64,000 nt of DNA from Pseudomonas sp. LB-090624. GTDB taxonomy: Bacteria; Pseudomonadota; Gammaproteobacteria; Pseudomonadales; Pseudomonadaceae. Positions 1-64,000 of this stretch are shown piece after piece. Position numbers and translations under genes: made by a program. Location: the NCBI RefSeq assembly GCF_003205205.1, contig NZ_QJRL01000004.1, forward strand, positions 62,001 to 126,000, written 5' to 3'. A model generated the notes under the pieces. It saw nothing but the letters and a program-made list of their open reading frames with translations. It made no database searches and was not told the origin of the DNA. Positions within the stretch are counted from its first letter, which is position 1; every line of letters starts with the position of its first letter.

Positions 1-40
1 AGAAGCGAAGGAAGGCTTCACGGATTTCTGCGCTTTTCAT
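1..40 (-). CDS. alaS: Alanine--tRNA ligase, N-terminal fragment
   Basis: The reverse complement of the first 40 bases starts with ATG and reads MKSAEIREAFLRF, the characteristic N-terminus of alanyl-tRNA synthetase, which charges tRNA-Ala in the cytoplasm. Only about 13 codons lie inside the window, so domain content cannot be checked. It lies beyond the 3' end of astE, an arrangement I recall from P. putida genomes. The start is the ATG whose complement occupies 38-40. Confidence 0.85.
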   Translation of the reverse strand, partial: MKSAEIREAFLRF

Positions 41-345
41 AGGTTCTTCCACGGAAACGGCGGCCCTGTTGGGCAAACGCGTCGACGAAACGACGGCAAA
101 GGGCCGCATTATATCGGTCCTGCAGTCTCGATGCAGTGTGTTTATACGATTGAAACCATCGTTTGGACGGTTTTTCGGGCTATGCAAACGAAAACGACAT
201 GACCGGATGCTAAATCCTGTGTTTCGCCACTGGCAAGCCAATTACCGCTTATGGGGAGGGAAAATGGAACAGGCGGTGAATTAAAAGGTTTTCATCATGG
301 ATAGGATCCGAAACTGCACCCCCCGCGAAGCGGGTGACCCCCGCC
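41..345. other. Intergenic region between alaS and astE
   Basis: About 300 bases without a convincing gene. It should hold the alaS promoter and 5' leader (transcribed leftward) and the 3' end of the ast operon transcript. A short GC hairpin (CCCGC-GAA-GCGGG) sits near 320-332, just past the astE stop, without a clear T-run. A 71-codon plus-strand ORF here has no recognisable family or good ribosome site and is not accepted. Confidence 0.5.
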
Positions 346-1353
346 TCAGCCCAGCCGCTGCCCAGAGTCCGGTACGATCAGGATGCCGGCGCGCAGACCG
401 TTCCTGACCTTGGGGTTGGGGAAGATGATGCGCGCGCCCTCCTCCTCGACCACCCAACGCATCTCGGCCAGGTCCTCAGCCAACAGGTAGCCCTTGCTCA
501 GTTCGGAGAAGTTCTCGATGTCCGCCGGCAGGTGCAGGTGGAAACTGTCGCTGTGCTTGATGATCTCGCGGGCGACACTGAACAGCTGCAGACCATCCAG
601 CGAGCCCTCATCCTCTGGCTCGGTATGCTCGATGATGCGGACAAGCCGCTCTTCGAGCTTGTCGAGGTTGACCTGCTCGTTCTGGCCGAACGGGCGTGCT
701 TTGCCCAGCTCCAGGGTGAAGGCTTCTGCTTCCAGCTGCTCGTAGGTGAATGCACTGAAGGTGATGGACGACTTGCTCTGCAGCAACACGGCTTCCATGC
801 CCGCTGCCGCCAGCCGTGCCAGCTCGCGGCGGGAATGCTTGCGCCCTTCCTTATAAGGGTACAAGGCGAACTGCTCGATCTTTGAACCCCGAATGGCAGT
901 GTGCAGGTCGTAATGGAGGCGACTGCGCCCCGGCTTGCTGAAAAATACCCGGGCGAATTGCTCCAGCTCGGCAGCACGCAATGCTTCAAACCCGCTGGAC
1001 AGCTCATGCCGGCCGTTGAACAGGCGGTTGATATCCTGCTCGATGAAGCGCTCGCCCTTGCGGATTGCCGGTGGATTGCCGAACAGGAACAACACCCGCG
1101 CCTTGGGCTTTATCTTGCCATTGGCCACGCCGTGCAGCAGCCGTTCGAGCAATTCGATCGGTGCCGTTTCATTGCCATGGATGCCGGCCGACAACAGCAA
1201 GTCCAGCCCGCAATCATCGATTTCGGCCGGGCGCACTTCGAGCGCGCCCTCTCCCAGCCAGCGCAAACGCGCACCCTTGGGGGTCACTTGGGTCTTCTCG
1301 GCCGGTTCGTGATCGGTGAGGGTCAGCTCAAGCAATTTGCCAAGGGCGAGCAT
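346..1353 (-). CDS. astE: Succinylglutamate desuccinylase
   Basis: Last step of the arginine succinyltransferase pathway: a zinc hydrolase that cleaves N-succinylglutamate to glutamate and succinate. The 335-aa product belongs to the AspA/AstE family (M14-like). Residues 57-65 read AGIHGNETA, giving His59 and Glu62 as zinc ligands, and HYDLHTAIR supplies His151 as the third. The longer ORF is not used: the ATG at 1353 is preceded by AGGAAG at the right distance and gives the usual family N-terminus. It follows the 96-aa gene after 10 bp and is the last gene of the operon. Confidence 0.93.
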
Positions 1354-1363
1354 AGGGACTTCC

Positions 1364-1654
1364 TTAGTGTGTATGGCCGCAGTCGGGGCCATGGACGTGA
1401 TCGTCGTCTTCAGCGACTTCAGCCGGCTCCATTTCCAGCTGCAGGCTGACCAGGTTGGTGGCCATCGGGCGCAGCAGCAAGTTGGCGTACTCGGTGTCGT
1501 CTTCCTCGACATCCACGCCGATCAGCAACTGGCCACGGCCGTCCTGCTGAATCCACACTTCCTTGCCTTGCCACACCACGGCGAACCGGGTGCAGGAGGT
1601 TTCCAGCTGGGTGCCGTCTTCATCTTCGAGGATCAGGCGCAGGGCGTCGGTCAT
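1364..1654 (-). CDS. Uncharacterised 96-aa protein with His/Cys tail, embedded in the ast operon
   Basis: Function unknown. The 96-aa acidic protein sits between astB (13 bp gap) and astE (10 bp gap), so it is surely cotranscribed with arginine catabolism. Its last residues read [11 protein letters not shown], with four histidines and one cysteine in eleven residues, a likely metal-binding tail. The body (about residues 1-80) has alternating hydrophobic strands and no signal peptide or membrane segment. I recall homologues at the same place in other pseudomonads, sometimes labelled 'topoisomerase II', which nothing in this sequence supports. A zinc chaperone or accessory role for the zinc enzyme AstE is only speculation. 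Confidence 0.85.
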
Positions 1655-1667
1655 TACAATTCTCTCT

Positions 1668-3017
1668 TCAAGGTTGGCGTTGGAACGGGTACACCGAGCC
1701 CAACTTCAGGATCTGGGTCAATTCGTCCAGTGCCGTACGGCATTCCAGCAGCAATTGCGGGTCGGCCAGGTCCGCCTCGACGAGGCGGTCGCGATAGTGC
1801 GTGTCGACCCACTGCAACAGGGTGTCGTACAGCGGGGCGGTCATGATAACGCCTTGGTTGACCGCCGCCAGTTCCGTTTCCTTCAATGCCACACGCAAAC
1901 GCAGGCAAGCCGGGCCACCGCCGTTCTGCATGCTTTGCTTGAGGTCGAACACCTTGACCTCCTTCACCGGGCCGCCCTGGCTGGTCAGCTGGCCGAGATA
2001 GGCCCAGACCCGCTCGTTGTTGCGGCATTCTTCCGGCACCACCAGCAGCATGGAGCCGTCATCACGGCTGAGCAGCTGGCTGTTGAACAGGTAGGAACGC
2101 ACCGCGTCCTCTACCGTCACCGCCGCCCGGGGCACGCAGATGGCCTGAAAGTTGCCACCCTTGCTGGCCAGTTTAGCTTGCAGCTGGCCGAGTACCGCGT
2201 CGGTCTCGAGGAACGCGTCCTCGTGGTAGAACAGCACCTCACCGTTCCCGACCGCAATTACGTCATTGTGGAATACACCCTGGTCAATCACCCCCGGATT
2301 CTGTTGAGCGTAGACCACACCGTCATCGCTCAACCCATGCAACCGGGCCACGGCTTGCGAGGCCTCCAGGGTTTGCCGGGCCGGGTATTTCTGCGGTGCC
2401 GGGTAACGGTTGTCGAAGGCACTGCGGCCATAGACGAAAAACTCCACGCCAGCTTCGCCATAGTCGCGGCAGAAGCGCGTGTGGTTGGCAGCGCCCTCGT
2501 CACCGAACTGTGCCACGGCAGGCAGCGCTGCATGGTGGGCAAAGTGTTGCTCATGGTTGAACATGGCGCCGAGCACGCGGCTGGTGGTCGGGTGCTCGAT
2601 GCTGCGGTGGTACTTGCAGTTGAGGTTGGCGGCAGTGAAGTGCACGCGGCCATCGGCCGTGTCGGCGCTGGGGCTGACCGTGGCGGCGTTGGCCACCCAC
2701 ATGCTTGATGCCGAGCAACTGGCCACCAGCAACGGCATGGCATCCCTGGCAGCACGCTGGATCACTTCGGCATCGCTGCCACTGAAGCCCAGGCGGCGCA
2801 GCGCGGCCACGTCCGGGCGCTCCTGCGGCGCCAGTACGCCCTGCTTGAAGCCCATGTCGGCCAGCGCCTTCATCTTCGCCAGCCCTTGGCGCGCGGCTTC
2901 TCGCGGGTTGGACCCCTGCTGGCTGTTGCTCTGTGAAGCCACGTTGCCATAGGACAGGCCGCCGTAGTTGTGGGTAGGCCCCACCAGGCCATCAAAATTC
3001 ACTTCATAGGATTTCAT
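1668..3017 (-). CDS. astB: N-succinylarginine dihydrolase
   Basis: Second step of arginine succinyltransferase catabolism: converts N2-succinylarginine to N2-succinylornithine, CO2 and two ammonia. The 449-aa product has the normal family length and begins [20 protein letters not shown], the hallmark AstB N-terminus. The segment [15 protein letters not shown] (about 150-165) and the C-terminal [11 protein letters not shown] block are typical of this amidinotransferase-fold hydrolase. It lies 23 bp after astD. ATG start at 3017. Confidence 0.95.
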
Positions 3018-3040
3018 CGGCTAGGCTCCGTGACCTGTTG

Positions 3041-4504
<1,464 letters not shown>

Positions 4505-5533
4505 TTACTGGGCCTCCCGGCTAGCCGACAGCGGCACGGCGCGCACATTGTCGCCGGCGCCCATACGCAGGCGCTTGGCAGTCAGCGGGTCGACCACCAG
4601 CGTGCCGGCGGCCAGCCGCGCGGGTGCAGCGGTAATGCGGCAGTCGTCGCGTTTGCGGTTATGAATGATGTAGGGGGTAGCGTCATCGCCCGGCGTTCCG
4701 ACCGCCAGTACCAGGGTCTGGCTCTCGCGCACCGCGCGGATCCTGGCGGTGTCGCATTCGATGGCGGGGCCGGCGTCAAAGATGTCGACGTAGCCCTGGT
4801 AGTTGAAACCTTCCTGCTTGAGCATGGCCAGCGCCGGCTCAGTATCCTTGTGCACACGACCTATCACATTGCGCGCGGCCTCGGACAGGAAGCAGGTATA
4901 CAACGGGAACTTGGGCATCAGCTCGGCGATGAACGACTTGTTACCCACGCCGGTAAGGTAGTCGGCCTGGCTGAACTCCATCTTGAAGAAGTGTCGGCCC
5001 AGGCTTTCCCAGAACGGCGAGCGGCCCTGCTCATCGGACATACCGCGCATTTCGGCGATGATCTTCTTGCCGAACAGCTCGGGGAACTCGGCGATGAACA
5101 GCATGCGCGCACGCGACAGCAGGCGCCCGTTGAGCCCGGAGCGGTAGTCGCTGCGCAGGAACAGCGAGCACAGCTCGGAGTTGCCGGTCAGGTCGTTGGC
5201 CAGGAACAGCGTGGGGATTTCGCGGTAGATCTTCAGCTCCTGCGAAGCACTGACGGTAAGGCCGACGCGGTAGTTGTACCAAGGCTCGCGCAGGCCGACG
5301 GCACCGGCAATGGCACTGATACCCACCACCATGCCCTCGTCGTTTTCCAGCACGAACAGGTAGTCGGTGTCGCCACGCTCGGCTTCGCCGCGGAAGCTCT
5401 TTTCCGCCCAGCCAACGCGATGCCGCAGGCGCTCTTCGTTGGCCGGCAGCGTGGTCAGCCCGGTAGTACCAGTGCTGCGTGCCAATTCGATCAACGCAGG
5501 CAAATCGCTGCTGCGTACAGGACGAACGATCAT
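4505..5533 (-). CDS. aruG: Arginine N-succinyltransferase, beta subunit
   Basis: First committed step of the pathway: transfers succinyl from succinyl-CoA to the alpha-amino group of arginine. In pseudomonads the enzyme is a heteromer of two paralogous subunits, AruF and AruG. The 342-aa product starts MIVRPVRSSDLPALIELA and carries the AstA hallmarks ELCSLFLRSDYR, SDEQGRSPFWESLGRHFF and YVDIFDAGP. It is clearly a paralogue of the preceding gene aruF, 78 bp upstream. ATG start at 5533. Confidence 0.93.
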   Translation of the reverse strand: MIVRPVRSSDLPALIELARSTGTTGLTTLPANEERLRHRVGWAEKSFRGEAERGDTDYLFVLENDEGMVVGISAIAGAVGLREPWYNYRVGLTVSASQELKIYREIPTLFLANDLTGNSELCSLFLRSDYRSGLNGRLLSRARMLFIAEFPELFGKKIIAEMRGMSDEQGRSPFWESLGRHFFKMEFSQADYLTGVGNKSFIAELMPKFPLYTCFLSEAARNVIGRVHKDTEPALAMLKQEGFNYQGYVDIFDAGPAIECDTARIRAVRESQTLVLAVGTPGDDATPYIIHNRKRDDCRITAAPARLAAGTLVVDPLTAKRLRMGAGDNVRAVPLSASREAQ

Positions 5534-5611
5534 GCTATCTCCTTGTGCGGCGGCATCGGCCGGCGCGAAACTCTGCTAACGCATCAATCCCGAAACGTCT
5601 GTTGCCAGACC

Positions 5612-6631
5612 TCAGACCGCCACCAGGCGCACACTGGCGCCCTCGCCCACGCCCAGCGCTTCGGCTGCAGCCACGCTCAGGCTGACCGGCTTGCCCGGCA
5701 CCCAGTCGAGGTCCAGCAATACCGCGCGGTAGTCCTGCAGCTGGCCGTTGCACACCAGGTAAGGGCGCCCGCCCTTGGCCGGCGCCTCTTCGATCTTCAC
5801 CGGCACCACCCGGCTCTGGGCGATCGAGCGAATGCCCGAGGTGCGCGCATGCAAGGTCGGGCCGCCGTCGAAGATGTCGATGTAGTGTTCGGTTTCGAAG
5901 CCTTCACGCATGAGGATGTCGAAGGTGATCTGCGCCCGCGGGTGCACCTGGCCCATGGCTTCCTGCGCCAGGTCAGGCAGCAGCGGCACATAGATCGGGT
6001 AGTGCGGCATCAGTTCGGCGAGGAAGGTACGGCTCTTCAGGCCGCACAGGTGCTCGGCATGGGCATAGTTGAGGTCGAAGAAGTTGCGCCCGATGGCATC
6101 CCAGAACGGTGATTCGCCTTGCTCGTCGCTGTAGCCGACGATCTCGGTCACTACCGAGTCGGCGAAGCGCTCCGGGTGTGCCGCCATGAACAGCAGGCGA
6201 CCGCGCGAGTTGAGCTCCGCCCAGCCGCTGTTCACCAGCTCCGGCAACACATAGAAGCTGGTCAGCAGGCTATTGCCGGTGAGGTCATGACACAGCGACA
6301 GCACGTGAATCTTGTTGTGGATTTTCAGCTCGCGCGAGGCATGCACGAAGGTCTCGTTACGAAAGCTGTAGAACGGCTCGGAGTAGCCGGCCGAAGCGAC
6401 GATGGCCGAGCAGCCGGCAAGCTTGCCGGTCTCGCTGTCTTCGAGCACGAAGAAGTAGCTTTCTTCACCGTTGAAGCTGACCTCTGCGGCGAAGGAAGTC
6501 TCGGAGGCGGCAATCTTGTCGCCCAGCCGAGCGGTGTCGTCCGGCAGCGAGGTGACACCAATGGGGCTGTCTGCAGCCATGCGCTGCACTTCGTTCAGAT
6601 CAGCCATTTGCGCGGGGCGCATCACCAGCAT
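5612..6631 (-). CDS. aruF: Arginine/ornithine N-succinyltransferase, alpha subunit
   Basis: Partner subunit of aruG, 339 aa, acting on arginine and, in P. aeruginosa, ornithine. It begins MLVMRPAQMADLNEVQRMA and shows the same AstA motifs as its paralogue: GNSLLTSFYV, SDEQGESPFWDAIGRNFF and YIDIFDGGP. The upstream-extended reading frame is rejected because AAAGGAG lies 7 bp before the ATG at 6631, a near-ideal ribosome site. A gap of about 135 bp separates it from aruC. Confidence 0.93.
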   Translation of the reverse strand: MLVMRPAQMADLNEVQRMAADSPIGVTSLPDDTARLGDKIAASETSFAAEVSFNGEESYFFVLEDSETGKLAGCSAIVASAGYSEPFYSFRNETFVHASRELKIHNKIHVLSLCHDLTGNSLLTSFYVLPELVNSGWAELNSRGRLLFMAAHPERFADSVVTEIVGYSDEQGESPFWDAIGRNFFDLNYAHAEHLCGLKSRTFLAELMPHYPIYVPLLPDLAQEAMGQVHPRAQITFDILMREGFETEHYIDIFDGGPTLHARTSGIRSIAQSRVVPVKIEEAPAKGGRPYLVCNGQLQDYRAVLLDLDWVPGKPVSLSVAAAEALGVGEGASVRLVAV

Positions 6632-6766
6632 GGTGTCACTCCTTTGGAATACGGGCCGCTCATGGCGGCACGGAAAAACGGCAGGCACACGGGTACCTGC
6701 ACTGGAATCGGGTATCGCCGGCCCGGCACAACCCTGGCCGGAGCCGGCGAAGGGACCGCAGGCGTA

Positions 6767-8089
<1,323 letters not shown>

Positions 8090-8119
8090 TTACAGCGCAA
8101 AACCCAGTTTTGACAAGGC

Positions 8120-8135
8120 TTTCGGCAATGCGACA
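8120..8135 (-). promoter_or_regulatory. ArgR half-site, aruC-distal
   Basis: Minus strand reads TGTCGC-ATTGCCGA-AA, again an exact match to TGTCGC-N8-AA. It starts 51 bp upstream of the proximal half-site, about five helical turns, on the same strand. A related TGTCGC on the plus strand overlaps at 8141. Confidence 0.5.
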
Positions 8136-8295
8136 AACACTGTCGCAATCGCGCAGTGTACGGGAGAGCGGGAGCTGGGTGAACGGGTGTTCACAGGCAA
8201 AGTGGAGAGGGTCGCGGGTGTGAGGCGTTGTTTTTGTGTTGTGCCGCATATCGAGCGCCGCCCGCGTGGCGCTCGATTTCCGCCCTCCCGAAAGC

Positions 8296-9276
8296 TCAGC
8301 CTTTTTCAGCCGGCGCCGAGCTCAACTCAAACGGGCTGCTGCTGCGTCGCTGATTACGGTCTTCCCGCGGCGTCGCACCAAAGAAATTGCGATACGCACT
8401 GGAGAAATGCGGCCCCGAGGAGAAACCACAGGACAAGCCAATCTGGATGATCGATTTGCTGGTCTGCATCAGCATCTGACGCGCCTTGTTCAGCCGCAGC
8501 TCCAGGTAGTACTGACTAGGCACGCGGTTCAGGTACTGCTTGAAGATGCGCTCCAGCTGCCGGCGCGAAACGCACACGTGCTGGGCAATTTCGTCGGTGG
8601 TCAGCGGCTCTTCGATGTTGGCTTCCATCAGCAACACCGCCTGGGTCAGCTTGGGATGGCTGGAGCCCAGGCGATTCTGCAGCGGAATGCGCTGGCGCTC
8701 GCCGCCTTCGCGGATACGCTCGACAACCAGCTCCTCCGACACCGCACCGGCCAGCTCCGCGCCATGGTCGCGCGCCAGCACTGCCAACAGCAGGTCGGTC
8801 ACGGCCATGCCGCCGCAAGCCGTCGGGCGGTCACGATCCCAGTCAAACAGGTGACTGGTGGCGATGACCTTGGGGAAGCGCTCGGCAAAGTCATCCTGCC
8901 AGCGCCAATGCACGGCCGCCCGATAACCGTCGAGCAGGCCCAGCATCGCCAGCGGATACACCCCGGCAGACAGCCCGCCGATCATGCAGCCACTGCGTGC
9001 CAGCTGCTTGAGCGCCGCCGACAATGCAGCACCCACCGCCACAGGCGGCTCGTCAGCCAGCAGGAACAATTTGTGGTAACCCTCCAGGCGGCCGTTCCAC
9101 GGCTCGCCCGGCAAACGCCAGGCACCTTCCTGCGCAGGCTCGGCCTGCAGGAAGGCCATTTCGTAGACGACATCCGGATGCACCCGCTGCGCCACCTGCA
9201 ACACCTCCTCGGCCAGCGCCAGGGTCAAAGGCCTGGTGCTGGGCCAGATGAGAAAACCGATTCGCTGGGTGCTCAT
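8296..9276 (-). CDS. argR: Arginine-responsive AraC-family regulator
   Basis: Transcription factor of 326 aa that in pseudomonads activates arginine uptake and catabolism and represses biosynthesis. It begins MSTQRIGFLIWPSTRPLTLA. The N-terminal two thirds form a DJ-1/PfpI-like domain (about 5-190). The C-terminal AraC domain (about 220-320) has two helix-turn-helix units, seen in TTDEIAQHVCVSRRQLERIF and IIQIGLSCGFSSGPHFSSAYRNFFGATP. It lies 98 bp after aotP, matching the aotJQMOP-argR arrangement of P. aeruginosa. It is not related to the E. coli ArgR fold despite the shared name. Confidence 0.92.
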   Translation of the reverse strand: MSTQRIGFLIWPSTRPLTLALAEEVLQVAQRVHPDVVYEMAFLQAEPAQEGAWRLPGEPWNGRLEGYHKLFLLADEPPVAVGAALSAALKQLARSGCMIGGLSAGVYPLAMLGLLDGYRAAVHWRWQDDFAERFPKVIATSHLFDWDRDRPTACGGMAVTDLLLAVLARDHGAELAGAVSEELVVERIREGGERQRIPLQNRLGSSHPKLTQAVLLMEANIEEPLTTDEIAQHVCVSRRQLERIFKQYLNRVPSQYYLELRLNKARQMLMQTSKSIIQIGLSCGFSSGPHFSSAYRNFFGATPREDRNQRRSSSPFELSSAPAEKG

Positions 9277-9374
9277 AGGGTACGGTCCGAAACCTGAGGT
9301 CGTTCGAGTCTGTGCGCCGGGTCAGGCTGCGCTCGCCGCGCAGCATGCCCTATTCTGGTGCAAAAATGCAGCTT

Positions 9375-10139
9375 TTACTTCAGGCTGCCCGAAAGGAACT
9401 GCTTCAAGCGCTCCGACTGCGGGTTGGCCAGTACTTCGCGCGGGCAGCCGGTTTCTTCCACCAGGCCCTTGTGCAGGAACACCAACTGGTTGGACACCTC
9501 GCGGGCAAAACCCATTTCGTGGGTGACCACGACCATGGTTCGACCTTCCTGCGCCAACGCCTGCATCACCTTCAGCACATCGCCGACCAGCTCCGGGTCG
9601 AGCGCCGAGGTCGGCTCGTCGAACAGCATGACCTCCGGCTCCATGGCCAGCGCACGGGCAATTGCCACACGTTGTTGCTCACCACCGGACATGTGCCCCG
9701 GGAAGGCATCCTTGCGATGGGCAACACCCACCTTGGCCAGGTAATGCTCGGCCTTTTCCAGGGCTTCCTTCTTGTTCACGCCCAGGACATGCACCGGCGC
9801 TTCGATGATGTTTTCAAGTGCAGTCATGTGCGACCACAGGTTGAAGTGCTGGAACACCATCGACAGACGCGAGCGCATACGCTGCAGCTGGCGCGGGTCG
9901 GCAGCCTTCAGCGCGCCGTCCTTGCCGGCGACCAGCTTCAGTTCTTCGTTGTTGAGCAGGATCTTGCCGGCGTGCGGCTGCTCCAGCAGGTTGATGCAGC
10001 GCAGGAAGGTCGACTTGCCCGAACCACTGGAGCCGATGATGCTGATGACGTCGCCGGCCTTGGCCGCCAGCGACACGCCCTTGAGCACTTCGTGGCTGCC
10101 ATAGCGCTTGTGCAGGTCTTGGACTTCGAGTTTGTACAT
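9375..10139 (-). CDS. aotP: Arginine/ornithine ABC transporter, ATP-binding protein
   Basis: 254-aa ATPase powering basic amino acid import, HisP/ArtP type. Walker A GSSGSGKS at 36-43, the Q-loop in SMVFQHFNLW, signature MSGGEQQRVAIARAL near 155-170 and Walker B VMLFDEPTSALDP are all intact. Start chosen at the ATG at 10139 (MYKLEVQDLHKRYG), five residues inside the maximal frame. It follows the permease gene closely and precedes argR. The substrate is assigned by context with argR and the aru operon. Confidence 0.9.
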   Translation of the reverse strand: MYKLEVQDLHKRYGSHEVLKGVSLAAKAGDVISIIGSSGSGKSTFLRCINLLEQPHAGKILLNNEELKLVAGKDGALKAADPRQLQRMRSRLSMVFQHFNLWSHMTALENIIEAPVHVLGVNKKEALEKAEHYLAKVGVAHRKDAFPGHMSGGEQQRVAIARALAMEPEVMLFDEPTSALDPELVGDVLKVMQALAQEGRTMVVVTHEMGFAREVSNQLVFLHKGLVEETGCPREVLANPQSERLKQFLSGSLK

Positions 10140-10161
10140 GCTGTCGATTCTCACAAAGCGG

Positions 10162-10860
10162 TCAGTGCTTGCGCGGCGCCAGGTAGCCGAGCCAGCGGCG
10201 TTCGGCCATCTTGAACAGGCGCACCAGGATGAAGGTCAGGCACAGGTAGAACACGCCCGCCGTGATATAGGCCTCGAAAGGCAGGTAGTACTGGGCATTG
10301 ACCGTGCGCGCTGCACCGGTGATGTCGATCAGGGTAACGATCGACGCCAGGCTGGTGGTCTGCAGCATCATGATCACTTCGTTGCTGTACTGCGGCAGCG
10401 CCCGGCGCAGGGCCGATGGCAGCAAGATGCGGCGGTACATCTTCATGCGCGACATGCCCATGGCCTTGGCCGCCTCGATTTCGCCGTGCGGCGTGGCCTT
10501 CAGGCTGCCGGCAATGATCTCGGCGGTGTAGGCACTGGTGTTGATGCCGAACGCCAGGCAAGCGCAGAAGGTGGCGCTGGACAGCAGCGGCCAGAATACG
10601 CTTGCCCGCACAGCCTCGAACTGGGCCAGGCCATAGTAGATCAGGAACAGCTGCACCAGCATTGGCGTACCGCGAATCACGTAGGTGTACAGCCATGCGG
10701 TCATGTTGACCAGCGGCTGCTTGGACACCCGCATCAGGCCCAGCGGTATGGCCGCCAACAGGCCGAAAAACAGCGAAATCGCCAGCAGCTTGAGGGTGGT
10801 CAGCAGGCCGCCGAAGTACAGCGGCAGCGCCTCCCAGACGACGTTGTAGTCGAAAATCAT
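10162..10860 (-). CDS. aotM: Arginine/ornithine ABC transporter, permease M subunit
   Basis: Inner-membrane permease of 232 aa in the HisM/ArtM family. It has about five transmembrane segments (first at about 12-40) and the cytoplasmic EAA loop EAAKAMGMSRMKMYRRILLPSALRRALP, which docks to the ATPase. Its start overlaps the end of aotQ by 4 bp (ATGA), a strong coupling signal, and AotP follows after 22 bp. It forms the membrane channel together with AotQ. Confidence 0.9.
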   Translation of the reverse strand: MIFDYNVVWEALPLYFGGLLTTLKLLAISLFFGLLAAIPLGLMRVSKQPLVNMTAWLYTYVIRGTPMLVQLFLIYYGLAQFEAVRASVFWPLLSSATFCACLAFGINTSAYTAEIIAGSLKATPHGEIEAAKAMGMSRMKMYRRILLPSALRRALPQYSNEVIMMLQTTSLASIVTLIDITGAARTVNAQYYLPFEAYITAGVFYLCLTFILVRLFKMAERRWLGYLAPRKH

Positions 10861-11546
10861 AGTTCAGCCACCTTGACGCCCACCGAGTAGCGGCGCTCCA
10901 GATACTTCAGCGCCAGCAACGAGACACTGGTCAGCACCAGGTACAGCGCCGCCACAGCCAGGAAGAAGGTGAAAGGCTCGCGGGTGGCGTCGGCCGCCTG
11001 CTTGGCCTTGAACATCATGTCCTGCAGGCCGACGACCGAGATCAACGCAGTGGCCTTGGTCAGTACCAGCCAGTTGTTGGTGAACCCCGGAATCGCCAGG
11101 CGAATCATTTGCGGCACCTGGATGCGGAAGAACACCTGCCGCGGGCTCATGCCATAGGCCACGCCGGCTTCGGCCTGGCCCTTGGGGATGCCCAGGAAAG
11201 CGCCACGGAAGGTTTCCGACAGGTAGGCGCCAAAGATGAAGCCCAGGGTACCGATGCCCGCGATCAGTGGGTTCAGGTCAATGTAGTCTTCGTAGCCGAG
11301 CAGCGGTGCCACCCGGTTGATGATGTCTTGCCCGCCGTAGAAGATCAGCAGGATCAGGACCAGGTCCGGAATGCCACGGATCACCGTGGAATACAGGTCG
11401 CCCAGCCAGGCCAGCCAGCGCACCGGCGACAAGCGCAGCGCCACACCGATCAGGCCGAGCACGATGGCCAGGGCCATCGACGACAGGGCGAGCTGCAGCG
11501 TCAGCCACGCCCCGTCGAGGATGACTGCCCCGTAGCCTTTCAACAT
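10857..11546 (-). CDS. aotQ: Arginine/ornithine ABC transporter, permease Q subunit
   Basis: Inner-membrane permease of 229 aa in the HisQ/ArtQ family. It has about five transmembrane helices and the EAA-type loop AEAGVAYGMSPRQVFFRIQVPQMIRLAIPG. It begins MLKGYGAVILDGAWLTLQLA and lies 88 bp after the binding protein gene, a gap that holds a terminator-like hairpin. It pairs with AotM. Confidence 0.9.
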   Translation of the reverse strand: MLKGYGAVILDGAWLTLQLALSSMALAIVLGLIGVALRLSPVRWLAWLGDLYSTVIRGIPDLVLILLIFYGGQDIINRVAPLLGYEDYIDLNPLIAGIGTLGFIFGAYLSETFRGAFLGIPKGQAEAGVAYGMSPRQVFFRIQVPQMIRLAIPGFTNNWLVLTKATALISVVGLQDMMFKAKQAADATREPFTFFLAVAALYLVLTSVSLLALKYLERRYSVGVKVAEL

Positions 11547-11575
11547 GATGAGGTCCTCGACCTAGAGAATGAAAA

Positions 11576-11612
11576 ATGGTGCAAACCTCAGAGCCTCTGC
11601 TGTTTGCACCAT
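11576..11612 (-). terminator. Terminator-like hairpin between aotJ and aotQ
   Basis: Arms 11576-11586 and 11602-11612 are a perfect 11 bp inverted repeat (GTTTGCACCAT on the plus-strand right arm) with a 15-nt loop. On the minus strand the hairpin is followed at once by TTTTT. This is the form of an intrinsic terminator, placed inside the transporter operon, so it probably works as a partial terminator or as a 3'-end stabiliser of aotJ mRNA. Confidence 0.65.
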
Positions 11613-11634
11613 TGCACAGGTGAAACCCGACGTC

Positions 11635-12420
11635 TTAGTTCGAGTCTGGACCGTAGATGTCGAAGTTGAAGTACTTCTTCTCGATTTCTTTGTACTTGCC
11701 GTTGGCACGGATGGCGTCGATGGCCGCGTTGATGCGATCGACGTTGGCCTTGTCGCCTTTGCGCACGGCAATGCCGATGCCGTCACCAAAGTACTTGGCG
11801 TCGGTGAAGGCCGGGCCTACGAAGGCGAAGCCCTTGCCGGCGTCGGTCTTGAGGAAGCCGTCTTCCAGCAAGGTGGCGTCAGCGACGGTGCCATCGAGGC
11901 GGCCGGCTGCCACATCCAGGTAGATTTCGTTCTGAGTACCGTAAGGAACAACGGTGGCACCCTTGGCACCCAGCACTTCCTTGGCGAAGCGGTCGTGGAT
12001 CGAACCGCGCTGCACACCGATCTTCTTGCCCTTGAGTTCATCCAGGCTGTCGCTGACGCTGGTGCCGTCCTTCATCACCAGGCGTGCCGGGGTCAGGTAG
12101 TAGCGCTTGGTGAAGTCGACCGATTTCTTGCGGTCTTCGGTGATCGACATGGACGACAGAATGGCGTCGATCTTGCGCACTTTCAGCGCCGGGATCAGGC
12201 CATCGAATTCCTGCTCGACCCAAGTGCACTTGGCTTTCATCTCTTCGCACAGGGCGTTGCCGATGTCGTAGTCGAAGCCGGCGATGCTGCCGTCAGGTTG
12301 CTTGAAGGCGAAGGGTGGGTAGGCAGCCTCGATGCCGATTTTCAGCGGCTTTTCATCGGCGTGCGATACCAGGGAAAACACGGACAGCGCCAGGGCGCCA
12401 AGCAGTGCAAGCTTCTTCAT
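11635..12420 (-). CDS. aotJ: Arginine/ornithine-binding periplasmic protein
   Basis: Solute-binding protein of the importer, 261 aa, SBP family 3 (ArgT/HisJ type). Residues 1-22 ([21 protein letters not shown]) are a typical Sec signal peptide. The mature protein shows the family pattern [26 protein letters not shown] and the Arg-containing segment [21 protein letters not shown] that binds the ligand carboxylate. The longer frame is rejected because the signal peptide begins at the ATG at 12420, preceded by GGAG. It is the first gene of the aot operon. Confidence 0.92.
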
Positions 12421-12855
12421 CAGGTAACTCCATCGGTACGGGGCAATACAAGGCAGGTAACGGCTGCCCAATATGCGAATGAGTACAACGCGAGCCGCGC
12501 AGGGTTCGACCAAGGCCGCATACCACGAGCGAGTGAGTGGCATTTTAACGACAGCCCGGTAGTCGATATTTCTTCAAAGCGACAACTACTTACAGAAGCG
12601 CCTGAAACCGCTGCGGGCGATGTTGACAGCCATTGCAAAATATGCAAAAGCGCAAGAAATAGAACCTATAGACCTAGCAATTCCTGGGCCTATTATTGGC
12701 AAAGCCTTGAACTACGGCAAGTGCAGCGTGCTGCGTTGCACAAAATGGCTTCAGGAATGCACCGAAACGGGGTGGAATTGTTTCCTGAAGCCCCGATAGT
12801 GTGCAGGGGCGGTGACAGAACGGTTACCGATGATTGTCGGGTAACAGTAAAGCAA
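12421..12855. other. Upstream control region of the aot operon
   Basis: About 430 bp between aotJ and the acsA terminator, without a supported gene. It includes one exact ArgR-type half-site at 12569-12584, a weaker TGTCGT copy near 12549-12554 and an A/T-rich stretch around 12630-12700 that likely contains promoter elements. It should carry the aot promoter; exact -10/-35 positions are not assigned. Confidence 0.5.
12569..12584 (-). promoter_or_regulatory. ArgR half-site upstream of aotJ
   Basis: Minus strand reads TGTCGC-TTTGAAGA-AA, an exact match to the ArgR half-site pattern TGTCGC-N8-AA. It lies about 150 bp before aotJ, in the same orientation as the sites ahead of aruC, which suggests co-regulation of uptake and catabolism. 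Confidence 0.5.
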
Positions 12856-12884
12856 AAACCCCGCCGGTTGCCCGGGCGGGGTTC
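12851..12884 (-). terminator. Intrinsic terminator of acsA
   Basis: Stem arms 12857-12865 (AACCCCGCC) and 12875-12883 (GGCGGGGTT) form a 9 bp GC-rich hairpin. On the minus strand it is followed by a run of T. It lies about 45 bp after the acsA stop codon, where a terminator is expected. Confidence 0.85.
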
Positions 12885-12927
12885 ATGGACTGCATCAACC
12901 TTTACGGAATCGTATGCGACGCGGCGG

Positions 12928-14889
<1,962 letters not shown>

Positions 14890-15287
14890 CTGTGTTACCT
14901 CGGTGTAATAGTTGTTTTTGTATGGAACCGTTTGTAACTGTACCAGAGCGACAAAAGCCATTCGACGTTGGTAGTAATTTGGCACGACCGTCCCGGCAAA
15001 GCGCTCTGGCATGCGCATTACAGCCCGCACAGAAAGAAACCGACCGGCATTGACAGAGGATTGTTACAGATTCTGCCAAAACACTTTATCAAAACACCCA
15101 CTGTTTCAGCCTTGTGCACAGCCCTAAAATTCACCTCGCCAGCAACGGCAAGGCGATTAACAACTGGTAACAGCCCCCACGAAGGCACACGTTAATCTCC
15201 CTCTCATTCCGATAGTTAAAACTTGCAGTACTCGCGGCGCCATAAGCGCCGCGTGCCCCCTCACGACCTTAGACAGGTAAATAGAAA
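14890..15287. other. Divergent control region between acsA and the DUF2790 gene
   Basis: Nearly 400 bp between two divergently transcribed genes, without an accepted gene. An 8 bp perfect hairpin (CGCGGCGC-CATAA-GCGCCGCG) lies at 15233-15253, about 35 bp before the DUF2790 start, so it would be in that gene's 5' leader. Both promoters must lie here, but no clear pair of core elements was assigned. Confidence 0.5.
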
Positions 15288-15542
15288 ATGAAAGCTTTAC
15301 TGGTATTGGTACTTGGCAGTCTTTGCGGCGCGGCGATGGCCGGCGAAGCCAAAGATGCCGAGCAGATTCCGGTTGAACAATACAGTTACTCGCAGCACCT
15401 GGACATTGCCCGCGTCATCTCGATGAGCGAAGTGCCCAATGTGTGCGAAGTCGTGCCAGCGCGCATGACCTACGAGGACTCCCAGGGCCAGAAGCACATT
15501 CTCGAATACCGCGTGATGGGGAACGGCTGCTCTAACGGCTGA
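15288..15542 (+). CDS. Small exported DUF2790 protein
   Basis: 84-aa protein with an N-terminal signal peptide (MKALLVLVLGSLCGAAMAG, cleavage near residue 18) and a mature domain containing YSYSQHLDIARVIS and two cysteines (CEVV, NGCSNG). This matches the pseudomonad-restricted DUF2790 family of small periplasmic proteins. No biochemical role is known to me; several family members are reported as strongly regulated by stress. It stands alone, followed by a GC hairpin and a REP pair. Confidence 0.85.
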   Translation: MKALLVLVLGSLCGAAMAGEAKDAEQIPVEQYSYSQHLDIARVISMSEVPNVCEVVPARMTYEDSQGQKHILEYRVMGNGCSNG

Positions 15543-15574
15543 TACCTTGGAATCGGGGGCCCTGCGGGCCCCTA

Positions 15575-15656
15575 TCGCGACACAAGGCCGCTCCCACAGG
15601 TAATGCGCTCAGCCAGAGCACAGCGTATTACCTGTGGGAGCGGCCTTGTGTCGCGA
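15575..15656. repeat. REP pair: 30 bp perfect inverted repeat
   Basis: Arms 15575-15604 and 15627-15656 are perfectly complementary over 30 bp, separated by 22 bp. The core GGCCGCTCCCACAGG is typical of P. putida REP elements. It sits between the 3' ends of the DUF2790 gene and phhR, the usual position for REP pairs. A separate GC hairpin at 15556-15572 precedes it. Confidence 0.9.
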
Positions 15657-15694
15657 AAGGACTGCAACGCAGCCCCAGGTTCTTTGCCCAACAA

Positions 15695-17254
15695 CTAATC
15701 CGCCGACTTGTTAAGCGAGTAATCCCTCAACTTGTTGGCAATTGTCGTGTGCGAAACACCCAGTCTTTTGCCCAAGGCCCGACTACTGGGAAACTCACCT
15801 ATCAAACTTTCCAGCACCGCCTTTTCAAAGCGCCCTACTATCTGCGAAAGATCCCCTTCCAGCGAAAACTCACCCAACGGTTGCCGCACGCCATAATCCG
15901 GCAAGCGGATATGCTCGCTTTTAACCACGCCGCCGTCACATAACGAAACCGCCTGGAACAAAACGTTTTCCAACTGCCTCACATTACCTGGCCAGTGGTA
16001 CTGCCCAAGTTTGTCCATTGCCGCCGGTGCCAGGCGCGGCATGGCGCAGCCAATCTGTCGACTGGCCTGATCGAGAAAATGCTGCACCAACCCCTCCAGA
16101 CCATCCATGCATTCGCGCAAAGGCGGAATGTGCAGCGACAGTACATTGAGCCGGTGATACAGGTCCTGGCGAAACTCGCCACGGGCACACAACTCGGACA
16201 AATCCACCTGGGTTGCACAAATCACCCGCACGTCCAGGTACACCTCTTCGTCGCTGCCAACCCGGCGGAAGCAACCGTCCTGCAGAAAACGCAGCAGCTT
16301 GACCTGCAGGCGCGGGCTCATTTCCCCTACCCCGTCGAGAAACAGCGTGCCACCGGCGGTCAGCTCCAGCAGCCCGAGCTTGCCCTCCGCCCGCGCCCCT
16401 TCAAAAGCCCCAGGGCCATAACCGAACAACTCGGTCTCGGCCATCGACTCGGGCAAGCCGGCGCAGTTCAGTGCCATCAACGGCGACTGCCCACGCGGGC
16501 TGGCCAGATGGCAGGCGCGCGCCAGCAACTCCTTGCCGGTGCCGGTCTCACCCTCGATCAGCAACGGTGCATCCAGCGGTGCCATGCGCCGCGCTTCGCG
16601 CACCACGGCCGCCATGACGCGCGAACTCTGGAAAATACTGTCAAAGCCCCGCAGCTCCTGCTTGCGCACGTTGTAGATGCGCTCGCCGATACGGTCGGCA
16701 CGGTGCAGGGTAAGCACGGCGCCGGCCAGCGCCTCGCTTTCGTCATGCTCGGACTGCAAGGGCGCGATATCGGCCAGAAATACATCGCCCTTCACCTTGA
16801 TACGCAGGCCATTGATGCGCGACTTGTTGGCGCGCACCAGTTCCGGCAGGTCGAAGTCCTCGACATAGCGTGCCAGCGGCATACCTGGCACCTCGTCCAC
16901 CCGCACCCCCAGCAGCTGCGCAGCGGCGCGGTTAGCCGCGACGATGCTGCCACCCATGTCGATCGACAGCACCGGGAAGTCCAGCGCCCCTAACAGTGCA
17001 TTGAGCTCCATGTGACGGCGTTCACTGGGCATCAGACCCACACGCTTGACGCCGAACACGCCGGCTATGGCCTCGAACTTCGGCCGCAATGCCTGGAATT
17101 GCAGGTTGATCAGGTTGGGGCAGTGCAAATAGATCGCATTGCCATGGTCACCGCCCACCTCGCCACGCAGCACGTTGATGCCGTACTCCACCAGCAAGTT
17201 GAGGATGTCGCGCAGGATGCCAATGCGGTTCTGGCAGTGCACTTTGATACGCAT
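15695..17254 (-). CDS. phhR: Phenylalanine-degradation regulator, TyrR family
   Basis: Transcription regulator of 519 aa that activates phhAB and other aromatic amino acid genes in Pseudomonas. Order of domains: ACT domain (1-75), PAS domain (about 80-145), AAA+ domain (about 205-430) with Walker A GETGTGKE (235-242) and Walker B FLDGVGEM (305-312), and a C-terminal TyrR-type helix-turn-helix (about 480-519, RALGKRLGVSHTTIANKLR). The loop that contacts sigma54 in true NtrC proteins (GAFTGA) reads GAFEGA here, consistent with a TyrR-like regulator. ATG at 17254 gives the known N-terminus MRIKVHCQNRIG. Confidence 0.93.
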   Translation of the reverse strand: MRIKVHCQNRIGILRDILNLLVEYGINVLRGEVGGDHGNAIYLHCPNLINLQFQALRPKFEAIAGVFGVKRVGLMPSERRHMELNALLGALDFPVLSIDMGGSIVAANRAAAQLLGVRVDEVPGMPLARYVEDFDLPELVRANKSRINGLRIKVKGDVFLADIAPLQSEHDESEALAGAVLTLHRADRIGERIYNVRKQELRGFDSIFQSSRVMAAVVREARRMAPLDAPLLIEGETGTGKELLARACHLASPRGQSPLMALNCAGLPESMAETELFGYGPGAFEGARAEGKLGLLELTAGGTLFLDGVGEMSPRLQVKLLRFLQDGCFRRVGSDEEVYLDVRVICATQVDLSELCARGEFRQDLYHRLNVLSLHIPPLRECMDGLEGLVQHFLDQASRQIGCAMPRLAPAAMDKLGQYHWPGNVRQLENVLFQAVSLCDGGVVKSEHIRLPDYGVRQPLGEFSLEGDLSQIVGRFEKAVLESLIGEFPSSRALGKRLGVSHTTIANKLRDYSLNKSAD

Positions 17255-17301
17255 GAGGGGCTCTCGCAGCGCCAATGTTTTTCAACACCGCGCAGAAAAT
17301 T

Positions 17302-17319
17302 CGTAAAGATAAGCTGACA
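17302..17319. promoter_or_regulatory. Weak PhhR/TyrR-like box
   Basis: CGTAAA-N6-CTGACA, three mismatches to TGTAAA-N6-TTTACA. It is the second candidate in the phhR-phhA gap, nearer to phhR, and could serve autoregulation. Confidence 0.3.
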
Positions 17320-17374
17320 AAAACAGCGAAAACGCCAGCCAGATGCCCAGGATTTTCCGACACCTGGGCAAGTT

Positions 17375-17392
17375 TGTAAAATTATCGTTACA
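17375..17392. promoter_or_regulatory. PhhR/TyrR box upstream of phhA
   Basis: TGTAAA-ATTATC-GTTACA, one mismatch to the TyrR-type consensus TGTAAA-N6-TTTACA. It lies about 120 bp before phhA and the same distance from phhR in the divergent gap, the expected place for the PhhR operator. Confidence 0.7.
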
Positions 17393-17510
17393 AAAATGAG
17401 CCTGTCGCGCCCTGCCGACCGTTGCCAGCCTCGTGCAAAACAGCCAGCGGAGGGATATTCCTTAGGTATGTCCTGCACATAACAAGAAAAGCCCTCACCA
17501 GGAGAGCCTT

Positions 17511-18299
17511 ATGAAACAGACGCAATACGTGGCTCGCGAGCCCGATGCGCATGGTTTTATCGACTACTCGCAGCAAGAGCATGCGGTATGGAACACCCTG
17601 ATCACCCGCCAGTTGAAAGTGATCGAAGGCCGCGCGTGCCAGGAATACCTGGACGGCATCGACCAGCTGAAACTGCCCCATGACCGCATTCCGCAACTGG
17701 GCGAGGTCAACAAGGTACTGGGCGCCACGACCGGCTGGCAGGTTGCCCGAGTACCGGCGCTGATCCCCTTCCAGACCTTCTTCGAACTGCTGGCCAGCAA
17801 GCGCTTCCCGGTCGCCACCTTCATCCGCACCCCGGAGGAGCTCGACTACCTGCAAGAGCCGGACATCTTCCACGAAATCTTTGGCCACTGCCCGCTGCTG
17901 ACCAACCCATGGTTTGCCGAATTTACCCACACCTACGGCAAGCTCGGCCTGGCCGCGACCAAGGAACAGCGCGTGTACCTGGCGCGCCTGTACTGGATGA
18001 CCATCGAGTTCGGCCTGATGGAAACCACCCAAGGCCGCAAGATCTACGGTGGCGGCATCCTCTCGTCGCCGAAGGAGACCGTCTACAGTCTGTCTGGCGA
18101 ACCCGAGCACCAGGCCTTCGACCCGATCGAAGCCATGCGTACGCCGTACCGCATCGACATCCTGCAGCCACTGTACTTCGTACTGCCGAACATGAAACGC
18201 CTGTTCGACCTCGCCCACGAAGACATCATGGGCATGGTCCACAAGGCCATGCAGCTGGGGCTGCACGCACCGAAATTTCCACCCAAGGTCGCCGCCTGA
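17511..18299 (+). CDS. phhA: Phenylalanine 4-monooxygenase
   Basis: Non-heme iron, tetrahydropterin-dependent hydroxylase that turns phenylalanine into tyrosine. The 262-aa product is the short bacterial form with catalytic domain only. The iron ligands are visible: His121 and His126 in FHEIFGHCP, and Glu166 in YWMTIEFGL. The ATG at 17511 is preceded by CAGGAGAG. It is divergent from its activator phhR and is followed 39 bp later by phhB, which recycles its cofactor. Confidence 0.96.
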   Translation: MKQTQYVAREPDAHGFIDYSQQEHAVWNTLITRQLKVIEGRACQEYLDGIDQLKLPHDRIPQLGEVNKVLGATTGWQVARVPALIPFQTFFELLASKRFPVATFIRTPEELDYLQEPDIFHEIFGHCPLLTNPWFAEFTHTYGKLGLAATKEQRVYLARLYWMTIEFGLMETTQGRKIYGGGILSSPKETVYSLSGEPEHQAFDPIEAMRTPYRIDILQPLYFVLPNMKRLFDLAHEDIMGMVHKAMQLGLHAPKFPPKVAA

Positions 18300-18338
18300 G
18301 CGACCTTGCCGATAACAACTCGAACCGGAAAAGATCTC

Positions 18339-18695
18339 ATGAATGCCTTGAACCAAGCCCATTGCGAAGCCTGCCGCGCAGACGCCCCGAAAGTCACTGA
18401 CGAAGAGCTGGCTGTACTGATTCGCGAAATTCCGGATTGGAACATCGAAGTACGTGACGGCCACATGGAGCTGGAGCGCGTGTTCCTGTTCAAGAACTTC
18501 AAGCACGCCCTGGCCTTCACCAATGCCGTGGGCGAAATCGCCGAGGCCGAAGGCCACCACCCAGGGCTGCTGACCGAGTGGGGCAAGGTCACCGTGACCT
18601 GGTGGAGCCACTCGATCAAAGGCCTGCACCGCAATGATTTCATCATGTGCGCCCGCACTGACAAGCTCGCGGAAGCCGCTGAAGGCCGTAAGTAA
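18339..18695 (+). CDS. phhB: Pterin-4a-carbinolamine dehydratase
   Basis: Regenerates the pterin cofactor oxidised by PhhA by dehydrating 4a-hydroxytetrahydropterin. The 118-aa product starts [19 protein letters not shown] and has the family core [21 protein letters not shown] with catalytic histidines, followed by [18 protein letters not shown]. Start at the internal ATG 18339, which gives the normal family length. Second gene of the phh operon, followed by a strong terminator. Confidence 0.94.
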
Positions 18696-18706
18696 GCACC
18701 GAGATC

Positions 18707-18731
18707 AAGGGGCCAGATGGCCCCTTTTTTC
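18707..18731 (+). terminator. Intrinsic terminator of phhAB
   Basis: Stem AAGGGGCC (18707-18714), loop AGAT, GGCCCCTT (18719-18726), followed by a T-run. It begins 12 bp past the phhB stop. Confidence 0.9.
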
Positions 18732-18885
18732 ATGGGGGAAATGTGCGCTGTTCGCCCGTAAAACCGACAAGCGAACGGGAAAAAACCCAAACTGTCATTC
18801 AGACTTGTGTATCCTGCCCCAGCTTTGCGAAGCTTCCAACGCGCCTGGCGCAGACTTTTCAATCACACTTGCGAGGAACGACGAG

Positions 18886-19014
18886 ATGCATGAGATCCCG
18901 AATCTTCCCTTCCCAAGCCTGAACCCAGAAGAGCCAACCGTGACCGTTCACGCCGAACCGGCAGCTGCCGTCGAGCAGGATGGTGACGATCAACCCAGCG
19001 CTGACCAGGAATAA
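18886..19014 (+). CDS. Small acidic hypothetical protein, 42 aa
   Basis: Not a known family to me. The ORF reads MHEIPNLPFPSLNPEEPTV at the N-terminus and ends QPSADQE, rich in Glu, Asp and Pro with no hydrophobic segment, so probably soluble and disordered. It has a plausible ribosome site (GAGGAACGACGAG before ATG) and lies behind the phhB terminator and ahead of an MFS gene, so it likely has its own promoter. The gap otherwise has no gene. Confidence 0.55.
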   Translation: MHEIPNLPFPSLNPEEPTVTVHAEPAAAVEQDGDDQPSADQE

Positions 19015-19105
19015 CTGCGCATCCCCCGACTGTGTGAAAACGGCTGACCTGCGGGCCACCCCCGTCATCACGTTTTCACACCGTCCAGAACTCTCGTAGG
19101 CCCCC

Positions 19106-20305
19106 ATGCCCGACTCACCGCGCCCCCTTGCGGTCACCCTGCAAGTCGTCTCCATCGTCCTTTTCACCTTTATTGGCTACCTGAACATCGGTATCCCGCT
19201 GGCCGTGCTGCCTGGCTATGTGCACAACGACCTAGGTTTCAGCGCCGTGGTCGCCGGGCTGGTGATCAGCGTGCAATACCTGGCCACCCTGCTCAGCCGC
19301 CCTACCGCCAGCCGCATCATTGACAACCACGGCAGCAAGAAAGCCGTGATGTACGGCCTCGCCGGCTGCGGCCTCAGCGGGGTGTTCATGCTGGCGTGCG
19401 CCTTTCTCACGCATATGCCGTGGCTGAGCCTGGCCTGCCTGCTGCTCGGCCGCCTGGTGCTGGGGAGTGCCGAAAGCCTGGTGGGCGCGGGCTCCATCGG
19501 CTGGGGTATCGGCCGAGTGGGAGCGGCCCACACGGCCAAGGTCATCTCCTGGAACGGCATTGCCAGCTACGGCGCACTGGCCGTCGGCGCCCCGCTGGGC
19601 GTACTGATGGTCAAGGCCCTGGGGCTTTGGAGCATGGGCGTGAGCATCATTCTGCTGTGCATGCTTGGCCTGCTGCTGGCCTGGCCCAAGCAGGCCGCAC
19701 CCATCGTCAGCGGCGTACGCCTGCCGTTCTTGCGGGTGTTGGGCAAGGTGTTTCCGCACGGCTCGGGACTCGCACTGGGCTCGATCGGCTTTGGCACCAT
19801 AGCCACCTTCATTACCTTGTACTACGCCAGCCGAGGCTGGGCCAATGCCGCACTGACACTCAGCCTGTTTGGTGCCAGTTTCATCAGCGCGCGCCTGCTG
19901 TTCGGCAACCTGATCAACCGGATTGGTGGCTTCAGGGTGGCGATCGCTTGCCTGTCGGTTGAAACACTAGGCTTGTTGATGCTGTGGCTGGCGCCCAGCA
20001 GCGAGCTGGCGCTGGCGGGCGCAGCACTGAGTGGGTTTGGTTTCTCGCTGGTGTTTCCGGCACTGGGCGTGGAAGCAGTTAACCAGGTATCAGCGGCCAA
20101 CCGCGGGGCGGCGGTGGGTGCTTATTCACTGTTTGTCGATTTGTCGCTAGGAGTGACCGGGCCGCTGGTGGGCGCGGTGGCGGCGGGGTTCGGGTTCGCT
20201 TCGATGTTTCTGTTCGCGGCCGCTGCGGCGGCTTGCGGGCTGGTTCTGAGCCTCTATCTGTACAGGCAGGCGCGGCGGCACAGAGATCGGGTACAAGAAC
20301 CCTGA
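19106..20305 (+). CDS. MFS transporter, YhhS/YfcJ-like
   Basis: Major facilitator of 399 aa with 12 predicted transmembrane segments. The N-half contains [22 protein letters not shown], the cytoplasmic loop 2-3 motif of the family, and the C-half ends in a basic tail ([11 protein letters not shown]). The closest group I recall is the YhhS/YfcJ (UPF0226) efflux family. Substrate unknown. It stands alone between the 42-aa ORF and the convergent ydiJ gene; a REP-like sequence lies in the 3' gap. Confidence 0.85.
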
Positions 20306-20418
20306 GGCTTGTGTTGCCCGCGCTCGCCCTATCGCCCCAGCAGGGACCGCATCCATCAAGACTGACGCGGTCCGCGTGGAAGCAACAGTCTTGCTCGATT
20401 TCTAGAATCCAGCGCAAT

Positions 20419-20446
20419 CCCTGTGGGAGCGGGTTTACCCGTGAAT
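20419..20446. repeat. REP-like element
   Basis: CCTGTGGGAGCGGGTTTACCC resembles the common P. putida REP sequence. A short stem (GGGCTGCCAAGCAGCCC) follows at 20447-20463. It lies between the convergent ends of the MFS and ydiJ genes, a typical REP location. Confidence 0.6.
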
Positions 20447-20472
20447 GGGCTGCCAAGCAGCCCACCAAGGGC

Positions 20473-23400
20473 CTAGCGCCGGGCGTACTGCAAGACCACC
20501 TCAAGCGGGTGGCGCATTTTGCGCTCGGTCATGCGCTTGACCTGGCTGCGGCATGAATAGCCCGTGGCCAGCGGCTCGCCTTCCTTGTCCAGCTTGGTCG
20601 CCCAGCTCTGCTCGAAGATGGTCCGCGAGGTTTCCTGGTTGCGCGCTTCATGCCCATAGGTACCGGACATCCCGCAGCAGCCGGTGGCTTCGGTAACCAG
20701 CTTCAACCCCAAGCGGGCAAACACCTGCTCCCACTGACGGGTGCTGGCCGGCACGTTGGTCTTCTCGGTGCAGTGCGCCATCAGGCGGAAGTTGCCCGGC
20801 GCGGTAGGCGCCTGTTCGGGCAGCACATCCATCAGCCACTCCTGCGGCAACAGCACCTGCGGGCAACCTTCCAGGCCTGGCACCTTCTGGTACTCCTGTC
20901 GGTACACCAGGGTCATGGCAGGGTCCAGGCCCACCAGCGGCACGCCGCAATCCGCCAGGGCCTTGAGCTGGGTGGCATTGCGGATCGCGGCCTTGGCGAA
21001 CGCACCGAGGAAGCCCTGCACGTGCAGCGGCTTGCCGTTGGCGCTATACGGTGCCAGGAATACCCGGTGGCCCAGGCGATGGGCCAGGTCGATGAAGGCC
21101 GACAGTAGCGGCGTTTCGAAGTAACGGGTGAAGGCGTCCTGCACCAACACGATACTGCGCTCGCGCTGGGCAGGGGTCAGCTCACGCAGCGCCGGCACCG
21201 TGGCCACGCCAACGCGGCAGCGGGCCAGGGTGGCCTGGAAGTTGAAACGGCTGATCAGCGGGCTATCGACCATGCCGACCTTGTCAGCCAGCAGCTGGCT
21301 CACCCACTTCGACCCCATCACTGCGTTATACAGGCCTGGCGCGTGCGCCAGGTAGGGGATGGTGAACTCCAGCGAGCCGATCAGGTAGTCGCGCAGCGGG
21401 CGCTGGTAGCGGCCGTGGTACAGCTCGAGGAAGCGCGAGCGGAAGTCTGGCACGTTGACCTTGATGGGGCATTGCCCGGCGCACGACTTGCACGCCAGGC
21501 AGCCGGCCATGGCATCGTACACCTCATGGGAGAAATCAGCCTGGCCCTGGTTACGTGCGCGATTGTTGCGCAGGCGTGCCGGCAGCCCCTTGAGCCACGA
21601 CACCTTGTTGCGCGCCGCAGCCAGAACGTCGATGTTCGCTTCGCCCTGCAGGCGCAGCCACTCGCGCATCAACGAGGCACGCCCCTTGGGCGAATGCTGG
21701 CGTTCACGGGTGGCCTTCCACGACGGGCACATGGCATCGTTGGGGTCGTAGTTGTAGCAGGCACCGTTGCCGTTGCAGTGCACGGCGCTAGGGAAGTCCT
21801 GCCACACACGCTCGTCGATGGTGCGGTCGAGGTCACCGCGCAGGGTTACGCCATCGACCTTGGTCAGGCCTTCGGAGCTGTCCGGTGGGGTGCAGATCTT
21901 GCCCGGGTTGAGCTGGTTATGCGGGTCGAAGGCGCCTTTCAGGCGCTGCAACGCCGGGTACAGTTCACCGAAATACTCCGGCACATATTCCGAACGCAAA
22001 CCCTTGCCGTGCTCGCCCCACAGCAGGCCGCCGTAACTTTTGGTAAGCGCCGCCACGGCGTCGGAAATCGGCTTGACCAGTGCGGCCTGGGCCGGGTCTT
22101 TCATATCAAGCGCCGGGCGCACGTGGAGCACGCCGGCATCGACGTGGCCAAACATGCCGTAGGCCAGGCCATACCCATCGAGCAGCGCGCGGAAGTCGGC
22201 AATGTAGTCGGCCAGTTGCTCCGGTGGTACAGCCGTGTCCTCGACGAAAGGCTGCGGGCGCACTTCGCCCTCGACGTTGCCCAGCAGGCCCACCGAACGC
22301 TTGCGCATGGTGTAGACGCGGGTGACCGCCTCAGCGCCCTCGGCCAGGGTGTGGCCCAGGCGCTCGACACTGGTGTCGTTCTGCAGGTGCTGGATGAACG
22401 CTTGCACCTTGGCATTGACCTCGGCTGGCTCGTCACCACAGAACTCCACCAGGTTGATACCCAGGGTCGGGCGCTCAGGGTCGGCCGGGAAATACTCGGC
22501 AACGCTGTGCCAGACGATGTCTTTCATCGCCAGCATCAGCACCTTGGAGTCGACCGTCTCGATCGACAGCGGCTTGTGCGCCATCAGCGCATTGGCGTCA
22601 CGCAGGGCATCCATGAAACTGGTGTAGCGCACGTTCACCAGCACCGCATACTTGGGGATCGGCAGCACGTTGAGCTTGGCTTCGACCACGTAACCCAGCG
22701 AGCCCTCGGCACCACACAGCACACTGTTGAGGTTGAAGCGGCCCTGCTCATCGCGCAGGTGCGCCAGGTCGTAGCCGGTCAGGCAACGGTTGAGCTTGGG
22801 GAAGGTGGTCTCGATCAGCTCGGCCTGGGTTTCCTGGATGTCCCGCGCCATGCGGTACACCTCGCCAACCCGGCCAGGCGCGGCGCAGGCCTGCTCCAGT
22901 GCGGCATCGTCGATCGGCAGGCTGTGCAGGCGCTCGCCACCGAGCAGCACGCTGTGCAGCTCCAGCACGTGGTCGCGGGTCTTGCCGTAGGTGCAACTGC
23001 CCTGCCCGCTGGCGTCGGTGTTGATCATGCCGCCGACGGTGGCACGGTTGGAGGTGGAGAGCTCAGGCGCGAAGAACAACCCGTGTGGCTTGAGCGCAGC
23101 GTTGAGCTGGTCCTTGACGGTACCTGCCTGCACCCGCACCCAACGTTCCTCGACGTTGATTTCGAGAATGTTGTTCATGTGGCGCGACAGGTCGACGACG
23201 ATGCCGTCGGTCAGCGACTGGCCATTGGTACCGGTACCGCCGCCGCGCGGGGTCAACTTGACCTCCCTGAAGCGTGGCTCGCCCATCAGCGTGGCGACCC
23301 GCGCCACGTCGTCGGCATCCAGCGGGAACACCGCTGCCTGTGGCAGGCGCTGATAGATCGAGTTATCGGTGGCCAGCACCGTACGGGTGGCATAGTCGGC

Positions 23401-23493
23401 ACTGATCTGCCCACGGAAGCCGCTATGGCGCAGGGCTTCAAGGAATTCGGGGTAGTTGGCGCTCGGTGCAACGGTCGACAGCTGGGCGATCAT
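20473..23493 (-). CDS. ydiJ: FAD/Fe-S oxidoreductase, YdiJ type (probable D-2-hydroxyacid dehydrogenase)
   Basis: Very large flavoprotein of 1006 aa with three parts. The FAD-binding type 4 domain (about 45-215) shows RGGGTGTNGQSLTDGIVVDLS and TVGGMINTDASGQGSCTYGKT. The FAD-oxidase C-terminal domain runs from about 230 to 500. The C-terminal Fe-S and CCG-type region (about 640-1000) has CLACKSCAGQCP and EATGCCGMSGTYGHE. E. coli YdiJ is reported to oxidise D-2-hydroxyglutarate; the same is likely here but inferred. It is divergent from a LysR regulator gene with 152 bp between starts, which may control it. Confidence 0.88.
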   Translation of the reverse strand: MIAQLSTVAPSANYPEFLEALRHSGFRGQISADYATRTVLATDNSIYQRLPQAAVFPLDADDVARVATLMGEPRFREVKLTPRGGGTGTNGQSLTDGIVVDLSRHMNNILEINVEERWVRVQAGTVKDQLNAALKPHGLFFAPELSTSNRATVGGMINTDASGQGSCTYGKTRDHVLELHSVLLGGERLHSLPIDDAALEQACAAPGRVGEVYRMARDIQETQAELIETTFPKLNRCLTGYDLAHLRDEQGRFNLNSVLCGAEGSLGYVVEAKLNVLPIPKYAVLVNVRYTSFMDALRDANALMAHKPLSIETVDSKVLMLAMKDIVWHSVAEYFPADPERPTLGINLVEFCGDEPAEVNAKVQAFIQHLQNDTSVERLGHTLAEGAEAVTRVYTMRKRSVGLLGNVEGEVRPQPFVEDTAVPPEQLADYIADFRALLDGYGLAYGMFGHVDAGVLHVRPALDMKDPAQAALVKPISDAVAALTKSYGGLLWGEHGKGLRSEYVPEYFGELYPALQRLKGAFDPHNQLNPGKICTPPDSSEGLTKVDGVTLRGDLDRTIDERVWQDFPSAVHCNGNGACYNYDPNDAMCPSWKATRERQHSPKGRASLMREWLRLQGEANIDVLAAARNKVSWLKGLPARLRNNRARNQGQADFSHEVYDAMAGCLACKSCAGQCPIKVNVPDFRSRFLELYHGRYQRPLRDYLIGSLEFTIPYLAHAPGLYNAVMGSKWVSQLLADKVGMVDSPLISRFNFQATLARCRVGVATVPALRELTPAQRERSIVLVQDAFTRYFETPLLSAFIDLAHRLGHRVFLAPYSANGKPLHVQGFLGAFAKAAIRNATQLKALADCGVPLVGLDPAMTLVYRQEYQKVPGLEGCPQVLLPQEWLMDVLPEQAPTAPGNFRLMAHCTEKTNVPASTRQWEQVFARLGLKLVTEATGCCGMSGTYGHEARNQETSRTIFEQSWATKLDKEGEPLATGYSCRSQVKRMTERKMRHPLEVVLQYARR

Positions 23494-23645
23494 CGAAGGA
23501 TGGCCTCTTGATATTGGCTAATTCACGGGATTCCTGACGCCCCGGCATGGGTTCAGGCATGCGGGGATGACGTATAGGCCAATGTTCCTGTAGTTTGGCT
23601 TCAGGGGCAAACGGATAATCCTGCCGCTATCAATGACTTTTATGA

Positions 23646-24530
23646 ATGAATTACCGCCACCTGACACCTTCCATGTCGCTGCTGCTGGCATTCGAGGCCG
23701 CCGCCCGGCATGAAAGCTACACCCGCGCCGCTGCCGAATTGTCGCTGACCCAAAGCGCGGTCAGCCGCCAAGTGCAGGCACTGGAACAACAACTGGGCCT
23801 GACCCTGTTCCGCCGCGAAGGCCGCCAGGTGCAGCTTACCGATGTCGGCCGCCTGTACCAGCGCGAGCTCAGCGAGGCGCTGGGCCGCATCCGCAGCGCC
23901 ACATTGCAGGCGCTGGCCTACCAGTCCGGGGTCGGCACCTTGCGCCTGGCCACCCTGCCGACATTCGGCTCGAAATGGCTGCTGCCGCGACTGCACGCGT
24001 TCTACAGCGCTCACCCAGGCATGCTGGTGCACATCCATTCACGCATCGAAGCCATCAACTTCGACACCAGCGAGATCGATGCCGCCATCGGCGTGGCCAG
24101 CCACGACCTGCCAGGGCTGATCTGCCATCGCCTGCATGCCGAGGAACTGGTGGTGATTCTGCCGCCGCAGGCCGAGGCCGACAGTAAAAACTGGAGCCCG
24201 GCCAGGATCAGCGAGGAGGTGCTGCTGAACGTGGCCAACAACCCGCATGCCTGGGGCGAGTGGTTCTCGCACCACGGCCTGCCCCATCGAGCGATGCGCC
24301 TGGGGCCCAGTTTCGAGCTGACATCGCACCTGATCCAGGCCGTGCGGGCCGGGATCGGGATCGGGCTGGTGCCGCGCATACTGGTGGAGGAGGAACTGGC
24401 CAAGGGTGAGCTGCACAGCCCAGGGGTGGCATTTGCCAGCCAGCGCAGCTATTACCTGATCTACCCGCCGAGGAATGAGGCGCTGCCGTCGCTGCGAGCA
24501 TTCAGGGGATGGTTGCTGAAACAGATCTGA
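23646..24530 (+). CDS. LysR-family regulator, GcvA-like
   Basis: Regulator of 294 aa. The N-terminal winged helix reads AFEAAARHESYTRAAAELSLTQSAVSRQVQALEQQLGLTLF (about 15-55) and the substrate-binding domain spans about 92-290. The PTFGSKWLLPRL motif is typical of the GcvA/AmpR branch. It is divergent from ydiJ. Effector unknown. ATG at 23646. Confidence 0.88.
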   Translation: MNYRHLTPSMSLLLAFEAAARHESYTRAAAELSLTQSAVSRQVQALEQQLGLTLFRREGRQVQLTDVGRLYQRELSEALGRIRSATLQALAYQSGVGTLRLATLPTFGSKWLLPRLHAFYSAHPGMLVHIHSRIEAINFDTSEIDAAIGVASHDLPGLICHRLHAEELVVILPPQAEADSKNWSPARISEEVLLNVANNPHAWGEWFSHHGLPHRAMRLGPSFELTSHLIQAVRAGIGIGLVPRILVEEELAKGELHSPGVAFASQRSYYLIYPPRNEALPSLRAFRGWLLKQI

Positions 24531-24567
24531 TTGCCGCCTGTACCCGCGAACAGGCCCGCACCGGCAA

Positions 24568-24606
24568 CAAAAAACCCGAAGCCACTCACGTGACTCCGGG
24601 TTTTGG
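24568..24606 (-). terminator. Bidirectional terminator between LysR gene and aroP
   Basis: AAAACCCG (24571-24578) and CGGGTTTT (24597-24604), with partial pairing inside the loop. T-runs occur on both sides, so it can serve the plus-strand LysR gene and the convergent aroP. Confidence 0.75.
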
Positions 24607-24624
24607 CATACCGCCCAGGGTGCC

Positions 24625-26043
24625 TTATTTGGCCACAGTCTCAACGCTACCGCCCGCATTCAGCTGGCGACGCTGCTTGACCATGTACACCACGAACATC
24701 GCAAACAGCCACACCGGGATCGCGTACACCGACACCTGGATACCCGGAATCATCAGCATGATGCCGAGGATCAGCACCACGAAGGCCAGTACCACATAGT
24801 TACCGTACGGGTACCACAACGCCTTGAACAGCGGCTTCTGACCGGTACGGTCGAGGTGCTGGCGGAACTTCAAGTGCGAGTAGCTGATCATCGCCCAGTT
24901 GATCACCAGGGTGGCCACTACCAGCGACATCAGCAGTTCCAGGGCGTTTTGCGGCATCAGGTAGTTGAGCAGCACGGCAACCAAAGTCACGGCAGCCGAC
25001 ACCAGGATCGAACGCACAGGCACGCCGCGCTTGTCGACTTTGGCCAGCGATGCCGGTGCATCGCCCTGCTCGGCCATGCCCAGCAGCATACGCGCATTGC
25101 AGTAGGTACCACTGTTGTACACCGACAGCGCCGCAGTCAGTACCACGAAGTTAAGCAGGTTGGCTGCCACATCACTGCCCAGCAACGAGAACACCTGCAC
25201 GAACGGGCTGCTGCCATAGCTGCCACCCGAAGCGTCGATGCTGGCGACCAGGTTGTCCCAGGGGGTCAGCGACAACAGCACCACCAGGGCACCGACATAG
25301 AAAATCAGGATGCGGTAGATGACCTGGTTGATCGCCTTGGGGATCACGGTCTTCGGCTTGTCGGCCTCGGCAGCGGTAAAGCCGAGCATTTCCAGGCCAC
25401 CGAAGGAAAACATGATGAAGGCCAAGGCCATTACCAGCCCGCTGACGCCATTCGGGAAGAAGCCGCCGTGCGACCACAGGTTGGCCACGGTGGCGTCAGG
25501 GCCGCCGCTGCCGCTGGTCAGCAGGTAGGCACCCAGGCCGATCATGCTGACGATGGCCACCACCTTGATGATGGCAAACCAGAACTCGGCCTCTCCGAAG
25601 AACTTCACGTTCATCAGGTTGATGGCGTTGATCAGCACGAAGAACGCTGCTGCGGTCACCCAAGTCGGGATCTCCGGCCACCAGTAGTGGACATACTTGC
25701 CGACCGCCGAAAGCTCCGACATGCCCACCAGAATGTACAGCACCCAGCAGTTCCAGCCCGACAGAAAGCCGGCGAAACCGCCCCAATAGGTGTGGGCGAA
25801 ATGGCTGAACGAGCCGGCCACCGGCTCTTCGACGATCATCTCGCCAAGCTGGCGCATGATCATGAAGGCGATGAAGCCGCAGATAGCGTAGCCAAGGATC
25901 ATCGACGGGCCGGCGGATTTCATCACGCCTGCCGAGCCGAGGAACAGGCCGGTACCAATCGCGCCGCCGAGGGCGATCAACTGGATGTGGCGGTTCTTCA
26001 GGCCCCGTTTGAGCTCGCCTGAATGCATGTTTTGTCCACTCAT
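24625..26043 (-). CDS. aroP: Aromatic amino acid permease
   Basis: Inner-membrane amino acid-proton symporter of the APC family, 472 aa, 12 transmembrane segments. The N-terminus RGLKNRHIQLIALGGAIGTGLFLGSAG is the family signature. EPVAGSFSHFAHTYWG and the C-half GTYCNARMLLGMAEQGDAPASLAKVDKRGVPV are typical of AroP/PheP. Start set at the ATG at 26043 (MSGQNMHSGELKRG), preceded by AGGTGA. Specificity for Phe/Tyr/Trp is inferred from similarity and nearby phhR. Its long upstream region is described separately. Confidence 0.9.
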   Translation of the reverse strand: MSGQNMHSGELKRGLKNRHIQLIALGGAIGTGLFLGSAGVMKSAGPSMILGYAICGFIAFMIMRQLGEMIVEEPVAGSFSHFAHTYWGGFAGFLSGWNCWVLYILVGMSELSAVGKYVHYWWPEIPTWVTAAAFFVLINAINLMNVKFFGEAEFWFAIIKVVAIVSMIGLGAYLLTSGSGGPDATVANLWSHGGFFPNGVSGLVMALAFIMFSFGGLEMLGFTAAEADKPKTVIPKAINQVIYRILIFYVGALVVLLSLTPWDNLVASIDASGGSYGSSPFVQVFSLLGSDVAANLLNFVVLTAALSVYNSGTYCNARMLLGMAEQGDAPASLAKVDKRGVPVRSILVSAAVTLVAVLLNYLMPQNALELLMSLVVATLVINWAMISYSHLKFRQHLDRTGQKPLFKALWYPYGNYVVLAFVVLILGIMLMIPGIQVSVYAIPVWLFAMFVVYMVKQRRQLNAGGSVETVAK

Positions 26044-26164
26044 GAACGAAGTCACCTGCATTGTTTTTATCTGTGACGGAATCGGACCCACCGCGCTCGT
26101 GGCGCAGCGGAATGGGCAAGGTGGTTACCTTGGGTTTCTCGACCTCAGGTGCCGCCGAGGCGGG

Positions 26165-26335
26165 TCAACCAGGCGTGATCAAGAGTGCGCGGTACGCAAG
26201 AGGGTCACAGGTAAAACGCGGCGCACTGTATACCCCTGCAAGCGCGCAGGCGTCAACGCGTTGCATCGTTTCCTTGGGAAAAAACGCAGCGATCCTGTGG
26301 TATGGGCCTTGATAGGCAACGTGATCGGCGTACAT
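26165..26335 (-). CDS. Possible small ORF in the aroP leader, 56 aa
   Basis: Unrecognised. The ATG at 26335 is preceded by GGAGG at 4 bp, a strong ribosome site. The predicted peptide starts MYADHVAYQGPYHRIAAFF and ends ALLITPG. It contains eight aromatic residues (five Tyr, three Phe) in 56. It ends about 120 bp before aroP on the same strand. It may be a leader peptide, a small protein or chance. Confidence 0.3.
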   Translation of the reverse strand: MYADHVAYQGPYHRIAAFFPKETMQRVDACALAGVYSAPRFTCDPLAYRALLITPG

Positions 26336-26531
26336 GGCGCCTCCATTTGTTGTTTTGTCAGCCGGCCTCTTCGGGCAGGCTCTTGCACACGGCAATGGCG
26401 GCTATAACACCGTGGGGCGGGGGTTTGGGCAAGGGTGGGCAGGACATGGGCGGGGCATTGCCAGCGTCAAGAGCGGCAAGGTTTGTTTACAAGATCGGGC
26501 ATATTCTGAAATGCAGGCTGAAATCAGCCAG

Positions 26532-26557
26532 GCTTGTATAGTTTTATTTACAAGCCG
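26532..26557. promoter_or_regulatory. PhhR/TyrR-like palindrome upstream of aroP
   Basis: GGCTTGTA-N10-TACAAGCC is a perfect 8 bp inverted repeat. Inside it, 26535-26552 reads TGTATA-N6-TTTACA, one mismatch to TGTAAA-N6-TTTACA. Another TTTACAAG half-site lies near 26487. It is about 490 bp from the aroP start, so control of aroP requires a distant promoter; rluB is convergent to it and ends here. Confidence 0.4.
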
Positions 26558-26642
26558 GTTCAAGAACTTGCCAGTCATCCGAAAAATTCTTTTTCTTCAA
26601 TATCTTGAGGTGGTTTTGCCGCCCCCACTTCTCACAGGCATA

Positions 26643-26668
26643 AAAAAACCAGCCCGAAGGCTGGTTCT
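26643..26668 (-). terminator. Intrinsic terminator of rluB
   Basis: Stem AACCAGCC (26647-26654), loop CGAA, GGCTGGTT (26659-26666), followed on the minus strand by seven T. It lies about 20 bp past the rluB stop codon. Confidence 0.9.
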
Positions 26669-26686
26669 CTCTACCGCAAAGGCCTG

Positions 26687-27754
26687 TCAGCCACGCGGCT
26701 TGCCGCGACCACGGCCTGCCGGCTTGTCACCATCAGGCTTGCCCGGGCGCTTGCGCATCTCGCTTGGGCGCTCGGCCACGGCGCTGCCGCGGCTGCCCTT
26801 GCGCGGGGCTTCTTCACGCGGTTGACGCGCAGGGCGTTCGCCAGCAGCTGCGCCCTCTTGCGCCGGGCGCAAGTTGCGCACGCGCTCGCCACGGCCCAGT
26901 GGGCGAGACGATTTGCGCTGCATACGCTCCATCTTGTCCTTGGCCTTGAGGTTCAGGGTTGGCAGCGCAACTGGCTGCAATCCTACTTCAGCGGCCAGGA
27001 TGTCGATCTCGCCCTGGGACATTTCCCGCCAGCGGCCCATCGGCAGGTCGGAATTGAGGAACACCGGGCCGAAACGCACGCGCTTCAGGCGGCTGACCAC
27101 CATGCCCTGGGATTCCCACAGGCGACGCACTTCACGGTTACGGCCTTCCATCACCACGCAGTGGTACCAGTGGTTGAAGCCTTCGCCACCGGGTGCCTTC
27201 TGGATGTCGGTGAACTTGGCCGGGCCGTCTTCCAGCATCACGCCAGCCTTCAGGCGCTCGATCATCTCGTCGTCCACTTCACCACGCACACGTACCGCGT
27301 ACTCACGGTCCATTTCGTACGACGGGTGCATCAGGCGGTTGGCCAGTTCACCGTCGGTGGTGAACAGCAGCAGCCCGGTGGTGTTGATGTCGAGGCGGCC
27401 GATGTTGATCCAGCGGCCTTCTTTCGGCCGTGGCAGGCGGTCGAACACGGTCGGGCGGCCTTCTGGGTCGTCACGGGTGCAGATTTCGCCATCGGGCTTG
27501 TTGTACATGATCACCCGGCGAGTGGCCTCGGCGGCTTCCTCGCGCTTGATCAGCTTGCCGTCAACGGCAATGGCGTCGTGCAGGTCGACGCGCTGGCCGA
27601 GGGTGGCCTCGACGCCGTTGACCTTGATACGGCCCTGGCTGATCCAGGCCTCGACATCACGGCGCGAGCCCACGCCAATGCGTGCCAGCACTTTCTGCAG
27701 CTTTTCGCCGGATGGCGGGGTGATCTCGGTATCTTGCAGGTCTTGCTCACTCAT
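26687..27754 (-). CDS. rluB: 23S rRNA pseudouridine(2605) synthase
   Basis: Modifies U2605 of 23S rRNA in the ribosomal large subunit. The 355-aa product has an N-terminal S4 RNA-binding domain (about 17-65, EKLQKVLARIGVGSRRDVEAWI) and the RsuA/RluB catalytic domain with GRLDINTTGLLLFTTDG, which carries the catalytic Asp. It ends in a long Arg/Pro/Lys/Gly-rich tail (about 270-355) that is probably disordered and RNA-binding. It follows scpB in the usual scpA-scpB-rluB order. Confidence 0.93.
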   Translation of the reverse strand: MSEQDLQDTEITPPSGEKLQKVLARIGVGSRRDVEAWISQGRIKVNGVEATLGQRVDLHDAIAVDGKLIKREEAAEATRRVIMYNKPDGEICTRDDPEGRPTVFDRLPRPKEGRWINIGRLDINTTGLLLFTTDGELANRLMHPSYEMDREYAVRVRGEVDDEMIERLKAGVMLEDGPAKFTDIQKAPGGEGFNHWYHCVVMEGRNREVRRLWESQGMVVSRLKRVRFGPVFLNSDLPMGRWREMSQGEIDILAAEVGLQPVALPTLNLKAKDKMERMQRKSSRPLGRGERVRNLRPAQEGAAAGERPARQPREEAPRKGSRGSAVAERPSEMRKRPGKPDGDKPAGRGRGKPRG

Positions 27755-27891
27755 CTGGGCACCTCCCGGTGTAGGAATGAAAAAGGGGTTTCTGGCGACG
27801 GAAGCGCCAAAAGGTCGCGCATCATACGCGGTTCGCCATGGGAACGCACTGGAGATTAGAGGGTTTTGTGCGGGCCGGGAGGGGTTTCTGC

Positions 27892-28674
27892 CTAATGGTG
27901 ATGGGTTGGCTGTGCCTTGCCCTCTTCGTCTACAGACCCTTCAGGCTCTTCTGCACGCAAGTCATCGAAGTCGGTTTTCAACCCTTCTTCCATGGCATCC
28001 AGTTCCACCAGCAAGCTGCGGAAACTGGTTTCCTCCTTCGGCTCGCCCTCCGCTTCCTCTTCGCCGAGGCTGGCATCGGCCAACGCCTGCAAATGCGCCG
28101 GTACCGGCGCATCATCCGGGTCAAGCACAGGCTCGGGCTCCATCTCGCGCAGCTCGGCCAAGGCCGGTAGCTCGTCCAGGCTCTTCAGGTTGAAGTGGTC
28201 GAGAAACGCCTTGGTGGTGGCAAACATCGCTGGGCGCCCGGGCACCTCGCGGTAGCCGACCACGCGTATCCACTCGCGCTCCATCATGGTCTTGATGATG
28301 TTGCTGTTCACCGCCACGCCGCGCACGTCTTCGATCTCGCCACGGGTGATCGGTTGGCGGTAGGCGATCAACGCCAGGGTCTCCAGCAAAGCCCGCGAAT
28401 AGCGTTGCGGCCGCTCCTCCCACAGGCGCCCGACCCAGGGTGCATAGTCTTCGCGAATTTGCAGACGGTAGCCGCTGGCCACCTCCTTCAGCTCAAAGGC
28501 GCGGCCGTTGCAGGACTTGCCCAGCACCTCCAGGGCCTGCTTGAACACCTTGGGCTCGGGGCGCTCGGCCTCCTCGAACAGCTCGTAAAGGCGCTCGAGG
28601 GATTGCGGTTTGCCCGACGCCAGCAAAAAGGCTTCGATCAGCGACGCCAGGTCGCGGGGTTCATTAAGGTTCAT
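27892..28674 (-). CDS. scpB: Segregation and condensation protein B
   Basis: Subunit of the SMC-ScpAB condensin that organises the chromosome. The 260-aa product has two winged-helix domains (about 10-160), with ALLETLALIAYRQPITRGEIEDVRGV and VGYREVPGRPAMFATTKAFLDHF. A long acidic C-terminal extension (about 185-260) ends in HHH. The ATG at 28674 (MNLNEPRDL) is used rather than an in-frame TTG four codons upstream; it overlaps the scpA end by 11 bp. Confidence 0.92.
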   Translation of the reverse strand: MNLNEPRDLASLIEAFLLASGKPQSLERLYELFEEAERPEPKVFKQALEVLGKSCNGRAFELKEVASGYRLQIREDYAPWVGRLWEERPQRYSRALLETLALIAYRQPITRGEIEDVRGVAVNSNIIKTMMEREWIRVVGYREVPGRPAMFATTKAFLDHFNLKSLDELPALAELREMEPEPVLDPDDAPVPAHLQALADASLGEEEAEGEPKEETSFRSLLVELDAMEEGLKTDFDDLRAEEPEGSVDEEGKAQPTHHH

Positions 28675-29515
28675 CGGGTTCTTCAACTAGCGCCGGGCGA
28701 AGCCGCACATGGATGGCGGCGAAAGGTTCATTCTGCACCAGTTCGATCAGCGATTCCTTCACCAGCTCAAGCACCGCCATGAAGGTCACCACCACGCCCA
28801 GCTTGCCTTCGTCTGCGCCGAACAACTCGACGAACGGTATGAAAGCGCCGCCCTTCAGGCGTTCCAGCACCTGGCTCATGCGCTCGCGGGTGGACAGGGT
28901 TTCACGGGTGATCTGGTGGCTTTCGAACAGGTCATTGCGGCGCATTACCTCGGCCATGGACACCAGCAGCTCCTCCAGGCTGACCTGCGGCAACAGCTTG
29001 CGCACCTTGGCCTGCGGGGCCTCCAGGCGGGGCACTACCACGTCACGGCCAACCCGCGGCAATTCCTCGATGCCCTCGGCGGCGGCCTTGAAGCGCTCGT
29101 ACTCTTGCAGGCGGCGAATCAGCTCGGCGCGCGGGTCGCCCTCTTCTTCCTCGATGTCGGCGGAGCGCGGCAGCAGCATGCGCGACTTGATCTCGGCGAG
29201 CATGGCCGCCATCACCAGGTACTCGGCAGCCAGCTCCAGGCGTACGCTCTTCATCAACTCCACGTAGCCCATGTACTGGCGGGTGATTTCTGCCACCGGG
29301 ATGTCGAGGATGTCGATGTTCTGCTTGCGGATCAGGTAGAGCAACAGGTCCAGCGGGCCTTCGAAGGCTTCAAGGATGACCTCCAGGGCGTCTGGCGGGA
29401 TATACAGGTCCAGCGGCAGCTCGGTGAGGGCTTCGCCGTAGACCAGGGCCAGTTGTAACTGCCGAGGCTCTTCGGCCTGCTCGGCCGGCGCCTCGGGCGC
29501 TTCCACCTGGCTCAC
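28664..29515 (-). CDS. scpA: Segregation and condensation protein A
   Basis: Kleisin subunit that bridges SMC heads, 283 aa. The N-domain reads FEGPLDLLLYLIRKQNIDILDIPVAEITRQYM, a family hallmark, and the C-terminal winged helix spans about 200-275. The start is GTG at 29515, overlapping the yciO stop by 4 bp (GTGA). The first 20 residues (Glu/Ala/Pro-rich) are poorly conserved, so a later start is possible. Confidence 0.92.
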   Translation of the reverse strand: MSQVEAPEAPAEQAEEPRQLQLALVYGEALTELPLDLYIPPDALEVILEAFEGPLDLLLYLIRKQNIDILDIPVAEITRQYMGYVELMKSVRLELAAEYLVMAAMLAEIKSRMLLPRSADIEEEEGDPRAELIRRLQEYERFKAAAEGIEELPRVGRDVVVPRLEAPQAKVRKLLPQVSLEELLVSMAEVMRRNDLFESHQITRETLSTRERMSQVLERLKGGAFIPFVELFGADEGKLGVVVTFMAVLELVKESLIELVQNEPFAAIHVRLRPALVEEPDEP

Positions 29516-30141
29516 GCGTTGACCAGGAACGGAGTCGGATCGCCGCAGCCTTCGCGGATCAGCTCCGGCTCGTCACCGGACAGATCGATGATGGTCGATG
29601 CCTTGAGGTCGCCGAAACCACCGTCGATCACCAGGTCGACGTGGTGCTCCAGGCGCTCACGAATTTCGTAAGGGTCGGTCATCGGCTCGTCGTCCCCCGG
29701 CAGGATCAGGCTCACGCTCATCAGCGGCTCGCCCAGCTCGGCCAACAGCGCCAGGGTAATGGCGTGGTCCGGCACGCGCAGGCCGATGGTGCGGCGCTTT
29801 TCGTGCAGCAGCAGGCGCGGCACCTCCCGGGTACCGTTGAGAATGAACGTATAAGGCCCTGGCACATGGGCCTTGAGCAGGCGGAAGGTGCCGGTGTCGA
29901 CCTTGGCATACAGCCCCAACTGCGACATGTCGCAGCACATCAGGGTGAAGTTGTGGGTCTTGTCCAGGCCGCGCAGGCGCCGCACGCGTTCGATCGCCGC
30001 CTTGTCGCCAATCTGGCAACCCAACGCATAGGCCGAATCGGTGGGATACACCACCACTCCGCCCTTGCGGATGATCTCCACCGCCTGGCGGATCAGCCGC
30101 TGCTGCGGGTTCTCCGGATGAATCTGGAAAAATTGGCTCAC
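29512..30141 (-). CDS. yciO: YciO/TsaC-like threonylcarbamoyl-AMP synthase family protein
   Basis: Member of the Sua5/YciO/YrdC family, 209 aa, related to enzymes that make threonylcarbamoyl-AMP for t6A tRNA modification. The family signature GGVVVYPTDSAYALGCQIGDKAA is present and LRGLDKTHNFTLMC follows. Start set at GTG 30141 (VSQFFQIHPENPQQR), with AGGA 8-9 bp upstream. An in-frame ATG at 30177 would overlap rnm. YciO proteins are often poor substitutes for TsaC, so the exact role is open. Confidence 0.88.
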   Translation of the reverse strand: MSQFFQIHPENPQQRLIRQAVEIIRKGGVVVYPTDSAYALGCQIGDKAAIERVRRLRGLDKTHNFTLMCCDMSQLGLYAKVDTGTFRLLKAHVPGPYTFILNGTREVPRLLLHEKRRTIGLRVPDHAITLALLAELGEPLMSVSLILPGDDEPMTDPYEIRERLEHHVDLVIDGGFGDLKASTIIDLSGDEPELIREGCGDPTPFLVNA

Positions 30142-30154
30142 GTAATCGTCCTGT

Positions 30155-31015
30155 TCATACCGCCATAGGCTGTTCATGGCTGAATCGGCGCCACAGAGGT
30201 GGCAGGTCCTCGGGCAAAGGCCGGTAGGCACCGATCTCGCCCCAGGTGCCGGGGCCGTGGAAATCACTGCCAGCGCTTGCCAGCAGGCCGAACTCACGGG
30301 TAAGGATGGACATGGTGCCCACTTGCTCGGCAGGCATCATCCCGTTGACCACTTCGAGCGCCTGCCCACCTGCCTGAATATAGTCGGCAATCAGCCGTCT
30401 GCGCTTGCTGCGGGTCAGGTCGTAGTGCATGGGATGCGCCAGGCTCACCCAGGCGTTGGACTGCCGTAACGTGGCAACGGTTTCGTCAAGAGTCGGCCAA
30501 TGCTGTTTCACGTCACCCAGCTTGCCGGCGCCCAGCCACTTGCGAAACGCCTCGCCGCGGTCCTTGACGTGCCCGGCACGCACCAAATACTCGGCAAAGT
30601 GCGGGCGGGCCGGGGCATTGCCGCTGTCGCCCAGCTCGTGCTGCACGGCGCGGGCGCCTTCAAGGGTGCCGGGCATGCCCTTGGCGGCCAACCGTTTGTC
30701 AATTTCTTCGGCGCGCAGCCAGCGGCCACGGTGCAACGCTTCGATCGCCGCCAGCAGCGGCGGCGCATCGAGCGGGAAGTCATAGCCGAGCACGTGGATA
30801 GTGGCGCCACCCCAGGTACATGACAGCTCTACCCCGCTGACCCAGTGCATGCCCCGCTCAATGCACGCCTGGTGCGCCTCGGGCAGGCCTTCGATGGTGT
30901 CATGGTCGGTCAGCGCCAGCGTTTGCACCCCATGCTCATGGGCCCGGGCAACCAGGATCGCGGGCGACAGGGCGCCGTCGGAGGCCGTGCTGTGACAGTG
31001 CAGATCAACATTCAT
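30155..31015 (-). CDS. rnm: RNase AM / PHP-domain 5'-3' exonuclease (TrpH)
   Basis: PHP-family phosphoesterase of 286 aa. Metal-binding motifs [11 protein letters not shown] (N-terminus), LTDHDT, SGVELSC and the C-terminal SDFHGPG are intact. E. coli RNase AM (formerly YciV/TrpH) removes short 5' extensions from 5S, 16S and 23S rRNA and hydrolyses 3',5'-nucleotide bisphosphates. It lies at the head of the rnm-yciO-scpA-scpB series and is divergent from yciB. Confidence 0.9.
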
Positions 31016-31082
31016 GGAGGAGCGCTTTCGCTGGAATCGATGTTTGTTATTATGCCGTCACATCCCGATTCTGGCTGCCATT

Positions 31083-31676
31083 GTGAAACAATTCATCGAT
31101 TTCATCCCGCTGCTGCTGTTCTTCATCGTCTACAAGCTCGACCCGCGCCCCATGGAAGTCGCCGGCCACAGCTTCGAATTCGGCGGCATCTACAGCGCCA
31201 CAGCCATGCTGATCATCAGCTCGCTGGTGGTGTACGGTGCGCTGTTCCTGCGCCAGCGCAAGCTGGAAAAAGGCCAGTGGCTGACCTTGGTCGCCTGCCT
31301 GGTCTTCGGCGGCCTGACCCTGACCTTCCACAGTGAAACCTTCCTCAAGTGGAAGGCGCCGGTGGTCAACTGGTTGTTCGCCCTGGGCTTTGCCGGCAGC
31401 CACTTCATCGGCGACCGGGTACTGATCAAGCGCATCATGGGCCACGCCCTGACCCTGCCGGATGCCATCTGGGCCCGCCTGAACCTGGCCTGGATCGCCT
31501 TCTTCCTGTTCTGCGGCGCGGCCAACCTGTTCGTCGCCTTCACCTTCCAGGACTTCTGGGTGGACTTCAAGGTATTCGGCAGCCTGGGCATGACCGTGAT
31601 CTTCCTGGTGGCGCAAGGCGTGTACCTGTCGCGCCACCTGCACGACGACCCTTCTACCTCCAAACCCAAGGATTGA
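31083..31676 (+). CDS. yciB: Inner-membrane spanning protein YciB (septation protein A)
   Basis: Integral membrane protein of 197 aa with five to six hydrophobic segments, linked to septation and envelope synthesis in other bacteria. It starts at GTG 31083 with [18 protein letters not shown], the usual N-terminus. [30 protein letters not shown] and [20 protein letters not shown] match the family. Its stop is 1 bp before the yciI start. Confidence 0.9.
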
Positions 31677-31677
31677 C

Positions 31678-31977
31678 ATGCTCTACGCCATTATCGCCAG
31701 CGACGTCGCAAACTCCCTGGAAAAGCGCCTGGCCGCCCGCCCGGCGCACATCGAGCGCCTGCAACAACTCAAGGCCGAAGGCCGCGTCGTGCTGGCCGGC
31801 CCGCACCCGGCCATCGACAGCAACGACCCTGGCGAAGCAGGCTTCAGCGGCAGCCTGATCGTTGCCGAGTTCGACTCCCTGGCCGCAGCGCAGGCCTGGG
31901 CCGATGCTGATCCGTATATTGCAGCAGGTGTCTACGACAAGGTTGTGGTCAAGCCGTTCAAGCAAGTGCTGCCTTGA
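31678..31977 (+). CDS. yciI: YciI-family protein
   Basis: Small ferredoxin-like-fold (YCII) protein of 99 aa, with the His-Asp pair expected for this family in [18 protein letters not shown]. The start [17 protein letters not shown] is normal. It is coupled to yciB (1 bp gap), an association seen across Gammaproteobacteria. Molecular function is unknown. Confidence 0.9.
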
Positions 31978-31984
31978 TCAGCCT

Positions 31985-32014
31985 CCGCACCGCGTCAGCT
32001 CCTTCGCGGTGCGG
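31985..32014 (+). terminator. GC hairpin after yciI
   Basis: CCGCACCGCG (31985-31994) and CGCGGTGCGG (32005-32014) form a perfect 10 bp stem 8 bp past the yciI stop. There is no real T-run, so termination is probable but not certain. Confidence 0.6.
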
Positions 32015-32099
32015 CAGTTATGCGGTTGCCATCAGTCTGCGGTATCTTTGCCACTGGCGGGCCGATCTAACCGCCGTCAATGGTTGAATTGAGTGAGTC

Positions 32100-32777
32100 A
32101 TGAGCGAGCTGTTACTGATTGATGATGACCAGGAGCTGTGCGAGCTGCTCAGCAGCTGGCTGACCCAGGAAGGGTTCACTGTACGTGCCTGCCACGACGG
32201 CCACAGCGCACGCCAGGCCCTGGCCGAACACGCCCCCGCTGCCGTGGTGCTGGATGTGATGCTGCCCGACGGCAGTGGCCTGGAGTTGCTCAAGCAGTTG
32301 CGCAGCGAACATGCCGAACTCCCGGTGCTGATGCTCTCGGCCCGTGGCGAGCCACTGGACCGCATCCTCGGCCTGGAATTGGGCGCCGACGATTACCTGG
32401 CCAAACCCTGCGATCCGCGTGAGCTTACCGCCCGCCTGCGCGCGGTGCTGCGCCGTAGCCACCCCACCGCTACCACCAGCCAGGTGGCGCTGGGCGACCT
32501 GGTCTACAGCCCTGCACGTGGTGTGGCCAGCATCGATGGCCGCGAAATGACCCTGACCCTGTCCGAAAGCCGCATTCTCGAAGCCCTGCTGCGCCAGCCC
32601 GGCGAACCGCTGGACAAGCAGGAACTCGCGCAAATCGGCCTGGGGCGCAAGCTGACCCTGTACGACCGCAGCCTGGACATGCACGTCAGCAACCTGCGCA
32701 AGAAGATCGGCCCACACGCCGATGGCCGCCCACGCATCGTCGCGCTGCGCAGCCGTGGCTATTACTACTGCCTCTGA
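32100..32777 (+). CDS. cpxR: Response regulator, CpxR-like
   Basis: OmpR-family regulator of 225 aa. Receiver domain (1-118) with the phosphoacceptor Asp52 in VVLDVMLPDGSG and Lys102 in DDYLAKPCDP; winged-helix output domain (about 130-225) ending RSRGYYYCL. It heads a cpxR / spy-like / cpxA set, the same order as PA3204-3206 as I recall. This indicates an envelope-stress system. A direct repeat that may be its binding site follows the stop codon. Confidence 0.85.
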   Translation: MSELLLIDDDQELCELLSSWLTQEGFTVRACHDGHSARQALAEHAPAAVVLDVMLPDGSGLELLKQLRSEHAELPVLMLSARGEPLDRILGLELGADDYLAKPCDPRELTARLRAVLRRSHPTATTSQVALGDLVYSPARGVASIDGREMTLTLSESRILEALLRQPGEPLDKQELAQIGLGRKLTLYDRSLDMHVSNLRKKIGPHADGRPRIVALRSRGYYYCL

Positions 32778-32782
32778 CCATC

Positions 32783-32798
32783 TTTACCGAGCCTTTAC
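32783..32798. promoter_or_regulatory. Candidate CpxR binding site upstream of the spy-like gene
   Basis: TTTAC-N6-TTTAC, that is GTAAA-N6-GTAAA on the minus strand: a direct repeat with 11 bp periodicity close to the CpxR pattern GTAAA-N5-GTAAA. It lies between the cpxR stop and the spy-like ATG, about 80 bp upstream of the latter. Confidence 0.45.
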
Positions 32799-32878
32799 CA
32801 TCCGCTGACTGCGCTTGACGGTGATCTCCCTAGACTGTGCTCATCCGGTAACCACCGGCCTATGAAAGGAGAGACACC

Positions 32879-33295
32879 ATGCGCAAGACCCTTATCGCCC
32901 TGATGTTCGCCGCCGCCCTGCCGACCGTAGCCATGGCCATGCCTGATGGCGGCCCGCGTCACGACGGCCCGCATCATCGCGGTGATGCGCCTTTCCAGCA
33001 ACTGGACCTGAGCCGCGACCAGCGCCAGCAGATCGGCAAGCTGATGGGCGAGCAGATGCAACAGCGCCGCGACATCACTGAGCGTTACCTGTCCAAGCTC
33101 CCGGCCGCCGACCAGAAGGCCATGAAGGACGAACTGCAAGCCAGTCGCACCAAGACCGACACCGCCGTGCGCAACCTGCTCAAGCCTGACCAGCAGAAGA
33201 AGTTCGACGAACTGCAAAAGGAACGCGCCGCCAAGAAAGCCGAGTGGCAAGAGTTCCAGGCCTGGAAAGCTGAAAAAGGCAACAAGGCCCAGTAA
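32879..33295 (+). CDS. Spy/CpxP-like periplasmic protein
   Basis: Exported 138-aa protein with a signal peptide (MRKTLIALMFAAALPTVAMA), a His-rich linker (HDGPHHRGD) and an all-helical charged region (about 40-130) resembling the LTXXQ/Spy fold. Such proteins are ATP-independent chaperones or repress the Cpx sensor. Placed between the regulator and sensor genes, it is likely both target and feedback element. Ribosome site AAAGGAGAG precedes the ATG. Confidence 0.82.
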   Translation: MRKTLIALMFAAALPTVAMAMPDGGPRHDGPHHRGDAPFQQLDLSRDQRQQIGKLMGEQMQQRRDITERYLSKLPAADQKAMKDELQASRTKTDTAVRNLLKPDQQKKFDELQKERAAKKAEWQEFQAWKAEKGNKAQ

Positions 33296-33309
33296 GCTGT
33301 CCGCCCAAC

Positions 33310-33342
33310 GCCCGGCCCGCCCAAGCGCGAGCCGGGCTTTTT
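33310..33342 (+). terminator. Terminator-like hairpin between spy-like gene and cpxA
   Basis: GCCCGGC (33310-33316) and GCCGGGC (33331-33337) followed by TTTTT. It lies inside the cpxR-spy-cpxA cluster, 15 bp after the spy-like stop and 18 bp before the sensor start, so it may limit sensor expression relative to the chaperone. Confidence 0.75.
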
Positions 33343-33359
33343 CTGTTTAGGAGGTGCAC

Positions 33360-34694
33360 TTGCGTTCACTGTTCTGGCGCATCCTGGCCAGCTTCTGGCT
33401 GGCCATCACCCTGGTCGCAGGCCTGTCGATCCTGCTGGGCCACATGCTCAACCAGGACGCCTGGATCCTCAGCCGCCACCCGGGCCTGAACACGCTGGCC
33501 AGCCAGTGGGCGAGGCATTATGAGCAGGAAGGCCTGGAGGCGGCGCAGCAGTTCCTGGAGCAGCGCAAGGGCCGTTACAAGATAGACGTGCAGGTGCTCG
33601 ACGACAGTGGCGAGGCGGTGGTGCCCGGTACCTTCCCACGCCGCGCGGCAGCCTTCGAGGCACGCCAGCACAATGACCAGCGGCGCTTGCCGTGGCGCCG
33701 GCTGACCGAGGAATACACCAGCCCCGACACCGGCGAAACCTACCTGTTGATCTACCGCATCCCCCATCCGGCGCTGGACGCCTGGCATCGTGAAAGCCTG
33801 ATGTGGCCACTCAGCGCGCTGGGTATTGCCTTGGTGGTACTGACCCTGTTCAGCCTGCTGGTGACCTTGTCCATCACCCGCCCGCTAAGCCGCCTGCGCA
33901 GTGCCGTGCACGACCTGGGCCAGAGCACCTACCAGCAGAATAGCCTGGCCAGGCTTGCCGCGCGGCGTGACGAATTCGGGGTACTGGCCCAGGACTTCAA
34001 CAAGATGGGCGCGCGCCTGCAAAGCACCATTGGCAGCCAGCGCCAGTTGCTGCGCGATGTGTCCCACGAACTGCGCTCGCCGCTGGCCAGGCTGCGTATC
34101 GCCCTGGCCCTGGCCGAACGCGCCGAGCCTGAGCAGCGGCAAGCGCTGTGGCCACGCCTGACCCGCGAGTGCGACCGCCTGGAAGACCTGATCAGCGAGA
34201 TCCTCGCCTTGGCCAGGGTCGATGCCGAACAGGCTCATGCCGAACCGGTCGACATCAATGCCTTGCTCGGCAGCGTGCGCAAGGACGCCCTGCTGAGCGC
34301 GCCGGATCAGGACGTGCGCCTGGAAGCGCAGCCGGGGTTGAGTTTGCAGGGTTGGCCAACGTTGATCGAGCGTGCCGTGGACAACCTGCTGCGCAATGCC
34401 CTGCGCTTCAATCCGGTGGGCCAACCGGTCGAGGTCAGCGCCGCGCGCGCGCAGGACCGGATCGTGATCAGCGTGCGTGACCATGGGCCTGGGGCGGCAG
34501 CGGAGCACCTGGCGCAACTGGGCGAGCCGTTCTTCCGCGCGCCGGGGCAAGAAGCGCCGGGGCATGGCCTGGGGTTGGCGATTGCGCGCAAGGCTGCGGA
34601 GCGCCACGGCGGTAGTCTGGTGCTGGAGAATCATCCACAGGGCGGGTTTGTAGCCAGGCTGGAGTTGCCCTTGGCTGAAGCGGCAGGCAGTTGA
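33360..34694 (+). CDS. cpxA: Sensor histidine kinase, CpxA-like
   Basis: Inner-membrane sensor kinase of 444 aa. TM1 (about 8-30), periplasmic sensor domain (31-148), TM2 (149-172), HAMP (173-225), and dimerisation and phosphoacceptor region with His236 in RDVSHELRSPLAR. The ATPase domain has DNLLRNALRF (N box) and DHGPGAA plus GHGLGLAIAR (G boxes). The start is decided by the ribosome site: AGGAGG at 33349-33354 fits a TTG start at 33360, whereas the GTG at 33354 would overlap it. Confidence 0.87.
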   Translation: MRSLFWRILASFWLAITLVAGLSILLGHMLNQDAWILSRHPGLNTLASQWARHYEQEGLEAAQQFLEQRKGRYKIDVQVLDDSGEAVVPGTFPRRAAAFEARQHNDQRRLPWRRLTEEYTSPDTGETYLLIYRIPHPALDAWHRESLMWPLSALGIALVVLTLFSLLVTLSITRPLSRLRSAVHDLGQSTYQQNSLARLAARRDEFGVLAQDFNKMGARLQSTIGSQRQLLRDVSHELRSPLARLRIALALAERAEPEQRQALWPRLTRECDRLEDLISEILALARVDAEQAHAEPVDINALLGSVRKDALLSAPDQDVRLEAQPGLSLQGWPTLIERAVDNLLRNALRFNPVGQPVEVSAARAQDRIVISVRDHGPGAAAEHLAQLGEPFFRAPGQEAPGHGLGLAIARKAAERHGGSLVLENHPQGGFVARLELPLAEAAGS

Positions 34695-34712
34695 TGGGAT
34701 GTAACGGCGCCT

Positions 34713-34744
34713 GGCCTCTTCGCGGGCTCACCCGCGAAGAGGCC
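34713..34744. repeat. REP-type palindrome between cpxA and nitroreductase gene
   Basis: Arms GGCCTCTTCGCGGG (34713-34726) and its complement (34731-34744) form a perfect 14 bp stem with a CTCA loop. Nearly the same palindrome recurs at 57873-57908. It sits between two convergent genes. Confidence 0.85.
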
Positions 34745-34779
34745 GCCAGCCTTGATACACGAATCAGCCCAAGGCCAGG

Positions 34780-35337
34780 TTACTCACCCCAGGCACTGAC
34801 AAAATCAGCCGTTTCCAGGACCGGTGCGGTCCGCGGCTCGGTCAGCGGCGTGCCGACATACAGGTAGCCAATCAGCTCCTCGTTCTCGGCCAGCCCCAGG
34901 CCCTTGTGCACATGGGCATCAAAGGCCATGTCACCGGTACGCCACACCGCACCGATGCCCTGCGCATGCGCAGCGATCAGAATGCCGTGCGCCGCACAGC
35001 CCGCCGCCAGGCGCTGTTCGGACTTGGGCACCTTGAAGTGGTCTTGCAGCGTGGCCACCACCACGATCAGCAACGGCGCGCGCAGCGGCATGGCGCGAGC
35101 CTTGTCCAGCGCAGCCTGGCTGGCATCACCCTTTTGCTGCACCGCTTCGGCGAACAGCTCGCCCAGTTTCTCGCGGCCCTGGCCTTCGATGGTCAGGAAC
35201 CGCCACGGCCGCAGCTGGCCATGGTCCGGGGCACGCAAGGCGGCCTGGAACAGCGCCTCGCGCTGGGCGGCATTGGGCGCCGGGTCGGTCAGGCGTGGCA
35301 CGGAAACACGGTTGAGCAATGCGTCGAGAGCCTCCAT
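34780..35337 (-). CDS. Nitroreductase family protein, YdjA-like
   Basis: FMN-dependent NAD(P)H oxidoreductase of the short YdjA type, 185 aa. FMN-contact features include the N-terminal Arg in NRVSVPRLTDP, APDHGQLRPWRFL, GCAAHGILIAAHAQGIGAVWRTG and the C-terminal GYLYVGTP. Natural substrate unknown. It is convergent with cpxA and about 100 bp from the divergent trkH start. Confidence 0.88.
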   Translation of the reverse strand: MEALDALLNRVSVPRLTDPAPNAAQREALFQAALRAPDHGQLRPWRFLTIEGQGREKLGELFAEAVQQKGDASQAALDKARAMPLRAPLLIVVVATLQDHFKVPKSEQRLAAGCAAHGILIAAHAQGIGAVWRTGDMAFDAHVHKGLGLAENEELIGYLYVGTPLTEPRTAPVLETADFVSAWGE

Positions 35338-35439
35338 CGGCTACCCTCCTGGCAGTTGAATGTGCAGCCATTCTAGCGTTTACATCAGCAGACCCATAGG
35401 TAGAATGGCGCCCTTCCAAATCGAGTCAGAGCAGATCAC

Positions 35440-36894
35440 ATGGCGTTGCCGACCTTAAGGATCATTGGTTTCATCATCGGCATCTTCCTGATTACCCTGG
35501 CCGTAGGCATGGCCGTGCCCATGGCGACCCTGGTGATCTTCGAGCGCACCGGCGACATGCCGTCGTTCCTCTGGTCCAGCCTGATCACCTTCATCGCCGG
35601 CCTGGCGCTGGTGGTGCCGGGGCGCCCCGAACATGTGCACCTGCGCCCGCGCGACATGTACCTGCTCACCGTCAGCAGCTGGCTGGTGGTGTGCGTGTTC
35701 GCCGCCCTGCCGTTCCTGCTGACCCAGCACATCAGCTACACCGACGCCTTCTTCGAGAGCATGTCGGGTATCACCGCCACCGGCGCCACCGTGCTCAGCG
35801 GGCTGGATACCATGTCGCCGGGCATTCTCATGTGGCGCTCGATGCTGCACTGGCTAGGCGGCATCGGCTTCATCGCCATGGCGGTGGCGATCCTGCCGCT
35901 GCTGCGCATCGGTGGCATGCGTCTGTTCCAGACCGAATCTTCCGACCGCTCCGAGAAGGTCATGCCACGCTCGCACATGGTCGCCAAGTCGATCGTGGGG
36001 GTCTACGTCGGCTTCTCGATCCTTGGCGCACTGGCCTTCTGGTGGGCCGGCATGAGCCCGTTCGATGCCATCAACCATGCCATGTCGGCAATCTCCACCG
36101 GCGGCTTTTCCACCTCGGACCAGTCACTGGCAAAATGGGATATCCCGGCAGTGCACTGGGTGGCAGTGGTGGTGATGATCATGGGCAGCCTGCCGTTCAC
36201 CCTGTACGTGGCCACCCTGCGTGGCAACCGCAAGGCGCTCATCCGCGACCAGCAGGTACAGGGCTTGCTGGGCATGCTGCTGGTCACCTGGCTGGTGCTG
36301 GGCACCTGGTACTGGTACAGCACCAACCTGCACTGGCTGGATGCCCTGCGGCACGTGGCGCTGAACGTGACCTCGGTGGTCACCACCACCGGCTTCGCCC
36401 TGGGCGATTACAGCCTATGGGGCAATTTCTCGCTGATGTTGTTCTTCTACCTGGGCTTCGTTGGCGGCTGCTCCGGCTCGACTGCAGGCGGCATCAAGAT
36501 CTTCCGCTTCCAGGTCGCCTACATCCTGCTCAAGGCCAGCCTCAACCAGCTGATCCACCCGCGCGCGGTGATCAAGCAGAAATACAACGGCCACCGTCTC
36601 GACGAAGACATCGTGCGCTCGATCCTGACATTCTCGTTCTTCTTCGCCATCACCATCTGCGTCATGGCGCTGCTGCTGTCACTGCTGGGCGTGGATTGGA
36701 TGACCGCATTGACCGGCGCTGCCGGCACGGTTTCGGGTGTGGGCCCGGGCCTCGGCGAAGTGATCGGCCCTTCGGGCAACTACGCTACGCTGCCGGACGC
36801 AGCCAAGTGGATCCTCGCCGCCGGCATGCTGCTGGGGCGGCTGGAAATCATCACGGTGCTTGTATTGTGCATGCCGGCGTTCTGGCGTCACTGA
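35440..36894 (+). CDS. trkH: Potassium uptake protein TrkH family
   Basis: Membrane subunit of the Trk K+ channel-transporter, 484 aa. The four selectivity-filter loops are visible: SGITATGATVL, AISTGGFST, SVVTTTGFALG and TGAAGTVSGVGPG, each with the conserved central glycine. It needs TrkA, which is not in this window. Its last 44 bp overlap the 3' end of a convergent AraC gene. Confidence 0.92.
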   Translation: MALPTLRIIGFIIGIFLITLAVGMAVPMATLVIFERTGDMPSFLWSSLITFIAGLALVVPGRPEHVHLRPRDMYLLTVSSWLVVCVFAALPFLLTQHISYTDAFFESMSGITATGATVLSGLDTMSPGILMWRSMLHWLGGIGFIAMAVAILPLLRIGGMRLFQTESSDRSEKVMPRSHMVAKSIVGVYVGFSILGALAFWWAGMSPFDAINHAMSAISTGGFSTSDQSLAKWDIPAVHWVAVVVMIMGSLPFTLYVATLRGNRKALIRDQQVQGLLGMLLVTWLVLGTWYWYSTNLHWLDALRHVALNVTSVVTTTGFALGDYSLWGNFSLMLFFYLGFVGGCSGSTAGGIKIFRFQVAYILLKASLNQLIHPRAVIKQKYNGHRLDEDIVRSILTFSFFFAITICVMALLLSLLGVDWMTALTGAAGTVSGVGPGLGEVIGPSGNYATLPDAAKWILAAGMLLGRLEIITVLVLCMPAFWRH

Positions 36895-37912
36895 GCTCTT
36901 CGGCCCCGGCGCCCAGGCGGGCGCGGTACTCGCTGGGCGTGGCATCGAACCAGCGGCGGAACGCCCGGTAGAAATTGCTGGGGTCGGCAAAGCCCAGCAA
37001 GTAGGCGGTTTCCAGCAGGGTCATGCCCGGTTGGGCCAGGTACTGTTCGGCCAGTTCGCGGCGGGTATCGTCGAGCAAGGTCTGGAAGCTGGTGCCCTCC
37101 TCCTGCAAGCGCCTTTGCAAAGTGCGCTGCGACAGATGCAGGGCCTGGGCCAGGGTTTCACGCTTGGGCTCACCCTGCGGCAGGATACGGCACAGCACCT
37201 GGCGCACGCGGTGGGTAACCCGGCTTTCGGAAAAGCGCGCCAGGTACTCCCCGGCAAAGCGGTCATGCAGCACCGCCATGGCTTCGTTGGCGGTGGGCAG
37301 TGGCGCCTCCATGTCGGCCCGCTCGAACACCAACGCATCGTGCGGTGCACCGAACACCAGTGGCGAATGGAAGGCCGTCTTGTACGGCTCGACATCCTTG
37401 GGCTGCGGCCCCTGCACCAGTACCCGCCGCGGCTGCACCGGCCGGCCGCTCAGCCACTTGCACAGCGCCAGCGCGCAGGCCAGCGAGGCTTCGGCACTGT
37501 GCCGGGTCGGCGGCAGGTGGTCGCCATGCACGGTGAGAATCAGCGAATAGCCCTCGGCACCGAGGACGAAGCTGAGGTCGGAACTTTCGGCGATGATGCG
37601 CTGGTACCGCACCAGCCGTTCGAAGCCCTCGGCCAGGGTGCGGCTGGACATCAAGGCGTAGCCCACCACATGGAACGACGCTGGGCGCACCACACGCGCC
37701 ATGTTCAGGCCGATAGCCTCGTTGCCCGACAACTCCACCGCCAGTTGCCAGAGCCGGGTCATCGAGTCTTGAGGGAAGCGCGCATCAGGGTCGTCGAGGG
37801 CGGCGAAGTCCAGCCCCAGCTGCTTGAACATGGCCCGGCAGTCCAGCCCTTCCAGTTCAAGTGCTTTCACGATCCCTGATGCCCAGCTGGCTGACGTGGT
37901 TCTTTCACTCAT
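36851..37912 (-). CDS. AraC-family regulator with Arabinose_bd-type N-domain
   Basis: Regulator of 353 aa starting MSERTTSASWASGIVKALE. The N-terminal ligand domain (about 15-215) resembles the OruR/ArgR-AraC type (PF12625). The C-terminal AraC DNA-binding domain (about 245-340) has RETLAQALHLSQRTLQRRLQEEG and TLLETAYLLGFADPSNFYRAFRRWFDATPSEYR. Target genes unknown. The start is the ATG at 37912; 13 more upstream codons are open but not needed. It overlaps trkH tail to tail. Confidence 0.87.
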   Translation of the reverse strand: MSERTTSASWASGIVKALELEGLDCRAMFKQLGLDFAALDDPDARFPQDSMTRLWQLAVELSGNEAIGLNMARVVRPASFHVVGYALMSSRTLAEGFERLVRYQRIIAESSDLSFVLGAEGYSLILTVHGDHLPPTRHSAEASLACALALCKWLSGRPVQPRRVLVQGPQPKDVEPYKTAFHSPLVFGAPHDALVFERADMEAPLPTANEAMAVLHDRFAGEYLARFSESRVTHRVRQVLCRILPQGEPKRETLAQALHLSQRTLQRRLQEEGTSFQTLLDDTRRELAEQYLAQPGMTLLETAYLLGFADPSNFYRAFRRWFDATPSEYRARLGAGAEELSDARTPACTIQAP

Positions 37913-38063
37913 GACAGGCTCTTCCCTGACCGCTCCTGCGGTGAACCCCAAGGATATTCAATTGGCGCCTATTGTCACTGGTAGGCACTGCCAATCACTC
38001 TAGACTCGAATCAGGCTCCACGCCGTGCATCTCGTCCAGAAGTATTAATCCCGGAGTACTGCC

Positions 38064-38375
38064 ATGAACAGCACAGCGCAGTTTCGCAGTTTTGCCGAAT
38101 TCTACCCGTACTACCTGGGGGAGCACAGCAACCCTACTTGTCGCCGCCTGCACTTTGTCGGCACCAGCCTGGTGATCGCCCTGGTGGCCTACACCATCGG
38201 CAGTGGCAAATGGCTGCTGCTGCTGGCCGTGCCGCTGTTCGGCTACGGTTTTGCCTGGGTCGGGCATTTCTTTTTTGAGAAGAATCGGCCGGCCACCTTC
38301 ACCTATCCGTTTTATAGCCTGGCCGGGGATTTCGTGATGTTTCGCGATATTCTGCTCGGCAAGCTCAAGCTGTAG
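38064..38375 (+). CDS. DUF962 / Mpo1-like membrane protein
   Basis: Membrane protein of 103 aa with two or three hydrophobic segments. SFAEFYPYYLGEHSNPTCRRLHFVGTSL is the DUF962 signature with conserved His residues. Yeast Mpo1 of this family is an Fe(II) dioxygenase acting on 2-hydroxy fatty acids; whether short bacterial members do the same is unknown. It stands alone between a divergent AraC gene and a convergent phosphoesterase gene. A 7 bp GC hairpin (38384-38400) follows. Confidence 0.82.
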   Translation: MNSTAQFRSFAEFYPYYLGEHSNPTCRRLHFVGTSLVIALVAYTIGSGKWLLLLAVPLFGYGFAWVGHFFFEKNRPATFTYPFYSLAGDFVMFRDILLGKLKL

Positions 38376-38415
38376 GATTGCCAGGGCCGCGTCGCGGCCC
38401 CATGGCCCTCGAGCC

Positions 38416-39207
38416 TTACACCAATGCCCGCACCGCCGCTTGCGCCTGCGCCAGCCGATACAGCTCGATACTGCCATCCCAGTGCTCGATCAACGCCGTG
38501 CACGACTCCACCCAATCCCCGCAGTTGAGGTACTCCACCTCGCCCACCTTGCGCATCTCGGCGTGGTGGATATGCCCACACACCACGCCATGAAAACCAC
38601 GCCGGGTGCACTCGTGGGCAATCGCAGCCTCGAAGTCGCTGATGAAGTTCACCGCCCCTTTGACCTTGTGCTTGAGGTACGCGGACAGCGACCAGTACCC
38701 GTAGCCGTAACGCGCGCGCCAATGGTTCAGCCAGCGGTTGAGCACCAACGTGAGCTCGTACGCGCGGTCACCGAGAAACGCCAGCCAGCGGTGGTAGCGG
38801 GTAATCACGTCGAACTGGTCACCATGGATCACCAGCAACCGGCGTCCATCAGCGGTCAGGTGCTCGGCTTCGTCGACCAGCTGGATATTGCCCAGGATCA
38901 GCCTGGAATACCGGCGCAGGAACTCGTCATGGTTACCGGTGACGTAAATCACCTCGGTGCCGCGCTTGCTCATGGTCAGCAGCCGGCGAATCACGTTGGT
39001 GTGGGCCTGCGGCCAGTAGATCCCGCCACGCAGCTTCCAGCCATCGATGATGTCGCCCACCAGGTATACACGGTCGGCCTGGTAGCCCTTGAGAAACTGC
39101 GACAGGTGTTCGGCCTGGCAGTCGCGGGTGCCAAGGTGCACGTCGGATATCCACAAGGTGCGCACGCGTTGCTTGCGCGAGGGGCGGGACAGTTCGGCAT
39201 GGGTCAT
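38416..39207 (-). CDS. LpxH-like UDP-2,3-diacylglucosamine diphosphatase family phosphoesterase
   Basis: Calcineurin-like metallophosphoesterase of 263 aa. All metal motifs are present: LWISDVHLG, LVGDIIDGW, VTGNHDEFLR, VIHGDQFD and VCGHIHHAEMR. The family is named for lipid A synthesis, but this long form differs from the roughly 240-aa housekeeping LpxH, so its substrate is uncertain. The ATG at 39207 is preceded by GGAG; the much longer maximal ORF is an antisense artefact over the next gene. Confidence 0.83.
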   Translation of the reverse strand: MTHAELSRPSRKQRVRTLWISDVHLGTRDCQAEHLSQFLKGYQADRVYLVGDIIDGWKLRGGIYWPQAHTNVIRRLLTMSKRGTEVIYVTGNHDEFLRRYSRLILGNIQLVDEAEHLTADGRRLLVIHGDQFDVITRYHRWLAFLGDRAYELTLVLNRWLNHWRARYGYGYWSLSAYLKHKVKGAVNFISDFEAAIAHECTRRGFHGVVCGHIHHAEMRKVGEVEYLNCGDWVESCTALIEHWDGSIELYRLAQAQAAVRALV

Positions 39208-39333
39208 GGGCAAGCTCCGGCGCAGTTTGCTGGAGACTGGCAGGCGCGCATGACAGCGCCGTGGCAAATCGGTGACGAGTGATGGTGAGCAGCGAATCGG
39301 GCACAATGGGCCTTTGCCTTGCGAGGACGCCCC

Positions 39334-40101
39334 ATGATCGTCGGCCCGATCCTCTCCCTGCGCCACTACCGCGACAGCCTGATCGCCCATAGCCACGAAC
39401 ACCCGCAACTGGTGTTCGGCCTGCGCGGCCGTCTGGCGTTCGAGGTGCAGGGGCAAGGTGCGGGGATCGCCCGCCAAGGGTTGGTCGTGGTGCCGGCCGG
39501 CGCTCACCACACCTGTGCCAGCGATAAGGGCAGCGAATGCCTGGTGCTGGATGTGCCCGGGGACCACTGGCTGCGCGAGCAGCTGGGCGAGCATGCCGAC
39601 GCCAGCCGGCGCCTGCTCGACCGCCCCGCCACCCTCGCCCTGGATGCTCGCCAGCAGCAACTGGTGGACTGGTTGGCAGCCAGCCCCATGGACGACCCGC
39701 TGATTGCCCGGCAAGGCGCAGCGCTGTTGCTGGCCAGCTTGAACGCCACGACAGCAGCCAACGTGCGCCCCAGCCAGCGATTGCCCTATGCAGCCTTCGA
39801 TGCGCATATCGAGCAGCATGCAGCCTACCCGCTGCAGGTCGCCGACCTGGCGCGCATCGCCGGCCTGTCCAGCGCTCGGCTGCACGCGCGCTTTACTGCC
39901 GAGTGCGCGATGACGCCAATGGACTACATTCGCCAGCGGCGCTTGCTCAAGGCGCGGCGGTTGGTGGTACAGACCCTGCTGCCGATGGGTGAAATTGCGG
40001 CGCAGGTGGGGTATGGCTCGCAGAGTGCGTTTTCAGCGGCGATGTTGCGGGCGTTCGGGTGTACGCCATTAGCTTTGCGGCGAGAGCCTGGCGACAACTG
40101 A
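39334..40101 (+). CDS. AraC-family regulator with cupin domain
   Basis: Regulator of 255 aa. The N-terminal cupin (about 1-90, SHEHPQLVFGLRGRLAFEVQG and VVPAGAHHTC) is followed by an AraC domain (about 155-250, LARIAGLSSARLHARFTAECAMTPMDYIRQRRL and GEIAAQVGYGSQSAFSAAMLRAFGCTP). It is followed on the same strand by an EamA exporter gene 107 bp downstream, which it probably controls. Confidence 0.88.
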   Translation: MIVGPILSLRHYRDSLIAHSHEHPQLVFGLRGRLAFEVQGQGAGIARQGLVVVPAGAHHTCASDKGSECLVLDVPGDHWLREQLGEHADASRRLLDRPATLALDARQQQLVDWLAASPMDDPLIARQGAALLLASLNATTAANVRPSQRLPYAAFDAHIEQHAAYPLQVADLARIAGLSSARLHARFTAECAMTPMDYIRQRRLLKARRLVVQTLLPMGEIAAQVGYGSQSAFSAAMLRAFGCTPLALRREPGDN

Positions 40102-40208
40102 CAGCAGTCTTGCGACAGAACGCGTTTGCCTGAGCCTATACACTGAGCCTGTACCGGACCTTTCGTGGGCGCACCCCACGGCGTGAAGATCTTGAGCAAG
40201 GACCCATC

Positions 40209-41099
40209 ATGAACCACCGTACCGCCCTCGGCGCGCTGCACATTGGCGCGCTGTTCTTCGGCCTCACCGGCGTCTTCGGCAAGTTGGCCGCCAGCGCAAG
40301 CCCGGCAATCATCGTGTTCGGCCGCGCCGCCTTCGCCGTGCTTGCCCTGGCCCTGTTCGCCAGTGTGGCCGGCCCGGGCTGGCAACGCCTTGGCAGCCAG
40401 GACGTGCGCCGGCTGTTGCTCGGCGGCGTGTTGCTGGCCGGCCACTGGGTCAGTTTCTTCATCGCCGTCAAAGTCGGCGGCGTGGCCATCGCCACCCTCG
40501 GTTTCGCCAGCTTCCCGGCCTTTACCGTGATCCTTGAAGGCCTGCTGTTCCGCGAACGCATTCGCCGCAACGAGGCAGTGCTGGTGCTGCTGGTAAGCAT
40601 TGGCCTGGTACTGGTCACACCGGCCTTCGACCTGGCCAGCGAGGCCACTGGCGGGCTGCTCTGGGCACTGCTGTCCGGGCTGCTGTTCTCCCTGCTGTCG
40701 CTCACCAACCGCGTCGGCTCCGGGCGCTTGCCTGCGGTACAGGCAGCGCTGTGGCAAAACCTGGTGGTGGGTCTTTGCCTGCTGCCGTTCGCAGCACCAG
40801 GCCTGCCAGGCGTGGCGCCCATGGACTGGCTGTGGATCGCGCTGCTCGGCATCTTCTGCACCGGCGTGGCACACAGCCTGTTCGTTGCCAGCCTGGCGGT
40901 GATCAAAGCACGTACCGCTGCCGTGGTGTTCGGCATGGAGCCGGTCTACGGCATTGCCGTGGCCTGGGTGGTGTTTGCCGAAACCCCCACCGTGCGCATG
41001 CTGCTGGGCGGCGCGCTGATCATCTTCGCCATCGTGCTGTCCAGCCGCCTGGCGGCAGAGCAGCCACCCAGGCAGCGGCCAGTGGCCGAGGGCGCCTGA
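40209..41099 (+). CDS. EamA/DMT-family exporter
   Basis: Drug/metabolite transporter of 296 aa with ten predicted transmembrane helices in two EamA repeats (about 5-140 and 150-285). The second repeat ends FGMEPVYGIAVAWVVFAETPTVRMLLGGALIIFAIVL. Substrate unknown; relatives export amino acids or metabolites. The AraC gene lies upstream on the same strand, and the convergent SelT/W-like gene abuts it without any gap. Confidence 0.87.
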   Translation: MNHRTALGALHIGALFFGLTGVFGKLAASASPAIIVFGRAAFAVLALALFASVAGPGWQRLGSQDVRRLLLGGVLLAGHWVSFFIAVKVGGVAIATLGFASFPAFTVILEGLLFRERIRRNEAVLVLLVSIGLVLVTPAFDLASEATGGLLWALLSGLLFSLLSLTNRVGSGRLPAVQAALWQNLVVGLCLLPFAAPGLPGVAPMDWLWIALLGIFCTGVAHSLFVASLAVIKARTAAVVFGMEPVYGIAVAWVVFAETPTVRMLLGGALIIFAIVLSSRLAAEQPPRQRPVAEGA

Positions 41100-41381
41100 T
41101 CAGCGATCGTTGTGGCCCAGGTCGCGCTGTGGGTCGATCTGGTCGCGGACCCGCTGCTTCAGCACCTTGGCTTCGGGGAAACCACCGTCGGCCTTGCGCT
41201 CCCAGATCTGCACCCCATCGCAGGCAACGCGGAAGATGCCGCCGGTACCAGGTTCCAGCGCCACTCGCCCCAGGTCGTCGGCAAAGGTGCTGAGCAGTTC
41301 CTGCGCCAGCCAGGCGGCACGCAGCAGCCACTGGCACTGGGTGCAATACGTGATGACGATTTCCGGCTTGGTGTCGGCCAT
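41100..41381 (-). CDS. SelT/SelW/SelH (Rdx) family protein
   Basis: Thioredoxin-like small protein of 93 aa with the redox motif CTQC near residue 13 (VITYCTQCQWLLRAAW), the Cys form of the selenoprotein W CxxU motif, and GTGGIFRVACDGVQIWERKADGGFPEAK at the strand-turn typical of the Rdx family. Partner unknown. Its stop codon directly abuts the stop of the convergent EamA gene, and it is divergent from plpD. Confidence 0.87.
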   Translation of the reverse strand: MADTKPEIVITYCTQCQWLLRAAWLAQELLSTFADDLGRVALEPGTGGIFRVACDGVQIWERKADGGFPEAKVLKQRVRDQIDPQRDLGHNDR

Positions 41382-41448
41382 GGTGAAACATCTCCAGGTA
41401 GGGGGCCGCTTATACTAGCGGTCTTTAGCCCACGGTTTGAGACTCACG

Positions 41449-43635
41449 ATGCGCCGTTTGCTGTTCTGTTTCCTGTTCACCCTCACCTCGCTCGCAGCAA
41501 GCGCCGCCGAACCGGCCAGGCCCAAGGTCGGCCTGGTTCTATCCGGTGGCGCCGCCCGTGGGCTGGCCCACATCGGCGTGCTCAAGGCCCTCGAAGAACA
41601 GGGCGTACGCATCGATGCGATTGCCGGTACCAGCATGGGCGCGGTGGTCGGCGGGCTCTATGCCTCGGGCTACAGTGTCGAGGAACTGGAAAAGCTCGCT
41701 ACCACACTCGACTGGCAACAGGCGTTGTCCGATGCCCCGCCGCGCAAGGACGTACCGTTCCGACGCAAGCAGGATGACCGCGATTTCCTGGTCAAACAGA
41801 AGCTCAGCTTTCGCGATGACGGCAGCCTGGGCCTGCCGCTGGGCGTGATTCAGGGGCAGAACCTGTCACTGCTGCTGGAAAGCAAGCTGGCGCACACCGC
41901 CGACACCCGGGACTTCGACAAACTGCCCATCCCCTTCCGCGCGGTGGCCACCGACATCGCCAGTGGCGAAAAGGTGGTGTTCCGCCGTGGTCACCTGCCC
42001 CAGGTGATCCGCGCCAGCATGTCGATTCCGGCGGTATTCGCCCCGGTCGAACTGGATGGCCGCCTGCTGGTGGACGGCGGCATGGTCGACAACATCCCGG
42101 TCGATGTCGCCCGTGAAATGGGGGTGGACCTGGCCATCGTGGTCGATATCGGCACCCCATTGCGGGACCGCAAGCAATTGCTGACGGTAGTCGATGTGCT
42201 CAACCAGTCGATCACCCTGATGACCCGCCGCAATTCGGAAGAACAACTGGCCAGCCTGCACCGCGACGACATCCTCATCCAGCCGCCACTGGCCGCCTTT
42301 GGCGTAACCGACTTCGGCCGCGCGCGGGACATGATCGACGCCGGCTACCGCGCCACCCGTCTGCTCGAGCCTCGCCTGGCCGCCCTGCGCCACCCTGAGG
42401 GCGACAGCAGCCTGGCCGTGGCGCGTTCGCCACGCCAGCGCACGCCAACGATCACCGCGATCAAGATCGAGAATGACTCCAAGGTCAGCGACGATGTGAT
42501 CCGCTCTTACATCCGTCAGCCGATCGACGCACCGCTGGAGCTGGACCGCCTGCAAACCGACATGGGCACGCTGTACGGCCTGGACTACTTCGACCGGGTG
42601 CAGTACCGCGTGGTGCACAAAGGCGACGACAACACCTTGGTCATCAACGCGCGCGGTCGACGCGGCGGCACCGACTACCTGCGGCTAGGCCTGAACTTGT
42701 CGGACGACCTGCGCGGTGACAGCGCCTTCAACCTGGGCGCCAGCTACCGGGTCAACGGCATCAACAGCCTGGGTGCCGAGTGGTTGACACGTGGCCAGAT
42801 TGGCGACCAGCAAGAACTGTACAGCGAGTTTTACCAGCCGCTGGACGTGGGCTCGCGCTACTTCATCGCGCCGTACCTGGACTTCAGCTCACAGAACATC
42901 GAGGCCACCCTGGACAACGACCCCGTCGCCGAGTACCGCCTGGAGCGCTATGGCTTTGGCCTTAACCTCGGGCGGCAGATTGGCACCAACGGTGAAGTGC
43001 GCCTGGGCGTGGGCAAGGCATGGGGCGAGGCCGAGGTACGCATTGGCGACCAGGACCTGCCCAAGGTCAGCTTCAACGAAGGTTTCTATGAACTGAAGTA
43101 TTCGTTCGACACCCTCGACAACGTGTATTTTCCGCACAGCGGTGAGGACATTGGCCTGACTTTGCGCAAGTACGACAAGTCACTGGACTCCGACCAGGAT
43201 TACCGGCAGTGGCTGTTCAACCTGGACAAGGCCATCAGCAGCGGGCCCAATACGTTCGTGCTGGGCGGGCGGTATGGGCGCACGCTGGACGCCACCGAAG
43301 TGGTGACGTCGAGCTTCGTGATGGGCGGCGCGCGCGAGCTGTCAGGCTTCCGCCAGGACTCGGTTTCGGGCCAGAACGTGAGCCTGATGCGCATGGTCTA
43401 CTACCGCCGGCTGACGCCGCGAGCCTACGTGCCGCTGGACTTCCCGCTGTACATTGGCGGGTCGCTGGAACGTGGCCGCGCGTGGAACAACGACAACGAG
43501 TTCGACAGCGGCTACATCAATGCGGCGAGTATCTTCCTGGGGCTGGAGACACCATTGGGGCCACTGAACTTCAGCTATGGCACCAACAGTGCGCATGAGC
43601 AGGCGGTATACCTGAACTTGGGGCATACCTTCTGA
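41449..43635 (+). CDS. plpD: Patatin-like phospholipase, type Vd autotransporter
   Basis: Exported lipase of 728 aa matching PlpD of P. aeruginosa. Signal peptide (MRRLLFCFLFTLTSLAASA), patatin domain (about 25-230) with oxyanion loop SGGAARG, nucleophile motif GTSMG and the catalytic Asp in LVDGGMVDN. A POTRA domain (about 330-410, ITAIKIENDSKVSDDVIRSYI) and a 16-strand outer-membrane barrel ending YLNLGHTF complete it. The ATG at 41449 starts the signal peptide; a TTG four codons earlier is ignored. Confidence 0.93.
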   Translation: MRRLLFCFLFTLTSLAASAAEPARPKVGLVLSGGAARGLAHIGVLKALEEQGVRIDAIAGTSMGAVVGGLYASGYSVEELEKLATTLDWQQALSDAPPRKDVPFRRKQDDRDFLVKQKLSFRDDGSLGLPLGVIQGQNLSLLLESKLAHTADTRDFDKLPIPFRAVATDIASGEKVVFRRGHLPQVIRASMSIPAVFAPVELDGRLLVDGGMVDNIPVDVAREMGVDLAIVVDIGTPLRDRKQLLTVVDVLNQSITLMTRRNSEEQLASLHRDDILIQPPLAAFGVTDFGRARDMIDAGYRATRLLEPRLAALRHPEGDSSLAVARSPRQRTPTITAIKIENDSKVSDDVIRSYIRQPIDAPLELDRLQTDMGTLYGLDYFDRVQYRVVHKGDDNTLVINARGRRGGTDYLRLGLNLSDDLRGDSAFNLGASYRVNGINSLGAEWLTRGQIGDQQELYSEFYQPLDVGSRYFIAPYLDFSSQNIEATLDNDPVAEYRLERYGFGLNLGRQIGTNGEVRLGVGKAWGEAEVRIGDQDLPKVSFNEGFYELKYSFDTLDNVYFPHSGEDIGLTLRKYDKSLDSDQDYRQWLFNLDKAISSGPNTFVLGGRYGRTLDATEVVTSSFVMGGARELSGFRQDSVSGQNVSLMRMVYYRRLTPRAYVPLDFPLYIGGSLERGRAWNNDNEFDSGYINAASIFLGLETPLGPLNFSYGTNSAHEQAVYLNLGHTF

Positions 43636-43667
43636 AACGTGCACTGCTCCGTAACGTTCGGGCTATG

Positions 43668-44105
43668 TCAGGATTTTTCGAGGTTGGCGAGGATCTTGGC
43701 ATGCACCCGCATGCACACCTGCAGGTCCGCCTCATCCACGCCGTTGAACAGCTCCACCCGTAGCTGGTTGGCGATGGTTTCGATCTGCTCGATCAGCGGC
43801 TTGGCCGGCGGGCACAGCAAGATCTTCTTGGCCCGCCGGTCTTCTACCACCGCCTGCCGGCGCACCAAGCCTTGTGCTTCGAGGCTGTCCAGCAGCCGCG
43901 CCAGGGTCGGGCCTTCGACGCCCACGCTCTGGGCCAGCTCACGTTGAGTGGGGGCTTCTTCGAAGCGGGCCAGGTGCAGCAACACCAGCCAGCGCGCCTG
44001 GGACAGGTTGAGCCCGGCCAGGCGGCGGTCCAGCTCGGCACGCCAGCCCCGGGACATCTGGGCCAGCTGCATGCCGAAGCGGTGTTGGTTGTCGGTCAGG
44101 GGCAT
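43668..44105 (-). CDS. MarR/SlyA-family regulator
   Basis: Winged-helix regulator of 145 aa. RELAQSVGVEGPTLARLLDSLEAQGLVRRQAVVEDRRAKKI is the DNA-binding core with the wing. It begins MPLTDNQHRFGMQLAQMSRGWRAELDRRL at the ATG at 44105; a TTG two codons upstream is less likely. A perfect 11 bp palindrome lies 20 bp upstream. It is convergent with plpD. Confidence 0.88.
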   Translation of the reverse strand: MPLTDNQHRFGMQLAQMSRGWRAELDRRLAGLNLSQARWLVLLHLARFEEAPTQRELAQSVGVEGPTLARLLDSLEAQGLVRRQAVVEDRRAKKILLCPPAKPLIEQIETIANQLRVELFNGVDEADLQVCMRVHAKILANLEKS

Positions 44106-44125
44106 AAGCAACTCATTGAGTAGAT

Positions 44126-44136
44126 CTAATTATTAG
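44126..44136. promoter_or_regulatory. Candidate MarR operator
   Basis: CTAAT-T-ATTAG, a perfect 11 bp palindrome, 20 bp upstream of the MarR-type gene start in an A/T-rich stretch. Small AT palindromes at the promoter are typical of SlyA/MarR autoregulation. Confidence 0.45.
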
Positions 44137-44255
44137 GCAGCTAACCATGCCCGGCCCCACGAGGCAAGGCTCGGGCACGCTTGCGTGTTCGATAATCGTC
44201 AAAAAGCATGACAAAGGTCAGCAGATGGCGCTTCTGCCTTCGATCCTGCCGATGC

Positions 44256-46403
44256 CTACAGCTCGAACTCCGCCGCCAGCGCCGCGCGGACGCAATACAG
44301 CACGCCTTCAGGCACCCGTGCGCCAAACAGCGGGGCAATCGTCGACACCGGAGGCAACTCGCCTTCGCCATCGAGGAAGGCATCCTGCACTTCCATCAGC
44401 AGGTCTTCCGGCAGGTCGAGGGCCTGGTCCAGGCTCAGCTCCTGCCGCCCCAGCGCTTCGGCCAGCAGGCTGTACACGTTCTTCTCGCTGCAGTTGAGCT
44501 GCCCGGCGATCTGCGCCGGAGTCATGCCGGCCCGGGCCAGGCTGACCAGCTCGTGACGCAGGTCCAGGACCACTTTCGGCGCCTCTTCGGTGCCACCGCT
44601 GTTGTTCAGCACCTCGAGAAACGCCTGGCCGTAACGCTCCAGCTTGCGCGCGCCCACGCCGCTGACCTGGGCCATGTCGCTGAGGCTGACCGGCTGGCTG
44701 CGCAGCATCTCCAGCAGCGTCGAGTCGGGGAAGATGACGTAGGGCGGCACGCTGTGCTCTTCGGCCAGCTTGCGCCGCAGGGTACGCAGGGCTTCCCAGA
44801 GCTCGCGCTCTTCGGCGCGCACCAGCTGGCTGGCGGGGCTGCCGCCGCCGGACGACGAGGCCCTGGCGGTTGTCTGCGGCTTGAGGTCGCGGCGCAGTTG
44901 CAAGGTCACCTCGCCGCGCAACAGTGGCCGGCAGCTGTCGGACAGGCGCAGGCCGCCGTAGCCCTCCAGGTCGATATCGACCAGGCCGCGCGCCACCAGC
45001 TGGCGGAACAGCGAACGCCACTCGACTTCGGCCATGCCCTTACCCACGCCAAACACCGAAAGCTTCTCATGCCCAAAATTGCGCACCTTCTCGGTGTCCT
45101 TGCCCAACAGCACATCCACCAAGTGGCCGACGCCATAGCGCTGGCCGGTGCGGAAAACTGCCGACAGCGCCTGGCGCGCTGGCTCGGTGGCGTCCCAGGT
45201 CTGGATGTTGTCGACGCAGTTGTCACAGTGCCCGCAAGGTTGTTCGAGGGTTTCGTCGAAATAGGCCAGCAGCGACTGGCGACGGCAGCGGGTTTCTTCG
45301 CACAGCGCCAGCATGGCGTCGAGCTTGTGCTGTTCGATGCGCTTGTGGCGCTCGTCGCCTTCCGAGTTCTGCAGCATCTGCTTGAGCATCACCATGTCCT
45401 GCAGGCCGTAGGCCATCCAGGCATCGGATGGCAGGCCGTCACGGCCGGCACGGCCGGTTTCCTGGTAATAGGCCTCCAGCGACTTTGGCAGGTCGAGGTG
45501 GGCAACGAAACGCACGTTGGGCTTGTCGATGCCCATGCCGAAGGCAATGGTGGCGACCATGATCAGCCCTTCCTCGTTGAGGAAGCGGTGCTGGTTGGCC
45601 GCCCGTGTCTCGGCAGCCAGGCCGGCGTGATAGGGCAGTGCCGGGAAACCCTGGTCACAAAGGAACGCAGCGGTTTCATCGACCTTCTTGCGCGATAGGC
45701 AATAGACAATGCCGGCGTTGCCACGGCGCTCGCCGAGGAATGCCATCAGCTGCTTGCGCGGCGCTTCCTTGGGCACGATGCGGTAGAAGATGTTGGGCCG
45801 GTCGAAGCTCGACAGGAAGCGCTCGGCACCTTGCAGATGCAAGCGCTGGACGATCTCTTCGCGGGTACGCATGTCGGCGGTGGCGGTCAGGGCGATGCGC
45901 GGCACATGCGGGAACAGCTCGGCCAGCTGGCCCAATTGCAGGTACTCGGGGCGGAAATCGTGGCCCCATTGCGACACGCAGTGCGCCTCGTCGATGGCGA
46001 ACAGCGAGATGTCGAGGTCGCGCAGAAAGTCGAGCATGCGCGGTTGCACCAGGCGCTCCGGCGCCAGGTAAAGCATTTTCACCTCGCCCCGGCGCAGGCG
46101 CCCGGCCAGGTCACGCTGCTGCTCTGCGGTCAGCGTGGAGTTCAGTGCGGCTGCCGCCACGCCCAGCTCGTCCAGGGTGGCGACCTGGTCGTCCATCAGC
46201 GCGATCAGTGGCGAGACCACCACTGTGAGGCCCGGGCGCAGCAGCCCCGGCACCTGGAAACACAACGACTTGCCGCCACCAGTGGGCATCAGCACCAGGG
46301 CATCGCCGCCATTGGCCACGCATTCGATGATCGCTGCCTGGCGCCCTCGGAAACTGTCGTAGCCGAAGATATCCTTGAGAACGCGCTGAGCCTGTTCGAG
46401 CAT
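44256..46403 (-). CDS. recQ: ATP-dependent DNA helicase RecQ
   Basis: 3'-5' helicase for recombination and fork repair, 715 aa. Walker A PTGGGKS (about 41-47), [21 protein letters not shown] and [10 protein letters not shown] are intact. The RQC zinc site is [12 protein letters not shown]...CGHCDNC (about 370-400). HRDC domain about 525-600, then a C-terminal helix-turn-helix segment ([27 protein letters not shown]). The ATG at 46403 has GGAG upstream. Confidence 0.94.
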
Positions 46404-46647
46404 GTGCAACTCCAAATCGCCGTACCATCCTGGAGACAGGCTGGACGAAAAACCCGCCCCGCACACGCCAAATGCGTAAGCGGTTTTTGCCAGGCAGCCG
46501 GCAAAACCTGCCCCTGGATTGAAAATCGCGGAGTATACCGCAGCACCGCGCTGCGCAGGACACCACGGTGACAGACGTTCCCTTTGCCCCGCTGCCGCTG
46601 CAAGGTGCTAGAATTCGTTATCGTTTATTCCCCAAGGTAGCCCTGTA

Positions 46648-47235
46648 ATGTCCTTCGCCGAGCAACTGACCCGCCTGCAAGCCTTCCTCGACGCCGACGA
46701 GCTGCACGAAGAAGCGCTGGACTATGTCGCCGCCCACGGCTACCTCACTGCCCTGTCGATCAACGCCGAGGACGTGCCCGAGCGGGAGTGGATCGACGCG
46801 CTGTTCGCCGAAGAGCCGCACTACGCCAGCGAAGCTCAGCGCACCGAAATCGAGGCCACCCTGGTGGCGCTGAAAGCGCACATCGCCCGCCAACTGGCCA
46901 GCGACGACGAATTCGAGCTGCCGTGCGACCTCGACCTGGGCGACGAGCCGGACGATTCCGACCTGCGCGGCTGGTGCATCGGCTTCATGGAAGGCGTATT
47001 CCTGCGTGAAGAGGCGTGGTTCGAAAACGCCGAGGAAGAAGTCAGCGAGATGCTGCTGCCGATCATGGTCGGCTCGGGCCTGTTCGACGAACAGCCAGAG
47101 TTCGCCGACATCGCCAGCAACGCCAACCTGCAGGACGACATGATCGTACAGATTCCCGAAGCGCTGACTGCCCTGTTCCTGCTGCTGCACGCTCCCGACG
47201 AAAAGCCGGCGTTGCTCAAGCCACGCCACCACTAA
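46648..47235 (+). CDS. yecA: YecA/YgfB family protein (UPF0149)
   Basis: Acidic 195-aa protein of the UPF0149 family. WIDALFAEEPHYAS and GDEPDDSDLRGWCIGFMEGVFLREEAWF are family landmarks. It lacks the SEC-C zinc tail of longer YecA proteins and ends KPRHH. Function not established. It is followed 7 bp later by a DUF454 membrane protein gene, so the two form an operon. Confidence 0.87.
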   Translation: MSFAEQLTRLQAFLDADELHEEALDYVAAHGYLTALSINAEDVPEREWIDALFAEEPHYASEAQRTEIEATLVALKAHIARQLASDDEFELPCDLDLGDEPDDSDLRGWCIGFMEGVFLREEAWFENAEEEVSEMLLPIMVGSGLFDEQPEFADIASNANLQDDMIVQIPEALTALFLLLHAPDEKPALLKPRHH

Positions 47236-47242
47236 GCCGCCT

Positions 47243-47608
47243 GTGCGCTACCTGCTGCTGGCCGCGGGCTGGCTCAGCGTCGCGTTGGGGGTGTTGGGGA
47301 TATTCCTGCCGGTTTTGCCCACCACCCCGTTCCTGCTACTGGCGGCAGCCTGCTTTGCCCGCAGCTCGCCGCGCTTTCACCACTGGCTGGTCCATCACCC
47401 CAAGCTTGGGCCATGGATCCGCGACTACCTCAGTGGTGAAGGCATACCCCTCAGGGGCAAGGTCTACGCCATCGGCCTGATGTGGGCCAGCATCGGCCTT
47501 TCGTGCTACCTGGTACCGCTGTTCTGGGCGCGTGCCTTCATGTTGACGAGTGCCGTGTTGGTCAGCCTGTACATCCTCCGCCAAAAAACCCTGCGCAAAC
47601 CAAAGTGA
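47243..47608 (+). CDS. DUF454 inner-membrane protein, YbaN-like
   Basis: 121-aa membrane protein starting at GTG. LGVLGIFLPVLPTTPFLLLAAACFARSSPRFHHWLVHHPKLGPWI is the DUF454 signature. Three to four hydrophobic segments are seen and a Lys/Arg-rich C-terminus. E. coli YbaN shares this domain; function unknown. Second gene after yecA. Confidence 0.88.
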   Translation: MRYLLLAAGWLSVALGVLGIFLPVLPTTPFLLLAAACFARSSPRFHHWLVHHPKLGPWIRDYLSGEGIPLRGKVYAIGLMWASIGLSCYLVPLFWARAFMLTSAVLVSLYILRQKTLRKPK

Positions 47609-47918
47609 CAATATTTTGTCGCCAAATATCAAATTTGCCTAACAATCATTTTATTTATCTGAAATGGTTCTGGAACCGTAGGAAACCCTTGTAGTTACTG
47701 GATCGAAAGGGTTTTCGGGTGATCGACGCACGATTATTTGGATAAACGCGTTAGACAATTAAACTATTACATGGCACATTGATATGAATAAATCTTCTTA
47801 TCTATCGCGTTGAATGTACTTAGCTGTGTGGTTAAAAACCTGCAACACTATACGCGATAAATTATCGTCATTTTTTTGGCGAGCAGCAGGATCAATTCCA
47901 GGATCAGGGAGATGTACC
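47609..47918. other. A/T-rich leader region of aggA
   Basis: 310 bp without a gene and markedly richer in A/T than its surroundings. It contains a small palindrome GGTTCTGGAACC (47666-47677) and an 8 bp inverted repeat AAACCCTT (47683-47690)/AAGGGTTT (47707-47714). Several A/T-rich promoter-like stretches are present, so the aggA promoter and regulator sites are likely here. Confidence 0.5.
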
Positions 47919-49277
47919 ATGCGCGTTTTGAACCCCATCACCAGTGCATTACTGTTGGCCCTGGCGAGTGCCAACGTACAGGCGATGTCGATGACCGAGG
48001 CTGTCCAAAGCGCCGTGGACTACCACCCACAAGTCAGCTCCAACCGTAACAGCAAGCTGTCGGCCGACGAAGACGTGAAGTTCGCACGTGGTGGCTACTA
48101 CCCGTCCGTGGACTTGGTCGCCGGCTACGGCCGCCAGCGCTCGGACAACGCCACTACCCGTGCCGAAGGTAACCACAACAAGGAAACCCTCAACTACACC
48201 CAGTCCGAGCTGCGCCTGCGGCAGATGATCTTCGACGGTTTCAACACCTCGAATGAAGTGGGCCGTACCGAGGCTGTCTCCACCTCTCGCGCCTACTACA
48301 CCCAGGCAGTGGCCCAGGATGTGGCCCTGCGTGCGGTCGAGGTGTACCTGGAAGTGCTCAAGCGTCGTGAGCTGGTGACCCTGGCCAAGAACAACCTGCA
48401 AGCCCACCTGCGGGTCAATGACCAGATCGGCCTGCGTAATGAGCGTGGTGTCGGCAGCACTGCCGACCTCGACCAGTCCCGCGCCCGTCGCGCCCTGGCT
48501 GAGAACAACCTGGACACCGCAGAAGTCGACCTGGCCGATGCCGAGGCCAACTTCTTCAGCGTCATCGGCCGCGCACCGGACGAACTGGAAAGCCCGCAGA
48601 CCATCAAGGGTGAAGTGCCTGTCACCCTCGACGAGGCACGCGACGGCATGCGCCAGAACAACCCGTACATCAAGTCGGCCCAGGCTGACGTGAACGCCGC
48701 CGAGCAGCAGTACGAAGTGGGCAAGTCGACCTTCTACCCGCGCTTCGATGCCATTCTGGCGACCGGTGCCAACAACAACACCGGCGGCGAGAAGGGTCAC
48801 AACAACAACGACTGGCAAGCCGGCGTCGAGATGAACTACAACCTGTTCCGCGGCGGCAGTGACAAGGCTCGCCTGCAGTCCGACGCGCACAAGATCAACC
48901 AGGCCCTGGATATTCGCAACAACGCCCTGCGCGAACTGACCGAGAACCTGAGCCTGGCGTGGAACGCCATGAACAACGCCAGCAAGCAGCTGCCGACTGC
49001 GCGTGAATACGCCGAAACCACCAAGCGCGTGCGCGCGGCCTACCAAGACCAGTTCGGCCTGGGCCAGCGTACCCTGCTGGACGTGCTGGACAGTGAGAAC
49101 GAACTGTACAACGCCGACCGCCGCTACACCGAAGTGCGTTACACCGAGGAGTTCTCGCGCTACCGCGTGCTGGCGACCATGGGTGAATTGCTGACCAAGC
49201 AGCGTATTTCACTGCCGCCAGAGGCGCTGGCAACGACCGAAGTACGTACCGAGGCGCGCTTGCCAGAGATGCGTTGA
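47919..49277 (+). CDS. aggA: TolC-like outer-membrane efflux protein / agglutination protein
   Basis: Outer-membrane channel of the type I secretion (TolC/LapE-like) class, 452 aa. Signal peptide (MRVLNPITSALLLALASANVQA) and two OEP repeats rich in coiled-coil helices. Typical pieces are YYPSVDLVAGYGRQ, ERGVGSTADLDQSRARRALAENNL and QFGLGQRTLLDVLDSENELYNA. I recall the P. putida orthologue as the agglutination protein AggA, linked to root adhesion. The start ATG 47919 has GGGAG upstream; the 35-residue extension lacks a signal peptide. Confidence 0.88.
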   Translation: MRVLNPITSALLLALASANVQAMSMTEAVQSAVDYHPQVSSNRNSKLSADEDVKFARGGYYPSVDLVAGYGRQRSDNATTRAEGNHNKETLNYTQSELRLRQMIFDGFNTSNEVGRTEAVSTSRAYYTQAVAQDVALRAVEVYLEVLKRRELVTLAKNNLQAHLRVNDQIGLRNERGVGSTADLDQSRARRALAENNLDTAEVDLADAEANFFSVIGRAPDELESPQTIKGEVPVTLDEARDGMRQNNPYIKSAQADVNAAEQQYEVGKSTFYPRFDAILATGANNNTGGEKGHNNNDWQAGVEMNYNLFRGGSDKARLQSDAHKINQALDIRNNALRELTENLSLAWNAMNNASKQLPTAREYAETTKRVRAAYQDQFGLGQRTLLDVLDSENELYNADRRYTEVRYTEEFSRYRVLATMGELLTKQRISLPPEALATTEVRTEARLPEMR

Positions 49278-49294
49278 TCGGGGTGAGAGTACCG

Positions 49295-49315
49295 GGGCCG
49301 CTTTGCGGCCCTTTT
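49295..49315 (+). terminator. Intrinsic terminator of aggA
   Basis: GGGCCGC (49295-49301), TTT loop, GCGGCCC (49305-49311) and TTTT. It starts 18 bp past the aggA stop. Confidence 0.85.
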
Positions 49316-49391
49316 GCGTCTCACAGCCGCGTCTTGTAGCCACTTGCCTGCTTCGCGCTATGAGCCTGCCCCACAGGCCCTCCCTGCCCCC

Positions 49392-49991
49392 TCATCCGTC
49401 ACCATGGTTACGTTGATACGTCTCCTCGCCCATGGCCCTGATCTGCCCCTCGATCAAAGCCTCGAACGGTGCCAGCAGCGCATCGAAACAGGCCGGCGGC
49501 TCCAGCGCGTTCAACGCCCCCACCACCGCCTCGATGGTCGACAACCCTCCCGCTTCCGGCGCCTTGCGCAAGCGATAGCGTGAAGCTGCCACCTGCCCCA
49601 GCGTGACCCGCGGCAAGGCCTCCAGCAACGGGTTCAGGTACAGCAGCTTGCGCGCCTTGCGCCAGGTGCCGTCGGGCACGATCAGCAGCAACGGTTTGTC
49701 GCGCCCATCGTCATACGCGGTCAGCACCTGGGCGTCGTCGCCGGGGAACAGCAGCGCAGGCCGGTAGCCAGGGGTAGCCAGTAACTGTGCGAGGTCATCG
49801 AATACCTCACCTACCCGCAGCTCGGCATTACGCAGGCCAAGGGCGGCCAGCCGGGCAGTATTCAGCGCATGAGCGGTTTCACTGGGGTGCTGCAACAAGA
49901 TCACCCGGGTACGGCTGTCGAGCGCGGGAATCAGCGGGCATAGGCAATGGTCGAGCGGGCGCTGGCAGCGCTCGCAACGGGGTCTGGGCAT
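49392..49991 (-). CDS. DTW-domain protein, tRNA-uridine aminocarboxypropyltransferase family
   Basis: 199-aa DTW-family enzyme. The N-terminal CERCQRPLDHCLC zinc motif, LLQHPSETAHALNTARL and the DTW-like DGTWRKARKLLYLNP segment are present. E. coli TapT (YfiP) of this family puts the acp3U modification on tRNA at position 47 using SAM. The ATG at 49991 (MPRPRCERC) starts the zinc motif; upstream codons are excluded. It is convergent with aggA and lies 84 bp downstream of aer3. Confidence 0.87.
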   Translation of the reverse strand: MPRPRCERCQRPLDHCLCPLIPALDSRTRVILLQHPSETAHALNTARLAALGLRNAELRVGEVFDDLAQLLATPGYRPALLFPGDDAQVLTAYDDGRDKPLLLIVPDGTWRKARKLLYLNPLLEALPRVTLGQVAASRYRLRKAPEAGGLSTIEAVVGALNALEPPACFDALLAPFEALIEGQIRAMGEETYQRNHGDG

Positions 49992-50075
49992 GGAGGTCTC
50001 CTTGGCGGGGACATTTTGCCACAGAACCTGCACCCGCTCTGCCAGCGAATGGGCCGCAAGGCGGCCCCAGCGCTT

Positions 50076-51641
50076 TCAGCGGTTGAACCGTTCCGCCAGG
50101 CTATGCAGATACTCTGCCATGCGCTCAAGGTCCTGGCTGATCTCCGCACCTTGCCTGGCCTGCCCGGCACTCTGGTCGCACAGCTGGGCAATCCGCACGA
50201 TCTGCTGGTTGATGTCCTCGGCCACATGGCTTTGCTGTTCCGACGCCGTGGCCATCTGCTGACTCATGCCGGTGATGCGGCTGACCGCCTGGGCAATCCC
50301 GCCCAAGGCGGCCTGCACCGCCTCGACACTGTGCACGCTGTCGCGCGATATCTGCTCACCACGGCTGGCAGTACTCACCGCCCGTTCCGCCCCGGCACGC
50401 AACGACGCGATGATCTGGTGAATTTCCTCGGTCGAAGCGCGCGTGCGCTGGGCCAGCGAGCGTACCTCATCGGCCACCACGGCAAACCCTCGCCCCTGCT
50501 CGCCGGCACGCGCCGCTTCAATGGCGGCGTTGAGCGCCAGCAGGTTGGTCTGCTCGGCAATCGAGGTAATCACGTCGACCACGCTGCCAATCGACTGGGT
50601 CTGCTCAGCCAAGGCATTCACCGCCTGACCAATGTCGTTGACCGCATCGCTCATGCTGCCCATGGCTTTAAGGCTCTGCAGCGCCAGCTCGCTGCCCTGC
50701 TGCGCCAACTGGTCGGCATCTCCCGCGGCATGCGCCGTGCTCTGCACGTTGTGAGTGACCTGCTGGATGGTTGCCGCCATCTGCGCGATGGCCGTGGCCG
50801 ACTGGTCGGTCTCGCTGCGCTGGCGGTCGAGCATCTGCGCCTGTGCATCGGACAGGTCGGAGGATTGCGCGGCCCGCGACTTCACCCCAACCCCGGCATC
50901 CACCAGGCGCGTCAGGGCCGTTTGCAAGCGGGCCTCCTCACTGATGATGGCCAGATCCAGCTGGCCCTGCAGGCCCGGGTTGTCGCTGTAGGTCAGCGCC
51001 ACCAGCGGGCTGGTGAAGGCCTTGGGGTGCTCCGCCAGTGTGCGACGGATGGCCTGGTTCTGCCGGTGCTCCACCAGGTACCAGGCCAGCAGCAGGCTGG
51101 CCATCAGCACCCCGAGCGCCGCGTAAGGCGGTAGCCACAAGTAGCCCGCTGCCGCCACCAGGCCCGCACCCATCAGTGGCCAGCCGTGACCCAGTCCATG
51201 CCCCATGCGGGCTGCCCACGATACCGGCGCGCGACCATCGCGCAAGCGCGCGTACAACGCCTCGGCGCGGCGGATCTGCTCGCGCGTGGGCACCGAACGC
51301 ACCGACTCGTAGCCGCTGATGCGGCCTTGTTCGTAGACCGCCGTGACATAGGCGCTGACCCAGTAATAATCACCGTTCTTCGCCCGGTTCTTGACCACGC
51401 CCATCCACGGCTTGCCCTGCTTGATGGTTTCCCACATGTGGCCGAACACCGCCGGCGGCATGTCGGGGTGGCGTACCAGGTTATGCGGTTGACCGACCAG
51501 CTCGTCATAGGTGAACCCGCTGATCGCCACAAAGGCGTCGTTGCAATAAGTGATGCGGCTGTTGAGGTCGGTGGTGGATATCAGCCGTTGTTCGCTGGGG
51601 AAGGTTCTTTCGTGCTCAGTGACGGGCAAGTTCATGCGCAT
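50076..51641 (-). CDS. aer3: Aerotaxis receptor (PAS-MCP)
   Basis: Energy-taxis receptor of 521 aa. PAS domain (about 10-120, [33 protein letters not shown] and [15 protein letters not shown]), a double membrane span (about 150-195), and the chemoreceptor signalling domain with hairpin tip [37 protein letters not shown]. Of the P. putida Aer paralogues the position beside aggA and the DTW gene best fits Aer3. The ATG at 51641 is supported by AAGGA upstream. Confidence 0.9.
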
Positions 51642-51777
51642 CTTGGGCGATCCTTGCAGGATGAAATTAAGGGAAATCATCAGCGCAAGTTGATATGTAG
51701 CAGAGCGCTATCAGGTTAGCGGTCTGCTTCTACCGAAATTTAACGCCGCCCGACGGAATACATGACCACGGCGCCAC

Positions 51778-52671
51778 TCAACCCACGTTAAGCTGGCTTT
51801 TCAGCAGGTCACGGAAGGTCTGGATCAGCGGTTCGCGACTACGCCCGCGGCGGATGATCAGCGAGAACGGCGCCTGGTAGCCAAAGGTGGACGGCGACAG
51901 CACGCGCAAGTCGCCCTTGTCGACCCAGGCCTGGGCATAGTGCTCGGGCAAGTAACCGATATAGGCGCCGGACAGGATCAGGATCAACTGCGCCTCCATG
52001 CTCTCCACGGTCGCCGCACTGTGCTTGAACCCATGCCGGGCCAGCTCTGCCTGGCTCCAGTAACCACGCCCGACCATGCGCTGCTGGGTCACCACCTGCT
52101 CCGGGATACGCCGTTCGGTATACAACGGGTGGCGGCTGCTGCAGTACAGCCAGTGCTGTTCGCGGTACAACGGCTGGTACAGCAGGCCGCTCATGCGCGA
52201 GGAAAACGCGCCGATCGCCAGGTCCAGGCGATTGTCCTGCACGCCCAATTGCAATTCGTACGGGCTGGACACCGACAAGTGCAAGTGCACCGCCGGGTGC
52301 TCCTGACTGTAGGCACCGATGGCCTCGGCCAGCGGCAAGGCTCGATCACCGACCGTGGAGTCGATCACACCCAGGTTGAGGGTGCCGCGCAACTCGCCCT
52401 TGAGTGCGGCCGCGTATTGCTCGAAACCATCCAGTTCGGCTAGCAGGCGCAGAGTTTCCTGGTGGAACAGCTCGCCCTTGCTGGTCAGGCTGAAACCACC
52501 CCGGCCGCGGTGGCACAGCACGATACCCAGCGCGCCTTCCAGCTGGCTCATGTAGGTACTGATGGCCGACGTCGACAGGTTCAGCTCGCGCTGGGCGTTG
52601 GCGAAGCCCTGGTGGCGCACAACGCTGATGAAGATGCGCAGCAGTTTCAGGTCGGGCAAGGTCGAGGCCAT
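51778..52671 (-). CDS. gbuR: LysR-family regulator of guanidinobutyrate use
   Basis: Regulator of 297 aa, LysR type. Helix-turn-helix at about 10-60 (LLRIFISVVRHQGFANAQRELNLSTSAISTYMSQLEGALG) and effector domain about 90-290. It is divergent from the guanidinobutyrase gene, as in P. aeruginosa where GbuR activates gbuA in response to 4-guanidinobutyrate. A perfect palindrome lies in the gap. The ATG at 52671 is preferred to a longer frame. Confidence 0.83.
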   Translation of the reverse strand: MASTLPDLKLLRIFISVVRHQGFANAQRELNLSTSAISTYMSQLEGALGIVLCHRGRGGFSLTSKGELFHQETLRLLAELDGFEQYAAALKGELRGTLNLGVIDSTVGDRALPLAEAIGAYSQEHPAVHLHLSVSSPYELQLGVQDNRLDLAIGAFSSRMSGLLYQPLYREQHWLYCSSRHPLYTERRIPEQVVTQQRMVGRGYWSQAELARHGFKHSAATVESMEAQLILILSGAYIGYLPEHYAQAWVDKGDLRVLSPSTFGYQAPFSLIIRRGRSREPLIQTFRDLLKSQLNVG

Positions 52672-52725
52672 GGTGCAACGTTTCCACAAGGGTATTGCCG
52701 CGCAGTCTAACCGCTCTGCCGGGCT

Positions 52726-52749
52726 TTAGTTCAGAAATTCCTGAACTAA
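52726..52749. promoter_or_regulatory. Palindromic operator between gbuR and gbuA
   Basis: Arms TTAGTTCAG (52726-52734) and CTGAACTAA (52741-52749) are perfectly complementary with a 6 bp spacer. It is centred about 65 bp from the gbuR start and 160 bp from gbuA. The form fits a LysR-type recognition site. Confidence 0.65.
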
Positions 52750-52896
52750 GTATTTGTCGGTAGCGATTCTTCCCCGGCACTACCTTGCGCAGACTTGGCC
52801 GAAATGTCCCTGCCCGCCGGCAAAAGCACAGTTGAAAGGCGCGCGGCGGCACAGGTTCGAACAAACAGAACAATCGACCGACTGATGAGGCCCACC

Positions 52897-53847
52897 GTGG
52901 ACAAGACTCTCCACCAACCACTGGGCGGCAACGAAATGCCGCGTTTCGGCGGCATCGCCACCATGCTCCGTCTGCCCCACCTGCAAAGCGCCGAAGGCCT
53001 GGATGCCGCCTTTATCGGCGTGCCGCTGGACATCGGCACCTCCCTGCGCTCCGGCACCCGCTTCGGCCCACGGCAGATCCGCGCCGAATCGGTGATGATC
53101 CGTCCGTATAACATGGCTACCGGGGCTGCGCCGTTCGACTCGCTGTCAGTGGCCGACATCGGCGACGTGGCGATCAACACCTTCAACCTGCTGGACGCCG
53201 TGCGCATCATCGAAGAGGCGTACGACCAGATCGTCGAGCACAACGTCATCCCGATGACCCTGGGCGGCGACCACACCATCACCCTGCCAATCCTGCGTGC
53301 GCTGCACAAGAAGCACGGCAAGATCGGCCTGGTGCATATCGATGCCCACGCTGACGTCAACGATCACATGTTCGGCGAGAAGATAGCCCACGGCACCACC
53401 TTCCGCCGCGCCGTCGAAGAAGGCCTGCTCGACTGCGACCGCGTGGTGCAGATCGGCCTGCGCGCCCAAGGCTACACCGCCGACGATTTCAACTGGAGCC
53501 GCCGCCAGGGCTTCCGCGTGGTCCAGGCCGAGGAATGCTGGCACAAGTCGCTGGAGCCGTTGATGGCCGAAGTGCGGGAAAAAGTGGGTGGCGGGCCGGT
53601 CTACCTGTCGTTCGATATCGACGGCATCGACCCGGCCTGGGCACCGGGTACCGGCACCCCGGAAATCGGCGGCTTGACCACCATCCAGGCAATGGAGATC
53701 ATTCGCGGCTGCCACGGCCTGGACCTGATCGGCTGTGACCTTGTCGAGGTCTCCCCACCTTACGACACCACCGGCAACACCTCGCTGCTGGGTGCCAACC
53801 TGCTGTTCGAAATGCTCTGCGTGCTGCCTGGCGTGGTGCGTCGCTAA
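52897..53847 (+). CDS. gbuA: Guanidinobutyrase / agmatinase-family ureohydrolase
   Basis: Manganese ureohydrolase of 316 aa that releases urea from 4-guanidinobutyrate (4-aminobutyrate as product) or a related guanidine. Mn ligands are in GGDHTIT, HIDAHADVND and SFDIDGIDP, all intact. Annotation pipelines often call it SpeB. The N-terminus DKTLHQPLGGNEMPRFGGIA matches GbuA as I recall. Start GTG 52897 is chosen because GAGG lies 7 bp upstream; the ATG at 52885 lacks a ribosome site. Confidence 0.88.
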   Translation: MDKTLHQPLGGNEMPRFGGIATMLRLPHLQSAEGLDAAFIGVPLDIGTSLRSGTRFGPRQIRAESVMIRPYNMATGAAPFDSLSVADIGDVAINTFNLLDAVRIIEEAYDQIVEHNVIPMTLGGDHTITLPILRALHKKHGKIGLVHIDAHADVNDHMFGEKIAHGTTFRRAVEEGLLDCDRVVQIGLRAQGYTADDFNWSRRQGFRVVQAEECWHKSLEPLMAEVREKVGGGPVYLSFDIDGIDPAWAPGTGTPEIGGLTTIQAMEIIRGCHGLDLIGCDLVEVSPPYDTTGNTSLLGANLLFEMLCVLPGVVRR

Positions 53848-53979
53848 TACCGCTCTACCCCGGCAGGAGCCATGAGGGAGGGCCACTGAGGCCCGCCAAC
53901 ACAAGAAAAGACCGCCGGGCGCCGTGCAAACGCCCGCGTGGTCGATCTCGCCATAATAAAGATAATCGGGAGACCCCCA

Positions 53980-55359
53980 ATGGCCTTGGACATCATTGTT
54001 GTAATGATCTACACCGCCGGCATGCTAGGGCTTGGCTGGTATGGCATGCGGCGCGCAAAAACCCATGAAGACTACCTGGTGGCCGGTCGCAACCTTGGCC
54101 CGGTGCTGTACATGGGTACCATGGCCACGACCGTGCTCGGTGGCGCTTCCACCGTCGGCACCGTGCGCCTGGGCTACGTCCACGGCATCTCCGGGTTCTG
54201 GCTGTGCGCAGCCTTGGGCCTGGGCATCATCGCCATCAACCTGTTCCTCGCCAAACCCTTGCTGCGCCTGCGTATCTTCACCGTGACCCAGGTGCTCGAG
54301 CAGCGCTATAACCCTACCGCCCGCCAGGCCAGCGCCGTGATCATGCTGGCCTACGCGCTGATGATCGGTGTGACCTCGACCCTGGCCATGGCCACCGTAT
54401 TGCAGGTACTGCTGGACCTGCCGTTCTGGGCGTCGCTGATGCTCGGTGGCGGCGTGGTGGTGCTGTACTCGACCATCGGCGGGATGTGGTCGCTGACCCT
54501 GACCGACATCGTCCAGTTCGTGATCAAGACCGTCGGCCTGATGTTCATCCTGCTGCCGGTGTGCCTGTACAAGGCCGGTGGCTGGGATACCCTGGTGGCC
54601 AAACTGCCGGCGGCCAGCTTCCAGCTGACCACCATTGGCTGGGACACCATCATCACCTACTTCCTGATCTACTTCTTCGGCATCCTGATTGGCCAGGACA
54701 TCTGGCAGCGGGTGTTCACTGCCCGCGATGAAAAGGTCTGCCAGCGTGCCGGTACTACTGCCGGTGTGTACTGCGTACTGTACGGCCTGGCCTGTGCGGC
54801 GATCGGCATGGCAGCACACGTGCTGATGCCCGACCTGGCCAACCCGAACAATGCCTTCGCCGAGATGATCAAGACCACCCTGCCAGATGGCATTCGTGGC
54901 TTGCTGATGGCGGCAGCCCTGGCGGCCATGATGTCCACCGCAAGCGCCGGCCTGCTGGCGGCCTCGACCACCGTGACCGAAGACCTGCTGCCCAAGCTGC
55001 GAGGCGGCAAGCAGTCGAGCCTGGGCATGAGCCGCCTGTTCACCTTGCTCACCGGCCTGGTGGTGCTGGGCATCGCGCTGATGGTGAATGATGTGATCAA
55101 CGCCCTGACCCTGGCCTACAACCTGCTGGTCGGCGGCATGCTGATCCCGCTGATTGGCGCCATCTTCTGGAAACGTGCAACCACTTCCGGTGCAATTGCC
55201 AGCATGTCGCTGGGCTTTGCCACCGCGCTGCTGTTCATGTTCAAGGATGGGCTGGAGGCCAATACGCCGATCTACTACAGCCTGGCCATTGGCCTGGTGA
55301 GCTTTGTGGTGGTGAGCCTGCTGTCGCGCAAGCCGGCGGCCGCGGCGACACTGGCCTGA
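53980..55359 (+). CDS. Sodium:solute symporter, SSS family
   Basis: Membrane transporter of 459 aa with about 13 transmembrane segments. GLGWYGMRRAKTHEDYLVAGRNLG and GGASTVGTVRLGYVHGISGFW match the SSS fold near the sodium sites; AALAAMMSTASAGLLAASTTVTEDLLPKL is the conserved C-half signature. It lies 132 bp after gbuA on the same strand and ends at a strong terminator, so it is the likely importer of the guanidino compound. The ATG at 53980 has GGGAG upstream. Confidence 0.9.
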   Translation: MALDIIVVMIYTAGMLGLGWYGMRRAKTHEDYLVAGRNLGPVLYMGTMATTVLGGASTVGTVRLGYVHGISGFWLCAALGLGIIAINLFLAKPLLRLRIFTVTQVLEQRYNPTARQASAVIMLAYALMIGVTSTLAMATVLQVLLDLPFWASLMLGGGVVVLYSTIGGMWSLTLTDIVQFVIKTVGLMFILLPVCLYKAGGWDTLVAKLPAASFQLTTIGWDTIITYFLIYFFGILIGQDIWQRVFTARDEKVCQRAGTTAGVYCVLYGLACAAIGMAAHVLMPDLANPNNAFAEMIKTTLPDGIRGLLMAAALAAMMSTASAGLLAASTTVTEDLLPKLRGGKQSSLGMSRLFTLLTGLVVLGIALMVNDVINALTLAYNLLVGGMLIPLIGAIFWKRATTSGAIASMSLGFATALLFMFKDGLEANTPIYYSLAIGLVSFVVVSLLSRKPAAAATLA

Positions 55360-55385
55360 TCTACAACCTGTAGGGGCACACATAA

Positions 55386-55425
55386 AAAGGCCGCTGCACC
55401 CACCCAGGTGCAGCGGCCTTTGGTC
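55386..55425. terminator. Strong bidirectional terminator
   Basis: AAAGGCCGCTGCACC (55386-55400) and its exact complement (55407-55421) give a 15 bp stem with a 6-nt loop. T-rich tracts follow on both strands. It serves the symporter gene on the plus strand and the small minus-strand ORF that ends at 55430. Confidence 0.92.
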
Positions 55426-55429
55426 TTTC

Positions 55430-55558
55430 TCAGCGACGGCGCGATTGGCGCTTGCGCTGCTCTTCATCAGTCGGGATCGGCACCGGCTGCAAGGGTGGTG
55501 GAATCAGCCCCAAGGCGACCGCCAGGTCGTGGAGCCAGTTAGACAGTGGTTTATTCAT
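55430..55558 (-). CDS. 42-aa small ORF resembling PA1414 (sicX sRNA locus)
   Basis: The peptide begins MNKPLSNWLHDLAVALGLIP and ends QRKRQSRRR: a short amphipathic helix, a proline linker (IPPPLQPVPIP) and a basic tail. I recall PA1414 of P. aeruginosa as a similar short peptide beside a LysR gene and near gbuA/gbuR. That locus is reported to produce SicX, a small RNA induced at low oxygen through Anr. Here the ORF ends 5 bp before a 15 bp terminator stem and an ANR-like box lies 115 bp upstream. Whether the product is the peptide, the RNA or both is unresolved. Confidence 0.7.
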   Translation of the reverse strand: MNKPLSNWLHDLAVALGLIPPPLQPVPIPTDEEQRKRQSRRR

Positions 55559-55673
55559 AAATGCCCCCTTGACGGGTCAGCCTCACGGCAAATCAATCCT
55601 GCGATGTTTCATACAGATCATAGCCCGATGTCCTGTATTACGCATGCCTCTGCTCTTACAGATATGGGCCATT

Positions 55674-55687
55674 TTGACTCGGATCAA
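55674..55687 (-). promoter_or_regulatory. ANR/FNR-like box upstream of the sicX-like ORF
   Basis: On the minus strand TTGAT-CCGA-GTCAA, one mismatch to the ANR/FNR consensus TTGAT-N4-ATCAA. It overlaps the stop codon of the upstream LysR gene and points toward the small ORF. A TATGAT hexamer lies 56 bp downstream of the box centre near 55618-55623 and TAATAC lies nearer, but neither spacing is the classical -41.5. Confidence 0.5.
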
Positions 55688-56577
55688 GCCGTGGCGGCGC
55701 ATTCCGACGACTGGTCAATCGTTTCGCTTTGTTGCAGGTCGATCCAGGCCTGCAAGTTTGCCCCGCGCATACCTTGGCGCCACATCAGCCAAGTGACCGC
55801 CTGATCGAACGGCGCTTGCAATGGATGCACCCTTACCCGATCGCGCCCGGGCAGGCTGTCGAGCATCGACCGGGCCATCATAGCCACCCCCGCGCCAGCG
55901 ATCACGCACGCCAGCATGCTCTGGTACGACTCGATTTCCATTACCCGGCCCATGGGCGTGTGCGCATGGGCATACCAGGCCTCCAGGCGCATGCGGTACG
56001 AACAGCCTTGGCGGAAGGTGAACACCGCCTTGCCCGCCACATCCTTGGCGCCGTGCACTGGCGGGTGTTCAGGGCTGGTGATCAGCACCAGTTGTTCATC
56101 GCACAACGGTACACCGTCAAGACCGGCCAGGTTGAGCGGGCCGTCCACCAGAGCAGCATCCAGGCTGTGGTTGAGCAGGCCTTCGAGCAATTCACCGCTG
56201 GGCGCGGCGCGCACCTGCAGGTTCACTGCCGGGTAAGCCTGGTGGTAACGCGCCAGCAACGCCGGCAGGTGGGTGGCGGCCGTGCTGTACATGGTCCCCA
56301 GCACGAAATCCCCGGCAGGCTGGCCGCCACGCACTGCGGCCAACGCCTCGTCGCGCAGCGCTGACATACGGTTGGCGTAGTCCAGCAGCACCTTGCCTGC
56401 CGGTGACAATTGCAAACGCTGGCGCTCACGCAGGAACAGCTCGACGCCCAGTTGTTCTTCAAGCTGGCGCAGGCGCGTCGACAGGTTGGACGGTACCCGA
56501 TGCAGGCGCTCGGCGGCACGGGTGATGGAACCCTCCTCGGCGACCGCCTGGAAGATACGCAGCTGGCTGAACTCCAC
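55684..56577 (-). CDS. LysR-family regulator
   Basis: Regulator of 297 aa. The helix-turn-helix spans about 5-60 (LRIFQAVAEEGSITRAAERLHRVPSNLSTRLRQLEEQLG) and the effector domain about 88-290. The GTG at 56577 is chosen because GGAG precedes it by 6 bp; a TTG four codons earlier would overlap that site. It is divergent from an MFS gene with a perfect palindrome between them, so the MFS gene is the likely target. Confidence 0.85.
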   Translation of the reverse strand: MEFSQLRIFQAVAEEGSITRAAERLHRVPSNLSTRLRQLEEQLGVELFLRERQRLQLSPAGKVLLDYANRMSALRDEALAAVRGGQPAGDFVLGTMYSTAATHLPALLARYHQAYPAVNLQVRAAPSGELLEGLLNHSLDAALVDGPLNLAGLDGVPLCDEQLVLITSPEHPPVHGAKDVAGKAVFTFRQGCSYRMRLEAWYAHAHTPMGRVMEIESYQSMLACVIAGAGVAMMARSMLDSLPGRDRVRVHPLQAPFDQAVTWLMWRQGMRGANLQAWIDLQQSETIDQSSECAATA

Positions 56578-56613
56578 GGTATTCTCCAAAACAGAACAAC
56601 TTGATCATCATTA

Positions 56614-56628
56614 TTCAATTTTATTGAA
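56614..56628. promoter_or_regulatory. Candidate LysR operator between divergent LysR and MFS genes
   Basis: TTCAAT-TTT-ATTGAA, a perfect 15 bp palindrome centred about 44 bp upstream of the LysR start and 63 bp from the MFS start. It contains the T-N11-A form. Confidence 0.5.
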
Positions 56629-56683
56629 AAAGAAACCGTTCTAACCTGCCGGCCATCGCTTACATACGTGCAGGAGACCCGTC

Positions 56684-57856
56684 ATGTCGCCACTCTCTCA
56701 ATTGCTGGCCAGCGCTGTAGCGCTGATGATGGCCATGGGTATCGGCCGCTTCGCCCTCACGCCACAACTGCCGCAACTGATCGCCGAGGGCCAGTTCGAC
56801 CTGACGGTCGCTGGACTGGTGGCGGCGGCCAACTACCTGGGTTACTTCATCGGTGCGGTAGACGCCATGTTCGCCCGCTCCCCCGGCCAGGTGCGCCTGC
56901 GCCTGCATGGGGGGCTGTGGCTGTGCGTGGTGCTGACCCTGGCCTCGTGGCCCGCCGACGGTTTCTGGCCGCATCTGCTGCTGCGTTTTGGCACTGGCCT
57001 GGCCAGCGCCTGGGTGTTGGTGATGATCACCAGCCTCAGCCAGCAGGTGGCCAATGCCCATAACCGCCAGCGCCTGGGGGCTCTGGTATTCGCCGGGCCC
57101 GGCCTGGGGATTGCCGTCACCGGCCTGCTGGCCCTGGTGGCACATGTGCTGGGACTGGGTTCGGCAGCGCTGTGGCTGATCTACGGCATGGCCGCGCTGG
57201 CGATGCTGGTGGCCATGCGGCGATGGCTGCCATGTGCGCTGCAAGCGGCGCCAAGCCCAACGCCTGCGCGCCATGGCCCGACCCGCAGTGTCGGCATCGG
57301 CCGCCTGGGGTGGGTGTATGCCTTGTATGGCATCGGTTACATCCTGCCGGCCACTTTCCTGTCGCAGATGGCCAACCAGCAGTTCCGCGGGCAGTGGCTG
57401 GCCGACCTGTTCTGGCCGGCATTTGGCGTGGCGGCTGCGCTGGGGGTGCTGCTGGTGAGCCTGCGCCGCGGCGGGCACACTTCGGCTTGGCTCACTGCCA
57501 CCCTGTGGCTGCAGGGGATCGGTGTGCTGGCTTGCCTGATGGGCGGGGGTATCGGGTTGGCGTTGGGCGTGGTGCTGTGCGGCGGGCCGTTCCTGGCCTG
57601 CATGCAATTGGTGATGCAACGCTCGCGGGAACTGGCGCCGCATGCCACACAGCGCAATGCCGGGCTGCTGACCGCGTGCTTCGCCCTGGGGCAGTTGAGC
57701 GGGCCGTTACTGGCGGCGCTCAGCAGCCACTACAGCGGCGGGCTGCAACCGGCGCTGATGCTGGCGGCGGGTGGCTTGGGAGTGGCTGGCGGGCTGGTGC
57801 TGATGGCCGGCAGAACACGGCAGGCTGGTGGCTGCCAGGCCAGGGTCACACCCTGA
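56684..57856 (+). CDS. YbfB/YjiJ family MFS transporter
   Basis: Membrane transporter of 390 aa with about 12 transmembrane segments. MAMGIGRFALTPQLPQLIAEGQFDL and GLVAAANYLGYFIGAVDAM are the N-terminal family signature. Substrate unknown. GTG/ATG competition is absent: the ATG at 56684 has CAGGAGA upstream. It is divergent from a LysR gene; a REP-type palindrome follows. Confidence 0.88.
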   Translation: MSPLSQLLASAVALMMAMGIGRFALTPQLPQLIAEGQFDLTVAGLVAAANYLGYFIGAVDAMFARSPGQVRLRLHGGLWLCVVLTLASWPADGFWPHLLLRFGTGLASAWVLVMITSLSQQVANAHNRQRLGALVFAGPGLGIAVTGLLALVAHVLGLGSAALWLIYGMAALAMLVAMRRWLPCALQAAPSPTPARHGPTRSVGIGRLGWVYALYGIGYILPATFLSQMANQQFRGQWLADLFWPAFGVAAALGVLLVSLRRGGHTSAWLTATLWLQGIGVLACLMGGGIGLALGVVLCGGPFLACMQLVMQRSRELAPHATQRNAGLLTACFALGQLSGPLLAALSSHYSGGLQPALMLAAGGLGVAGGLVLMAGRTRQAGGCQARVTP

Positions 57857-57872
57857 ATAATGATTGTTTGAT

Positions 57873-57908
57873 CCGGCCTCTTCGCGGGCTCACCCGCGAA
57901 GAGGCCGG
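57873..57908. repeat. REP-type palindrome between MFS and EamA genes
   Basis: CCGGCCTCTTCGCGGG (57873-57888) and its exact complement (57893-57908) with a CTCA loop, a 16 bp perfect stem. The core is identical to the palindrome at 34713-34744. It lies between convergent 3' ends. Confidence 0.88.
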
Positions 57909-57914
57909 CACACA

Positions 57915-58841
57915 TCACCCGACAAGCCGTCGCAACTGTTGCTTCACCCAAGGTTCGGCACTCACCAGGACCACACCCAGCAACACCATCAACGCCCCCA
58001 CCACAAAATTCGCGCTCAGCGGTTCATCCAGCAGCAAGACACCAAAGGTCACCCCGAACAATGGGGTAATGAAGGAAAACACCGCCAGGTTCGACGCCAG
58101 GTACTTGCGCAGCAGCCAGAACCAGGTGAGGTAGCTGACGAACGACACCACAATCCCCTGGAACAATACACTGCCCATCGCCAGCGGCGTCAGCGACACC
58201 GCGCCGATCTGCCCGCTGAGCAGTGCGATCAGCAACAGCCCAGCAAAACCGACCGCCAGCTGATAGAACAGGGTCAAGGTCGCCGGCGCCTCCGACAATC
58301 GCGAGCAGCGCACCACCACCGTGGTTGCGCCCCAGGCGAGCCCGGCGATCACGCCAAACGCGTCACCCAGCAAGGTACGACCGTCCATGTGCTCGAATGA
58401 CATGCCACCGACAAACGCCATGGCAATGCCGCCGAATGCCAGCAGAATCCCCAGCCATTGCAGGAGGCGCAAGCGTTCACTGGCCAACCGAAAATGCAGC
58501 CCCAAGGCGGTGAACACGGGCGCGGTGTAGAGAAACACTGACATGTGTGCCGCCGATGTCAGTTTCAGCCCCTCGGCAATGAACAGAAACTCCACCCCGA
58601 ACAGCCCGCCCGCCACCAACCCGGCGCGCCAGGTACTGCCGACCTGCTCCCAGCCACCCCGCCAGCACAGCATCAGGCCTACCAACACAGCGGCAATGCC
58701 ATTGCGCAGTGCCGCCTGCATGACCGGGGCGATGTCGACGGCGGCGGTCTTGATCAGCACCTGCTGGCAGCCCCAGATCAGACAAAGGCCCAGCATTACC
58801 TGAAAGGCAAAGGCGTCAGGGTTCTTGCGGACCGCGCTCAT
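57915..58841 (-). CDS. EamA/DMT-family transporter
   Basis: Ten-helix transporter of 308 aa with two EamA domains (about 12-140 and 155-295). FGVEFLFIAEGLKLTSAAHMSVFLYTAPVFTAL and SFITPLFGVTFGVLLLDEPLSANFVVGALMVLLGVVLV are diagnostic. The substrate is unknown. It is convergent with the MFS gene and stands alone on its strand. Confidence 0.88.
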   Translation of the reverse strand: MSAVRKNPDAFAFQVMLGLCLIWGCQQVLIKTAAVDIAPVMQAALRNGIAAVLVGLMLCWRGGWEQVGSTWRAGLVAGGLFGVEFLFIAEGLKLTSAAHMSVFLYTAPVFTALGLHFRLASERLRLLQWLGILLAFGGIAMAFVGGMSFEHMDGRTLLGDAFGVIAGLAWGATTVVVRCSRLSEAPATLTLFYQLAVGFAGLLLIALLSGQIGAVSLTPLAMGSVLFQGIVVSFVSYLTWFWLLRKYLASNLAVFSFITPLFGVTFGVLLLDEPLSANFVVGALMVLLGVVLVSAEPWVKQQLRRLVG

Positions 58842-58946
58842 AGGCGGGCCTCTGGAGTAATCGTAGGCATGGGCAAGACTCGGCAGCGTTCAGAAGCGAC
58901 CGATTATCGGGTTTTGAACGCTGCACATGCCAGCCTTAAAACGACC

Positions 58947-59342
58947 TCAAGCAATCTGTGCCTTCGCAGATACCTGTTCGAACGTCGTTTCGTCCAGCGC
59001 ATCTTCCTGCTCGTCCAGCACCTGGCGCGGGTGCTCGAAGCCGGGGATGCTGCTGTCGATCAGGCTCATCAAGCGCGAGCCGCGTTCGGTCAGGACAAAG
59101 TTTTCGCCATTGCCGCCGTCCTCTTCAGGCCGGCATTCAATGAATCCGCGCTCGAATAGCAGCTTTTCATACTCGCATGCGCGGGTTTTCAGATGATCCA
59201 CGTCACCCACCGGCTCACCCTTGGCGGCCAGTGCGGCGGCGTGCTGCTCGGCATAGGGGCGTGGCGTGAAGCTGTGACCGCCGCCGTTCTGCACCTCGTG
59301 CAGCAAGCGTTCGATCAGGTCCCAGTCGTAGACGATGCTCAT
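58947..59342 (-). CDS. DUF2513-like small protein
   Basis: 131-aa soluble protein starting MSIVYDWDLIERLLHEVQ. The N-terminal DWDLIERLL...HLKTRACEYEKLLFERGFIECRP and NFVLTERGSRLMSLI resemble the winged-helix DUF2513 family, and the acidic C-terminus (DEQEDALDET) may be flexible. This assignment is from memory of the pattern and is tentative. The ATG at 59342 is taken; the 12-codon extension is unlikely. It follows the brnTA pair in the same direction. Confidence 0.7.
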   Translation of the reverse strand: MSIVYDWDLIERLLHEVQNGGGHSFTPRPYAEQHAAALAAKGEPVGDVDHLKTRACEYEKLLFERGFIECRPEEDGGNGENFVLTERGSRLMSLIDSSIPGFEHPRQVLDEQEDALDETTFEQVSAKAQIA

Positions 59343-59418
59343 GGCTGCGGGCTCCTGCTGTGGACGGAAGGGGTACACAGGTTGGGACCAGCCAGGGTTG
59401 CCAAGCGTTCAGAAGCGT

Positions 59419-59673
59419 TCAGCGCTGACGTTGTTGTGCTTGCATGTACTGGCGCAGCAACTGATTGATCCGGGTCTGGTAGCCGCTGCCCTGCTCCTTG
59501 AACCAGGCAAGGACATCTGAGTCCAGTCGAATGGTCACCGTCTGCTTGGCGGGAACGCGCAGCTCGGCCTGGCGGAAAAAGTCGTGGTCCAGTTCAGGGA
59601 TATCTGATGTGTCGATATCCTTGTCGTCCTGTCGAGCCAGGCGGCTCCAGTCAGTTTTCGATGATTTGGTCAT
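59419..59673 (-). CDS. brnA: BrnA-type antitoxin
   Basis: 84-aa protein with a ribbon-helix-helix at the C-terminus (KQTVTIRLDSDVLAWFKEQGSGYQTRINQLLRQYM), the COG3514/BrnA form. The acidic N-terminal half (DDKDIDTSDIPELDHDFF) is expected to wrap the toxin. It overlaps the upstream toxin gene by 23 bp. It should bind and silence BrnT and repress the operon together with it. Confidence 0.87.
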   Translation of the reverse strand: MTKSSKTDWSRLARQDDKDIDTSDIPELDHDFFRQAELRVPAKQTVTIRLDSDVLAWFKEQGSGYQTRINQLLRQYMQAQQRQR

Positions 59674-59929
59674 AGTACCTGGCCTCCCGTTTGGTGGCTT
59701 TTCTTGCAGAAATGATGCGAATCACCTCACCCCGCCTCTCCGTGTACACGACGACACCTATCAGCGCCTTTAGCCATCCTAGGCTAACCCAACGTTCTTC
59801 AGCACACTCTACATCCTCATCACGCCGGATCAGCATGGGATGGTTGAACATGTCAGGAACGTCGACAAAGTCGATGCCGTGCTTGCGAATATTGCTCTGA
59901 TTTTTCTCTTCGTCCCATTCAAAGAACAT
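59651..59929 (-). CDS. brnT: BrnT-type ribonuclease toxin
   Basis: 92-aa RelE-fold ribonuclease of the BrnT family. FFEWDEEKNQSNIRKHGIDF is the hallmark N-terminus, followed by EERWVSLGWLKALIGVVVYTERRGEVIRIISARKATKREARYY, which carries the catalytic basic residues. It is upstream of the antitoxin gene, the usual order for this family. A 22 bp palindrome lies immediately before it. It has a weak ribosome site. Confidence 0.87.
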   Translation of the reverse strand: MFFEWDEEKNQSNIRKHGIDFVDVPDMFNHPMLIRRDEDVECAEERWVSLGWLKALIGVVVYTERRGEVIRIISARKATKREARYYDQIIEN

Positions 59930-59938
59930 GGGACGGCC

Positions 59939-59960
59939 TGTATTTACAGCTGTACATACA
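59939..59960. promoter_or_regulatory. Operator palindrome of the brnTA operon
   Basis: Arms TGTATTTACAG (59939-59949) and CTGTACATACA (59950-59960) match at 10 of 11 positions with no spacer. It starts 10 bp upstream of the brnT ATG and overlaps where the promoter should be. The placement fits autorepression by the ribbon-helix-helix BrnA. Confidence 0.7.
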
Positions 59961-60144
59961 ATACCCTCTCTTTTCCTTTGAGACTAGAGCGATGTAGCGC
60001 GCTGCTCAACGGCTCTGGAGGGATATGGCTGCGTTTCAGAAATGGGCTACGACCATCAAGGAAATCATCCATCGGTCGCAAGCCCTGAACTTCCCTGCAC
60101 CCACAGCCCTCCACCGGGCACCACCACCGCCGGAGGTTGAAAGG

Positions 60145-60417
60145 ATGAAACCGCTATTGCCCATAGCCTGTGCCACTGCCCTGCTCTGCGCCCTGCCCGC
60201 TTGGGCCTGCACACCTGAAGAAGCAACGCAGAAACGTGAGGAGCTGGCCGGGCTGGTTACTCAGTTGACCGAGCAGAACCCGCAAAAGGCCAAGGAGATC
60301 AATGACGAGCTTCAGGGAATGGAGCTGGGGACGGCGAGCAAAGACTTGCCCGACAAGTGTCAGCTGATCGACCAGCGGATCAAGGAGTTGAAGCAGGCAG
60401 AGAAAAAGGCGGAGTGA
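60145..60417 (+). CDS. Small exported hypothetical protein
   Basis: 90-aa protein with a signal peptide (MKPLLPIACATALLCALPAWA, cleavage before CTPEEA, which could also be a lipoprotein-like Cys) and a helical, Lys/Glu-rich mature part (TQKREELAGLVTQLTEQNPQKAKEINDELQ). Ribosome site GGAGG with 8 bp spacing favours this ATG at 60145. An in-frame ATG at 60025, also with GGAGG, would hide the signal peptide and is rejected. Function unknown. Confidence 0.75.
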   Translation: MKPLLPIACATALLCALPAWACTPEEATQKREELAGLVTQLTEQNPQKAKEINDELQGMELGTASKDLPDKCQLIDQRIKELKQAEKKAE

Positions 60418-60431
60418 TCGTTCATCGCCTG

Positions 60432-60482
60432 CGCCGGCCCTTCGCAGATGCGACCTTGCGTCGCTTCTGCAAAGGGCCGGCG
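60432..60482 (+). terminator. Long hairpin terminator
   Basis: CGCCGGCCCTT (60432-60442) pairs perfectly with 60472-60482; the next bases also pair partly. A T-rich stretch follows. It lies between the small exported protein gene and the convergent helicase gene. Confidence 0.78.
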
Positions 60483-60488
60483 TGAGTT

Positions 60489-61811
60489 TTATTCAGCAGC
60501 AGGCTTGCGCTTCTTCAGCGGCGCCAGGCCGTCAGCACTGGCCAGAGGCGCGTTGGCCTTAGGCTTGGCAGTAGGCTTGCGCTTGGCAGCAGCTTTCTTC
60601 TCGCCAGTCTTCTTGTCGACTTTCTTCTTCTTGGCGCCTGCCGCCTTACCCGAAGCCTTGACCTTCTTCGGCCCGCTGTAAGTCCCCTTCACTTCCTTGA
60701 TGACCCGGCGCTCGAACTGCTGCTTGAGGTAGCGCTCGATGCTCGACATCAGGTTCCAGTCGTTGTGGGTGATCAGCGAGATCGCCAAGCCTTCGCCACC
60801 CGCACGGCCGGTACGGCCCACACGGTGCACGTACTCGTCACCGCTGCGTGGCATGTCGAAGTTGATGACCAGGTCGAGGCCGTCGATATCCAGGCCACGG
60901 GCTGCCACGTCGGTCGCCACCAGCACCTTGGAGCTGCCCTGCTTGAAGCGCTCGATGGCCAGCTTGCGGTCCTTCTGGTCTTTCTCGCCGTGCAGCACGA
61001 AGGCCTTCACATCCTTGGCTACCAGGTGACCGTAGATGCGGTCGGCCATGGCGCGGGTATTGGTGAAGATGATCGCCTTGTCGAAGGTTTCGTTGGCCAG
61101 CAACCACTGCGCGATCTGCTCTTTATGCTGGTCGTGGTCAGCGGTGATGATCTGCTGACGGGTGCCTTCAGCCAGCTGCGAGACACTGTTGAGCATCAGG
61201 TGCTCTGGGTCTTTCAGCACCTTGCCAATGATGTCACGCAGCGCTGCGCCACCGGTGGTGGCGGAGAACAGCAGGGTCTGTTCGCGGTTCTCGCACTCTT
61301 TGCACAGGCGCTCCATGTCTTCGGCGAAGCCCATGTCGAGCATGCGGTCGGCTTCGTCCAGGATCAGCACCTGCACGTGGGACAGGTCGAGGTTGCCGGC
61401 ATTGAGCTGCTCGAGCAGACGACCCGGGGTGCCGATCAGCACGTCGGGCACCTTGCGCAGCATGGCGGCCTGTTCCTTGAAGTCTTCACCGCCAGTGACC
61501 AGGCCCGACTTGATGTAGGTGAACTGCGAGAACAGCTGTACCTGCTTGAGGGTCTGCTGGGCCAGTTCGCGGGTTGGCAGCAGGATCAGTGCGCGAATCT
61601 CCACGCGGCGCTCGCGCAGGTCGACCAGACGGTTGAGCAACGGCAACACGAAGGCGGCCGTCTTGCCGCTGCCGGTCTGCGCGGTCACGCGCAGGTCACG
61701 CCCTTGCAGGGCCAAGGGGATGGCCGCTGCCTGCACCGGGGTTGGCTCGACAAATTTAAGCTCGGCCACGGCTTTAAGCAGGCGTTCATGCAGGGCGAAT
61801 TGGGAGAACAC
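60489..61811 (-). CDS. DEAD-box RNA helicase, SrmB/RhlE-like
   Basis: ATP-dependent RNA helicase of 440 aa. Motif I AQTGSGKT (about 45-52), PTRELAQQ, GTPGRLLEQL, DEAD in LILDEADRMLDMGF, SATT, ATDVAARGLDI and HRVGRTGRAG are all intact. The C-terminal 70 residues are Lys/Ala/Pro-rich and probably bind RNA. The start is GTG at 61811 (FSQFALHERL). The exact paralogue (SrmB, RhlE or DbpA) is not settled from sequence alone. Confidence 0.88.
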   Translation of the reverse strand: MFSQFALHERLLKAVAELKFVEPTPVQAAAIPLALQGRDLRVTAQTGSGKTAAFVLPLLNRLVDLRERRVEIRALILLPTRELAQQTLKQVQLFSQFTYIKSGLVTGGEDFKEQAAMLRKVPDVLIGTPGRLLEQLNAGNLDLSHVQVLILDEADRMLDMGFAEDMERLCKECENREQTLLFSATTGGAALRDIIGKVLKDPEHLMLNSVSQLAEGTRQQIITADHDQHKEQIAQWLLANETFDKAIIFTNTRAMADRIYGHLVAKDVKAFVLHGEKDQKDRKLAIERFKQGSSKVLVATDVAARGLDIDGLDLVINFDMPRSGDEYVHRVGRTGRAGGEGLAISLITHNDWNLMSSIERYLKQQFERRVIKEVKGTYSGPKKVKASGKAAGAKKKKVDKKTGEKKAAAKRKPTAKPKANAPLASADGLAPLKKRKPAAE

Positions 61812-61953
61812 GGAGGTAACCTCAGGCTAGTGCGGGAAATTCAGTTGCATAGGGTAACGTTTTCTGCCGCCTTAGCCGAATTTCTTTTGGCAACTTTGTC
61901 GCCATCCGCGCTCTAATGGCGCTTCGTTTCGCAAATAGACTGTACGCAAGCCC

Positions 61954-63255
61954 ATGGATATTCAACGAATCTGGCGTGACTCCCTCGACCTGTGGGGCAC
62001 CCTCGACCAACATCCTATGCTCCATGCAGCCATAGGCCTGGCGGTGCTCCTGCTGATCTCCCTGATCGTGGGGCGGCTGGCACGCTTCCTGATGCTGCAC
62101 GGTGCCCGCCTGCTGGCCCGCCAGCCTGCGCTGAAATGGCTGGACGACCTGCGCCACAACAAGGTTTTCCACCGCCTGGCGCAAACCACCCCGTCACTGG
62201 TGCTGCAGTTCGGCCTGAAGCTGGTGCCTGAGCTGTCCGACACCGCCCAGCACTTCCTCGGCAATGTCGCCCTGGCCTTTACCCTGCTGTTCATGACCAT
62301 GGCGCTGTCATGCCTGCTGGATGCCCTGCTCGACATCTATGCCCGCACCGAGCACGCCCGCACCCGCTCGATCAAGGGCTACGTGCAGTTGGCCAAGATG
62401 ATGCTGTGGATCTTCGCCTCGATCGTCATCGTCGCCACCCTGATCGACCGCTCGCCGCTGTTGCTGCTGTCCGGCCTGGGTGCCATGTCGGCGGTACTGC
62501 TGTTGGTGTACAAGGACACCCTGCTGTCGTTCGTCGCCAGCGTGCAGCTGACCAGCAACGACATGCTGCATGTCGGGGACTGGATCGAGATGCCGCAGGT
62601 AGGCGCCGATGGTGACGTGGTGGACATCACCCTGCACACGGTGAAAGTACAGAACTTCGACAAGACCATTGTCTCGATCCCCACCTGGCGCCTGATGAGC
62701 GAGTCGTTCCGCAATTACCGCGGCATGCAGCAGTCCGGTGGCCGGCGCATCAAGCGCAGCCTGTTCATCGATGCGGCCGGGGTGCGTTTTCTCACCCGCG
62801 AAGAGGAGCAGCGACTGAGCCAGGTGCAGTTGCTGGGCGACTACCTGGCCGGCAAGCGCCAGGAACTGCAAAACTGGAACGACGCCCTGGGGCCTGTCGC
62901 CGAGCTGTCGGCCAACCGCCGCAAGCTGACCAACATCGGCACCTTCCGCGCGTTTGCCCTGGCCTATCTGAAGAACCACCCCAACGTGCACCCGAACATG
63001 ACCTGCATGGTGCGGCAAATGCAGACCACCGCCGAGGGCGTACCGCTGGAGATTTACTGCTTCACCACGACCACGGTGTGGGCGGATTACGAGCGCATCC
63101 AGGGGGACATCTTCGACTACCTGCTGGCGGTGTTGCCGGAGTTTGGCTTGAGCCTGTATCAGCAGCCGAGTGGCAATGACATGCGGGTGGGTTTGGCCGG
63201 GCGCTCAGCCCAAGAGCCATTGCCTCGTCGCCTGGAAGAAATGAGCGAGGCTTGA
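61954..63255 (+). CDS. Mechanosensitive channel, MscS family (YbdG-like)
   Basis: Membrane channel of 433 aa. Five hydrophobic segments in the N-half (about 20-200), the MscS pore-lining part LLLSGLGAMSAVLLLVYKDTLLSFVASVQLTSNDMLHVGDWIEMPQVGADGDVVDI, then a cytoplasmic beta domain. The full length and the extra TM1-2 resemble YbdG. ATG at 61954. It stands alone and is followed by small hairpins at 63262-63319. Confidence 0.88.
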   Translation: MDIQRIWRDSLDLWGTLDQHPMLHAAIGLAVLLLISLIVGRLARFLMLHGARLLARQPALKWLDDLRHNKVFHRLAQTTPSLVLQFGLKLVPELSDTAQHFLGNVALAFTLLFMTMALSCLLDALLDIYARTEHARTRSIKGYVQLAKMMLWIFASIVIVATLIDRSPLLLLSGLGAMSAVLLLVYKDTLLSFVASVQLTSNDMLHVGDWIEMPQVGADGDVVDITLHTVKVQNFDKTIVSIPTWRLMSESFRNYRGMQQSGGRRIKRSLFIDAAGVRFLTREEEQRLSQVQLLGDYLAGKRQELQNWNDALGPVAELSANRRKLTNIGTFRAFALAYLKNHPNVHPNMTCMVRQMQTTAEGVPLEIYCFTTTTVWADYERIQGDIFDYLLAVLPEFGLSLYQQPSGNDMRVGLAGRSAQEPLPRRLEEMSEA

Positions 63256-63261
63256 GATTGC

Positions 63262-63319
63262 CGGGGCTGCCCTGCAGCCCTTTAAGAGCCAAGGCCGCTC
63301 CGCAAAGGAGCGGCGGGAT
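63262..63319 (+). terminator. Tandem hairpins after the MscS gene
   Basis: GGGCTG/CAGCCC with a short loop near 63265-63280 followed by TTTAA, then CCGCTCC-GCAAA-GGAGCGG near 63296-63314. The first is a plausible terminator, the second could be a REP fragment. Confidence 0.5.
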
Positions 63320-63327
63320 GATGGTGT

Positions 63328-63460
63328 TCAAGGGGTTTTCATCATGCCCAGTTCAGCATCATCCATCAGCGCCTTGGCCAAGGCACAGAGGTAGTGCGAA
63401 GCCCAGATTAGCTGAGGTTTGGACTGATCGGAGCCACCGCTGAGCAAGCATTGGACTCCA
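63328..63460 (-). pseudogene. Truncated DUF3077-like reading frame
   Basis: The minus-strand frame ending at 63328 reads WASHYLCALAKALMDDAELGMMK, which resembles the C-terminus of small pseudomonad DUF3077 proteins. The frame continues upstream to 63651 but that portion loses similarity near 63460, so only the 3' end remains. No proper start is visible. Probably broken by the rearrangement that brought the IS66 fragment. Recognition is from memory and tentative. Confidence 0.35.
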
Positions 63461-63689
63461 TCAGTGTGCAATTGGCATCTATCTCCGCGACCTCGTCGCG
63501 CAGCGTCCGCTTGAACTTCAGAAGGCGATCTTCCGCATCCGGGAACAGGTGTGGCCAACGAAGGAACAAGGTCTTCATTCAGGCAAGAGAAATCGTCTCT
63601 GGCGAGGCAGAGCTGCCAAGGCACTTCCTCTCCCCGATCGGCATTCCCCAAGCGAACGAGTCCTGGAGTCAGTTACGGATGTTTCTGGG
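63461..63689. other. Unassigned sequence beside the IS66 remnant
   Basis: About 230 bp with no recognised gene. A minus-strand 56-codon ORF (63408-63578, starting MKTLFLRWPHLFPDAEDRLL) lacks a ribosome site and a known family. It probably represents more eroded DNA at the edge of an accessory segment. Confidence 0.35.
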
Positions 63690-64000
63690 CTGGTCTGCGA
63701 CGACTTCGCTGGATACAAGGCCGGTTTTGAACAAGGCATCACTGAAATCGGCTGCATGGCTCATGCTCGCCGCAAGTTCTTCGACCTGCATGTCGCTAAC
63801 AAAAGCCAGCTGGCCGAACGGGCGCTGCACTCAATTGGTAGTTTGTACGAGATTGAACGCCAGGCTCGGGACATGAGCAACGAAGACCGTTGGCGAATAC
63901 GTCAGGAAATGGCGGTACGATCAGCAAAACACTGCATATGACGGGATGTTGGCCCAGCGCGACCTGGTGCCCAACGGATCAGCCACAACTAAAGCCCTCG
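63690..64000 (+). mobile_element. IS66-family transposase remnant
   Basis: The frame from 63690 reads LVCDDFAGYKAGF, ITEIGCMAHARRKFFDLHVANKSQLAERALHSIG and RWRIRQE, which is the middle of an IS66 TnpC transposase, with the second catalytic Asp in the CDDF segment. After about 63915 the protein continues in other frames (ISKTLH, then GMLAQRDLVPNGSATTKAL), so at least two frameshifts break it. The 5' part is missing and the end runs out of the window. It cannot encode an active transposase. Confidence 0.8.

Follow-up and report, generated by a model that had tools for sequence, protein, structure and literature searches.

The window, i.e., the 64,000-nt stretch of contig NZ_QJRL01000004.1 of Pseudomonas sp. 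LB-090624 that was analysed here, contains between a LysR-type regulator gene and an intrinsic terminator a 42-codon frame that, as judged from sequence comparisons, is a genuine gene of a PA1414-family small protein, and not SicX. In our opinion it is probably a free-standing small-protein gene, activated by Anr at low oxygen, SicX being a different part of the locus. An earlier note had proposed that this region is a P. putida counterpart of the sicX/PA1414 locus of P. aeruginosa. Protein family, gene order and the positioned ANR box support the part of that proposal which concerns the PA1414 locus; the part concerning the SicX RNA did not hold, as no match to the SicX-like leader was found in the window's genome. 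The features on which this account is based are collected in Table 1.

Table 1. Features of the PA1414-family locus in the window (positions of the window; predicted elements are indicated as such)
Feature	Position	Strand	Remarks
Second LysR-type ORF	51778-52689	-	beyond the ureohydrolase-type ORF
Ureohydrolase-type (agmatinase-type) ORF	52795-53847	+	beyond the symporter gene
Sodium:solute symporter gene	53938..55359	+	convergent; from ORF list and gene order
Intrinsic terminator, bidirectional	55386..55421	both	common to the small gene (-) and the symporter gene (+)
PA1414-family small-protein gene, 42 aa	55430..55558	-	ATG start; NF041729 match; pN/pS 0.10
Shine-Dalgarno sequence AAGGGGG	55564..55570	-	precedes the 42-aa ORF
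Predicted transcription start of candidate ANR-dependent promoter	55610	-	placed 12 nt after the first -10 base
Imperfect 11-bp inverted repeat ATACAGGACAT-N6-ATGATCTGTAT	55611..55638	-	over the -10 element, putida group
-10 element TATGAT	55617..55622	-	C before it, no -35 consensus; invariant in the 22 putida-group leaders shown
ANR/FNR box TTGATCCGAGTCAA	55674..55687	-	one mismatch to TTGATNNNNATCAA; centre 70.5 bp upstream of predicted start
LysR-type regulator gene	55684..56589	-	in place of PA1413; directly upstream of the small gene

A small protein of the PA1414 family

The predicted 42-aa product aligns end to end (residues 1-42 to model positions 1-43) with the NCBIfam equivalog model NF041729, "PA1414 family protein", with 77.7 bits and an E value of 3.4e-22, the curated cut-off being 28 bits. 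The window gene is in this sense already of a known kind, its family having been named by NCBI, and the peptide similarity to PA1414 that the earlier note wished to see checked is present. A match to the window peptide at E<=0.01 was found in 353 of the 398 genus genomes. The family model scored over its cut-off in 295 of 398 genomes of a Pseudomonadaceae sample and at E<=0.01 in 302 of them, representing 12 of 19 genera, and all eight genomes over the cut-off in an order-level sample of 244 belong to the family of the window's genome (Pseudomonadaceae). All 25 genomes of genus g9, which is taken here as the genus of P. aeruginosa (the locus of one of them, G511, is 98.1% identical to that of a P. 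aeruginosa record), carry a family match. A Pfam search with the peptide and a tblastn search of a plasmid collection with it gave no match, and the four Rfam matches obtained were all below the gathering score.

The 42-aa ORF is under strong purifying selection. Codon-level conservation was assessed for 94 distinct ORFs in six groups, the names of which (putida, fluorescens-type, syringae-type, etc.) are our own, with 100 column shuffles per group and up to 40 pairs each. The pN/pS ratio was 0.10 in the putida group (29 distinct ORFs; column-shuffle mean of 0.90), 0.06 in the fluorescens-type group (17 ORFs), 0.14 in the syringae-type group (6 ORFs), 0.22 in Stutzerimonas (10 ORFs), and 0.31 in both g9 (24 ORFs) and g12 (8 ORFs), with shuffle means of 0.85-0.99 across the six groups and 0.40 as the lowest single shuffle. 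Each of the 94 ORFs starts with ATG and is preceded by a G-rich, Shine-Dalgarno-like motif, as defined by a broad pattern.

The residues M1, L16, G17, L18, P22, Q24 and P27 of the peptide are invariant. AlphaFold2, run with 68 sequences, predicted a helix at residues 3-15, a linker and a weak helix at residues 31-39, with a mean pLDDT of 72 (79 for residues 1-10 and 89 for residues 11-20). The earlier description of the peptide as an amphipathic helix with a proline linker and a basic tail agrees with this prediction as far as the helix is concerned, while its amphipathic character is weakly backed by a modest hydrophobic moment (0.26 for residues 4-18). A profile search of the PDB detected no relative of known structure by sequence, the best match (DNA polymerase I, E value 0.28) being at chance level. 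The predicted short hydrophobic N-terminal helix, followed by a Pro-rich linker and an Arg-rich tail, suggests that the peptide may dock on the membrane or on a partner protein during low-oxygen growth.

Gene neighbourhood and terminator

The ORF, the terminator stem beside it and the neighbouring genes were all confirmed as described in the earlier note, the last of these as genes of the LysR, symporter, ureohydrolase and second LysR types; the names gbuA and gbuR presumably apply to the ureohydrolase-type and second LysR-type ORFs. The terminator, with a 16-pair stem and a T-rich tail on the minus strand and 15 pairs on the plus strand, has a stem energy of -31.8 kcal/mol (z of -6.6 relative to 200 dinucleotide shuffles) and is the sole terminator-like stem in positions 55300-55800, located after the ORF. 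Elsewhere in the window, at 59419-59929, there are two small minus-strand ORFs that presumably resemble a BrnT/BrnA-type toxin-antitoxin pair.

In the window and in the P. aeruginosa record alike, the small gene has LysR, MFS and EamA/DMT genes on one side and the symporter gene on the other. The order in NZ_CP131792.1 (P. aeruginosa) is DMT, MFS, LysR, PA1414 family protein, three more genes, and sodium:solute symporter. This 847-kb record, annotated as a plasmid and conjugative, carries the whole PA1414 neighbourhood, apparently as a chromosomal block. A LysR gene lies directly upstream of the small gene in 28 of 31 putida-group, 15 of 17 fluorescens-type, four of eight g12 and one of 24 g9 loci, and in none of the six syringae-type or ten Stutzerimonas loci. 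The other 23 g9 loci have an EamA/DMT gene in that place, which looks like the outcome of a loss of LysR and the MFS gene. The convergent symporter gene follows the small gene in 29 of 30 putida-group loci.

A candidate low-oxygen promoter

The one-mismatch ANR box noticed earlier upstream of the ORF is indeed present and shares bases with the LysR stop codon. ANR-like boxes are conserved in sequence and position within the putida group. Among 100 distinct 300-nt leaders, which remained of 143 after the removal of duplicates, 32 have a box with at most one mismatch; for random stretches taken from these loci the figure is 3.5%. In the putida group, the loci of which were taken as top-scoring matches and are close relatives rather than independent samples, such a box is present in 25 of 30 distinct leaders (seven perfect, 18 with one mismatch) vs. 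1.7% of 5640 random 200-mers.

No sigma-70 -35/-10 pair was found at the locus, and the lack of a -35 consensus is expected of an activator-dependent promoter. In class I promoters of FNR/Anr, sites are located near -61.5, -71.5, -82.5 and -92.5. The spacing between the box and the predicted start, which depends on the choice of the -10 element by pattern, is 70.5 bp in 24 of 30 putida-group leaders and 69.5 in one more (at most one mismatch), 71.5 in seven of 17 fluorescens-type leaders and 81.5 in one (at most two mismatches), and, among 24 g9 leaders, 93.5 in 20, 94.5 in one and 99.5 in another. These main spacings are about whole helical turns apart, which suits class I activation by FNR-type regulators; the spacing of 64.5 in four of six g12 leaders fits the helical series poorly. 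Three regulators of the FNR type (L224, L225, L226), with the cysteine motif at the N-terminus, are encoded in the window's genome. Activation of the small gene by Anr and the position of its transcription start are predictions.

Control by Anr is not universal, since the box is poorly matched in clades that keep the protein: it has at least two mismatches in 15 of 17 fluorescens-type leaders (three or four in eight of them), and three or four in all six syringae-type and all ten Stutzerimonas leaders. In the syringae-type loci L089, L092, L096 and L097 the small protein is kept with neither a clear ANR box nor this LysR gene upstream; therefore, control must differ there. The inverted repeat that covers the -10 element in the putida group is a possible operator or RNA hairpin; if an operator, then of some regulator that is perhaps the adjacent LysR. 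Fluorescens-type leaders have a related motif, AACAGATCATTGC, at a more upstream position, where it is well conserved.

Predicted Anr regulons have been published for five species, P. putida among them, the boxes lying up to 300 bp ahead of an annotated start (PMC6588701); the names PA1414 and PA1413 do not occur in the main text of that paper.

PA1414 and the SicX-like leader in the P. aeruginosa genus

According to the available part of PMC10247376, PA1414 is a 234-bp gene with a Rho-independent terminator inside it, and PA1414/SicX exceeds all other P. aeruginosa genes in expression during chronic infections of humans, its infection transcripts being limited to the 5' region and extending across the annotated start. 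The same part gives ubiUVT (UbiU/UbiV) as the SicX target, reports no SicX homologues outside P. aeruginosa on the basis of an orthologue filter of >90% identity and coverage, and describes a truncated 5' allele that restores anaerobic growth; the protein would therefore be unnecessary for that trait. A transcript spanning the annotated start implies a start nearer to the box, and promoter geometry may thus differ between clades. PA1414 is listed as a hypothetical protein in a table of PMC8087004, as far as this source was available.

The 234-bp frame of the P. aeruginosa record starts with a GTG exactly 99 nt ahead of the ATG, this being the only ATG, GTG or TTG in the open stretch that yields 234 bp, and consists of a 33-codon leader and a 44-aa protein. 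The record itself annotates a 44-aa PA1414 family protein from the internal ATG, and NF041729 matches solely residues 34-77 of the 77-residue frame. Most likely, the old PA1414 annotation fuses the conserved protein with a leader of 33 codons. The extension is not a conserved part of the protein, since a stop codon interrupts it within 18 codons of the ATG in 11 of the 23 distinct g9 leaders (in six, after seven).

The structure of the leader was analysed in alignment A2 of these 23 leaders, with two hairpins set from the predicted fold. Pairing is possible in 97.3% of cells, as compared to 95.9% in shuffles (none of 500 as high) and 33-53% in slid versions. Hairpin 2 pairs in 100%, with four of nine pairs changed on both sides; hairpin 1 pairs in 95.9%, with one of 17 pairs changed on both sides, seven invariant, and two weak (8/22 and 5/23 unpaired). 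The loop of hairpin 1 is contained in the 18-mer GCGGAGAGTGGGACGCCG, which does not vary among the g9 leaders and is present in P. aeruginosa. Among the 12 nt after hairpin 2, counted by eye, there are five T in P. aeruginosa and three in the commonest g9 type, but also five in L112 and L140, so that these counts do not establish a terminator tail specific to the species.

A covariance model of the SicX-like leader (R1) matched 24 of 25 g9 genomes at 86-126 bits and the P. aeruginosa record at 87 bits. In the remaining one, G518, it gave a stray match of 17.8 bits away from the PA1414 locus; this genome, though in the list of the P. aeruginosa genus, has a putida-type PA1414 locus (L142) with no SicX-like leader, and is perhaps misplaced or mixed. 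The model also matched 13 g12 genomes at 19-27 bits, mainly via hairpin 2 in the alignments shown, and in the eight of them with a listed peptide position the match is at the PA1414 locus. Five further genomes at 18-20 bits were counted as background because similar strays occur elsewhere. In the window's genome, no R1 match was obtained with stricter or laxer (E<=0.1) filters, so the similarity of the untranslated region to PA1414 that the earlier note had asked about was not found. With the filters off, the window leader scored 3.5 bits vs. 87 in P. aeruginosa, and homology of this leader to SicX was rejected. The laxer run covered 35 genomes, of which 28 had no match and seven had one (four are true g9 controls, and those in G092, G446 and G518 are strays); seven other putida-group genomes and the fluorescens-type and syringae-type genomes of that run were without a match.

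UbiU-type genes, recognised as a third U32 gene that in seven genomes adjoins a fourth, occur in 15 of 45 hand-picked genomes. No UbiU/UbiV-type gene was found in the window's genome (G000), which has two U32-family genes, and no UbiU-type gene in seven other putida-group genomes or in G540, G467 and G405. The last three keep the full SicX-like leader, which indicates that its conservation is independent of ubiUVT. We infer that SicX lies in the two-hairpin leader of a PA1414-family gene.

Alternative readings

A chance ORF between LysR and the terminator could be suspected on account of its shortness, but its presence across most of the genus genomes, its low pN/pS and the equivalog match refute this reading, to which we assign practically no weight. 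It could also be argued that the product of the locus is a regulatory RNA of the SicX type, the ORF being incidental or secondary: the gene order and the ANR box are as for sicX, and a hairpin (AUACAG...CUGUAU) is predicted in the putida leader. Such a reading appears highly improbable, however, in view of the failure of the SicX-leader model in the window's genome, even with filters off, the absence of a terminator-like site between the promoter and the ORF and of a UbiU/UbiV-type gene from the genome, and the strong codon-level selection on the ORF.

A dual-function RNA in P. putida, i.e., an mRNA of the small protein that also acts in trans via its leader or 3' end, is unlikely, though less so than the former reading. 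The putida-group leaders share two blocks, GCATGCG and CTATGATCTGTATGA, with hardly any variation, and in P. aeruginosa SicX is expected within the leader of this gene. The blocks are, however, explained equally well as promoter DNA, and the predicted transcription start is at the end of the second block, little of which would be transcribed. Moreover, the duplexes predicted for the window or P. aeruginosa-type block with 15 ubiU leaders are not clearly above shuffles: the best of 30 was matched by 9% of shuffles, and that of G511, which by eye has the position given in the available part of PMC10247376, in an arm beside the ribosome site, was equalled by 42%. RsmA-type GGA motifs in the putida leader were also considered and rejected, as by eye the GGA is not kept in several aligned leaders. 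The idea that a CCC/GGG mini-hairpin sequesters the Shine-Dalgarno sequence is weak and is not claimed here; accessibility of this sequence was below that of shuffles in 21 of 27 putida-group, 12 of 17 fluorescens-type, six of six syringae-type, 14 of 21 P. aeruginosa-genus, three of seven g12 and two of nine Stutzerimonas leaders.

Proposed model and its meaning

In the preferred model of a free-standing small-protein gene, Anr or one of the two FNR-type paralogues encoded in this genome would bind the box TTGATCCGAGTCAA (55687-55674) at low oxygen and activate a class I-type promoter with the -10 element TATGAT (55622-55617). A leader of about 52 nt would be transcribed, the 42-aa protein translated, and the transcript ended at the common 16-bp terminator. 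In P. aeruginosa, the orthologue of this protein would be residues 34-77 of the PA1414 frame, which has 77 codons, and in the genus of that species the leader of the same gene would have grown into a two-hairpin RNA.

With a slight preference over the contrary, we further propose that SicX is the leader of an old, family-wide, low-oxygen-responsive small-protein gene and not a stand-alone P. aeruginosa RNA. In the P. aeruginosa genus, this leader would have become a two-hairpin RNA with an invariant apical loop and a role older than ubiUVT control, as it is kept in species without a UbiU/UbiV-type gene. In P. aeruginosa it would be an attenuated leader, with hairpin 2 as the presumed terminator and the 44-aa protein made solely on read-through; the protein would be ancestral, and in P. 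putida the sole product.

That SicX is the leader of a small-protein gene present across the family, and has relatives beyond P. aeruginosa, seems to be a new view. No report was found in the literature under "PA1414 family" or PP_4523-4525, and among the literature matches listed, which are mostly without subscription papers and were available in part, none was seen to describe a small protein encoded at PA1414 or the occurrence of SicX in a species other than P. aeruginosa. In the available parts of PMC12300143, PMC8120321 and PMC8662654, "PA1414" matches solely as PA14_14xxx locus tags, and in that of PMC10433244, on Stutzerimonas small proteins, it occurs 0 times. If the proposal is true, the SicX RNA has relatives for comparison, the species that keep the leader without UbiU/UbiV constitute a natural experiment, and a conserved protein at the PA1414/SicX locus has been overlooked. 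As far as the available part of PMC10247376 shows, the alleles used there change the annotated start or frame or keep solely the 5' part; alleles of such design may leave the ATG of the protein itself intact, or lack the protein. Safe strains of P. putida could then be used for finding the low-oxygen role of the protein.

Comparison with known systems

The window shares with the SicX locus, as described in the available part of PMC10247376, the same location, the same LysR gene upstream and an ANR box upstream. It differs in that the SicX-type two-hairpin leader with the loop GAGAGUGGGA has no match at the window locus, in that no terminator-like site was found between the promoter and the ORF, whereas the available account of the 234-bp PA1414 gene places a Rho-independent terminator inside it, and in that no gene of the UbiU/UbiV type, the target of SicX, was seen in the window's genome. 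The R1 matches outside P. aeruginosa contrast with the absence of SicX homologues stated in the accessible part of PMC10247376. In comparison with class I promoters of FNR/Anr, the window has a box centred at about -70.5 and no -35 consensus, the action of Anr being predicted here. The P. aeruginosa locus has three extra genes between PA1414 and the symporter gene, beyond the order seen in the window. The product of the window gene is closest in kind to the PA1414 family protein of P. aeruginosa, WP_003087006.1, with a match over all 43 model positions and with the same neighbours, although it has 42 aa vs. 44 aa in P. aeruginosa and is about 45-55% identical to members from the P. aeruginosa genus.
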